This document shows positions 1-38,780 of a DNA stretch of 38,780 nucleotides, piece after piece; the first letter of the stretch is position 1, and every line of letters starts with the position of its first letter. The notes beneath the pieces were generated by a model. It was given only the letters and a program-made list of their open reading frames with translations. It made no database searches and was not told where the DNA came from. This DNA is from Planctomycetota bacterium (GTDB lineage Bacteria; Planctomycetota; Planctomycetia; Gemmatales; Gemmataceae). The stretch lies in assembly GCA_016191165.1 (NCBI GenBank), contig JACPPF010000097.1, positions 1 to 38,780 on the forward strand. Reading direction: 5' to 3'. Made by a program: the position numbers and the translations under genes.

Positions 1-126
1 GAGGGCTTCAACCATGGCTTGCGAAACATCCTGTGGCGGGCTTTCGGCATGACAAATTTCTTCCATTTTCGCCTGCGCGTGTTGGATCGGTTCGGATGGG
101 CTAAAACAGCTAATCAGCTGATTTGA
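1..126 (+). CDS. possible 3' end of a plus-strand gene (partial)
   Basis: Frame 1 is open from the window edge to a TGA at 124-126 and gives 41 residues ending in AKTANQLI. The only support is composition: about 70% of third codon positions in this frame are G or C, against roughly 40% in the other two phases, which is the pattern of coding DNA here. No motif was recognised. It overlaps the convergent small secreted-protein gene by 17 bases. A competing minus-strand reading starting with ATG at 66 (MEEICHAESPPQ...) exists but has weaker codon bias. Low confidence; the upstream sequence would decide. Confidence 0.3.
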   Translation, partial: EGFNHGLRNILWRAFGMTNFFHFRLRVLDRFGWAKTANQLI

Positions 127-313
127 CGGAGAGCCCAAAATCCTTATAGGCCTTTTCGACGGCTACGAGCCGCGCCTTACCCAGCTTGGCGAGGTCATCG
201 CCCTGCGCGACCTTCTTCGCCACCTCGCCCTTTTGCTGCGACGGGCCCGAATTGGTGCCCGCGAAAGCGAACACGCCGATCAAGATTGCGCAAAACAACA
301 GTCTGGTTCTCAT
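110..313 (-). CDS. small secreted protein, 67 aa, unknown function
   Basis: The N-terminus MRTRLLFCAILIGVFAFAG is a clear signal peptide (basic n-region, hydrophobic core, then AGTNSG). The remaining ~45 residues are charged and Lys/Ala/Asp rich (EVAKKVAQGDDLAKLGKA) with no recognisable domain; the mature part looks helical. The ATG at 313 is preceded by a strong GGGAGG ribosome-binding site about 7 bases upstream. A plausible promoter (TTGACA, 17 bases, TCTGAT) lies about 60 bases upstream. The stop is TAG at 110-112. The product is probably exported to the periplasm or envelope. I do not recognise the family, so no function is assigned. The gene is supported by its RBS, signal peptide and promoter together. 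Confidence 0.7.
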   Translation of the reverse strand: MRTRLLFCAILIGVFAFAGTNSGPSQQKGEVAKKVAQGDDLAKLGKARLVAVEKAYKDFGLSVKSAD

Positions 314-372
314 GGGTTTCCTCCCCGCGCACGATGTTTGAAGAAGTGAGGGCGCTTGCGATCCGGAATACG

Positions 373-401
373 ATCAGACCACGCCGCTGCGAGGCTGTCA
401 A
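373..401 (-). promoter_or_regulatory. putative sigma70-type promoter of the small secreted protein gene
   Basis: On the minus strand a perfect -35 box TTGACA (396-401) is followed after 17 bases by TCTGAT (373-378), 4 of 6 matches to the -10 consensus. It would give a 5' leader of about 50 bases ahead of the ATG at 313. Sequence match only. Confidence 0.4.
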
Positions 402-489
402 GAGAAAATTCCGTGAAGAAAAAGTGGAAAAGGGAAAAGCTGTCAGGCCCCTTGATGATACGATAAACCTCCTATTAAAAAGGGTCCCT

Positions 490-516
490 TTTACACCGTT
501 TACACCTTTTACGCGA
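490..516. repeat. three phased 9-base direct repeats (TTTACACCG-type)
   Basis: TTTACACCG (490-498), TTTACACCT (499-507) and TTTACGCGA (508-516) follow each other without gaps in the 435-base gap between the small secreted protein and the MFS gene. Such an array could be an operator or chance simple sequence. No gene is seen in the gap; the frame open across 286-540 has no RBS and no coding character. Confidence 0.4.
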
Positions 517-635
517 ATTAGAATTTGTGGGCGCTTTTGAATGGAGATGATATTACAATCTGGCACGCTGCCGTTGTCGAGAATTATCTCCCGGGATATT
601 GGAAGGGATGTTCGTGCTCCATCTCGGGAAAACCT

Positions 636-729
636 GTGACGCTCCGTTTCGCTTCGGCGTCACATCTACCACCAGGTTGCTCGGGAAAAAGGTGCCGGGA
701 CTTTTTTTACCAAGAAGGACACCTTTTTC
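636..729 (+). promoter_or_regulatory. structured leader of the MFS gene: two inverted repeats
   Basis: Two inverted repeats lie just upstream of the MFS start. GTGACGC (636-642) pairs with GCGTCAC (657-663), and GAAAAAGGTG (685-694) pairs perfectly with CACCTTTTTC (720-729). The second stem ends 6 bases before the ribosome-binding site GGAGA (736-740), so it could affect translation or termination. It contains a T7 run in the loop. No known riboswitch was recognised. Confidence 0.4.
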
Positions 730-748
730 GGAAGTGGAGAAACGCCGC

Positions 749-2089
749 ATGTCGGATTCTGTTGCCGAACCGAGTGAAACCGCCGTCTTCCGGAAGATAT
801 CGCTGCGCCTTTTGCCCTTCCTCTTTCTGCTCTACGTCATCAACCTGATCGATCGCACCAACATCGGCATCGCCCGTTTGCAGATGGTCGATGAGCAGCA
901 CATTCTCGACGAAGAGGCCTACGCCCTCGGGGCTGGCATTTTCTACATCGGTTATCTCCTTTTTGAAGTGCCGAGCAATCTGATCCTGCTGCGCATGGGG
1001 GCGCGTGCGTGGATCGCGCGCATCCTGGTGAGCTGGGGCATCATCTCCGCGGCCATGATGTTCGTGACCGGGCCCTGGACCTTCGCGATTCTTCGTGTCC
1101 TTCTTGGCGTGGCCGAGGCCGGGTTTTTTCCGGGCATCATCTTTTACCTCAACGACTGGTTTCCATCGCGGGTGCGTGCCCGGGCCGTCGCGCAGTTCAT
1201 GCTGGGCGGTGTCATCGCGTCGATGGTGGGCAATCCGCTCTCGGGTTTCCTGCTTGAGTACATGGACCAGATCGGCGGACTGTGGGGCTGGCAATGGATG
1301 TTCCTGCTCGAAGGGTTGCCCGCCATCGCCCTGGGCTTCATTACGCTTGCATTTCTGACCGACCGACCGGACCAGGCGAATTGGCTCACGGCCGCCGAAC
1401 GGACCTGGCTCGCCCAGCAAATCGAGCGAGATCGCGGGCAAATCCCGCAGGGGCGTGGGCACTCGCTCGCGGCGGCCATGTTCGATCCGCGCGTTTGGCT
1501 ATTGATCGCTGTCTACTTCACCGTGGCCATGGGGGATAACAGTTACGGCTTCTACATCCCGACGTTTCTGCGCAGCCAATTCCCGGACTGGACGCCGTTT
1601 CAGATTGGCCTGCTGGCGGCAGCACCGAGCGTGATCGCCATGGCCGGCATGATCCTGGTCGGCTGGCATTCCGACCACACCGGCGAACGTCGCTGGCATG
1701 TCGCGGGCTCCGCATTCACCGCGGCCCTGGGCTGGTTGTTGATCGCACTTGCCGTGCATGGATGGCTTGAAATTCCCGGCATCGAATCGCGCTGGATCTT
1801 CGTCGTTGCGGTTGCCGTGACCCTCACCGGCATGAAGGCGATGCTGCCAACGTTCTGGACGCTTCCACCCCAGTTCCTGACCGGGGCGGCCGCCGCGGGG
1901 GGGATTGCCCTGATCAACTCCGTCGCCAATCTCGGCGGCATGTTAGGGCCGCAGATCATGGGCCAGGTCAAGACCACCACCGGCGGGTTCACGCTGGGTT
2001 ATGCAATCATGGCCGCGACATTACTGTTTGGGGGATTGCTGGTGCTGAATGTCGCGAAACGGAAACACGAGTTGGGTTCGAGAGGATAA
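749..2089 (+). CDS. MFS transporter, anion:cation symporter (phthalate/tartrate permease-like) family
   Basis: A 446-aa inner-membrane transporter with about 12 hydrophobic segments. The N-terminus LLPFLFLLYVINLIDRTNIG is the ACS-family signature (Y-x-x-N-x-x-D-R-x-N-I-G), followed by FEVPSNLIL, a first half ending near AEAGFFPGIIFYL and WFPSRVRARA, and WQWMFLLEGLPA before the central cytoplasmic loop (about residues 205-245). ACS members import organic anions such as tartrate, phthalate, hexuronates or galactarate by proton symport; the substrate cannot be read from sequence. The reading frame stays open to 599, but the ATG at 749 has GGAGA 8 bases upstream and gives the normal family N-terminus. 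It ends 21 bases before the convergent FG-GAP gene. The gene stands alone, behind a structured leader, with no catabolic genes beside it. Confidence 0.88.
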   Translation: MSDSVAEPSETAVFRKISLRLLPFLFLLYVINLIDRTNIGIARLQMVDEQHILDEEAYALGAGIFYIGYLLFEVPSNLILLRMGARAWIARILVSWGIISAAMMFVTGPWTFAILRVLLGVAEAGFFPGIIFYLNDWFPSRVRARAVAQFMLGGVIASMVGNPLSGFLLEYMDQIGGLWGWQWMFLLEGLPAIALGFITLAFLTDRPDQANWLTAAERTWLAQQIERDRGQIPQGRGHSLAAAMFDPRVWLLIAVYFTVAMGDNSYGFYIPTFLRSQFPDWTPFQIGLLAAAPSVIAMAGMILVGWHSDHTGERRWHVAGSAFTAALGWLLIALAVHGWLEIPGIESRWIFVVAVAVTLTGMKAMLPTFWTLPPQFLTGAAAAGGIALINSVANLGGMLGPQIMGQVKTTTGGFTLGYAIMAATLLFGGLLVLNVAKRKHELGSRG

Positions 2090-2110
2090 CCGCAAGCGGC
2101 GGCGTTCGCC

Positions 2111-4339
2111 TCATTTCGGCAGCGGAATCGCTTTCCAAGATCGTCGCTGATAATCCTTGGCAAACTCCGTGACCACGATCCCTTGATTGACGGCGACGTC
2201 TCGAAAAACCTGGGGTGTGCCGCTGGTCGGCCAGTGGATTTCAAGACGCGCCACGGTTTTTGCCTTTCCTAAACCAATGTGCTGTTCCAGTGGGTTGGCG
2301 CCGAAGCTACTTCCCGAAGAGACGTCGCGTTGAACGGTGAGCGGCTCAGGTCCGGCGGCGACAACCTTGATGCGCGCCCCGATGGCGGCGCGGTTGGTTT
2401 TCTTGCCGATCAGCTTGACCGAGAGCCAGTTATTTCCCTGGCCGGGATTTTGGAAAAGGACGTTGTGATAGCTGTCGCCTGCGACGGCCCCGCCGAGCTG
2501 GATGAAGAGATCGGCCGTGCCATTGCGGTCCCAGTCGCCGATGGCGACGCCGTGCCCCTTTTGCAGATGTCCCGTCCGAGAGGATGCGGTGATTTCCGCG
2601 AAGCGTTTGCCTTCGACGTTCTTGAATAACCGATTGGGGACCAGCACTGACAGTCCCGGAGCGCCCGTGCCGAGGTAGAAGTCGAGATAGCCGTCGTTGT
2701 CGAGATCGCCGAAGTTGCTGCCCATCGGGGCGAAGACCTTGTCGAGACCGGCCTCTTTGGTCACGTCCTGAAATCCTTTGCCCTGGAGATTACGGTAGAG
2801 TTTTGCCGTGGGCTGGTTGTGCGGCTGGTTCATCATGCCCTTGACGATGTCCTCAAGCGAGTGGCTGAACGTGGTCGCGAAGATGTCCAGATAGCCGTCG
2901 TTATCGAAATCGAATGCCCAGCACGAGAAGCCGTTGGTGGGTCCATCGATGTTCATTTCCCTGGTGACTTCGCTAAACGAACCGTTGCGTTTATTGCGAA
3001 ATAAGCGGGCGGGGCCGGTCTCGATGTTGACGAATAGGTCGGGGAAGCCATCGTTGTCAAAGTCGATCCAGGTCGCGCCCAGGCAACCAGTCAGATCGGC
3101 GGGCAGACCGGCGCGCGTGGCCAACTCCTCAAAAGTCCCGTCCCCCTTGTTGCGATAGAGCAGACAGGGCTGGCGCTGACAGCAGAGGAACAGGTCGAGA
3201 AACCCGTCGTTGTCGAAATCCGCCCAACATGCACTCGTCGAGTTGGTCGGGGTCAAAAGCCCTGCCTGGGCGGTCACGTCGGTAAACGTGCCGTCGCCGT
3301 TGTTGCGCAACAAGCTCGGTCGCTGGGCCAGGTGAAGCGGCAGCCAGGAGCCGCGCGGGATGAAGATGTCCATGTGGCCATCGTTGTTGTAATCGGCCTG
3401 AACGCAGTACAGCCCGCCCATTTGTTTATCGAGCCGTGCCGCCTTCGTGCGATTCTCGAAGGTCCCGTCCCCCTTGTTGCGGTAGTACGCCATTGGTTCG
3501 TCGGGGGCCCAGCTGGTGACGACTAGGTCGAGCAGGCCGTCGTTATCGAAGTCCTCCATGATGGCGCCGCCGGACTGATTGAGCCGATTCACGCCGACGA
3601 GATGGCCGACATCGCGAAACTGTCCGATATCGAATTCCGATTTGCCGAAGGCGTCGAAGAGCAGCCGATGGCGTGGATTGACCTTGTCCGGATGCTCGCC
3701 CAACGTCATGTGGGCGAGGTTGAGCAACCATTTCACTTCAAGATCGTCAGGGAATCGCCGCAGGTATTCGGTGAAGTGCCGGACCGCCAGTCGCGAACCA
3801 GTGGGGTTCGTGTGAACGGCAGCAGGGTTGATGGGGAAGATGCACGAACTCTCGCCCCGGCACATGACACAGTTGTCGTTCTCCGCCATGCGCAGAGCGG
3901 TCATGCCCTTGTAGAAGATGACGGTGTAAAGCCAATCGGCCTCCAGACCCGTCCCCCTGATGTGCGTTTCTACGTCCTCAAGGGTCTTATGCGCAGAGGC
4001 TGGATCGCCCTTGGCGTGATACAGGCTGGCTTTTTGCAGCATGACCTGGATCATCGGATGAAGATCGCTTTCCAGGGACTTGTCCATTAAAGCAAGGCCG
4101 CGCGGGATCGCCTGGCGATAGGCCTTCGCATAATCATCCAGAGACGCATCGGGCCGCCAGCGCTCAATGCTGTTGAAAACGGCGAGAAACCCGCTGGTCT
4201 CAATACCCTGGCGAGGCTTGTACGCGAGCGTTTCCGGTTGCTTGGGGCCCGGGCCAAAGGCCAGATAGCCCCCGACCCCCAGCGCGCCCATGACGAGGAC
4301 TACGAGGAGCCATGGATAACCGAAGTGCGAAAGCCGCAT
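2111..4339 (-). CDS. membrane-anchored TPR / FG-GAP (VCBS) / ASPIC-UnbV protein, CRTAC1-like
   Basis: 742 aa. An N-terminal membrane segment (WLLVVLVMGALGVGGYLAF, about residues 10-30) is followed by a helical TPR-like region (about 60-220) containing the Cys-bearing stretch ENDNCVMCRGESSCIFPI. Seven FG-GAP/VCBS repeats follow with Ca-binding loops such as DFDNDGLLDL, DYNNDGHMDI, DFDNDGFLDL and DLDNDGYLDF. The C-terminal ASPIC/UnbV domain starts at NNWLSVKLIG and includes IGARIKV and HIGLGKA. The repeats should form a beta-propeller outside the cytoplasmic membrane. Function is unproven; this architecture is very common in planctomycetes. The frame continues upstream to a TTG at 4405, but the ATG at 4339 has AGGGA 6-7 bases upstream and puts the membrane segment at the true N-terminus. 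It is divergent from the giant DUF1592 gene (154 bases between). Confidence 0.85.
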   Translation of the reverse strand: MRLSHFGYPWLLVVLVMGALGVGGYLAFGPGPKQPETLAYKPRQGIETSGFLAVFNSIERWRPDASLDDYAKAYRQAIPRGLALMDKSLESDLHPMIQVMLQKASLYHAKGDPASAHKTLEDVETHIRGTGLEADWLYTVIFYKGMTALRMAENDNCVMCRGESSCIFPINPAAVHTNPTGSRLAVRHFTEYLRRFPDDLEVKWLLNLAHMTLGEHPDKVNPRHRLLFDAFGKSEFDIGQFRDVGHLVGVNRLNQSGGAIMEDFDNDGLLDLVVTSWAPDEPMAYYRNKGDGTFENRTKAARLDKQMGGLYCVQADYNNDGHMDIFIPRGSWLPLHLAQRPSLLRNNGDGTFTDVTAQAGLLTPTNSTSACWADFDNDGFLDLFLCCQRQPCLLYRNKGDGTFEELATRAGLPADLTGCLGATWIDFDNDGFPDLFVNIETGPARLFRNKRNGSFSEVTREMNIDGPTNGFSCWAFDFDNDGYLDIFATTFSHSLEDIVKGMMNQPHNQPTAKLYRNLQGKGFQDVTKEAGLDKVFAPMGSNFGDLDNDGYLDFYLGTGAPGLSVLVPNRLFKNVEGKRFAEITASSRTGHLQKGHGVAIGDWDRNGTADLFIQLGGAVAGDSYHNVLFQNPGQGNNWLSVKLIGKKTNRAAIGARIKVVAAGPEPLTVQRDVSSGSSFGANPLEQHIGLGKAKTVARLEIHWPTSGTPQVFRDVAVNQGIVVTEFAKDYQRRSWKAIPLPK

Positions 4340-4493
4340 GACCGGTCCCTGGTGAGAATTGACGAAGCGGGTGGTGACATCTTGTTCCGTTTTAACTCCT
4401 ACCAACCAAACCTACCAAGTCGCCGATTAGAATACAATGAGCGAGGTCGTCATCGATTGGTACTTGAGAACGCCAGCGACAAAGGAATCAGCG

Positions 4494-7400
4494 GTGAAAA
4501 AAGCTACCTGGCTCTTGGGTTTGGTAATCCCGGTTTGCGCTTTGGCGTTGCCGAACCTCTGGGCGCCTGCGCCCGCCGTTCAGGGCGGCGATCAGGCGCC
4601 TGGACGCGAACTGGACGCCGCGTACACCAAGCGGGTCAGGCCACTGCTGACGAAATACTGCCTCCCGTGCCACTCCAAGAAGGTTCACAAGGGCGATCTC
4701 GATCTGGAACGCTTCGACTCGCTTGCCGCGATTCGCAAGGACCTGAAACCGTGGCCGCATGTAATCGAACAGGTCGGCGTGGGTGAGATGCCCCCCAGGG
4801 GAAAGCCGCATCCGACGGTCGCGGAACGCAAAATCATTCTTGCCTGGGCACGGTCCATGCTCGACGCGGAGGCCCGTGCCCGCAAAGGCGATCCTGGCCG
4901 CGTGCCCCTGCGCCGGCTGAGCAATGCCGAGTACGACTTCACGATCCGCGATCTGACCGGCGTCGATCTCAAGCCAACGCGCGAATTCCCCGCCGATGGC
5001 GCCGGCGGCGAGGGCTTCACCAACGCGGCCGAATCGCTGTCAGACTTCACGCCGACGTTGTTCACGCGTTATCTCGATGCGGCCAAGGACATCGCCGACC
5101 ACGCGGTCCTGCTGCCGGACGGGTTTCGCTTCAGCAAGAGCAAGACGCGCCGCGACTGGAGCGACGAAAGCCTGGCTCGGCTGCGCAAGTTCTACGCGGA
5201 GTTTTCCAGCGATGGCCGGCTGATGATTGAACCGTACTTGCTCGCCATGATTCGGCATCGCGAGGCATTGACCCACGGTAAGATCGGTGAGATTGCCGTG
5301 AAGGAGAAGTTGAACGCGAAATACCTGGGCGTGCTCTGGCAGGCCTTGAACGCCAAGACGCCCTCCACGCCGCTCGATGCCCTGCGTGCGCGTTGGCGTG
5401 TTGCCAGTGAGAAAGATGTCGGGCCGCTCGTGGCCGAAATTACCGAGTGGCAGAAATCCCTGTGGAGTTTTGTGCCCATCGGCAGCTATCGGTATGGCGC
5501 GACGACCCGGCAAATCGCCAACGATCCCGTCGCCAGCGATGTGCAGCCGATCAAGCTCGCCGTCAAACCGGCGCCGGGGCAGAGCGAAGTCGTGCTTTAT
5601 CTTTCGACGCGCGACCTTGAGCCCGCTGCGCCAGCAAGGGATCGTCGCGTGGTCTGGCAACGCCCGCGTTTCGAGGGCGCCGGGAAGGCGCCGTTGCCCT
5701 TGAAGGACTACGCGCAGTTCGGCGCCGCCTTTGAAGTCGATCACGCCGCCGTTTTTGCCGATGCCGCCAAGTATCTCGCCGCCGCCGCGCGGCTTGCTCG
5801 TGACAAAAATCAATCGGCGGAGGAGGTCGCCAAAAAGGACAAACTGGATGCGGCGCTCTTGACGCGCTGGGTCAAGGTGCTCGCCCTTCGGCCTGCGCCG
5901 AAGGACGCGGTTGAGATTCCCGCAGTCGCTCTCACGCTGCTCGATCAGAAGACCCCAAAAAATGCAGGCAAGCCAGCGATCAACGGCTGGCGCAAGGGCG
6001 GAACCGAATTGCCGATCCTGGTCACGAACTCGTCGGACACGCTCGAAAAAATCCCGGGCACGCTGCCGCCGCACAAGGTTGCCGTTCATCCGACGCCGCA
6101 AGAGTTCGTCGCCGTTGCCTGGAAGAGCCCGGTGTCCAGCAAGGTCTACGTCGCGGTTCGCATCAAGCACGCTCATCCGAATTGCGGCAACGGCGTCGCC
6201 TGGTGGTTGGAACATCGCCGGGTTGGTAAGGCGACCATCTTGGCCGAAGGCGCGCTCGATCTCGGCGGCGAGGCCAAGGTGCCGGCGAGACTATTCGATG
6301 TGGAGAAAGGCGATCAGGTCGTCCTCGCCATTGATGCGCGTAACGGCGATCATTCTTGCGACCTTACCGAGATCAATCTCACCGTCACCGAATCAGCCAA
6401 GACGCCGCGTGTGTGGGACCTGTCCGCGGACATTGCCGACTCCGTTCAAGCCGGCAACCCGCACGCCGACAGATACGGCAACAAGGACGTGTGGAGTTTC
6501 GTCCGCGGCCCGGCGAAGAAAGCGGGTAAGTCGCCGAATGCGATCATCCCAACGAATTCCCTCCTCGGCCAGTGGCGTGCCATCGCAATCGATCCCGCGA
6601 GCGCCGCGAATGCGGACCAACTGGCGGCACGAATTCAGCACCTGTTAACCGGCCCGCGCCCCGCGAAGGACAAAAGCCCCGACCGGATTCTTTTCGACGC
6701 CATCGTTTCCGCCGACGGGGTTCTGCTCAAGGGCCTCGATCTTTCCCGCTTCACCAGACCGCGCCCGAAAGGACAGGAGTTTGGCCTGCCCAGGGAGCGA
6801 TTCAAGGACGGCAACCTCATCGCGCCGGCGAATTCGGTTTTCCCGGTACGCCTCCCCGCGACTCTGTTCCGTGGCCGTGAGTTCGTCGTCGAAGGTAGGC
6901 TCGATGGCGCACCGGGGGCGCGCGTGGTGCTATTCGACGTCTCGACCAAACTCCTGGAGCAGGCAACGGCCTGGAACGGCAAAAGCCCCGTAGTCGGCTC
7001 CCCGACGTCGGCCGCATTCAAGCGAATGCGAGCGGGCTTCGACGACTTTCGCCGCGTCTTACCCTGGTACCTATGTTTCCCGAACGTCGTCCCGACCGAC
7101 GAAGTCGTCAGTCTCAAGATGTTCCACCGCGAGGACGAACCGCTCGAACGACTCTTCCTTGACAAGGACCAGAAACATCGGATCGATCACCTGTGGGCCG
7201 AGCATCGCTTCATCAGCCGGCAGCCGGTAGTTGAAAACGCCTATTTGCCCCAGTTCATCGGCTACGTGACGCAAGATCAGCCGAAGAAGCTGCTCGATTA
7301 CTTTGAGAGTCAGCGGCCGGTGTTCAAGAAGCGTGCCGACGATTTTCTGAAGGACGAACGCGCCGCCGAGCCGAAACAGTTGGCCGCGCTGGCCGATTTC

Positions 7401-8627
7401 ACGTCGCGCGCCTACCGTCGGCCATTGCAAGAAAAAGAAAAGGCGGACCTGCTGGCACTTTACCAAAAAATTCGAGCCAAGAAGGCGTCCCATGAAGAAG
7501 CTTTCCGCGGCGTCCTGACGCGCGTGTTGATATCGCCCGCGTTCCTGTTTCGCATCGAGAAGGCGCCGCCCGGAAAACCGGCCGGCGCAATCGACGATTG
7601 GGAACTCGCCACCCGGCTCAGCTACTTCCTCTGGTCATCGGCGCCGGACGATGAATTGCGCCGACTCGCCGCGGCCGGGAAAATGCGCGACCCCAAGGTG
7701 CTTGCGGAGCAGGCTCGACGGATGCTAAAAGACGATCGCCTGCGCGCCCTGGCCATCGAGTTCGGCACGCAATGGATTCATGTGCGCAACTTCGACGCGC
7801 TCAAGGAAAAAAACGAGAAGCTATTCCCGACGTTCACTCCGACGCTTCGCCAGGCGATCTATGAGGAATCGATCCGGTTTTTCCAGGACCTCTTCCAGAG
7901 CGACCGCCAGGTTACGAACATTCTCGATGCCGACTACACGTTCCTCAACGACACGCTGGCGAAACACTACGGCATTCCCGGAGTGACTGGGCCACAATGG
8001 CGGCAGGTGCACGGCGTGCGGAAATATGGCCGCGGTGGCATCCTCGGCCTGGCGAGCGTGCAGGCGAAGCAAAGCGGCGCATCGCGAACCAGCCCGGTGC
8101 TGCGTGGCAACTGGGTTGTCGAGACGCTGCTGGGCGAGAAGCTGCCTCGCCCGCCCGCCAATGTGCCGATCCTACCCGACGAAGAAGGCGGCACGGACAA
8201 GCGGACGACGCGCCAGGCCGTCGAAAAGCATGTGTCGAATCCGTCGTGCGCCACCTGCCATGTGCGCATCGATCCCTTCGGCTTCGCCTTCGAGAACTTC
8301 GACGCCATTGGCCGTTGGCGCACGAAGGAAGTCGGCGGTTTGCCGGTCGATACGAAAGCCAAACTCCGCGACGGCACCGAATTCGAGGGAATCGATGGGC
8401 TGCGCAGCTACCTTTTGACGAAAAAGAAAGACGTCATCGTCCGCCTGTTCTGCCAAAGGCTCTTGGGCTACGCCCTGGGCCGCGCGACCACGCTGGCGGA
8501 TACGTCGCTGCTCGACGAGATGATGGCGGAGCTGAACAAGAACGACGGCCGGCTATCCGCGGCGGTGCTGACGATCGTGCGCAGCCCGCAGTTTCGGATG
8601 ATTCGGGGGAGCGAGTTTGAGGAGTGA
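4494..8627 (+). CDS. giant secreted c-type cytochrome protein with DUF1587-DUF1595-DUF1592-DUF1588-DUF1585 domains
   Basis: 1377 aa. The GTG at 4494 has AAGGA 7 bases upstream and directly starts a signal peptide (VKKATWLLGLVIPVCALALP). A heme-c site CLPCH lies near residues 56-60. DUF1587 is about 135-205 (LRRLSNAEYDFTIRDLTG). DUF1595 is seen at SRAYRRPLQEKEKADLLALY, DUF1592 at WELATRLSYFLWSSAPDDEL, and DUF1588 at RGGILGLASVQA with a second CATCH motif followed by RIDPFGFAFENFD. DUF1585 ends with LTIVRSPQFRMIRG. Between DUF1587 and DUF1595 there are several hundred extra residues, including a probable beta-sandwich (AHPNCGNGVAWWLEHRR ... NGDHSCDLTEINL). These planctomycete proteins are exported and usually paired with a DUF1552 protein; a role in degrading complex carbon is suspected but not shown. 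Here the partner gene is displaced by 1.4 kb. Confidence 0.9.
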   Translation: MKKATWLLGLVIPVCALALPNLWAPAPAVQGGDQAPGRELDAAYTKRVRPLLTKYCLPCHSKKVHKGDLDLERFDSLAAIRKDLKPWPHVIEQVGVGEMPPRGKPHPTVAERKIILAWARSMLDAEARARKGDPGRVPLRRLSNAEYDFTIRDLTGVDLKPTREFPADGAGGEGFTNAAESLSDFTPTLFTRYLDAAKDIADHAVLLPDGFRFSKSKTRRDWSDESLARLRKFYAEFSSDGRLMIEPYLLAMIRHREALTHGKIGEIAVKEKLNAKYLGVLWQALNAKTPSTPLDALRARWRVASEKDVGPLVAEITEWQKSLWSFVPIGSYRYGATTRQIANDPVASDVQPIKLAVKPAPGQSEVVLYLSTRDLEPAAPARDRRVVWQRPRFEGAGKAPLPLKDYAQFGAAFEVDHAAVFADAAKYLAAAARLARDKNQSAEEVAKKDKLDAALLTRWVKVLALRPAPKDAVEIPAVALTLLDQKTPKNAGKPAINGWRKGGTELPILVTNSSDTLEKIPGTLPPHKVAVHPTPQEFVAVAWKSPVSSKVYVAVRIKHAHPNCGNGVAWWLEHRRVGKATILAEGALDLGGEAKVPARLFDVEKGDQVVLAIDARNGDHSCDLTEINLTVTESAKTPRVWDLSADIADSVQAGNPHADRYGNKDVWSFVRGPAKKAGKSPNAIIPTNSLLGQWRAIAIDPASAANADQLAARIQHLLTGPRPAKDKSPDRILFDAIVSADGVLLKGLDLSRFTRPRPKGQEFGLPRERFKDGNLIAPANSVFPVRLPATLFRGREFVVEGRLDGAPGARVVLFDVSTKLLEQATAWNGKSPVVGSPTSAAFKRMRAGFDDFRRVLPWYLCFPNVVPTDEVVSLKMFHREDEPLERLFLDKDQKHRIDHLWAEHRFISRQPVVENAYLPQFIGYVTQDQPKKLLDYFESQRPVFKKRADDFLKDERAAEPKQLAALADFTSRAYRRPLQEKEKADLLALYQKIRAKKASHEEAFRGVLTRVLISPAFLFRIEKAPPGKPAGAIDDWELATRLSYFLWSSAPDDELRRLAAAGKMRDPKVLAEQARRMLKDDRLRALAIEFGTQWIHVRNFDALKEKNEKLFPTFTPTLRQAIYEESIRFFQDLFQSDRQVTNILDADYTFLNDTLAKHYGIPGVTGPQWRQVHGVRKYGRGGILGLASVQAKQSGASRTSPVLRGNWVVETLLGEKLPRPPANVPILPDEEGGTDKRTTRQAVEKHVSNPSCATCHVRIDPFGFAFENFDAIGRWRTKEVGGLPVDTKAKLRDGTEFEGIDGLRSYLLTKKKDVIVRLFCQRLLGYALGRATTLADTSLLDEMMAELNKNDGRLSAAVLTIVRSPQFRMIRGSEFEE

Positions 8628-8643
8628 GCGACCCGTTTTGCGT

Positions 8644-8671
8644 TTGCGAATTACGAGCCGGCTGGTATTAT
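8644..8671 (+). promoter_or_regulatory. possible promoter of the zinc-finger gene
   Basis: TTGCGA (8644-8649), a 16-base spacer and TATTAT (8666-8671) lie just after the DUF1592 stop and about 65 bases before the zinc-finger start. Weak match; it would separate this insert-like pair from the DUF1592 transcript. Confidence 0.3.
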
Positions 8672-8734
8672 GAGGCGGTGAAAACTGGTTCGTCGGGTTG
8701 TTTACGATGGCTGCCCTGGAGCTAGGAATCAAAG

Positions 8735-9022
8735 GTGCCTGAAATCCAAGCTAACTGCGCCCCGCAAACCACCGGTCGTCCATTTCCTTGGTTTTGTCCG
8801 CGTTGTCGAAAGAAAGAAGTGCGGCCCGCGGTTATCCGCTATCAAACCGAACGCCTGCATGAAGGCTGCCTGGTTGCCGTTGATATCCCGAATCTGGAAG
8901 TGCCCAAGTGTGCAAATTGCGGCGAGCAGGTCTTCAATTACACGACCGATGAGCAGATTTTGGCGGCGGTGTGTGCGCAAGAAACGGCGCGGCAAATGTC
9001 GCCGATTGCCAACTCGGATTGA
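8735..9022 (+). CDS. YgiT-type zinc-finger protein, 95 aa
   Basis: Two CxxC knuckles, CPRC (residues 21-24) and CANCGEQVF (59-67), flank a short beta-rich stretch ending in VDIPNLEVPKC. This spacing is the zinc-binding half of YgiT/MqsA-type antitoxins. The DNA-binding HTH half of MqsA is absent: the protein stops about 30 residues after the second knuckle, as in stand-alone YgiT zinc-finger proteins. Those are often encoded beside small toxins of the RelE/HigB or DUF4258 type, but none is next to it here. The start is GTG at 8735 with AGGA 7 bases upstream. Third codon positions look less GC-rich than in the flanking DUF1592 and DUF1552 genes, and together with the next gene it splits that pair, which suggests insertion. 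A regulatory role is inferred only. Confidence 0.65.
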   Translation: MPEIQANCAPQTTGRPFPWFCPRCRKKEVRPAVIRYQTERLHEGCLVAVDIPNLEVPKCANCGEQVFNYTTDEQILAAVCAQETARQMSPIANSD

Positions 9023-9039
9023 ATTGGGTAGAGTTCCTC

Positions 9040-9090
9040 GCGATGCTTGCCACCATTCGCAGTCCGCAATTTCACAGGAACCGGGGGCTG
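9040..9090 (+). pseudogene. remnant resembling the C-terminus of a DUF1585-domain protein
   Basis: Codons 9040-9087 read AMLATIRSPQFHRNRG, which aligns without gaps with the last residues of the upstream DUF1592/DUF1585 gene (AVLTIVRSPQFRMIRG). Most matching codons differ at the third base, so it is not a fresh local duplication of that gene. The stretch ends about 60 bases before the DUF1877 start and is in frame with it, but lacks an upstream start with an RBS. It may be all that is left of a second DUF1585-type gene. Confidence 0.4.
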
Positions 9091-9150
9091 ACTGGTCGGA
9101 CCAAAACTATCCCGCTGGCATTTCCCTGGTCCTTTACTGCAGTGGTAGTC

Positions 9151-9954
9151 ATGGGTGTTTCACTTGACCTACGTGTGATCGACCACGAGCGGATCGTGGT
9201 CCGCGGGCTTGAAGTGGTCAACGCTGCTATCCGGCAGAGGAATCTCGACCTGCTCCGGACATATCTGGCTGATTTGCCGATTGAAGTCAACCAGGAAGCT
9301 GTCGATTATCGTGTTGCCCGCCTTGCCAAACTTCGTGAGTTTGCCGCGCCGGCGATCATAATCGAGAATGAGGAACGCCTCCTACGTTTTGCGAACGGCG
9401 AAGCATATAGACCGAGCGAGTTCGCGAGCGCCTCGTTTGATGACCTTCGGCACCTGCTCGGCACCTGGTGCTGGGTGGCCCATTCTTACAGCCTGGATAA
9501 AGCATGGCAGCAATTGCACTGGTTCCTCGAGCCGGGGCACGGACCAAAGGACCACCCGCTCTTTCCGCTCCGTCCGATGCGCGGCGATCCAGGACAAACG
9601 ATCTTCGACAAGGCACTACTGGGAATGAGCTCCTATCCGATCGACGACCTCGGCAGCCCAGTCATTCGCACCCTCGGATCGATCGAGGATGATTGCTTCG
9701 GATATAATCCACCGGAGGTAGTAAAGGTCATTCACGACGCCCTGGAATGCGTAACATTAAATTCGTGGACGGGACATATTCCCTTCCGGTCCGAATTGTA
9801 CCGCCAGGATAACCCGGCCATTGACGATGAGGAAATTGCGAGCCGCGTCGAAAATGATCTTTCATTTGCGCGCGAAGCATTTCCGATCCTCCGCGCAGCG
9901 TACAGAACGGCTGCGGAAAAAGGGTACGGCGTAAGTTGCGAATATAGCCTTTGA
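9151..9954 (+). CDS. DUF1877 (YfbM-like) family protein
   Basis: 267 aa, no signal peptide or membrane segment, so probably cytoplasmic. Features match the DUF1877 layout: an N-terminal MGVSLDLRVIDHE beta start, the mid-protein YSLDKAWQQLHWFLEPG motif (compare DK-x-W-x-x-L-H-x-L in the family), GEDLGYG-like region replaced by SIEDDCFGYNPPEVVKVI, and the C-terminal helix plus strand FPILRAAYRTAAEKGYGVSCEYSL. The protein is longer than typical members (about 150-170 aa) because of an N-terminal helical region of about 100 residues. Function of the family is unknown; some members resemble immunity-type proteins. The ATG at 9151 is preferred because it gives a natural N-terminus; the RBS is weak. 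The frame is open further upstream to 8971 and carries a DUF1585-like remnant. Confidence 0.65.
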   Translation: MGVSLDLRVIDHERIVVRGLEVVNAAIRQRNLDLLRTYLADLPIEVNQEAVDYRVARLAKLREFAAPAIIIENEERLLRFANGEAYRPSEFASASFDDLRHLLGTWCWVAHSYSLDKAWQQLHWFLEPGHGPKDHPLFPLRPMRGDPGQTIFDKALLGMSSYPIDDLGSPVIRTLGSIEDDCFGYNPPEVVKVIHDALECVTLNSWTGHIPFRSELYRQDNPAIDDEEIASRVENDLSFAREAFPILRAAYRTAAEKGYGVSCEYSL

Positions 9955-10040
9955 CGGAAACGCAAGGCGGAGTCGATCAAGATCTCGGCCTGACGTCCAC
10001 CTGGAATCAGCCCGCCATTTTAGGGGGGTGCAAGACGTGC

Positions 10041-10056
10041 CCGCCATAAATGGCGG
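10041..10056 (+). promoter_or_regulatory. small hairpin ahead of the DUF1552 gene
   Basis: CCGCCA-TAAA-TGGCGG forms a perfect 6-bp hairpin that ends 8 bases before the ribosome-binding site GGAG (10065-10068). A second copy of the left arm, cccgccattt, lies at 10011-10020. It could tune translation of the DUF1552 gene; no regulator is known. Confidence 0.35.
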
Positions 10057-10073
10057 CCTATATTGGAGCTGAC

Positions 10074-11384
10074 ATGACGATGAACGCTCTTTCCCGCCGC
10101 ACCCTCCTCCGTGGTCTCGGCGTCAGCATGGCGCTGCCGTGGCTCGAATCGTTGCCCGTCTTTGGGCAGGAGCGGGCCGCACAACCGCCGGTGCGGTTCG
10201 CGTGCCTGTTCGCCGGCAATGGGTTTCATAGCCGGGAGTGGTGGGCGCGCGGCGAAGGCACCCGCATGGAACTCGGGCGGGTGCTCGAATCGCTGCGGCC
10301 CTTTCGCGAGAAGATGCTGTTTCTCAAGGGGCTGTACAACGCCGAGGCGCTCATCGGCGGCATTCACAGCTGCCAGACCGGCAACCTGCTCACCGGGGCT
10401 CACCTCGCGCCGGGCGGCGAGATTCGCTCTGGCGTCAGCTGCGATCAGGTCCTCGCCAACCGCATGCGCGATCAGACCCGGGTGCCGAGCCTGGTGCTGG
10501 GATGCGAGCCTTCGATCGCGGCTATTCACAAGAACTACTCGATGATCTATAGCTCGCACATCTCGTGGAGTTCCGCGACCACGCCGACGCCGCTCGAGGT
10601 CTACCCGGCATTGGCGTTCGACCGCCTGTTCCGCGACGACGCCCGGCGAGCCGATCGCAGCGTGCTCGATGCCGTCATGGAGGACACGAGAGGCCTGCGC
10701 AACCGCGTGAGCCGATCTGATCAGCGGCGGCTCGATGAATATCTTTCGAGCGTTCGCGAAGTGGAACAGCGGATCGACCGGGCAGGCAGGGCAGGGCGGT
10801 TGCAAGGCTGGCGGCCCACCCTCCAGCGCCCCAACATACCGCGACCGGCCGACGGTATCCCACAAGACATCGACCAGCACATGCGGCTCATGTGCGACAT
10901 TCTGGTTCTCGCGTTCCAGACCGACACCACGCGGGTTTGCACCTTGAAGCTGAACAACGACCATTCGTCGTTGCGCTTCCCGAATCTGCGTTCCGAACGG
11001 CCGAACCAGGGCATCGATTACATGATTCATCACCTACTGTCGCACACGAACGGCGCGGATTGGCTGAAAGTCAACCAGTTCTTCACCGAACAACTGGCGT
11101 ATATCGCAGGCAGGCTCAATCGGATTCAGGAGGGGGAACGGACCCTGCTCGACAACTCGATGATCCTGTATTGCTCCAGCATGATGACCGGCGGGCACGA
11201 CAACAACCAGCTGCCGGTGGTGATGCTCGGCAAGGGCGGCGGGCAGTTTCGCACGGGGCGAGTCCTTGATTATTCCGGGCGGCCCAATCGCAAAATGTGC
11301 AGCCTTTACCTGTCCCTGATGGACAAGGCCGGCGTCAGGCTGGAGCGATTCGGTGATTCCAACCAGAGGCTCGCGGAAATCTAG
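10074..11384 (+). CDS. DUF1552 family protein, Tat-exported
   Basis: 436 aa. The N-terminus MTMNALSRRTLLRGLGVSMA carries a twin-arginine signal (S-R-R-T-L-L), then ALPWLESLPVFGQ as the export core, as expected for DUF1552. The body shows the family features FACLFAGNGFHSREWW, GIHSCQTGNLLTG, SLVLGCEP and the late NSMILYCSSMMTGGHDNNQLPVVMLGKGGG-type region with GGH-D-x-N-x-L-P. DUF1552 proteins are almost always encoded directly after a DUF1592-type cytochrome gene and are thought to act with it in the periplasm; the reaction is unknown. The ATG at 10074 has GGAG 5 bases upstream; the ATG at 10050 would overlap a hairpin and is less likely. The usual partner gene ends at 8627, with two unrelated genes between. 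Confidence 0.88.
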   Translation: MTMNALSRRTLLRGLGVSMALPWLESLPVFGQERAAQPPVRFACLFAGNGFHSREWWARGEGTRMELGRVLESLRPFREKMLFLKGLYNAEALIGGIHSCQTGNLLTGAHLAPGGEIRSGVSCDQVLANRMRDQTRVPSLVLGCEPSIAAIHKNYSMIYSSHISWSSATTPTPLEVYPALAFDRLFRDDARRADRSVLDAVMEDTRGLRNRVSRSDQRRLDEYLSSVREVEQRIDRAGRAGRLQGWRPTLQRPNIPRPADGIPQDIDQHMRLMCDILVLAFQTDTTRVCTLKLNNDHSSLRFPNLRSERPNQGIDYMIHHLLSHTNGADWLKVNQFFTEQLAYIAGRLNRIQEGERTLLDNSMILYCSSMMTGGHDNNQLPVVMLGKGGGQFRTGRVLDYSGRPNRKMCSLYLSLMDKAGVRLERFGDSNQRLAEI

Positions 11385-11417
11385 CGAGGTTTCACCTCAG
11401 ACCAAAAGGCCCGCCAC

Positions 11418-11481
11418 ACAAGCCCGAAGCGTTAGCGAGGGAAATCTTCCGCATCCTCCCTCGCTAACGCTTCGGGCTTGT
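11418..11481. repeat. palindromic repeat locus A: inverted pair of AGCG-N-AGCGA hairpin units
   Basis: Two 25-base arms (11418-11442 and 11457-11481) are perfect inverted copies with a 14-base centre. Each arm is itself a small hairpin: CCC, loop GAAGCGTTAGCGA, GGG. It lies 34 bases after the DUF1552 stop, so the large 25-bp stem can also act as a transcription barrier. It belongs to the family described at 24231, 26370, 29006, 30282, 31000, 36340 and 38491. Confidence 0.8.
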
Positions 11482-11502
11482 ATCGAAACTTGACTCATGC
11501 GC

Positions 11503-11534
11503 TATGAGTTTTTTGGATTATGAGTTTTTTGGAT
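11503..11534. repeat. exact 16-base tandem duplication
   Basis: TATGAGTTTTTTGGAT occurs twice back to back (11503-11518, 11519-11534). The first copy also forms the right half of a short hairpin ACTCAT-GCGCT-ATGAGT (11493-11509) followed by T6, which resembles a weak intrinsic terminator. It sits between repeat locus A and the DUF1559 promoter. Confidence 0.7.
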
Positions 11535-11592
11535 TAAGGAACCCTAGTTGCCTGGGGGGATCCCGTAAAATGGCGAAATCTTTCATTACCGA

Positions 11593-11621
11593 TTGACAGC
11601 CATTCAGATAGGGATTATGAT
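11593..11621 (+). promoter_or_regulatory. sigma70-type promoter of the DUF1559 gene
   Basis: A perfect TTGACA (11593-11598), a 17-base spacer and TATGAT (11616-11621, 5 of 6) stand 40 bases upstream of the start codon. This is the best promoter match in the window and suggests strong expression of the DUF1559 gene. Confidence 0.75.
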
Positions 11622-11660
11622 AATTACATTAATCCCATCATTCCTTTTGGAGAAATCCCT

Positions 11661-12530
11661 ATGAACCTCTCCCTCTCCCGGGCGCGCCGCGGGTTCACGT
11701 TGATTGAACTCCTGGTCGTCATCGCAATCATCGCGATTTTGATTGCTCTCCTGGTCCCTGCAGTTCAGAAGGTTCGCGAGGCCGCCAACCGCACGACCTG
11801 TTCCAACAACCTCAAGCAGATGACGCTGGCGACCATCAACTGCGTGGACGCCCACAAGAACCTGCCGCCTGGCATTGGCCTGTATCCCAACAAGAATCAG
11901 GTTCCCAACAACGGCAACGGCGGGACGCTGCTGCACATCCTTCGCTACATCGAGCAAGGCGCGCTCTACAACCAAACGCTGGTCGGCTCGGATCCCGACG
12001 GGCGAAACGGCGGCAACCCAACGTACTCCCAATGGACCGCTGCCGCACAGAACTCTCAGGTCGCCTGCTATCAATGCCCGTCGGATCCCACCAATGTTAA
12101 CGCCCCGGCCCGAACGAGCTATGCCTACAACGGCCAGATTTTTCGACACAACTATCAGTGGGGCAACGTTGGCCTGACCCGCTATCCGGGCATGATTCCC
12201 GATGGTACATCCAACACGATCATGTACATGGACGGTTTGCGCCAGTGCAACTCGGGCAGCTATGCCGACCGATATTGGCCCGATTGGGGCGGCTCCACCT
12301 ACTCATCGGACCTGGGACAGCCGACCGGCACCGGCATCCGCTTCCAGCAGTACAACGGCCTGTCCGGCACAGCGGGCATCTGCGACGGAGGCATGGCCGC
12401 CACGCCTCATGCGGTCATGCAGGTTGGGTTGTGCGACGGGTCGGTGCGCAGCATGAACCTGTCCACCAGCGGAACCGTGGTGTGGTTCGCAATGACCCCC
12501 GCTGGCAATGAAGTTTTCACTTTTGAATGA
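11661..12530 (+). CDS. DUF1559 prepilin-like (type II secretion pseudopilin-type) protein
   Basis: 289 aa. It starts with the class III leader [11 protein letters not shown] followed by [20 protein letters not shown]; a prepilin peptidase would cut after Gly11 and methylate Phe12, with Glu16 (the usual Glu5) present. The next stretch [20 protein letters not shown] is the typical DUF1559 junction. The C-terminal part has [21 protein letters not shown], the H-x9-D-G box of the family. Planctomycetes encode dozens to hundreds of these proteins; they are probably exported and anchored at the envelope, but their function is not known. GGAGA lies 7 bases before the ATG. It has its own strong promoter and a terminator hairpin after it, and is followed by a small lipoprotein gene, a very common planctomycete pair. 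Confidence 0.93.
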
Positions 12531-12565
12531 GCCGGGCCGAAAAATGGCCGGCGAGGTTGCCACCC

Positions 12566-12598
12566 AGGGGTGGGTCGAACGCATCGAGACCCACCCTT
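12566..12598 (+). terminator. hairpin terminator after the DUF1559 gene
   Basis: GGGTGGGTC (12568-12576) pairs with GACCCACCC (12588-12596), loop of 11 bases, extended by one GU and one AU pair. It is followed by a short TTATT-rich tail. It begins about 35 bases after the stop codon, so part of the transcription may end here before the lipoprotein gene. Confidence 0.55.
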
Positions 12599-12719
12599 AT
12601 TCCCTTCCGTCATTTTTTACTCGTTAGGGCGCTCGAGTTTTTTTCCGCCTTCATCCGCCATGCCATTCAGGCTGACGTTTGGTGTTTTGCCCTTCATCCC
12701 CAAACAGGTCTTATTTGCC

Positions 12720-13175
12720 ATGAAGCATTATGTTCGTATTCTTGGTTTTGCTTTCTTCCCGTTGCTCGTTGCCCTCTCCGGCTGCGGTGAACCGCGCGGC
12801 AAGGTTTCGGGGAAGGTGACCTTCAAAGGCAAGGCCGTGCCGGGCGGGACGGTGGTCTTCGTGACCGAAGACGACCTTCGGCGGGCGGACGTGCCGATTC
12901 AACCCGACGGATCGTATTCGTCCGTGAACGTACCGGCCGGCAATCTTCGCGTGGGGGTCATGCCCGGGCCAAAGGGTCTCAAGGATAGCATGCCGAAAGG
13001 GGTCAAGATGCCAAAAATGCCCGCCGACAACCCCGCAGCTAAGATGTACGAGGGGACCGGAACCTATGTGGATATTCCACAGGAACTGCGCGATCCAGCG
13101 ACGTCAAAAATCACCGTCACGGTCGGGCGCGGGGAAGAAAAAACGTTTGACATCGACGTGACCAAGGTCAAGTGA
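12720..13175 (+). CDS. small lipoprotein with carboxypeptidase-regulatory-like (beta-sandwich) domain
   Basis: 151 aa. MKHYVRILGFAFFPLLVALS is a lipoprotein signal peptide and LSGC a lipobox (Cys about residue 22). The mature part begins GEPRGKVSGKVTFKGKAVPGG, followed by VVFVTEDD and GSYSSVNVPAGNLRVGV: the repeating beta pattern of carboxypeptidase-regulatory-like/transthyretin-like domains. The C-terminus is Lys/Asp-rich (TFDIDVTKVK). Such proteins regularly follow DUF1559 genes in planctomycetes, with which they may form an envelope structure; this is inference. The ATG at 12720 is chosen because it begins the lipoprotein signal; the frame is open further upstream through terminator DNA. 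The protein is probably inner- or outer-membrane anchored. Confidence 0.82.
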   Translation: MKHYVRILGFAFFPLLVALSGCGEPRGKVSGKVTFKGKAVPGGTVVFVTEDDLRRADVPIQPDGSYSSVNVPAGNLRVGVMPGPKGLKDSMPKGVKMPKMPADNPAAKMYEGTGTYVDIPQELRDPATSKITVTVGRGEEKTFDIDVTKVK

Positions 13176-13219
13176 CCATCAAGTGACCAATCGCGTCGCC
13201 CAGGCAATGGGAGCCCGAT

Positions 13220-14620
13220 ATGGACGACCGCCAGGCGGACCCCGCGTCGGCCCCTATCGTCAGTGAGAACGTTGGGGTTCCATCGGCAAATCGACGTCCC
13301 CCTTCCCTTGGGCCTAGCTCATCTTACCTGTCCGCGCCGATCCTTTGGTGTTGCAATCTCTTTCCTCACCCGCGCCGGCTTGCGCGCCTGGCCTTGGTGC
13401 TGGCGGTCTTCGCGACTGCCGCGTGGCTGCTTTCGTGGCGGAGCTACGGCTGGTATCATCTCTACGTGGGGAAGCGGTGCTTGCAGGCGGATCATTTTCG
13501 TGACGCGCTTCACCATTTTCAACGCACCCTGGAAGTTTGGCCTGACGACGCGGCCCTGCAGTTCCTTGCCGCGCGCGCTGCTCGCCGCGCCGGTGATTTC
13601 GAGCTGGCCGACGGCTACCTGACGAAATGTCGGGCAGTGCCCGCACAGGCGGAAGCAGCGGAGCTGGAACGGGTGTTGCTGCGCGCGTCGCGAGGCGAGA
13701 TCGACGCGGTGGGCGACTATTGCCGGGCGTTGCTTCAACAGGATCATCCCGACACTCCCTTGATTCTGGAAGCGCTTGCACAGGGTGAATTGAAATTGCT
13801 GCGATTCGGCGCGGCGTCCGCGCACCTCGACCGTTGGCTGGAGATCGCGCCGGATCACGCGCAAGCAATTTTCCTCAAGGGCCGGCTTCAGCTTCAGGCA
13901 TCCAACTCGCAGGAGGCGATCGGCCTTTTGCGGCGCGCGGTCGAACTTGATCCGAATCGCGACGATGCCCGCATTCTCCTGGCGGGGCTTCATCTGGACC
14001 TTGGCCAGGCCCAGGAGGCGTTGCCTCATCTCCAGGTGGTGGCGAGTCGCCAGCCGCACAACGTCCCGGTCCAGGCTCGCCTGGCGCAGGCCTTGGTGCT
14101 CCTGGGACGGGAACAGGAGGCGCTCAAACTTCTCGATCAGGTCCTGGACCGGCGCCCTGACCTCGTCGACGCACTCCTGGAACGTGGGAAGCTGGCGCTT
14201 CGGGCAGGGGAGCTGGACAAAGCTGAGGAGTGGCTGCAACTTGCGGCCAAACGTGATGCCGGCAATCGCGCCGTCCATTATCAACTCTTACAATGCCTCA
14301 AACGACGCGGCAAGGACGCCCAGGCTCGCGCCGTCCAGGAACGTTTGAGCAAGATCGACCAGGATGCCGCCCGCATGCGCGAAATCGTGACCGTCCTGTT
14401 GCCCACGCGACGTTTGGATCCGGACCTGCAAGCCGAACTTGGCGCGATTTTCTTGCGAGGCGGAGCGAGCACGGAGGGGATCCATTGGCTTCACCGGGCG
14501 CTGGAGATTGCCCCGCGCCATGCCGCGGCTCATCACGCGCTGGCGGCGCATTATCAATCGCTGGGACAATTCGGGCAGGCGCAACACCACCGCGCGCTCG
14601 CCGGCCCGGAAAAAAAGTAA
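13220..14620 (+). CDS. membrane-anchored TPR protein (first of two paralogues)
   Basis: 466 aa. About 50 residues of polar N-terminus precede one membrane segment (LARLALVLAVFATAAWLLS, about residues 54-72). The rest is a chain of TPR-like helix pairs, for example GKRCLQADHFRDALHHFQRT, GDFELADGYLTKC, EAIGLLRRAVELDPNRDDAR, EALKLLDQVLDRRPDLVDAL and GIHWLHRALEIAPRHAAAHHAL. The TPR solenoid is a protein-binding scaffold and, given one N-terminal segment, probably lies outside the membrane. It is collinear over its whole TPR part with the next gene. The ATG at 13220 has GGGAG 6 bases upstream. It is likely co-transcribed with the lipoprotein (44 bases upstream) and the second TPR gene. Confidence 0.85.
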   Translation: MDDRQADPASAPIVSENVGVPSANRRPPSLGPSSSYLSAPILWCCNLFPHPRRLARLALVLAVFATAAWLLSWRSYGWYHLYVGKRCLQADHFRDALHHFQRTLEVWPDDAALQFLAARAARRAGDFELADGYLTKCRAVPAQAEAAELERVLLRASRGEIDAVGDYCRALLQQDHPDTPLILEALAQGELKLLRFGAASAHLDRWLEIAPDHAQAIFLKGRLQLQASNSQEAIGLLRRAVELDPNRDDARILLAGLHLDLGQAQEALPHLQVVASRQPHNVPVQARLAQALVLLGREQEALKLLDQVLDRRPDLVDALLERGKLALRAGELDKAEEWLQLAAKRDAGNRAVHYQLLQCLKRRGKDAQARAVQERLSKIDQDAARMREIVTVLLPTRRLDPDLQAELGAIFLRGGASTEGIHWLHRALEIAPRHAAAHHALAAHYQSLGQFGQAQHHRALAGPEKK

Positions 14621-14706
14621 CCAGCGCGGCCTGGTTCCCTGTTCTGCGTGGTTCATTGCGATCGTGAAAACCGAGGTGTATCCGCGCCTGGTGAAGGAGA
14701 TTGGCT

Positions 14707-15879
14707 TTGTTCCGCTGGCTCCATTTCCTGCGCCGGCCGCGCTGGCTCGTGCTGACGCTGGCGTTGTTGATTGGCGGCGCCTTGGCCGGCATTGAAGGCT
14801 GGGCGCGATATCAATTCAATGCGGGCCAGGCGGCGCTTGGAACCTACCAGCATGAGGCAGCACGCGCTCATCTCCAGCAGTATCTCCGACTCTGGCCGCG
14901 TAGTGCGACTGCTCATTTGTTGTTTGCGCGCGCGTCCCGTCGCGCGGGCAAATTTGCCGAGGCGGAGCATCACCTGGACGAGTGCCGCAAATGGGCCTCG
15001 CCTGAACTGGGCGAGGAAATTGCGTTCGAATGGGCGTTGCTTCACGCGGCGGTGGGCGACCTTTCTGCCGTGGAGGAAACCCTGCAGGCGCGCCTGCTGA
15101 GCCGGCCCCTGGACGCGCCGTTGATCTGGGAGGCGCTGGCGGAGGGTTATCGGCGGAACTACCGAATGCCCGAGGCGCTGAAGTGCCTGGATACCTGGCT
15201 TTATTTCGACCCGGACAACGCCCACGCCTACTTCCTGCGCGGCGAATTGCATCGGCAGGTCGGGGCGGTCAATCGGGCGCGCGAGGAATACCGCCGGGTC
15301 GTGGAGCTGGACCCCAAACAGAGCGAGGCGCGCGAGTATTTGGCACGCTGTCTGGTTCAGGTGGGCCGCTACCAAGAGGCGGCCGAGCATCTGGAAATCC
15401 TGCTGCGGCAACGTCCCGGCGACGCCAGGCTGCGCACGCTGCTGGCCCGCTCGCGGCACGATCTTGGCGAGCACGCCGAGGCAATCCGCCTGCTCGATGA
15501 CGTACTACGAGAATATCCTGATCATGCCCTGGCCCTGCGCGAACGCGGGCGGTTTGCCCTGGCGGCGGAAAAATTCGCGGATGCCGAGACCTGGCTACGG
15601 CAAGCCGCGCTCGCGTCGCCTTACGATTATGAGGTCCAATGGAGCCTTTACCAGGCACTTCAGGGGCAGCGCAAGACCGCGGATGCCAGCGCTCAGTTGG
15701 CCAAGGCGCAGCAACTCAAAAATCGCATGGAGCGCTTGCACGAAATCCAGACGCACCAGATGACCCTGCGTCCGTCCGACCCGAAGCTGCACGTTGAGCT
15801 GGGCGGGTTGCTGATCCAGATTGGTCAGCAGGAAGAAGGTGAACGCTGGCTGCAAAGCGCCCGCCAGCTCAAGCAATGA
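14707..15879 (+). CDS. membrane-anchored TPR protein (second paralogue)
   Basis: 390 aa. One N-terminal membrane segment (WLVLTLALLIGGALAGIEGW) is followed by about nine TPR-like helix pairs (GQAALGTYQHEAARAHLQQY, GKFAEAEHHLDECRKW, EALKCLDTWLYFDPDNAHAY, EYRRVVELDPKQSEAREYL, EAIRLLDDVLREYPDHALAL). It matches the preceding gene segment by segment (compare LFARASRRAGKFAEAEHHL with LAARAARRAGDFELADGYL), so the two arose by tandem duplication. The start is a TTG at 14707: AAGGAGA (14694-14700) gives correct spacing to it and would be zero bases from the other TTG at 14701. A heterodimer or a shared scaffold with its neighbour is possible but inferred. It is convergent with the cytochrome/FG-GAP gene. 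Confidence 0.85.
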   Translation: MFRWLHFLRRPRWLVLTLALLIGGALAGIEGWARYQFNAGQAALGTYQHEAARAHLQQYLRLWPRSATAHLLFARASRRAGKFAEAEHHLDECRKWASPELGEEIAFEWALLHAAVGDLSAVEETLQARLLSRPLDAPLIWEALAEGYRRNYRMPEALKCLDTWLYFDPDNAHAYFLRGELHRQVGAVNRAREEYRRVVELDPKQSEAREYLARCLVQVGRYQEAAEHLEILLRQRPGDARLRTLLARSRHDLGEHAEAIRLLDDVLREYPDHALALRERGRFALAAEKFADAETWLRQAALASPYDYEVQWSLYQALQGQRKTADASAQLAKAQQLKNRMERLHEIQTHQMTLRPSDPKLHVELGGLLIQIGQQEEGERWLQSARQLKQ

Positions 15880-15960
15880 CCGAGGCCTTGGATTGATTCG
15901 CATCTTGATCTGGTGCGTCGTGTCATCCGCTCGGCGGCTTCGCGCGCAGCGTACTCGCAA

Positions 15961-17502
15961 TCATTTCTTGTGGGGCGCACGCCCCAGGTTCTTGAGGACC
16001 ACAAGCGAATCGAGCCGCTCATTCATCGTAAAGTTCGCCGTGACGATATCCAGGCGGCCCGTGCCGAACACGTCGCCGACGGCACAGGCGACATGGTCGC
16101 AGGTCTTGCTCGCCACCGTGTGCCGAACGAATTGACCTGGCGACGTTTGCTCGAACAGGACGATGGCGTCGGCGTTCACCTCCCCCCGCTGGGGAAAATG
16201 CTCCTCGGGCAAGTAGCTGACGGCGACGATGTCAAGCCGGCCATTACCCGTGACGTCGGCCGCGACGGCGCGATGGATTCCATACATCGCCGCGATGGGG
16301 CGATGCTCGAATTCCAGGTTTCCCTTGTTGCGCAACCATTGCAGGCCGTGATAGGGCTTCAGGAGGTGGGGCGAATCGAGGACATCGCCGTTGGTGTAGA
16401 GCACATCGGTCTGGCCATCGCCGTCCAGATCGACGAGCTGGATGCCGCTGGACCCGTAGGCCGGATGCGGCGCCGTGTAGAGCGGCTTCATCTGGAACTT
16501 GAAGTTGCCCTGATTGACGAAGGCGCAAACCTCCTCGTGCTCCTGGGCGATGAGAGCAACGAAATCGGGCTTGCCGTCCTTGTTGAGATCGATCACGGGA
16601 ACGTGAATCGCGCCGTGGCGTTTATCGACGACATGCGGCTTGAAAGCCAGATGGTCGCGATCCCTGGAGATGTTTTCCAGCACGATGATCTCGCCCGCCT
16701 CCTGCCAGCCGAAGGACGCCACGACCAGGTCGAGTTTGCCATCACCATTGAAATCGGCGGCCTGGACGTCGGCGACGCGGCCCACGTCCTTGAAGAGCGT
16801 TTGCGGCGTGAACGTCCCGTCTTTGTTGCCGCGCAGGCACACGACGCTGCCCGAAAGCCGATCGGTCGGCGGAAAGCTGCCGAGGTCGGCGACGACGATG
16901 TCGAGGACGCCGTCGCCGTCGAGGTCGATGACCTCGGCGTGCGCCGGGTTCGTCACCTTTCCGAGGATTCGCCAGGTAGGGTTGGGTTCGTAGGGCCGCA
17001 GCGCCATGACCAATCCGTGCTTCATCTCGCACACGAGGATGTCGAGCCGTTTGCGATCGGAAAGGTGTACGAGATTGACATGCGAGACGCACGGCGGCAT
17101 CGCATTGGGCGGATTGACGAACCGATGCGGCGCGAACTGAACGGGCAGGGGAGTGCTCGCCCGGTTGATCTTGATTCCGGGCAGCCGTTCCGGGGCGCGG
17201 GTCTCGTAATAGCGCACGACATCGTCGATTTTCGGCGGCGTCAGACGCAGGTTTGCCTTGCCAAAAAAGTTGTAGCCGCGCTCGACTTCCTCCTTCCACG
17301 CAAAACGCGGAAACGACTCAGCCGGCGGGTAGGCGTGGCATTTGCCGCAAAATTGATGGACCTGATCCGACATGTCCGCCGGTTCAACATACGGCGGCGC
17401 CGGAGCGAAATGCGCGGGCTCCTGACGCAAATAATACCACGCGCCGCCGATGGCCGCGAAGACCACCAGCCCGAGAGCGATGCCAAGGGCAAGTCGGCGC
17501 AT
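15961..17502 (-). CDS. membrane-anchored FG-GAP (VCBS) protein with a c-type heme motif
   Basis: 513 aa. MRRLALGIALGLVVFAAIGGAWYYL is a signal anchor. Then comes a single CxxCH site (HQFCGKCHAYPPAES), so one heme c is likely attached outside the membrane, with a following helical region (SFPRFAWKEEVERGYNFFG). About six FG-GAP/VCBS repeats make up the rest, with loops DLDGDGVLDIVV, DFNGDGKLDLVV, DLNKDGKPDFVA, DLDGDGQTDVLY, DVTGNGRLDIVA and DVFGTGRLDIVT, suggesting a Ca-stabilised beta-propeller. There is no ASPIC/UnbV domain, unlike the 2111-4339 protein. The ATG at 17502 has AGGA 8 bases upstream and is preferred over the ATG at 17511. An electron-transfer or substrate-binding role is inferred from heme plus propeller. 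Confidence 0.85.
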   Translation of the reverse strand: MRRLALGIALGLVVFAAIGGAWYYLRQEPAHFAPAPPYVEPADMSDQVHQFCGKCHAYPPAESFPRFAWKEEVERGYNFFGKANLRLTPPKIDDVVRYYETRAPERLPGIKINRASTPLPVQFAPHRFVNPPNAMPPCVSHVNLVHLSDRKRLDILVCEMKHGLVMALRPYEPNPTWRILGKVTNPAHAEVIDLDGDGVLDIVVADLGSFPPTDRLSGSVVCLRGNKDGTFTPQTLFKDVGRVADVQAADFNGDGKLDLVVASFGWQEAGEIIVLENISRDRDHLAFKPHVVDKRHGAIHVPVIDLNKDGKPDFVALIAQEHEEVCAFVNQGNFKFQMKPLYTAPHPAYGSSGIQLVDLDGDGQTDVLYTNGDVLDSPHLLKPYHGLQWLRNKGNLEFEHRPIAAMYGIHRAVAADVTGNGRLDIVAVSYLPEEHFPQRGEVNADAIVLFEQTSPGQFVRHTVASKTCDHVACAVGDVFGTGRLDIVTANFTMNERLDSLVVLKNLGRAPHKK

Positions 17503-17556
17503 GACACACATCCTGGATAGCGAAGACCTCCGGGAGAAAACCCGTAGCTACATTCA

Positions 17557-17586
17557 ATAATATAGGAAGGCGCGGCCGCCTACCAA
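17557..17586 (-). promoter_or_regulatory. possible promoter of the cytochrome/FG-GAP gene
   Basis: On the minus strand TTGGTA (17581-17586) is followed by TATTAT (17557-17562, spacer 18) or TATATT (17559-17564, spacer 16). It lies 55-60 bases upstream of the start at 17502, within the divergent gap to the 1041-aa membrane protein. Confidence 0.35.
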
Positions 17587-17678
17587 CCCGAAGCGGCAGC
17601 GTGGCGCCCTGGCGGTTTCCTTCGCTGGCGCCTGGGTCAGCGTGGCCGCAAGTGTAAATTCATGGTACCTGTGTGCTG

Positions 17679-20600
17679 ATGGACAGCTCTCACACACCTG
17701 TGAACACCTCCCCGGAAACCACCGATTCCGGTGGCGCGAGGCCGGCGCGGGTCGGGCGTTTGCAGACCATGATTGCCGCCGGCCTGGTGCTGGTGCTTGC
17801 ATTCCTCCTCGCATCATTTCCAGCGCGCAACAGCGAAGTGTATCGGCATCTGGCCACCGGGCGAGCCCTGGTGGAAGGAAGCTATACTTTCGGCACGGAC
17901 CCCTTTGCCTATACCACTGACGGCATCACCTGGGTCAATTCCTCCTGGCTTTGCGATGTCGTGCTTTACGCAACTCATCAATCGTGCTCGGAACGTCTGG
18001 TCATCGTCAAGGCCATGCTTGTGTTGACACTGGCGGCGTTCATGCTCATGATCGCCGGGTTCGGGAAGAATCCGTGGACGGCCTGCCTTTCCGTTGCCCT
18101 GGCCCTGGTCTGCATTGGCCCGCACTTGATCCTTGCGCCTCAAGTAGTTTCATACCTGTTTTTCGGTTTCACGTTGTGGTGGCTAATTCGGACGCAGCGC
18201 GCATCCGGGCCCGACTGGTCATTGCGGGCGCATTGGCCGTTGTTCCTGGTTTTTGGGGTGTGGGCGAATTGCGACGGCTGGTTTCTACTCGGCCCGGCCA
18301 CGGTGGCACTCTTTTGTCTGGGACGCAAACTTGAGGGCGGTAAAGAAAGCACCAGCCCGCTGTCGGTCTTGTTTTTTTCACTTGCGGTCTGCGTGCTGAA
18401 TCCGCATCACGTGTTGGCTTTTCGCATTCCAGCCATGCTGTCGGATCCTACCGCTTCGGGGTTGGACAGCCTTCTTTTCGCGCCCTGGTCCGCCTTTCCG
18501 GGGCCGCAGATCGCCTTTGCGTTGCTCATCGCTCTGGCCCTGGTGTCCGTCGTGGTCAACCGATTGGCCATAGGTTCGCCCATCATGTTGGCGTGCGCCG
18601 CGTTGCTGGGGTTGAGCCTTTATCGCAGTGCCGCGATTCCGCTGTTTGCCATCGCAGCGTGTCCGCTTGTGCCGCAACTTGGCGGGAGGATCGTTCGACC
18701 ACGCGTAGAGAACGCCCAGGCCCCCCGGCGTTTCCAATGGCTTGGCCCGATGGCCGTTATTACGATCCTGGTTTCGTTGATCGTCGCTGCGGCGCCAGGA
18801 TGGGTTCAAGGTTCATTCGAGCCGCGCGGCTGGCATGTCCATGTCGATCCGTCCATGAAAGGGATCGCCGAGCAGATCTCCGCGTGGCGCCACGACGGGC
18901 GCCTGCCGATGCATGCGCGCGGATTCCAGTCGAGCGTCGATCTCACCCATTACATCGAGTGGTTTTGTCCCGGCGAGAAAGTCTTTCTGGATGGCAGGAA
19001 AAACCTGTATCCGGCCGATGTCGTCGTCGAGTTTGATCGGATCGGCGCGGCATTGGCGACCGGAGCGAATGACGCAAGCTCAGGGAGGGCATGGGCCGAT
19101 GCGAGGGAAATCTTGCGCGCCAGACACATCACTCATCTGGTGATTGCCGACCAGGTGGAACGCCGCCTGGTCCTGACCCTGCAACACCTTTGGCAAAGGA
19201 CCGGCGACTGGACGCTGGTGAATATTCAGGGGCGAGCCGCGGTGTTCGTCCGGGCGCAACCGTTGCCTGGCCAGCGGTTGGCGGGCCTGCCGCCCGTGGA
19301 CTTCCCTCGCCTCGCCTTCGACCCGACCCGGGGCGCGGTTGCTCCGAGGCGCGGAATCGGGCGTGAACCGCGGGCCAAACCCTGGTGGGATTGCATCACC
19401 TGGGACCAGCCCGATCGCGAGGGCGATCACGGGGAAGCCTTCCTCCACTTGATTCATTTTGAAGCGATGCGCCCGGCGAATTTGCAGCGAAGCCGGTTGA
19501 TCTGGGAGGCCGAGGTGATCGTGGCTCAACTTGGCACGGTCGCACCGCAGGGGTCGGTCCTGCCCGCGTTGGCCGGTTGTTATCCGTATGCCCTGTACAC
19601 GACTAGCCAGCGACCGATCCCGGCGAGTGGTCCGACGCCACTGGACGGACTCGTTTTTCAGATGATTGCCGCGCATTCGCAGTCGCAGGATCAAGGCCCT
19701 CCCGGGTCGTTGTTTCTGGCCCTGCGCGCGGCGCGCCGTGCGGTGCGCGACAACCCGGACGGCGCCCTGGCGCACCTGGCGCTGGGTCGGGCCTATGAGC
19801 GACTCCAACATCAAACGGCCGAACGGGGCGTCGCCGCCGGTTTTCCCTTGCTAGAGCAACTTCGCAAAGTGCAAGCCCTGGTGGCGCTGAATCGCGCCGT
19901 CCTGTTGAAACCCGACCTGGTGTCCGCGCACGAGTTGCTCGCCAGTCTGTACCTGGAAGGGCATGGTTTCGATTTGGCCCTGAGGCACGTTCAAGCCATG
20001 CTCCGATTCAGCAAAGAGACCGGCCCGCGCTGGAGCGAGTCGCGTCAAGACTTTGTCACGCGTATCGAACGCCTGACGGTTCAAGAGGAAAATCTCGGCA
20101 AGCTCGTACGCGATCGCCTCAACCGCGTGGACGCTCAAGGTTTCAAACTCGGCGCCTACGGCAAGGCCCGGCTTGCGGAGAGCAACGGTCTGCCGGGATA
20201 TGCACTCGAAATCTTGCTCCGGTCCAGTTACGGGGAATTTGGGAGAGAGGGCGCCATCATGCAACTGCACCTGCTGCTTCACGCTGGACGCACCGGGGAT
20301 GCTCGCATGATGATCGATCCGGCCCAGGAGAAGAGCATGGGCGCATTCAATTACCATTGGCTACAAACGCTGCTTGCGGCTGCGGACGGCGACTACGATC
20401 AGGCGGATGAACACTTGCAACGCCTCCTGGCCCGATCGGTCAATCTCCCCGATCTTGGGCTGTGGGGCGTGGCGCCACGAACTGCGCTGGCGTGGATGCT
20501 GGGTCAGCAGATGTTGACAGGCGGATCGATCAATCCCGGACAGGCGGTGTTGCAGGCCGTCCCTCCCCCCGGGCCCTGGCAAGCGCCCGAAAGTCAGGCT

Positions 20601-20804
20601 TTCTTCATTCGGCGCCTCGAAGCCATTGGCTCGCTCTCACGTGAGAATGCAGACTGGCACACCCTGCGAGGCCTTCTGGCTCTGGAGTCGGGTGCGATCG
20701 AACCGGCCCGCCACGCCTTTCGCGCTACCTTGGCCGAGTGGCACGGCGAGCACGGGGCTGCGTTGCTGGCGCGAAATTACCTGCGACTGCTGGGCCCGAA
20801 GTAG
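17679..20804 (+). CDS. large polytopic membrane protein (GT-C-like) fused to C-terminal TPR region
   Basis: 1041 aa. The N-terminal half has about 9-11 membrane segments. The first outer loop, FGTDPFAYTTDGITWVNSSW, matches the D-P-F-x-Y-x-x-x-G-x-x-W-V motif of planctomycete and other GT-C-like membrane proteins. After the last segment (about residue 385) a periplasmic part contains HYIEWFCPGEKVFLDGRKNL, also typical of that group (F-x-D-G-R-x-x-x-Y). From about residue 640 on the sequence becomes TPR-like helices (GALAHLALGRAYERLQ, DLVSAHELLASLYLEGHGFD, GDYDQADEHLQRLLA). A role in moving or adding sugars to an envelope polymer is plausible from the GT-C likeness, but no catalytic residue can be proven. 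The start could be ATG 17679 or GTG 17673; neither has a good RBS. Confidence 0.75.
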   Translation: MDSSHTPVNTSPETTDSGGARPARVGRLQTMIAAGLVLVLAFLLASFPARNSEVYRHLATGRALVEGSYTFGTDPFAYTTDGITWVNSSWLCDVVLYATHQSCSERLVIVKAMLVLTLAAFMLMIAGFGKNPWTACLSVALALVCIGPHLILAPQVVSYLFFGFTLWWLIRTQRASGPDWSLRAHWPLFLVFGVWANCDGWFLLGPATVALFCLGRKLEGGKESTSPLSVLFFSLAVCVLNPHHVLAFRIPAMLSDPTASGLDSLLFAPWSAFPGPQIAFALLIALALVSVVVNRLAIGSPIMLACAALLGLSLYRSAAIPLFAIAACPLVPQLGGRIVRPRVENAQAPRRFQWLGPMAVITILVSLIVAAAPGWVQGSFEPRGWHVHVDPSMKGIAEQISAWRHDGRLPMHARGFQSSVDLTHYIEWFCPGEKVFLDGRKNLYPADVVVEFDRIGAALATGANDASSGRAWADAREILRARHITHLVIADQVERRLVLTLQHLWQRTGDWTLVNIQGRAAVFVRAQPLPGQRLAGLPPVDFPRLAFDPTRGAVAPRRGIGREPRAKPWWDCITWDQPDREGDHGEAFLHLIHFEAMRPANLQRSRLIWEAEVIVAQLGTVAPQGSVLPALAGCYPYALYTTSQRPIPASGPTPLDGLVFQMIAAHSQSQDQGPPGSLFLALRAARRAVRDNPDGALAHLALGRAYERLQHQTAERGVAAGFPLLEQLRKVQALVALNRAVLLKPDLVSAHELLASLYLEGHGFDLALRHVQAMLRFSKETGPRWSESRQDFVTRIERLTVQEENLGKLVRDRLNRVDAQGFKLGAYGKARLAESNGLPGYALEILLRSSYGEFGREGAIMQLHLLLHAGRTGDARMMIDPAQEKSMGAFNYHWLQTLLAAADGDYDQADEHLQRLLARSVNLPDLGLWGVAPRTALAWMLGQQMLTGGSINPGQAVLQAVPPPGPWQAPESQAFFIRRLEAIGSLSRENADWHTLRGLLALESGAIEPARHAFRATLAEWHGEHGAALLARNYLRLLGPK

Positions 20805-20928
20805 TTCCGCATCGAGCGCCTCGCGTTCGTTGGGACCTTGTAGTCGGCCCGGAAAGTCGGATGGCGCCAAACTTTCAAGAATGACTGTCGTAACCTGACC
20901 GAGCCGCGACCGGAACCCAGAACCTGAG

Positions 20929-21059
20929 TTCTCGCAAAGGCGCAAAGGCCGCCAAGGAATTCAAGAGGGGAACAACCTGGAATTATCCGCTCTCGGAAAA
21001 TACTCGTCGATCATCTGCTCATTTGTCTACCCTTTGCGGCCCTTGCGTCTTTGCGAGAA
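20929..21059. repeat. intergenic repeat R, copy 1: inverted pair of GCAAAG/GCCAAGG arrays
   Basis: The left arm (20929-20963) reads TTCTCGCAAAGGCGCAAAGG, then CCGCCAAGGAATTCA. The right arm (21031-21059) is an inverted, diverged copy (reverse complement begins TTCTCGCAAAGACGCAAGGG). Copies of the same element lie at 38282-38413, with the AATTC tail conserved. The rest of the 450-base gap between the two membrane-protein genes holds no gene that I can see, apart from a likely promoter at 21164. Confidence 0.75.
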
Positions 21060-21163
21060 ATAATGACGTGATGTCGGCGGCCTTAATGGTTCTTCCCATC
21101 GTAAGCGGAAGTTGCGGGGTAGGAATCCATGAGGGCCCAAACCGTCTGGCCATCCGATCCGTC

Positions 21164-21192
21164 TTGACGCTTTCCGCGAAAAGCGCTACCAT
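21164..21192 (+). promoter_or_regulatory. putative promoter of the 540-aa membrane protein
   Basis: TTGACG (21164-21169), 17-base spacer, TACCAT (21187-21192). It lies 65 bases before the chosen start at 21257 and supports that start over longer readings of the frame. Confidence 0.4.
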
Positions 21193-21256
21193 GTTGCCGC
21201 GCCAAGCAAGAACACCCCATCGGACCCAGCTTGCCTCCTGCGGAAGGGACGCCGCC

Positions 21257-22879
21257 ATGACCGACTCATCGACTCACCCTTTACGACTCAGCACCCAGCA
21301 CTCGGGAACCGATTGGTTGCTCATCGCCGGCCTTGTTTTGCTTGTACTGCCGCTGCGACTCTGGCTGCTCTACAACACCGAGGTGACGGCGCGCGACAGC
21401 ATTGGTTACATTCGCTATGCGCTTCATTTCGAGGAGAAATCGTGGACGGAATCGGTGCGGGAGAATCAACAGCATCCCGGTTACCCGCTGATGGTGCTCG
21501 CGATGTCGCAGCCGATCCGCGCGCTCGACGGCGCGACGACGCCGGAGAACATGGTGTTGGCGACCCAGCTGGTTAGCCTGCTGGCATCGCTGGTTTTGAT
21601 CATGCCGATGTACTGGCTGGGGCGGCAGGCCTTCGATCGGCCCGTCAGTTTCTGGGCCACGCTGCTATACCAATATTTACCTGTCAGCGCCCAGCACCTT
21701 TCCGATGGCGTGTCGGAGCCGACCTACCTCGTGTTCCTGGTTAGCGGCCTGCTGTTCCTGGCCCGCGCCGTGCGCGCGTATCGATTGACCGACTGCGCGT
21801 TATGCGGCTTCTTTACGGGCCTGGCGTATTTGACCCGGCCCGAGGGCTTGCTGATTTTGCCCGCGTTTGGCGCGACGATCCTGGCGATGCAGTTCCGGGC
21901 GCCGTGGCGGTGTTCGCGCCTGCGCTTCGTTGCCTGCGGAGCCACCGTCGTCCTGGTCGCGTGTGCCGTGGGGTCGCCGTATGCCTGGGCCGTGAGGGGG
22001 TTGACAAACAAACCAGCGGGTCGCGATCTGATCCGCAATGCGACCGGACATCAGGCCAGCACTGCGCCGGGGCAGCACCATCTTTTCGCGATTACCTTTC
22101 CGAAGTCGGACAGTAAGGTTGTCAATCTCGCGCGGGGCGTCTGGGCACTCACGATGGAGGTAGTGCAAGGATTCCACTACGGCGCGGCCATTTTTTTGCC
22201 CCTGGGGTTGTGGTGGTCGCGACGTTCCCTTGTGCAAAATCCCGCAGCCTGGGCGCTCGGCGCCTATTTGGCGGGTCACGCGCTGATTCTGGTCGGGCTG
22301 GCGATGACGGTCGGATATATCTCCGATCGCCACGTCATGATCCTTGTCCTGTGTGGGAGTTTTTTCGTGGTCGCGGGAATGCGCGAACTCCCGCGGCGTT
22401 TCTTGGCGTGGCGGTCGAGGACGCAGTTATCGACCGGTCCCTTGGTCTGGTGGCGCTCGGCCCCGGTCTGGTTCGCGGTCTTGCTGGCGGTATTGATCGG
22501 CGCGTGCTTGCCCCGCACCACGCAGCGATTGCACGGCAATCGCGCGGGGAATCATCACGCGGGGCAATGGCTGCGGGCTCACCTGGAACAGGGCGACGTC
22601 GTGTACGACGATCATTGCTGGTCCCACTTTTTTGCCGGGCTCGTGTTTCAGGAAGGCAAGGACGTGCCGATTCCGCGGGATGCCCAGCCCACCTGCTACG
22701 TGGTCTCCACCCGGGCGCGGGATCCGAAAATGGACGAGGCTCGGCAAGCGGGCAACGGAATCGCCAACGCCCGGCTGGTGTACGCCTGGCCCGAAGGCGT
22801 TGCCCCCGCCAAGGCGCGTGTTTTGGTCTACGCCAGGCCTCGAAACCAAAAGGACCACGCCTGGCGACCGGTGCCTTGA
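21257..22879 (+). CDS. polytopic membrane protein, glycosyltransferase family 39 (PMT/ArnT-like)
   Basis: 540 aa with about 10 membrane segments. After the first (WLLIAGLVLLVLPLRLWLLY) an outer loop carries TARDSIGYIRYALHFEE, the acidic GT-C loop where PMT-like enzymes keep a catalytic Asp, followed by HPGYPLMVLAMSQ (H-P-P/G-x-Y-P-L). Later segments include SEPTYLVFLVSGLLFLARA and AYLTRPEGLLILPAFGA, the R-P-E motif usual in this group. The C-terminal soluble part (from about residue 425, HHAGQWLRAHLEQGDVVYDD) is periplasmic. Such enzymes transfer a sugar from a polyprenyl-phosphate donor to protein or lipid on the outer face; donor and acceptor are unknown. AGGGA lies about 8 bases before the ATG at 21257. 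Confidence 0.78.
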   Translation: MTDSSTHPLRLSTQHSGTDWLLIAGLVLLVLPLRLWLLYNTEVTARDSIGYIRYALHFEEKSWTESVRENQQHPGYPLMVLAMSQPIRALDGATTPENMVLATQLVSLLASLVLIMPMYWLGRQAFDRPVSFWATLLYQYLPVSAQHLSDGVSEPTYLVFLVSGLLFLARAVRAYRLTDCALCGFFTGLAYLTRPEGLLILPAFGATILAMQFRAPWRCSRLRFVACGATVVLVACAVGSPYAWAVRGLTNKPAGRDLIRNATGHQASTAPGQHHLFAITFPKSDSKVVNLARGVWALTMEVVQGFHYGAAIFLPLGLWWSRRSLVQNPAAWALGAYLAGHALILVGLAMTVGYISDRHVMILVLCGSFFVVAGMRELPRRFLAWRSRTQLSTGPLVWWRSAPVWFAVLLAVLIGACLPRTTQRLHGNRAGNHHAGQWLRAHLEQGDVVYDDHCWSHFFAGLVFQEGKDVPIPRDAQPTCYVVSTRARDPKMDEARQAGNGIANARLVYAWPEGVAPAKARVLVYARPRNQKDHAWRPVP

Positions 22880-22908
22880 TCGCCCGGTGCACTTTGGCAA
22901 GCGATCGA

Positions 22909-22983
22909 CGTGAGAAGTCCCCCTCGATTCCTAAACTCCAATTTTGCAAGCAGTTACAGCAAGATTTTTGAGGACTTCTCACG
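22909..22983. repeat. 12-bp inverted repeat after the GT39-like gene
   Basis: CGTGAGAAGTCC (22909-22920) is perfectly complementary to GGACTTCTCACG (22972-22983), with 51 bases between. It starts 30 bases after the stop. There is no T-tract, so it is not a classical terminator; it may be a processing or protein-binding site. The rest of the gap to 23291 holds the promoter and leader of the next gene. Confidence 0.5.
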
Positions 22984-23090
22984 GGGCGCGGGGGGTATCT
23001 CCGACCGAAAGGCCAGGAACGCAACGCTGCCCCATTCCTACAACCGTCAGAACCCGCTGGCAAATCTTTCCGATTTTACCCAATTTATCT

Positions 23091-23119
23091 TTGACGCGGC
23101 CTGAAACATTTCTTATCCT
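23091..23119 (+). promoter_or_regulatory. promoter of the Cys/Tyr-rich TIGR03000 gene, with long leader
   Basis: TTGACG (23091-23096), exact 17-base spacer, TATCCT (23114-23119). Transcription from about 23126 would give a leader of about 165 bases before the ATG at 23291. The leader starts with a hairpin, ATGCGCAA (23133-23140) with TTGCGCAT (23151-23158). Confidence 0.5.
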
Positions 23120-23290
23120 ACCTAGAGACCCCATGCGCAACCGTTAAATCTTGCGCATACCACGCAATCATCGGATTCCGCTGGTTCGGCGTACCTGTTC
23201 GCGGTCGGCTCGAACCGTTTGTTGGATACCTGGATGGCCCTCCCACCCTGACGGGAATTCGGCCTCCCATTCGTTTGGAGAAGGCACACC

Positions 23291-23992
23291 ATGTACAGCG
23301 TTGTTTTGGCAACCATGCTCGCGGCCGGCAGCACCACGCCTGCCTGGCATCATCACCATTCCTGTTATTCGTGTTACGCCAACTGCTACTCCAGCTGCGG
23401 CGGTTACGCCGGTTACAGCGGCTATGGGCATTACAGCGGCTACGGTTGCTACAGTGGCTGTAGCTGCTCGACCTGCTTCGGCTGCCATCGGATCTTTCCG
23501 ATCTTCCACCGTCATCACTGCCATTCCAGTTGTTTCTGCTCCTGTTCCTGCACGGGGGTCGTCTACTACAGCAGTTGCAGCGTCTGCTGCGGCGGGCCGG
23601 TCTACTACTACGGCTGCACCGGATGCACCATCTGTTGCGGTGGCGTGGTGACGCAGCCCAGGGTTGTGCCGGTGCCCGAGAAGATTGATCCGCCGGGCAA
23701 GGACAAAGATCAGGGCGTTTCCATTCCCGCGTCCAAGGCGCGCGTGACGGTCATGGTCCCAAGCGATGCCAAGCTGTGGGTTGAAAACGTCGTCTGCCCG
23801 TTGACCTCGACCGTCCGTTCGTTCGACACGCCGTCGCTCAATCCGAATCAGCGCTACTTCTACAACATCCGCGCTGAAATCGTGCGCGATGGCCGGACCA
23901 TCAGCGAAACGCAACGCGTGGTCATCACCCCTGGCCAGGAAGCTCGCGTTGATTTCACGACCACCGGCGTCATCGCGACCGCCTCTCGGTAA
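23291..23992 (+). CDS. Cys/Tyr/His-rich protein with C-terminal TIGR03000 domain
   Basis: 233 aa in two halves. Residues about 20-120 are extraordinarily rich in Cys (21), Tyr, Gly, Ser and His, with runs such as HHHHSCYSCYANCYSSCGGY and SGYGCYSGCSCSTCFGCH, and no regular metal-finger spacing. The C-terminal part (about 148-233) matches the planctomycete TIGR03000 domain: ARVTVMVPSDAKLWVENVVC, then RSFDTPSLNPNQRYFYNIRA and GQEARVDFTT. The N-terminus MYSVVLATMLAAGSTTPA is a short possible signal peptide. GGAGAAGG (23276-23283) is an excellent RBS. The gene has its own promoter and a strong terminator. Disulfide or di-tyrosine cross-linking at the cell surface is an attractive idea, since planctomycete walls were reported as protein-rich and Cys-rich, but it is inference. 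Confidence 0.85.
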   Translation: MYSVVLATMLAAGSTTPAWHHHHSCYSCYANCYSSCGGYAGYSGYGHYSGYGCYSGCSCSTCFGCHRIFPIFHRHHCHSSCFCSCSCTGVVYYSSCSVCCGGPVYYYGCTGCTICCGGVVTQPRVVPVPEKIDPPGKDKDQGVSIPASKARVTVMVPSDAKLWVENVVCPLTSTVRSFDTPSLNPNQRYFYNIRAEIVRDGRTISETQRVVITPGQEARVDFTTTGVIATASR

Positions 23993-24018
23993 GTGCTAAC
24001 ACGTATGGCAAAAAAATG

Positions 24019-24050
24019 AAACCTCACGCTTTCGAGCGTGAGGTTTTTTT
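24019..24050 (+). terminator. intrinsic terminator of the Cys/Tyr-rich gene
   Basis: AAACCTCACGCT (24019-24030), TTCG tetraloop, AGCGTGAGGTTT (24035-24046), with the T-run continuing to 24050. A perfect 12-bp stem with a UUCG loop and U-tract, 26 bases after the stop. Confidence 0.9.
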
Positions 24051-24068
24051 CGTTCCTTGAAACGAAAC

Positions 24069-24107
24069 GGGCCTCTTGCGGAGCGTCCGTGTTCGCGCAA
24101 GAGGCCC
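24069..24107. repeat. 12-bp inverted repeat GGGCCTCTTGCG
   Basis: GGGCCTCTTGCG (24069-24080) pairs perfectly with CGCAAGAGGCCC (24096-24107), loop of 15 bases. It stands between the terminator and repeat locus B in the gap between convergent genes and may serve as a second transcription barrier. Confidence 0.5.
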
Positions 24108-24230
24108 TCGCCAGCGGAACAAACGGAATCCCAGGCCGTGCCGCGCTTGCGGTATCGCGCACCTGGCGGATTCCTGTGCCGAACTGACAACGCGGGATTA
24201 GTGAAGAATTGCGCGAGAAGATCATCGCCC

Positions 24231-24292
24231 ATCCGAACCTGAGCGCCAGCGAAGGGGCACGTGCCTCCCTTCGCTGGCGCTCAGGCTCGGAT
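24231..24292. repeat. palindromic repeat locus B: inverted pair of AGCG-N-AGCGA units
   Basis: Arms 24231-24256 and 24267-24292 are inverted copies of 26 bases with one G-U-type difference and a 10-base centre. Each arm contains CCT, GAGCGCCAGCGA, AGG. It lies 12 bases beyond the dxs stop, between convergent genes, where it can terminate transcription from either side. Confidence 0.75.
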
Positions 24293-24304
24293 CGAAGAAA
24301 ATGA

Positions 24305-26230
24305 TTACTGGGCCGCGAACGCCTTGCGATCGAAGGCAATCGCGCGTTTTTCGAGTGCCTGGCGAATCGTGTTGGCGATGCCGTCGGCGTCGAGCCCGAG
24401 GTCGGCGAAAAGTTCGGGCCGTTCGCCGTGCTCGACAAAGCGATCGGGGATTCCCAGGCGGATGATGTTGCGCGTATCGGCGCCGGCGGCGTTGGCGCAT
24501 TCGAGTACCGCGCTGCCGAACCCGCCTTCGAGGGTTCCCTCTTCAACCGTGACGACCACGTTTGCTTCCTCGATCGCCTTCAACACGGTGGCGCGATCCA
24601 GCGGCTTGGCGAAGCGAGCGTTGACGACGCCGATCTCCAAACCTTCCGCGCGCAGCTTTTCCGCCGCCTTGGCGCAGGTCGACAGCAGCGTGCCGAACGC
24701 CAAAATGACGGCGTCCGTTCCCCACTCCAGCACCTCGGCCTGGCCCAGTTCGATCGGCGTGGCGGTGCGCTCGATGCGCTCCAGCCCGGCCTTGGGATAG
24801 CGCAGCGAAATCGGGCTGGCGGTCTGATTGACCGCGAAGTGCAGCATCGGGGCCACGTCGAGTTCATCGCCCGGCGCCATGACCACCATGTTCGGGAACA
24901 GCCGCATGTAGGCGATGTCAAAGCAGCCGTGATGCGTCGGGCCGTCGGGACCGGTCAGGCCGGAACGGTCGAGGGTGAAAACGACGGGCAGGTTTTGCAA
25001 CGCGACTTCCTGAAAGATCTGGTCGAACCCACGCTGCAAGAAGGTCGAATAGATGTTGCAGATGGGGCGCGCGCCCGCCTTGGCGATGCCGGCCGCGAAG
25101 GCGACGGCGTGCGATTCGCAGATCGCGACATCGAAGAACCGCGTCGGATAGTCGGTGCGGATTTTTTCCAGCTTGTTTCCCTGGCACATCGCCGCGGTAA
25201 TGACGCTCACGCGCGGGTCGCAGTTCATCAACTCGTGAATCGTCGTGCTGACCGCATCGGTGTAGGCCTTCGCGCCGCCCTTCTTGAGCGACACGATCGT
25301 GTGGTCCGGTCCCACCTTTTCAAAAACGGGCGGCGTGTGATACGTCACGGGGTCGTCGCTCGCCTGCGGCACGCCCTTGCCCTTGACCGTGATGACGTGT
25401 AGCAACACCGGACCCGGGTGGTCCTTGACGTGATTGAGCCAGTGACGCAAACTTGACAGGTCGTGCCCATCGATCGGACCCACGTAGTGGAAGCCCAACT
25501 CCTCGAACAACATCCCCCCGGTGAGGAGGGCCTTGGCGGCATCGCGGACCTGATCGAATGCGTGAGTCGCCATGTTGCCCAGGAGCGGCAGCTGGGAAAG
25601 CAGACTGCGAACTTGCTTCTTGGAATCCTGGTAGAAGTTGGTGAGCCGGGCGCGGTCGAGCGTATTCGCCAGAGCGCCGACGCGCGGACAGATCGACATC
25701 TGATTGTCGTTCAGGATCACCAGATGTTTCCGCTTCAGGTGCCCCGAATTGTTGAGCGCCTCGAACACGATGCCGGAGGGGAACGCGCCATCGCCAACCA
25801 CGGCAACACTATGGCGTTCGGGCCGGCCCATCATCTCGTCGCCGAGTTTGAGGCCGAGCGTCGTCGAGGCGGCGCAACCGGCATGGCCTGTCATGAAAAG
25901 ATCGTAGTCGCTCTCGTGCGGATTGGGGTAGCCCATCAGCCCACCCTTGGTGCGAATGCTGCCGAAATCCTTGAAGCGGCCCGTGATCAGCTTGTGCGGA
26001 TAAATCTGATGGCCGGTGTCCCAGATCAGGCGATCCTTGCTGAAATCGAAGGTCAAATGGAGAGCGATGCACAACTCGACCACGCCCAGATTGCTGGCGA
26101 AATGGGCTGGACGGATGCTCAGCACACGAACCAGCTCGTCGCGGATTTCCTGGGCCAATTGCGTCAATTCGTTATCGGTCAGCTTTTGCAGGTCCTGTGG
26201 ACCGGCCAGGTTTGGCAGAAGTTTTGTCAT
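24305..26230 (-). CDS. dxs: 1-deoxy-D-xylulose-5-phosphate synthase
   Basis: 641 aa. The enzyme condenses pyruvate and glyceraldehyde 3-phosphate, with thiamine diphosphate, to DXP, the first step of the MEP isoprenoid pathway. Visible motifs: the His of LIWDTGHQIYPHKL, MTGHAGCAAS, the ThDP motif starting VVGDGAFPSG and ending ILNDNQ, YVGPIDGHDL, catalytic Glu in DVAICESHAVAFAAG (E. coli has AEQHAV), and the transketolase part FTLDRSGLTGPDGPTHHG. Length is normal. The ATG at 26230 has AAAGGGA about 8 bases upstream; an upstream TTG at 26260 is less likely. It is the last gene of xseA-xseB-ispA-dxs, separated from ispA by hairpin repeat C, and may also have its own promoter. Confidence 0.95.
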   Translation of the reverse strand: MTKLLPNLAGPQDLQKLTDNELTQLAQEIRDELVRVLSIRPAHFASNLGVVELCIALHLTFDFSKDRLIWDTGHQIYPHKLITGRFKDFGSIRTKGGLMGYPNPHESDYDLFMTGHAGCAASTTLGLKLGDEMMGRPERHSVAVVGDGAFPSGIVFEALNNSGHLKRKHLVILNDNQMSICPRVGALANTLDRARLTNFYQDSKKQVRSLLSQLPLLGNMATHAFDQVRDAAKALLTGGMLFEELGFHYVGPIDGHDLSSLRHWLNHVKDHPGPVLLHVITVKGKGVPQASDDPVTYHTPPVFEKVGPDHTIVSLKKGGAKAYTDAVSTTIHELMNCDPRVSVITAAMCQGNKLEKIRTDYPTRFFDVAICESHAVAFAAGIAKAGARPICNIYSTFLQRGFDQIFQEVALQNLPVVFTLDRSGLTGPDGPTHHGCFDIAYMRLFPNMVVMAPGDELDVAPMLHFAVNQTASPISLRYPKAGLERIERTATPIELGQAEVLEWGTDAVILAFGTLLSTCAKAAEKLRAEGLEIGVVNARFAKPLDRATVLKAIEEANVVVTVEEGTLEGGFGSAVLECANAAGADTRNIIRLGIPDRFVEHGERPELFADLGLDADGIANTIRQALEKRAIAFDRKAFAAQ

Positions 26231-26330
26231 GGGTGCGTCCCTTTCTTTTGCATGTACCATCCGGTGAAGCCCGCGCTCCGCACGGGGTGCTGCGAAAAAT
26301 CCATCAATTCGCGAACCGGGGCGATCTATC

Positions 26331-26360
26331 AGTGTATCCGTTATTTTCTAGCAAAAACAA
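26331..26360 (-). promoter_or_regulatory. possible internal promoter for dxs
   Basis: On the minus strand TTGTTT (26355-26360), 18-base spacer, TACACT (26331-26336), between repeat locus C and dxs. Modest match; it would let dxs be expressed independently of ispA. Confidence 0.3.
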
Positions 26361-26369
26361 CCGAGAAGT

Positions 26370-26492
26370 TTAGCCGGAAGCGCAGGCGACGGACACATCG
26401 CTCGCTTGCGCCGGTTAGCCGGAAGCGCAAGCGACGGACGCAAAAATAGAACCCGACGGTAATTTGCTTCCGTCGCTTGCGCTTCCGGCTAA
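26370..26492. repeat. palindromic repeat locus C: three AGCG-N-AGCGA units between ispA and dxs
   Basis: Two 24-base direct copies (26370-26393 and 26415-26438, one difference) are followed by a perfect inverted copy (26469-26492). Each unit holds CCG, GAAGCGCAAGCGA, CGG. The inverted pair starts 6 bases after the ispA stop and can form a 24-bp stem with a 30-base loop. Spacing is irregular and there are only three units, so this is not a CRISPR array. Confidence 0.8.
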
Positions 26493-26497
26493 CCATG

Positions 26498-27403
26498 TCA
26501 GCGATCGCGCGCCAGTACAAACCGCATCAATTCGAGCAGTGGTTCGCCCGCGGCGCCCAGGGGCGATACCGCCTCGAGTGCTTGCTGCGTCAAGGCGGCC
26601 GCGCGGGCTCGGCTTTCCTCCACGCCGAGCAGGCCGGGATACGTCAGCTTGCCGCGGGCCGCGTCTTTACCGACTTGCTTGCCGGAATCGGCAACGTTGC
26701 CCTCAACGTCGATCAGGTCGTCGGTGATCTGGAACACAAGCCCGAAGCACCGGCCATAGACATCGAGACGATCGAGCAAATCGCGAACTGGCCCGTCGGT
26801 GTGTTCACCTTGAGCCGCGATAACTCCAAGTCTTAGACAGGCGCGAAAGAGGGCGCCGGTCTTGAATTCATGGATGTGCTCCAGCGCGGTGACCGACCGA
26901 GGCCGATCGTTGTTTTCCCAGGCCAGATCGTCCACCTGTCCGCCCACCATGCCGGCGGCGCCGGAACCCTTGGCCAGGGCCAGGCAACAGGCGGCCGCCG
27001 TCTTCGCGGGGTAGCCGTCGGCGAGAACCTGGAATGCGAGCGTCAGCAGTCCATCGCCGGCCAGGATCGCCAGGGCTTCGCCAAATTTTTTGTGGCAAGT
27101 CGGCATGCCGCGGCGGAGGTCATCGTCGTCCATCGCGGGGAGGTCGTCGTGAATTAGCGAATAGGTGTGGATCATCTCGACCGCGCAGGCCGCGGGAATC
27201 GCCTGGCCCTCGGCTCCGCCGGCCGCCTGCGCCGCCATGAATACGAGGACCGGGCGAAGTCGCTTGCCGGGAGCGAGCAGGCTATAGCGCATGGCGTCGA
27301 TCAACTCGGCGGGCGCATCGGCTTCGCGCGCGAGCAGGGCTTCCAGCTCGCGATCGACGAGCGCTTGCCGGACGGCCAGGTAATCCTTGAGGTTGAAGGA
27401 CAA
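26498..27403 (-). CDS. ispA: polyprenyl diphosphate synthase (farnesyl/geranylgeranyl diphosphate synthase)
   Basis: 301 aa, cytoplasmic. It adds isopentenyl diphosphate units to allylic diphosphates. The first Asp-rich motif is DDLPAMDDDDLRRG, with the 4-residue spacing DDxxxxD of bacterial short-chain enzymes; the second is QITDDLIDVEG. Also present are GKRLRPVLVFMA, GMVGGQVDDL and GKDAARGKLTYPGLLG (K-x-T). Product chain length, C15 or C20, cannot be decided safely by eye. The best start is TTG at 27403, since no ATG precedes the conserved GKRLRP region closely enough; the RBS is weak (GAG 8 bases upstream). It follows xseB by 40 bases and precedes dxs, the gene order also known from E. coli (xseB-ispA-dxs). 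Confidence 0.93.
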   Translation of the reverse strand: MSFNLKDYLAVRQALVDRELEALLAREADAPAELIDAMRYSLLAPGKRLRPVLVFMAAQAAGGAEGQAIPAACAVEMIHTYSLIHDDLPAMDDDDLRRGMPTCHKKFGEALAILAGDGLLTLAFQVLADGYPAKTAAACCLALAKGSGAAGMVGGQVDDLAWENNDRPRSVTALEHIHEFKTGALFRACLRLGVIAAQGEHTDGPVRDLLDRLDVYGRCFGLVFQITDDLIDVEGNVADSGKQVGKDAARGKLTYPGLLGVEESRARAAALTQQALEAVSPLGAAGEPLLELMRFVLARDR

Positions 27404-27443
27404 ATGATTATCTCGGCAGGCCGATCCCGGGGATTCGCGGTGC

Positions 27444-27707
27444 TCACCCCTGGGCTTCTTTTGAATGTTTCATGCTGGAGGCGTGCTCGAACGGCTTGAG
27501 GACCGGGCTGCCGGCCTCGTCCTTGCCCGTGAGTTCGACGATACGTTGTTCCACGTTACGTAATTGTTCGTAGCAACGGCGCACCAGCGCAATGCCTTGC
27601 TCGTAACGCGCAAGTGATTGCTCCAGGCCCGTATCGCCGGCCTCCAGATCCTGAACGATCTTGTCCAGCTCGGTTAAAGCGGCCTCGAATGTTTTTGGCT
27701 CAGGCAT
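27444..27707 (-). CDS. xseB: exodeoxyribonuclease VII small subunit
   Basis: 87 aa. The protein is the small helical subunit of exonuclease VII, which with XseA degrades single-stranded DNA to oligonucleotides. The family core is complete: KTFEAALTELDKIVQDLEAG, then LEQSLARYEQGIALVRRCYE and LRNVEQRIVEL. The ATG at 27707 gives the normal family N-terminus (PEPKTFEAAL) with GAGG about 11 bases upstream. An alternative ATG at 27770 overlaps the xseA stop as ATGA, which would couple translation but add 21 residues not seen in the family. Operon with xseA and ispA. Confidence 0.9.
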   Translation of the reverse strand: MPEPKTFEAALTELDKIVQDLEAGDTGLEQSLARYEQGIALVRRCYEQLRNVEQRIVELTGKDEAGSPVLKPFEHASSMKHSKEAQG

Positions 27708-27766
27708 GAAATCGTTGACCTCACGGCGAACCAACTCGCCGCCTGAATGAACGGACGCCCGCGGCG

Positions 27767-28993
27767 TCATTCCTCGCCCGCGGTTTTTCCTGTCACGTCG
27801 GCCTTGAGGCGGCCATTGCCGATGATGATCTCGACGGCGTCCCCGACGTTCACCTGCTCGATGCCGCGCACGACCGTCTTCGCGGGCAGGGTTCGAGTCA
27901 GGCTATAGCCGCGAGCCAGCACGTTCAAGGGGCTGAGCGATTCGAGTCGGCCGGCCCGGGCTTCGAGCCCCAGGCGCGCCTTCGTCAAGCGCATGTGCAA
28001 GGCGCGTTGCATGCGCTCCAGCGAATCGTCGAGATTGCGTTCCAGATTGCGCAGCCGGTCCAGCGGGACCACGAACACGCGTCGTTTGGCCAGGTTGTCC
28101 AGCCATTGTTTCTGGGCTTGATATTTTCTGAGGAGCAAATCGTGCAAGCGCTGCTGGCGTGATTTCAGCTGCCGGGCCAGGTCCAGGCGATCCGGCGTGG
28201 CGCGCTCGGCGGCTTCCGAGGGCGTGGCGGCGCGAAAATCCGCGACCAGGTCGGCAATCGTCACATCGATCTCGTGCCCGACTGCCGAGATTACCGGCGC
28301 CTTCGCGTTGAAGATCGCCTGAGCCACCATTTCCTCATTGAACGCAGCCAGGTCCTCGCTCGATCCGCCGCCCCGTCCGAGCAGGATCACGTCGATGTCG
28401 TCCAAGTCATTGAGCCGATCCAGTGCGGCCGCGATGTCTTCCCGTGCGCCGACGCCCTGGACGCGCACGCCGCAGATCCAGATTTCCGCGCAGGGCCAGC
28501 GGCGCGTGATGATCTCGAGCATATCGCGGATGGCCGCCCCGGTCGGGCTGGTGACCAGGGCGATCCGGCGCGGGAACGCCGGCAGCGGGCGTTTGCGTTC
28601 CGGCGCAAAGTAGCCGAGCTTTTGCAGTTTCTCCTTGAGCTTTTGCAGGGCGAGGTCCTGGGCGCCGACGCCGCTCTGGTAGAGTTCATCGACCGTGAGT
28701 TGGTACTTCCCGTGTGGCGGATAGACGGTGAGCTTGCCGCGAACGACGACCTCGATGCCATCCTTCATCGCATAGCGATGCCGCTGCGCGGTGGTGCGCC
28801 ACATGACGGAAGGAAGCTGGGCCGCCTTGTCCTTGAGCGTGAAGTAAACATGCCCGGAACCGGCGACGGACAGCGAGCTGATTTCGCCAAGAGCCCAGAC
28901 CGAGTTGAATGTGGTTTCGAGCACCGTCTTGATTTGCGCGGTGACGGCGCTGATGGTTTGCGGCTTGACGTTGGTGGGAGCGGACGGGAGCAT
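27767..28993 (-). CDS. xseA: exodeoxyribonuclease VII large subunit
   Basis: 408 aa. The N-terminal OB-fold (about residues 10-105: ISAVTAQIKTVLETTFNSVW, SGHVYFTLKDKAAQLPSVMW, GKLTVYPPHGKYQL) binds single-stranded DNA. The catalytic domain follows with RIALVTSPTGAAIRDML, DVILLGRGGGSSEDLAAFNE and PVISAVGHEIDVTIADLVAD, which holds the conserved GRGGGS and GHE/D motifs, and R-A-x-T-P-S-x-A-A-E. A helical C-terminal region with coiled-coil character binds XseB. Length is slightly short of the 450 residues of E. coli. The frame runs on upstream to 29077, but that part is repeat locus D, so the ATG at 28993 is the true start. Confidence 0.93.
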   Translation of the reverse strand: MLPSAPTNVKPQTISAVTAQIKTVLETTFNSVWALGEISSLSVAGSGHVYFTLKDKAAQLPSVMWRTTAQRHRYAMKDGIEVVVRGKLTVYPPHGKYQLTVDELYQSGVGAQDLALQKLKEKLQKLGYFAPERKRPLPAFPRRIALVTSPTGAAIRDMLEIITRRWPCAEIWICGVRVQGVGAREDIAAALDRLNDLDDIDVILLGRGGGSSEDLAAFNEEMVAQAIFNAKAPVISAVGHEIDVTIADLVADFRAATPSEAAERATPDRLDLARQLKSRQQRLHDLLLRKYQAQKQWLDNLAKRRVFVVPLDRLRNLERNLDDSLERMQRALHMRLTKARLGLEARAGRLESLSPLNVLARGYSLTRTLPAKTVVRGIEQVNVGDAVEIIIGNGRLKADVTGKTAGEE

Positions 28994-29005
28994 GAAATCA
29001 GGGAC

Positions 29006-29088
29006 CAAGCCCCAGGATGAGCGCAGCGATTCCTGGGGGTAGGCCTGCGGAAAACCCTCAGGAATCGCTGCGCTCATCCTGAGGCTTG
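29006..29088. repeat. palindromic repeat locus D: inverted pair of 34-base hairpin units between ald and xseA
   Basis: Unit 1 is 29006-29039 and unit 2, inverted, 29055-29088. Each is an 8-bp stem around the loop TGAGCGCAGCGAT: CCCCAGGA/TCCTGGGG in unit 1 and CCTCAGGA/TCCTGAGG in unit 2. The two units differ only at one base pair, where C-G has become T-A. The locus begins 8 bases after the ald stop. Confidence 0.85.
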
Positions 29089-29096
29089 CATGAACC

Positions 29097-30209
29097 TCAA
29101 ATGATCGGCATGCACGGCAAGTTAAACGTCTCCGCCACGGCCGGGTTCGTGACCTTGCCCTGATGAATGTTGACGCCCTGACCCAAGAAGGGGTTTTGCG
29201 TTATCGCCGACTCGAACCCCTTCTTCGCCAGCTGAAGCACATAAGGCAACGTGACGTTGGTGAGGGCATAGGTACTCGTTCGGCCCACCGCGCCGGGCAT
29301 GTTGGTGACGCAATAGTGAACCACATCCTCTTCGATGTAAGTCGGATGACTGTGCGTGGTTGGCCGGGCGGTTTCGACGCAGCCGCCCTGATCGATGGCG
29401 ACATCGATGATGACCGCGCGTTTCGGCATTCGCTTGAGATCATCGCGGCGGAGCAAGCGCGGCGCCTTCGCGCCCGGGATCAACACGGCGCCGATCACCA
29501 GGTCGGCATGCGCGATGGACGCGAGGATATTGTGCCGATCGCTGTACAGGGTCGTCACGTTGGTCGGCATGACGTCGTCGATGTAGCGCAGGCGATCGAC
29601 GTTGATGTCCATGATGATGACATTGGCGCCCAGGCCGGCCGCGGTCTTGGCCGCGTTGGCGCCGACGATGCCGCCGCCGAGCACCACGACGTTGGCGGGC
29701 AACACGCCCGGCACGCCGCCCAGCAAGATTCCGCGGCCCTCGAATGGGCGTTCGAGAAATTTCGCACCTTCCTGAATGCTCATGCGACCGGCGACTTCGC
29801 TCATTGGTGTCAGGAGCGGCAGGGTGCCGTGCCTGTCCTTGATCGTCTCGTAAGCGATGGCGGTGATGCCCGATTTCATCACGGCGTCGGTCAGGTCGCG
29901 ATCGGCGGCGAAATGGAAGTAGGTAAAAACGATCTGCTCACTGCGCAGCATCGGCCATTCGGCTGGCAGCGGTTCCTTCACCTTCACGATCAGATCGGCC
30001 CGCGCCCAGATTTCGGCGGCGGCAGAAACGATCTCCGCGCCGTTTTCGGCATACTGCTCATCGTCGATGCCGCTGCCTTGCCCGGCGCCCGATTGGATGA
30101 GCACCTTGTGCCCCGCGCGCGTCAACTCCTCGACGCCGACCGGGATCATGGCGACACGGTATTCGTCGGTCTTGATTTCCTTGGGTACGCCGATGACGAA
30201 GGGCTGCAT
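29097..30209 (-). CDS. ald: alanine dehydrogenase
   Basis: 370 aa, the usual length. The enzyme reversibly deaminates L-alanine to pyruvate with NAD. The signature start is VIGVPKEIKTDEYRVAMIP. Substrate-binding Lys lies in LIVKVKEPLPAEW (about residue 75), catalytic His in TYFHFAADRDLT (about 96), the NAD fold in VVVLGGGIVGANAAKTAAGL, and the catalytic Asp in VIIDVAIDQGGCVETARPTTH (about 270). The C-terminal MPGAVGRTSTYALTNVTLPY is also diagnostic. The ATG at 30209 has GAGGA about 6 bases upstream. The gene precedes xseA on the same strand with repeat locus D between, so co-transcription is uncertain. Divergent from the first cyclophilin gene. Confidence 0.96.
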   Translation of the reverse strand: MQPFVIGVPKEIKTDEYRVAMIPVGVEELTRAGHKVLIQSGAGQGSGIDDEQYAENGAEIVSAAAEIWARADLIVKVKEPLPAEWPMLRSEQIVFTYFHFAADRDLTDAVMKSGITAIAYETIKDRHGTLPLLTPMSEVAGRMSIQEGAKFLERPFEGRGILLGGVPGVLPANVVVLGGGIVGANAAKTAAGLGANVIIMDINVDRLRYIDDVMPTNVTTLYSDRHNILASIAHADLVIGAVLIPGAKAPRLLRRDDLKRMPKRAVIIDVAIDQGGCVETARPTTHSHPTYIEEDVVHYCVTNMPGAVGRTSTYALTNVTLPYVLQLAKKGFESAITQNPFLGQGVNIHQGKVTNPAVAETFNLPCMPII

Positions 30210-30281
30210 GAAGCGTCCTCGTGAGGCTGAAGATCGGACAATCCGTTAACGGTGAGATATGTTTCGTCCGGCCAAGGTCAA

Positions 30282-30332
30282 GCGGGCTTGCGTTTAGCGC
30301 CCGCGCCGCGCCGTGCGATCGCCAAACGCAAG
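30282..30332. repeat. palindromic repeat locus H between ald and cyclophilin
   Basis: GCGGGC (30282-30287) and GCCCGC (30299-30304) enclose TTGCGTTTAGC, a variant of the AGCG-N-AGCGA loop. A larger inverted repeat CTTGCGTTT (30287-30295)/AAACGCAAG (30324-30332) overlaps it. It lies in the 208-base divergent gap, whose remainder shows no further feature that I can support. Confidence 0.5.
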
Positions 30333-30417
30333 TAATGAAACCTCCCCGTTGGCCGGTGAATTTCTAAAACAATCCCATCGCGAGATCGATCGCCTTCCCA
30401 CTCAGCGAGGATTGAAC

Positions 30418-30990
30418 ATGAAACGTTTGTTTGTCATCGTGTGTACGCTCGCCCTGGCCTTTCTGACGCCGACGTTTGCTCAGGACAAGAAGAATACCCG
30501 CGTGGTCATGGAAACCAACCACGGCAAGATCGTCATCGAATTGTTCGACGCAAAGGCGCCGATCACGGTCAAGAACTTTCTTCAGTACGTGGACGACAAG
30601 CACTACGACGGCCTGATCTTCCATCGCGTCATCGCCGACTTCATGATCCAGGGCGGCGGCTTCGCTCCCGGCATGAAGGAAAGAAAAACGCGCGCCCCGA
30701 TCAAGAACGAAGCAGGCAACGGCCTTGCCAACGCGCCCTACACCATCGCCATGGCCCGCACGCGCGTGCCCGATAGCGCGACGGCGCAATTCTTCATCAA
30801 CTCCAAGGCGAACAAGTTCCTCGACCGCGCGAATGCACAGGACGGCGTCGGCTATGCCGTGTTTGGCATCGTCGTCGAAGGCAAGGATGTGGTGGACAAG
30901 ATTCGCCGCGTCAAGACGGGCGAAGTGGGTGGGCACGAAAATGTCCCGCTCGACGATGTGGTCATCAAATCGGTCCGCCGCGTGAAATAG
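30418..30990 (+). CDS. secreted cyclophilin-type peptidyl-prolyl cis-trans isomerase
   Basis: 190 aa. [22 protein letters not shown] is a signal peptide, so the isomerase works outside the cytoplasmic membrane. The cyclophilin fold is complete: [40 protein letters not shown], the FMIQGGGF active-site strand, [20 protein letters not shown] and [18 protein letters not shown]. Catalytic Arg of FHRV is present. It speeds proline isomerisation during folding of exported proteins. The frame is open upstream to 30313, but the ATG at 30418, preceded by GAGGA, starts the signal peptide. It is followed by a close paralogue 65 bases downstream, with repeat locus E between. Confidence 0.92.
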
Positions 30991-30999
30991 ATATCCAGC

Positions 31000-31037
31000 A
31001 AGCCCCGGGATGAGCGCAGCGATTCCCGGGGGGGCTT
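31000..31037. repeat. palindromic repeat locus E: single unit between the two cyclophilin genes
   Basis: AAGCCCCGGGA (31000-31010), loop TGAGCGCAGCGA (31011-31022), TTCCCGGG plus G-rich GGGGCTT (to 31037). Relative to locus D the stem has changed at one pair from A-T to G-C, so pairing is kept. The hairpin starts 9 bases after the stop of the first cyclophilin. Confidence 0.8.
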
Positions 31038-31055
31038 CGACTTTGAGTTCAATTA

Positions 31056-31682
31056 ATGAAAAAGTTCATCCTGATCGGCGTGCCGGTTCTGTTGGTCGCC
31101 TTCGGCCTCTTTGTACTGATTTCTTCTAATGGCGGTCCAGCGGGTCCGTCCGGCCCCAGTCCGGTCGTGGTCATGGAAACGACGATGGGGACGGTCAAGA
31201 TGGAGTTGTATGCGTCCAAGGCGCCGATCACCGTGGATAATTTCCTCAAATACGTCGACGCCAAGCACTATGACAACACGATCTTCCATCGCGTAATCCC
31301 GAACTTCATGGTCCAGTGCGGCGGATTCGAACCGGGGATGAAGGAAAAGAGCGACAAGTTTGAGCCGATCAAGAACGAATCCTATAACGGCCTGACCAAT
31401 GATAAGGGCACCCTCGCCATGGCGCGAACCAACAAGCCGCACAGTGCCACCGCCCAGTTCTTCATCAACGTTAAGGACAACCCATTTCTTAATCGCTCCG
31501 AGGCACAGGATGGCTTTGGCTATGCCGTATTCGGGCAGGTAATCGAAGGAATGGGCGTCGTCGAAAAAATCCGGTACGTCAAGACAACTGACATCGGCGG
31601 GCACGAGAATGTTCCCGTGGAAGACGTCATCATCAAGTCCATTCGCCGCGTCGAGCCGGACCAAAAAGCCGGCGGCAAGTGA
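31056..31682 (+). CDS. membrane-anchored cyclophilin-type peptidyl-prolyl cis-trans isomerase (paralogue)
   Basis: 208 aa. MKKFILIGVPVLLVAFGLFVLI is an uncleaved-looking anchor or signal, followed by a Gly/Pro/Ser linker (GGPAGPSGPSP) and a full cyclophilin domain: [76 protein letters not shown] Cys replaces Gly in the active-site strand (MVQCGG against MIQGGG in the neighbour), otherwise the two are collinear and clearly arose by tandem duplication. It folds exported proteins, probably at the outer face of the inner membrane. The ATG at 31056 has only a weak RBS, so expression may depend on the upstream gene. The end of the gene lies 75 bases before the WD40 gene. Confidence 0.9.
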   Translation: MKKFILIGVPVLLVAFGLFVLISSNGGPAGPSGPSPVVVMETTMGTVKMELYASKAPITVDNFLKYVDAKHYDNTIFHRVIPNFMVQCGGFEPGMKEKSDKFEPIKNESYNGLTNDKGTLAMARTNKPHSATAQFFINVKDNPFLNRSEAQDGFGYAVFGQVIEGMGVVEKIRYVKTTDIGGHENVPVEDVIIKSIRRVEPDQKAGGK

Positions 31683-31757
31683 TTCGCGCTTCTCTCAGCA
31701 AGGCCCAGGGACGGCCCAGCCCGGGCTTTTTCACGACAAGATTGAAAGGACAAACTC

Positions 31758-32849
31758 ATGCGATCCTGGTTGTTCATCCTGGTCTTCGGTTTCTTCGCCG
31801 CGCTTTTGACAACCAGCCAGGCCCAGCAGAAAGGCAAGGGCAAGGAAAAAGACAAAGGCCCGATGTACCCGCCGATCAACCCCGCGATCGCCAAGCTGGA
31901 GATCACCGTCACCGGTCTCGATGGCCCCGGCTTCGCCATCGCCACCGGTAAGGAAAACGACCTAATCGTCGCCGCCTGCGAAAACGGCACGCTCCTGGCT
32001 TACAACAAAATCGCCCTCGAAGCGTTCAAGCCCAAGGACGGCATCGGCAAGCCCAACGTGTGGAAGGGACATCAAGGTCCGGTGCGTGAAATCGCCTGGA
32101 CCGGCGGGCCGACGCTGGTTTCCGTCGGCGCGGACAAGAAGGTCAACTTCTGGAAGATGCCCGAAGGCAAGGTCGCCCAAACCGCGAACGCCGACTTCCG
32201 CGTCCTGGCCGCGGCGATGTCGCCCGACGGCAAGACCTTCGCCATCGGCGGCGAAAGCGACACGATTCAGCTTTTCGACGTCGCCGCCGGCAAGGCGACC
32301 ACCAAGCTGACCGACAAGATGGACTGGACCCGCTGTCTGGCGTTCAGCGCCGACGGCAAGCAACTCCTCTCCGGCGATGAGCTGGGCGTGGTGCGACTCT
32401 GGGATGTGTCGGGCAAAAAGATCAAGGACTTCAGCGCCCAACCGGCGCCCAAGGCGAAGGTCACGCCCGATCCCATCGCGGCCACCAGCGTCGCGTTCGC
32501 GCCCGATGGCAAGACGATCCTCATTGGCACGGAGAATGGCCCCATTGCGTTCGTCAACCTCGGCGACGGCAAGATCCTTCGCACGCTCGTCGGGCACACC
32601 TCGCCGGTCACCGGCATGGTCTTCCACCCGTCCGGCACGCTCCTGGCGACGTGCAGCAAGGATCGCACGGTCAAACTCTGGAACCCAGCCGCGGCCGCAC
32701 CGCTCAAGAGCCTCGACGGCCATGACGCCTGGATCGAGGGCATCGTCTTCATCGAGCAAGGGGCCAAGCTCGCGACCGTCAGCGCCGACCGCACGGTCCG
32801 TATCTGGGACCTGACCGACCCGACCAAGATCAAAACCAAGAAGAAGTAA
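31758..32849 (+). CDS. secreted WD40-repeat protein
   Basis: 363 aa. MRSWLFILVFGFFAALLTTSQA is a signal peptide; a short Lys/Gly-rich linker (QQKGKGKEKDKG) follows. About seven WD40 blades are visible from repeated endings: KVNFWKMPEGK, TIQLFDVAAGK, VVRLWDVSGKK, TVKLWNPAAAAP and TVRIWDLTDPT, with GH dipeptides (KGHQGPVREIAW, VGHTSPVTGMVF, DGHDAWIEGIVF). A single beta-propeller domain acting as a binding platform outside the cytoplasm is expected; no partner is known. The ATG at 31758 has AAAGGA exactly 7 bases upstream. It may be co-transcribed with the cyclophilins. The ending KTKKK is strongly basic. Confidence 0.88.
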   Translation: MRSWLFILVFGFFAALLTTSQAQQKGKGKEKDKGPMYPPINPAIAKLEITVTGLDGPGFAIATGKENDLIVAACENGTLLAYNKIALEAFKPKDGIGKPNVWKGHQGPVREIAWTGGPTLVSVGADKKVNFWKMPEGKVAQTANADFRVLAAAMSPDGKTFAIGGESDTIQLFDVAAGKATTKLTDKMDWTRCLAFSADGKQLLSGDELGVVRLWDVSGKKIKDFSAQPAPKAKVTPDPIAATSVAFAPDGKTILIGTENGPIAFVNLGDGKILRTLVGHTSPVTGMVFHPSGTLLATCSKDRTVKLWNPAAAAPLKSLDGHDAWIEGIVFIEQGAKLATVSADRTVRIWDLTDPTKIKTKKK

Positions 32850-32877
32850 ATCGCTGATTTTTTCAACGCAACTGCGT

Positions 32878-32906
32878 TTGCATTCCCGCCCAGATCGGGC
32901 TATGAT
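32878..32906 (+). promoter_or_regulatory. sigma70-type promoter of the ARPP-1 gene
   Basis: TTGCAT (32878-32883), exact 17-base spacer, TATGAT (32901-32906). It lies 47 bases before the ARPP-1 start and shows that this gene can be transcribed independently of the WD40 gene. Confidence 0.55.
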
Positions 32907-32952
32907 GCACCCTGGCGACCGTTCTCCAAAAAACCCTTCCAGGAGAAATTCC

Positions 32953-34107
32953 ATGCGGGCTCAAAAGATCGCGCTAACCGTGGCGGCGGCAGTAACCGGG
33001 TTGTTCCTGATGACGGTCGGGGCCGTTGTGGTCTGGCCGTACCTGAGCGCCTCCCTGGAGGAGGGGCCGCAGGTTGCCAACAACTTTGAGCAGCAGCTAT
33101 TCGCTCCGATGGTTGACATGCAGATGCCCCAGGAAAAGCGGATCGCCAAAAGCGAACTCCCCGCCCTGCGCGGCGCCACCGTTCCCGTGAAGGAATTCAC
33201 GCTTTCCGCTCCGCAAACGCATGGAAACCTCACGATCTTCCTGATCCACGGCCGGGATACCGTGAAGGATGCCAGGATTCTAACTTTGCAAGAGGCGCTG
33301 GAGCAAAACGTCGCGACGGTGCATGAGACCGGTGGCGGAGTGCTCCTGATCGACAACCGCGGCAACCTGCCGTTGTTGATTCAAGCCGGCGATATTGTCA
33401 AAGGGGGCACGCAGGATCGCACGTTGCCTTTTGACATGCTGATTCCCGCGAAAACCGAGCGGATGTCGATTCCCGCGCTGTGCGTGGAGCAAGGCCGATC
33501 GTTCCCGCGCGCAGGCGACCTGAGCACGTCGTTTGAGACAGCGACCCAGCAGCTGCCAGGCCGGACGCTGAAATTGGCCGCCAGCCGGAAATCGCAAATT
33601 GAGGTGTGGAATAACGTGCGAACGCTTCAAGCCAATCTCGCCCGCAACGCGGGTGGGTCGGTGCAGGCGCCGCTGTCGCAGACCAGCCTTCAACTCTCGC
33701 TCGAACATCACCGCGTTCAAGACGCGGTCCAAGACTACCTTGCCAGGCTCAGCCCGGCAGCCGACGGGAAGAAAGATGTCATCGGTTACGTGGTCGCGGT
33801 CAATGGTCTGATTCAATCGGCGGATGTCTATGCGTCGGCGGATTTGTTCCAGCGCCTTTGGCCCAAGCTCATCCGTGCGAGCGCAGTGTCGGCCCTCGCC
33901 GAGAAGCGGCCGGGCAACTATCAGGCCCCGACCGTCGAATCAGTCAAGCGATTCCTGTCCGACGCCGACCGCGGCGACGCCTTCCGCGTGAACACCAGCA
34001 GCGCCAGCCACGTGATTCGCCAGGAGACCGATCGCCAGGTTCGCTTTGACACCTGCGACTCCGCCCGGCAGAATGTGGTGCTGCACAGGTCGTTTTTGGT
34101 TAAATAG
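32953..34107 (+). CDS. membrane-anchored ARPP-1 (DUF6569) domain protein
   Basis: 384 aa. One N-terminal membrane segment (IALTVAAAVTGLFLMTVGAV) leads into an ARPP-1-type domain: GNLTIFLIHGRDTVKDARIL, LTLQEALEQNVATVHETGGG, LLIDNRGNLPLLIQAGDIVK, GGTQDRTLPFDMLIPAKTER, IPALCVEQGRSF. This L-T-L-D-E-A-L / N-R-G-x-x-P-L-L / Q-D-R-x-L / C-V-E-Q-G-R series is diagnostic for the family. The domain was named from association with rhodanese and ADP-ribosylation-related genes; its biochemical role is unknown. Here it is anchored and probably extracytoplasmic. AGGAGA lies 6 bases before the ATG at 32953. It ends at a strong terminator facing the toxin gene. Confidence 0.78.
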   Translation: MRAQKIALTVAAAVTGLFLMTVGAVVVWPYLSASLEEGPQVANNFEQQLFAPMVDMQMPQEKRIAKSELPALRGATVPVKEFTLSAPQTHGNLTIFLIHGRDTVKDARILTLQEALEQNVATVHETGGGVLLIDNRGNLPLLIQAGDIVKGGTQDRTLPFDMLIPAKTERMSIPALCVEQGRSFPRAGDLSTSFETATQQLPGRTLKLAASRKSQIEVWNNVRTLQANLARNAGGSVQAPLSQTSLQLSLEHHRVQDAVQDYLARLSPAADGKKDVIGYVVAVNGLIQSADVYASADLFQRLWPKLIRASAVSALAEKRPGNYQAPTVESVKRFLSDADRGDAFRVNTSSASHVIRQETDRQVRFDTCDSARQNVVLHRSFLVK

Positions 34108-34130
34108 GTGGAGCCAATGGCGTGAAATCA

Positions 34131-34175
34131 CAAACCCCGAGGATTGCCGTGGCGTGGTCCTCGGGGCTTGTTTTT
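34131..34175 (+). terminator. intrinsic terminator after the ARPP-1 gene
   Basis: CCCCGAGGA (34135-34143) pairs with TCCTCGGGG (34158-34166), with CAA/TTG pairs beyond one mismatch, followed by a T5 run (34171-34175). It separates convergent genes; on the minus strand it lacks a T-run, so it mainly ends plus-strand transcription. Confidence 0.85.
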
Positions 34176-34176
34176 C

Positions 34177-34509
34177 TCATGCCAATGGCCCTCGATTAAC
34201 GCGGATACACCAACGGCCAGGCTGGAGACCGGCCAGCGCCGCGTCGATACGGCCTGCCAGTGCCGCGTGATCGTCGTCCTGCTTGGCCGAGGCAATGCCG
34301 CTGTGATCCTGGCCCTGCCGATGTAACCGTTCATAGTGTCGACGATTGTACGTAATGACAGACCGGCCCAATTCATGGGCGCGGGCCAACACTTCGCAAT
34401 CTGGTTTGGCGCTCCACCCGTCTTTTTGGACCGTCACGACATCATGCCCCCGGTTCCGTAGAACCTCCACGGCGGGAAAAGGAAAATCTTCGTCGGCGTA
34501 AAGGAGCAT
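34177..34509 (-). CDS. DUF5615 PIN-like toxin
   Basis: 110 aa. MLLYADEDFPFPAVEVLRNR has the DUF5615 N-terminal pattern (L-x-x-D-E-x-x-P, usually L-L-A-D-E-N-x-P) with Asp and Glu of the PIN-like acidic site, then GHDVVTVQKDG (G-H-D-V) and the family's R-S-V-I-T-Y-N-R-R-H-Y block (normally V-I-T-x-N-x-x-D/H-F). The DUF5615 group is a PIN-fold relative and is commonly paired with DUF433 antitoxins; an RNase activity is assumed from the fold. The ATG at 34509 lies 6 bases after the DUF433 stop, so the two are translated from one message. The position where many members have Asp (N-x-x-D-F) carries His (NRRHY), as in other DUF5615 proteins. Possibly also regulated with clpS upstream. Confidence 0.78.
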   Translation of the reverse strand: MLLYADEDFPFPAVEVLRNRGHDVVTVQKDGWSAKPDCEVLARAHELGRSVITYNRRHYERLHRQGQDHSGIASAKQDDDHAALAGRIDAALAGLQPGRWCIRVNRGPLA

Positions 34510-34515
34510 TCCAGG

Positions 34516-34794
34516 TTACTCCACGAACCCGTCGGCGCCTTCCTGGTTCTCGCGAATGGCGGTGGCGATCTCTTCCGGATTCTTGGCCAGGTAATCCCAC
34601 GCTGCCTCCAGATCGCCCGCGAGCAGGGTTGGATAGGCACGAAGGATTTCGTGGTCGGTGGTTCCAAGTCGGCGATATCCAACCAAAACCCAGACCGGGA
34701 TCCGCGTATCGCGAATGCAGGCGTCCCCGCCGCAGCGGTCCGCCTTTTTTGAAATCCAGCTTGCGACAGCTTGCATGGTACGCGCCCCTTTCAT
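34516..34794 (-). CDS. DUF433 antitoxin-like protein
   Basis: 92 aa. The DUF433 pattern is clear: DRCGGDACIRDTRIPVWVLV (C-G-G-x-x-x-I-x-x-T-R-I-P-V), then a helix TTDHEILRAYPTLLAGDLEA and AWDYLAKNPEEI. These small proteins are predicted DNA-binding antitoxins that pair with DUF5615 PIN-like toxins, as here. The ATG at 34794 overlaps the clpS stop in the form ATGA, suggesting coupled translation. An internal ATG at 34776 has a better RBS (AAGGGG about 9 bases upstream), so both starts are possible; the domain is complete with either. The C-terminus is acidic (ENQEGADGFVE). Confidence 0.78.
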   Translation of the reverse strand: MKGARTMQAVASWISKKADRCGGDACIRDTRIPVWVLVGYRRLGTTDHEILRAYPTLLAGDLEAAWDYLAKNPEEIATAIRENQEGADGFVE

Positions 34795-35111
34795 TCCGCT
34801 GGCTCGATCTCCGCTGACATGCTCCCCTTGCAGCGCGGGATCAGCGGGTCCGGCCCGAACGCATGGATCTGGTCCCGCTTCAACTCCGCACGCTCCATCG
34901 ACGTCGTATCGACGATCACCCGGCCCGTCTTGTCCACTTCCTCCGCCATCTTGAAACCCGTCTCGGGCGGATGGCCGAATAGCGCCTGCAGCATGTGAAT
35001 TACATACTGATAGGTATGATCGTCATCGTTTAACAGAATAACGTGATACGGCGGCTGGCGCTTTCTGCGCACATCGGTTTGTTCTTCCGGAAGCGTGATC
35101 GTTTCAGCCAT
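34791..35111 (-). CDS. clpS: ATP-dependent Clp protease adaptor ClpS
   Basis: 106 aa. The core PPYHVILLNDDDHTYQYVIH matches ClpS (E. coli YKVILVNDDYTPMEFVID), including the Asn-Asp pair that holds the alpha-amino group of N-degrons. ClpS brings N-end-rule substrates to the Clp chaperone. Where E. coli has His66 (AVHYQGKA), this protein has Asp (EVDKTGRV), and the C-terminus is extended (FGPDPLIPRCKGSMSAEIE). The start at ATG 35111 is chosen from the family; the frame is open further upstream without support. No clpA/clpC lies in the window. It overlaps the DUF433 gene by 4 bases and lies 52 bases after the VWA gene, so a common transcript is likely. Confidence 0.88.
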   Translation of the reverse strand: MAETITLPEEQTDVRRKRQPPYHVILLNDDDHTYQYVIHMLQALFGHPPETGFKMAEEVDKTGRVIVDTTSMERAELKRDQIHAFGPDPLIPRCKGSMSAEIEPAE

Positions 35112-35163
35112 GACAGGGATCTCGCAAGAATAGAATGACGGCGAATGCCAAAGCGCAATCGGC

Positions 35164-36327
35164 TCAGCCGAGTCGCTTCCGCGAGCGCCGGCCGCGCACG
35201 AAGCTGTCGAGGACGAATCCGCCCAGTTCGCCTGCATTGCAGTATATCGCCAATCCGCGTCCGATACGGGACATTTGATCGACAAAATTCATCAGGCCCA
35301 GGTAGAAATAGTCCTCGATCAGGGCGAACGTGCTGATCTGGATGCCGGCATTGACGCAGGCCTGGACCTCTTGCAGCGTGTGCCGGGCGGTCCGCTCGCT
35401 GGGCGGATAGACCAGCACCAGCTCGCGCCCTTCCAGGTGGGCGGTCGGCTCGCCGTCGGTGATGCAGATGATCTGCTTGTTGGCCGCCGGCTGGCGGCGC
35501 AGATGCTCGCGGGCGAATTTCAATCCCGCCTGGATGTTCGTGAAATGCTCCGGCACGAAGTCGGGCGGCGCGTCGAGGTTCACGCGCAGGAACACGCGGC
35601 TATCGAAAATGCTCACGGGCTTGGGCGCCGACTGGAGCAGCGTCCGCTCCGTCAACGGCGATGCGTAGGTGTAGAAACCTATCATCTTCAGGCTGTCTTC
35701 GGGAAATCGACTGCGCACCAGGCTTTGCAGGGCCAGGGCGGTCTTCTTGGCGTGATAATATTTGCCATACCGCGCCATCGACCCTGACATGTCCAGGAGG
35801 ACGACCGTGGCACAACTCGTTTGGTATTCCGTCTCGTGAACGACGAAGTCGTCTTCAATCAACTTGAGCGCAGGCGAGCCGGGAGCGTCAGCGACCGGCG
35901 CCCGCGCCTCGCGGTGCATCGCATTCTTGAGCGTCTCGTGGAGATTAAGGTTCGCGACCGGGTCACCGAATTCATACGGCTTGGAGTCGTCGTGCCGGAC
36001 CTGGCCGGCGCCCTTGAAATCGGAAGCGTGCTTGCCGAGCGCATCCTTCTTGGCGGTGGTGAATAGCTCCTCCAGGGCCTTGTTCTCCATGCGGCGAACG
36101 CCCCGCGGCGCGACCGCGAATTTCCCCTCCTCGTCCTTTTCGAGAAACCCTTCCTTGACAAGAAGTTTTACCAGGTCGGCGCTGTCCTCGTCGAGATGCT
36201 CGAGCTGCCGCAGAACGTAGTCGCCGTATTCGAGTAGGTGCTCGGCGATCTTGTCGAAGACGGCATCGGCAGAAAGGGAGCGGAATTCCTGTGATCCATC
36301 CCATTTTGAGAATTCGAATTGTGGCAT
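35164..36327 (-). CDS. von Willebrand factor A domain protein
   Basis: 387 aa, no signal peptide, so cytoplasmic. The N-terminal half (MPQFEFSKWDGSQEF, LLEYGDYVLRQLEHLDED) is helical and charged. The VWA domain begins near residue 185 with a complete MIDAS: CATVVLLDMSGSMARYGKYY (D-x-S-x-S), the Thr of HFTNIQAGLKFA and CITDGEPTAH. A metal-dependent protein-binding role is expected; related CoxE/VWA proteins often work with MoxR-type ATPases, but none is here. The frame extends upstream to 36432 through repeat locus F, so ATG 36327 is chosen although its RBS is weak. It lies between the phosphatase gene and clpS on the same strand. Confidence 0.85.
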   Translation of the reverse strand: MPQFEFSKWDGSQEFRSLSADAVFDKIAEHLLEYGDYVLRQLEHLDEDSADLVKLLVKEGFLEKDEEGKFAVAPRGVRRMENKALEELFTTAKKDALGKHASDFKGAGQVRHDDSKPYEFGDPVANLNLHETLKNAMHREARAPVADAPGSPALKLIEDDFVVHETEYQTSCATVVLLDMSGSMARYGKYYHAKKTALALQSLVRSRFPEDSLKMIGFYTYASPLTERTLLQSAPKPVSIFDSRVFLRVNLDAPPDFVPEHFTNIQAGLKFAREHLRRQPAANKQIICITDGEPTAHLEGRELVLVYPPSERTARHTLQEVQACVNAGIQISTFALIEDYFYLGLMNFVDQMSRIGRGLAIYCNAGELGGFVLDSFVRGRRSRKRLG

Positions 36328-36339
36328 GTGGTACGGTGG

Positions 36340-36425
36340 CAAGCCCGTGGGTGAGCGCAGCGGACCCACGGGATATGAAAAGCCCGGGCCCCGAGGCGCA
36401 GTGCGCTCACCCCCGGGGCTCGCCG
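36340..36425. repeat. palindromic repeat locus F: two inverted units between the phosphatase and VWA genes
   Basis: Unit 1 (36340-36372): stem CCCGTGGG/CCCACGGG around TGAGCGCAGCGGA, a fully different stem from loci D and E but the same loop and the same 8-bp length. Unit 2 (about 36381-36422, inverted) has a G/C-rich stem around TGAGCGCACTGCG, with one mismatch. The locus begins a few bases after the phosphatase stop at 36429. Confidence 0.8.
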
Positions 36426-36428
36426 GTG

Positions 36429-38090
36429 TCAAGTAACGCGCCCAAAGGTCACGACGGTCATGTCGTCATGCGGCTTACGGCCCGCGGCATGGCCATGAAC
36501 GCTTTCGACCAGACGCTGTCCCATGTCCTTGGGATTCATGGGGCCTGCCTTGATCGCGGCAAGGATACCGTCGTTGCCCAGGTCCTTTTCTTCGCGGTTC
36601 TTCGATTCGGAAACGCCGTCGGTGAACAGGACGACGCAATCGCCCGGAAGAAGCGATAGCGTGTTGCACTCGTAACTGATGCCGTCCACGACGCCGAGCG
36701 GAAAACCGGTCTGGTCGTTGGTGCAGCCATCCTCAAACGTCCGCGTGGCGGCGCGGTAAATGATGGGCGGCATGTGGCCGGCGCTGACCACCCTCATCGT
36801 GTGCTTGTTCAGGTCGAGCAGACAGGCGCAGAACGTCACGAAGCGGTCCAGCAGACCGGCCTCCTGCATGTGCTCGTTCAGCTTGGCGATCGCCGCCGGG
36901 AGGTCGGGTTCCGTCAGAGTGCAAAAGCGCGTGTCGGAGCTGACCTTGGCCATCAAAAGCGCGGCGGCTACCCCTTTGCCCGCGACATCGCCGATCATGA
37001 CGCCCAGACGGTTGTCCGAGAGAGGAATGAAATCGTAATAATCGCCGCCGACCTCCTGGGCCGATTCGTACTGCGCGAAGAATTCGTAGCTTGCCGTGTG
37101 CGGAACCTTCTTGGGCAAAAAGCTCTTTTGCACACGCTGGGCGAGTTCAAGGTCGCGCTCCAGCTCGGCGCGGCTGATCAGCGATTCGTGCATGCGGGCA
37201 TTCTGAATGGCAACGCCGGCCTGCGTCGCCACGGCCATCAGGAGCCGGAGATCTTCCTGCGTGAACTTCTTGAATCGATCCTGGGTATCGAGCTGGATAA
37301 CCCCGATGGCGGCCTCGCCGGCCCGGCCCACTAGCGGCGCGACCACCATGGAGCGAATCTTGCAATCCGCAATCGATTGCGACATGTCGAACTGCTGGTC
37401 GGAACTGGCGTCCTCGCTGAGTATCGCCTGACCGGTCTCCATGCACCGATTGACGATCTTGCGGCTAAAACGCGTCTTGTCGTCGTCATCGGGCCGACGG
37501 GTGCGCACGACTTTCGCGAATAGCTTGGCATCCTCTTCCATGATGATGAACGCCCGGTCGGCCTGGCGGAAAACCTGGAACAGCTTGTCCACGATCTTCG
37601 GCAACAGGTCCTCGGTGCGCAACGTCTGGGCCAGTTCAGTGCCCACTTCGAGGAGCATGGCGAGTCGCTCCGCCGGTTGAGCCTCCAGGATATGCTTGCT
37701 GCTCGAAGGTTGAATGGTCGCTTCGACGGTTGACGAGTCGTCGTCGTCAACTTCCTCCAGCACCGACGCGGTCATGTGTTCCGGCAAAGTGGGTTTCACG
37801 CCGGCTTCGTAAAAAACCATCGAAATCCCGCAAATCGTGATTTGATTGCCGTCCTTCAGCGGCGTGCGGGCCTTGATCTTGACGTTGTTGACCTCGGTGC
37901 CATTGCGGCTGCCCATGTCCTCGATGTAGTAACTCGAACCGATCTTGCGAATCATCGCGTGCTCGCGGCTGACCGCCGGGGCGGCGAGGACTACCTGGCA
38001 ATCGGCGTTACGGCCAAAGACGATGCGGTCGCCCTCGATTTCTTGCTGCACGCCCTGGTTGGCCCCTTTGACAAATTCCAAAACCGCCAT
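36429..38090 (-). CDS. FHA-GAF-SpoIIE (PP2C-type) serine/threonine phosphatase
   Basis: 553 aa, cytoplasmic. An N-terminal FHA domain (about residues 20-95: IVFGRNADCQVVLAAPAVSR, YYIEDMGSRNGTEVNNVKI) binds phosphothreonine peptides. A GAF domain follows (about 140-300: LLPKIVDKLFQVFRQADRAF, MVVAPLVGRAGEAAIGVIQL). After a short coiled linker (RAELERDLELAQRVQKSFLP) comes the SpoIIE phosphatase with its metal-binding acidic residues: QEVGGDYYDF, IGDVAGKGVAAALLMA, VVLFTDGVSES and HDDMTVVTF. It is therefore a sensor phosphatase of the RsbU type that also reads phosphoproteins. The ATG at 38090 has GAGGG about 8 bases upstream. A good promoter lies 70 bases upstream. The next genes on the strand are VWA, clpS and a toxin-antitoxin pair. 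Confidence 0.93.
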   Translation of the reverse strand: MAVLEFVKGANQGVQQEIEGDRIVFGRNADCQVVLAAPAVSREHAMIRKIGSSYYIEDMGSRNGTEVNNVKIKARTPLKDGNQITICGISMVFYEAGVKPTLPEHMTASVLEEVDDDDSSTVEATIQPSSSKHILEAQPAERLAMLLEVGTELAQTLRTEDLLPKIVDKLFQVFRQADRAFIIMEEDAKLFAKVVRTRRPDDDDKTRFSRKIVNRCMETGQAILSEDASSDQQFDMSQSIADCKIRSMVVAPLVGRAGEAAIGVIQLDTQDRFKKFTQEDLRLLMAVATQAGVAIQNARMHESLISRAELERDLELAQRVQKSFLPKKVPHTASYEFFAQYESAQEVGGDYYDFIPLSDNRLGVMIGDVAGKGVAAALLMAKVSSDTRFCTLTEPDLPAAIAKLNEHMQEAGLLDRFVTFCACLLDLNKHTMRVVSAGHMPPIIYRAATRTFEDGCTNDQTGFPLGVVDGISYECNTLSLLPGDCVVLFTDGVSESKNREEKDLGNDGILAAIKAGPMNPKDMGQRLVESVHGHAAGRKPHDDMTVVTFGRVT

Positions 38091-38158
38091 GGCAACACCC
38101 TCGTTTTTCCGTGTCACCTCGCGAAGCGAAGAGATGGTCTGTTATTCCGATTGAGGGG

Positions 38159-38187
38159 ATTCTATCACTGCGGCGATTCACTTGCAA
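38159..38187 (-). promoter_or_regulatory. sigma70-type promoter of the phosphatase gene
   Basis: On the minus strand TTGCAA (38182-38187), exact 17-base spacer, TAGAAT (38159-38164). Transcription would start near 38152 and give a leader of about 60 bases before ATG 38090. Confidence 0.55.
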
Positions 38188-38281
38188 GCAACTAGAAGAA
38201 CTGAACTGGTTAGATTTTCGCCTTTCAGCTTCCGCACACGATGCGAAGAATTTTGGCGGCGGCCGTCAGCGAATCTTTTTT

Positions 38282-38413
38282 TTCTCGCGAAGACGCCAAG
38301 GACGCAAAGAAAGAGAAGCGAACGGACGAACAAGGAGCACAAACGGAGAGGGCACAATTACAGGCGATTCCCTGGCCATGAATTCCTTTGCGACCTTGGC
38401 GCCTTGGCGCGAA
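38282..38413. repeat. intergenic repeat R, copy 2
   Basis: The left arm (38282-38309) begins TTCTCGCGAAGACGCCAAGG; the right arm (38379-38413), inverted, begins in reverse complement TTCGCGCCAAGGCGCCAAGG and ends with the AATTC tail also present in copy 1. Between the arms no gene is visible. This and locus G fill the 500-base gap between the phosphatase promoter and the partial gene at the window end. Confidence 0.75.
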
Positions 38414-38490
38414 CTCAAACTCTGTGGTTTCGATTTCCCAATTGCGTTCTGATCGCGTTAGCGGCTTCGCAAAATAACCTGGGCAATCTC

Positions 38491-38525
38491 GTGGGGTGAG
38501 GCGAGCGAAGCGAGGCCCACCCTAC
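38491..38525. repeat. palindromic repeat locus G: single AGCG-N-AGCGA unit
   Basis: GGGTG(A)GGC (38494-38502) pairs with GCCCACCC (38515-38522), one bulged A, around the loop GAGCGAAGCGAG. Outer GTGG/CTAC-side bases pair partly. Same family as loci A-F, located 67 bases past the stop of the partial gene. Confidence 0.7.
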
Positions 38526-38591
38526 AAGTCGATTTGCCCATTTTTGTTGTGCCCTCTCCTACCGGCTTTGCACAAAAACTCTGAAGCATTG

Positions 38592-38780
38592 TCAAACCAA
38601 CAACTCCAAGGAAAGCAGGAAGGCAGGAAGGACGCTGATTTGCAGCAGTTCCCGGACTGTCAGCTGGCGATCCCCCAGCTTGGGCCATTTTACAAATGGC
38701 CAGACGACGGTGCTTGGCGTGGTAGCGGTTTCTTCGGTGGCGATGGCCACGGTGACGCGGAATTGGCGATCTTGAGGCCT
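38592..38780 (-). CDS. 3' end of a minus-strand gene (partial, runs off the window)
   Basis: Reading the minus strand from the window edge, one frame stays open for 62 codons to a TGA at 38592-38594. It gives a sensible protein end: FRVTVAIATEETATTPSTVV, WPFVKWPKLGDRQLTVRELL, then QISVLPAFLLSLELLV. Third codon positions are GC-rich, as in the other genes. The beta-like first half and the hydrophobic end suggest an envelope or membrane protein, but no family was recognised. It has no start codon in the window. Another start-bearing frame in the same place (38458-38688) runs through repeat G and is rejected. Confidence 0.5.
   Translation of the reverse strand, partial: RPQDRQFRVTVAIATEETATTPSTVVWPFVKWPKLGDRQLTVRELLQISVLPAFLLSLELLV

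Follow-up and report, generated by a model that had tools for sequence, protein, structure and literature searches.

Cysteine-rich proteins with a conserved uncharged leader and, usually, a TIGR03000 domain in one planctomycete order: probable structural proteins of the envelope

What the planctomycete wall consists of has been disputed ever since reports of a protein wall rich in Cys. Passages of PMC8567305 credit older work with proposing protein walls (Konig 1984, Liesack 1986) and describe how Cys-rich YTV proteins were identified in cell walls prepared from Rhodopirellula and Gemmataceae; a passage of PMC10632474 counts the YTV protein as one of the essential proteins in Planctopirus and notes a suggested role in wall rigidity. 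YTV proteins are the only Cys-rich wall component named in the papers found. A planctomycete-special N-terminal surface signal, PF07595, has been proposed for export (Studholme et al., as cited in passages of PMC8567305). We found no paper naming TIGR03000 or plancto_dom in a search largely confined to papers outside subscription. The literature search likewise returned nothing on the leader-bearing, Cys-rich family described here, and the passages found in PMC4807772 hold nothing on it. This subclass of the poorly known TIGR03000 family is real, unusual and, in the literature searched, without earlier description.

The protein P0001 (233 amino acids) is encoded at 23291..23992 (+) of the window, which is the whole stretch of DNA analysed: 38,780 nucleotides of a Planctomycetota bacterium (GCA_016191165.1, contig JACPPF010000097.1, positions 1-38,780). 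A sequence-only reading of this DNA had described an open frame, its Cys count, a TIGR03000 domain, a promoter-like site, a ribosome binding site and a terminator, and each was found where that reading had placed it. Full-length relatives share 67, 67 and 49 % identity with P0001. Across the leader and the domain, comparison with three relatives gave pN (0.11-0.25) well below pS (0.35-0.71). Change is faster in the Cys region, which has 19-23 gapped positions of 99, is rich in indels and keeps its composition. The gene, supported by its open frame, its relatives and pN/pS, is real. The dxs gene is convergent to it and also adjoins the related gene in genome G006; a further relative, L042 (VGZI01000147.1), comes from a MAG of a Planctomycetota bacterium.

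Like the YTV proteins, P0001 is Cys-rich and planctomycete-only and would suit a disulfide-rich wall. However, it lacks their PF07639 domain: a Pfam scan of P0001 to E 10 gave LacZ_4 alone (0.27), with neither PF07639 nor PF07595 matched. The YTV proteins of the same genome lie on two other contigs, where their open frames span 743 and 857 amino acids, and carry ordinary charged signals. The P0001 leader resembles PF07595 in being N-terminal and planctomycete-special, but the PF07595 motif, LxLExLExRxxP, is charged and the leader is not.

P0001 has 22 Cys in all. Its Cys/Tyr/Gly/Ser-rich region (residues 24-118; 23360..23644, +) holds 21 Cys, 14 Tyr, 16 Gly, 16 Ser and 6 His, which agrees with the earlier estimate of about 21 Cys in some 95 residues. 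The repeats had been called irregular, and this is correct, because Cys spacing matched that of shuffles, without excess of CxxC, CxC or CC, and 23291-23700 contains no direct repeats at the DNA level; DNA repeats were accordingly dropped as the makeup of the region. Pooling of 52 family members gave a 2.3-fold enrichment of CxxC spacing. CxxCH, the haem site of c-type cytochromes, occurs once in P0001 (shuffle mean 0.42, P 0.35) and 60 times in the pooled members against 6.6 expected, a count that short CHGC-type repeats would also yield. Of the complete family proteins, 40 have an even Cys count and 40 an odd one, so there is no sign of intramolecular pairing. Many members have a basic-hydrophobic stretch of LF..RR type between their Cys blocks (RIFPIFHRHH at window 23489-23518); two patterns for it matched 24/78 and 21/78 members against shuffle means of 3.3 and 1.4, and since they were picked after inspection we regard the motif only as a lead.

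After a linker (residues 119-148; 23645..23734, +), a low-confidence part of the structure model, comes the TIGR03000 domain (residues 149-222; 23735..23956, +), a predicted seven-stranded beta sandwich. It covers positions 2-75 of the 75-position profile at 70.2 bits (E 1e-19), above the curated cut-off of 43.1. The domain had been called planctomycete-specific, and in the samples searched it is indeed restricted to the class: it occurs in 123/198 genomes of the class sample and in 4/246 of the phylum sample, 4/4 of these in the class. Paralogues sharing the TIGR03000 tail, for which a search had been advised, were found, the domain occurring at 11 places in P0001's genome. In L001, L005 and L035, TIGR03000 follows soon after a signal peptide and is fused to a C-terminal part that we call methyltransferase-like from a motif, DLGCGD, read by eye; such a fusion would place a SAM-type enzyme outside the cytoplasm.

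We looked for relatives of the domain beyond its own profile. No Pfam family matched the P0001 domain at cut-off, and TcaA_3rd_4th matched weakly in 7/30 domain members (best E 0.014). A PDB sequence search gave no clear relative, its best hits being designed Ig proteins (E 0.0018). An AlphaFold model built from two sequences had seven strands and a mean pLDDT of 74.7 (about 75-88 over the domain), and Foldseek returned nothing for it at E 0.001 or better. The best VIA match was 6hif chain Y, from the Kuenenia hydrazine dehydrogenase (HDH) complex (Z 7.9, rmsd 2.3, 75 aligned), a subunit for which the PDB search listed no sequence match to the domain; S-layer SlaB gave Z 6.7. The model resembles Ig-like folds that are common outside the cytoplasm, though Z values below 8 are in the chance range and perhaps reflect a mere common fold. 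We did not take Z 7.9 as membership, and homology to known families was set aside. The HDH subunit is nonetheless a lead despite that value, because it too comes from a planctomycete.

P0001 begins with an uncharged leader, MYSVVLATMLAAGSTTPAW (residues 1-19; 23291..23347, +), which is conserved in the genomes of the order, probably Gemmatales, with the consensus MYS[VIL]V[LM]..A[LM][TS]..P[DE].P.F. The corresponding DNA pattern is present in 24/31 relatives (reversed pattern, 0) and in 94/102 genomes of the order (6 reversed-control sites). In the class sample it was found in 49/51 genomes of the order, with G013 and G331, which lack a match, carrying the variants MYS/MYG...AWAT. Outside the order it is far rarer (42/147 genomes; 52 sites against 13 in the control, a hand count from the listing of sites not read as ORFs). 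Codons for Tyr, Ser and Ala within the leader vary synonymously, so it is the peptide that is under selection. Several members, such as L016 and L027, have a stop codon immediately 5' of the ATG; hence mis-calling does not account for the short uncharged start.

Neither this leader, nor a family-wide promoter, nor the division of TIGR03000 proteins into two kinds was part of the sequence-only reading. One kind of ORF joins a signal with Lys/Arg to a middle rich in Gly, Tyr, Ser and His; the other joins the MYS-V-V-L leader to a Cys-rich middle. Members with an ordinary signal are mostly poor in Cys and rich in Gly, Tyr and Ser, whereas the leader/Cys-rich subclass has an N-terminus and a promoter of its own. 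Absence of charge at positions 4-10 is in part built into the leader pattern, which bars charged residues there. To avoid bias, a leader-blind sample was picked by the domain HMM only. Of its 76 different proteins, 27 carry the leader and 49 do not; the regular expression used to call the leader puts no constraint on position 7 or on positions from 10 on. Lys and Arg are absent from residues 1-12 of all 27, where other N-termini have 0-5. Cys made up at least 5 % of the sequence before the domain in 27/27 leader proteins versus 4/49 others (Fisher 1e-16, kinship ignored); L176, which passes 5 % with just 27 residues before the domain, was left uncounted. A wider, partly leader-selected set, from which rows with fewer than 60 residues before the domain were dropped, gave at least 4 % Cys in 92/95 leader proteins and 4/34 others.

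The layout of the family is thus an uncharged leader, a fast-changing Cys-rich middle and usually a TIGR03000 domain. Altogether 98 distinct ORFs begin at the leader pattern. Cys-rich ORFs (at least 2 % Cys, at least 60 amino acids) account for 85; the remaining 13 are mostly short or unrelated, L110 being a Cys-poor true relative. The domain is present in 73 of the 85 and absent from 12, two of which are cut by contig ends, while L098 and L062 are perhaps fragments or frameshifted; about eight leader proteins keep the Cys-rich part and have no domain. L062:1501-2058 is C69, the third leader/Cys-rich gene of the genome. Its frame lacks TIGR03000, which may reflect a frameshift or a member genuinely without the domain.

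How much of this association is shared descent? On a domain tree of 73 columns, with 84/147 inner branches open, the leader changes 9 times versus 45.8 in shuffles, and leader and Cys content give one supported independent pair, which points to one lineage with retained traits and not to many independent events. Kinship explains much of the leader/Cys/promoter association, and the family comes close to being a single lineage. No neighbouring gene is shared over 84 loci. Clustering of the neighbours returned only subfamily-specific ones, and a dedicated partner gene was dropped as a candidate. An S41/PDZ protease, L114:1-1437 (-), is divergent from a two-domain leader subfamily (cluster in 14/84 loci, mostly one genus), and a hydrophobic protein with no Pfam match, L059:3-1034 (-), lies beside leader genes in 9/84 loci.

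The -35/-10 pair with 17-base spacing attributed to P0001, TTGACG-17-TATCCT (23091..23119, +), does not stand out when the window alone is scanned (1 found versus 0.6 in shuffles). It stands on its relatives. In G006, G002 and G003, the related genes have TTGAC[AT], 17 bases and TAT[CG][CT]T 163-169 nt before the start (171 in P0001), and the DNA around these elements has diverged; the promoter is convincing because it is kept amid diverged upstream DNA. G001, an equally close relative, has no such site in the upstream alignment and is missing from the list of genes with the promoter. We then counted a family pattern (TTGAC-like, 16-18 bases, TANNNT, within 300 nt of the gene). It precedes 68/97 leader genes with the domain, with a spacer of 17 in 61/68, and it precedes 1/38 ordinary-signal genes of the order and 1/15 outside it; shuffles predict 4.8 in the leader set and 1.8 in the rest. 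The sole ordinary-signal gene of the order with the promoter, L030, looks like a leader gene and is probably one with a GTG start. A separate count over the 85 leader ORFs gave 56 positives (shuffles 4.2, reverse strand 3). The exact 17-base form has 133 sites in the 7.2 Mb genome versus 84 for the reversed control, and it precedes 3/3 of the leader/Cys-rich genes there (C88, C109 and C69), against a chance expectation of about 0.01. Leader, Cys-rich region, domain and promoter are conserved jointly.

Promoters of this type are not confined to the family, since the window holds three sites of the pattern. An exact TTGAC-18-TANNNT site at 21164-21192 falls within the long ORF 21023-22879, some 60 nt upstream of an ATG in the same frame; because of this position, the membrane-protein gene there probably starts downstream of the TTG. 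The third exact site is at 11593-11621.

If transcription starts about 7 nt past the -10, the 5' untranslated leader is presumably 165 nt long (23126..23290, +), as had been proposed. It does contain a hairpin, but it folds like shuffles (z +0.31), no better than chance, so a structured leader as a sign of regulation was not borne out. An RNA regulator in this leader was rejected as well, the window having no Rfam match and the leader sequence not being conserved. The ribosome binding site read from the sequence, GGAGAAGG (23277..23284, +), is good, but "near-perfect" was too strong. The intrinsic terminator (24018..24047, +), scored on both strands, has a 13-pair stem, a 4-base loop and a T run; the terminator scan as a whole found 2 versus 1.8 in shuffles.

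Does the leader take the protein out of the cytoplasm? Homologues outside the order have a charged cleavable signal (AxA or similar) with Trp/Phe within a few residues of it in 15/15 cases, the sites of L205 and L038 being read by eye where the script had matched an earlier AxA; 2/19 ordinary-signal members of the order have this layout. Among leader proteins, 67/95 carry Trp/Phe at positions 18-20 (background 0.12), so the leader sits at the signal-peptide position. Moreover, L199, L203 and L050, all outside the order, have an ordinary signal followed directly by a Cys-rich stretch. Export is favoured mainly for these reasons. The missing n-region charge and the rarity of AxA (6/27 leader proteins versus 33/49 others) raise doubt, and the export reading is weakened by the ordinary signals on the YTV wall proteins of the genome. 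No conserved secretion partner was found beside leader genes in the 84 loci.

We consider it about an even chance that P0001 is an exported, disulfide-linked structural envelope protein with a modified signal. P0001 would be strongly expressed, extracytoplasmic and structural. The uncharged leader (residues 1 to about 18) would replace the ordinary signal of the outside-order homologues and carry the chain out of the cytoplasm, where the Cys/Tyr/Gly-rich stretch could oxidise into an insoluble disulfide-linked network in the envelope, perhaps tyrosine-linked too, and the C-terminal TIGR03000 beta sandwich might anchor that network or join it to other wall parts. Against this reading, a search of P0001's genome confined to the VKOR family, and so without DsbB, found no member.

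A plainer version, compatible with this one, is that P0001 reaches the envelope by the ordinary Sec route on a short signal without a charged n-region; we give this a fair share of belief, though short of even. Signal peptidase cleavage sites follow the (-3,-1) rule, and T-P-A before Trp19 of P0001 fits it. The hydrophobic core, at 2.18 in leader proteins versus 2.78 in other N-termini, reaches up to 2.51, and the leader's position matches that of the outside-order signals. Secreted Sec/SPI proteins, however, have a positively charged n-region, and P0001 has no such charge in its first 12 residues. In most members the residue at -1 is not an acceptable one: D, Q, E and P, which do not suit signal peptidase I, are among those seen most often at position 18. 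The conserved [DE].P.F tail also speaks against an ordinary signal. That the leader is not an ordinary signal would suit a metallothionein-like metal or redox buffer, cytoplasmic or membrane-bound, whose Cys/His region binds soft metals and whose leader is no more than a hydrophobic, membrane-associating helix; the 21 Cys and 10 His in residues 20-118 and the CxxC enrichment of the pooled members agree with such a protein. Yet metallothioneins have few or no aromatic residues and clustered CxC/CxxC, and with 14 Tyr among its Cys and its CxC, CxxC and CC at shuffle level, P0001 is less likely to bind metal. The outside-order homologues bear ordinary signals, and relatives with such signals put Gly, Tyr, Ser and His where Cys stands, which suggests a matrix role. 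We think a buffer unlikely. The leader-core layout and hypervariable core also recall the precursor of a peptide in which a Cys/Ser/Thr-rich core is enzymatically modified, but the 84 loci share no common neighbour, a folded domain follows the core and most of the proteins have 160-430 amino acids, so we hold this to be very improbable.

The P0001 family is a strongly Cys-rich family of one planctomycete order with a probable structural role in the envelope, and the envelope reading, drawn from sequence comparison, is a reasonable hypothesis. The leader family provides a second, separate and listable set of candidate genes in nearly every searched genome of that order, with the leader and the promoter as handles for finding its members. 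More tentatively, and with rather more doubt than confidence, the MYS leader may be a new, order-specific, uncharged export or sorting signal for Cys-rich wall polypeptides, with or without a TIGR03000 anchor and with a strong promoter class; it would then mark a second, YTV-independent protein layer.
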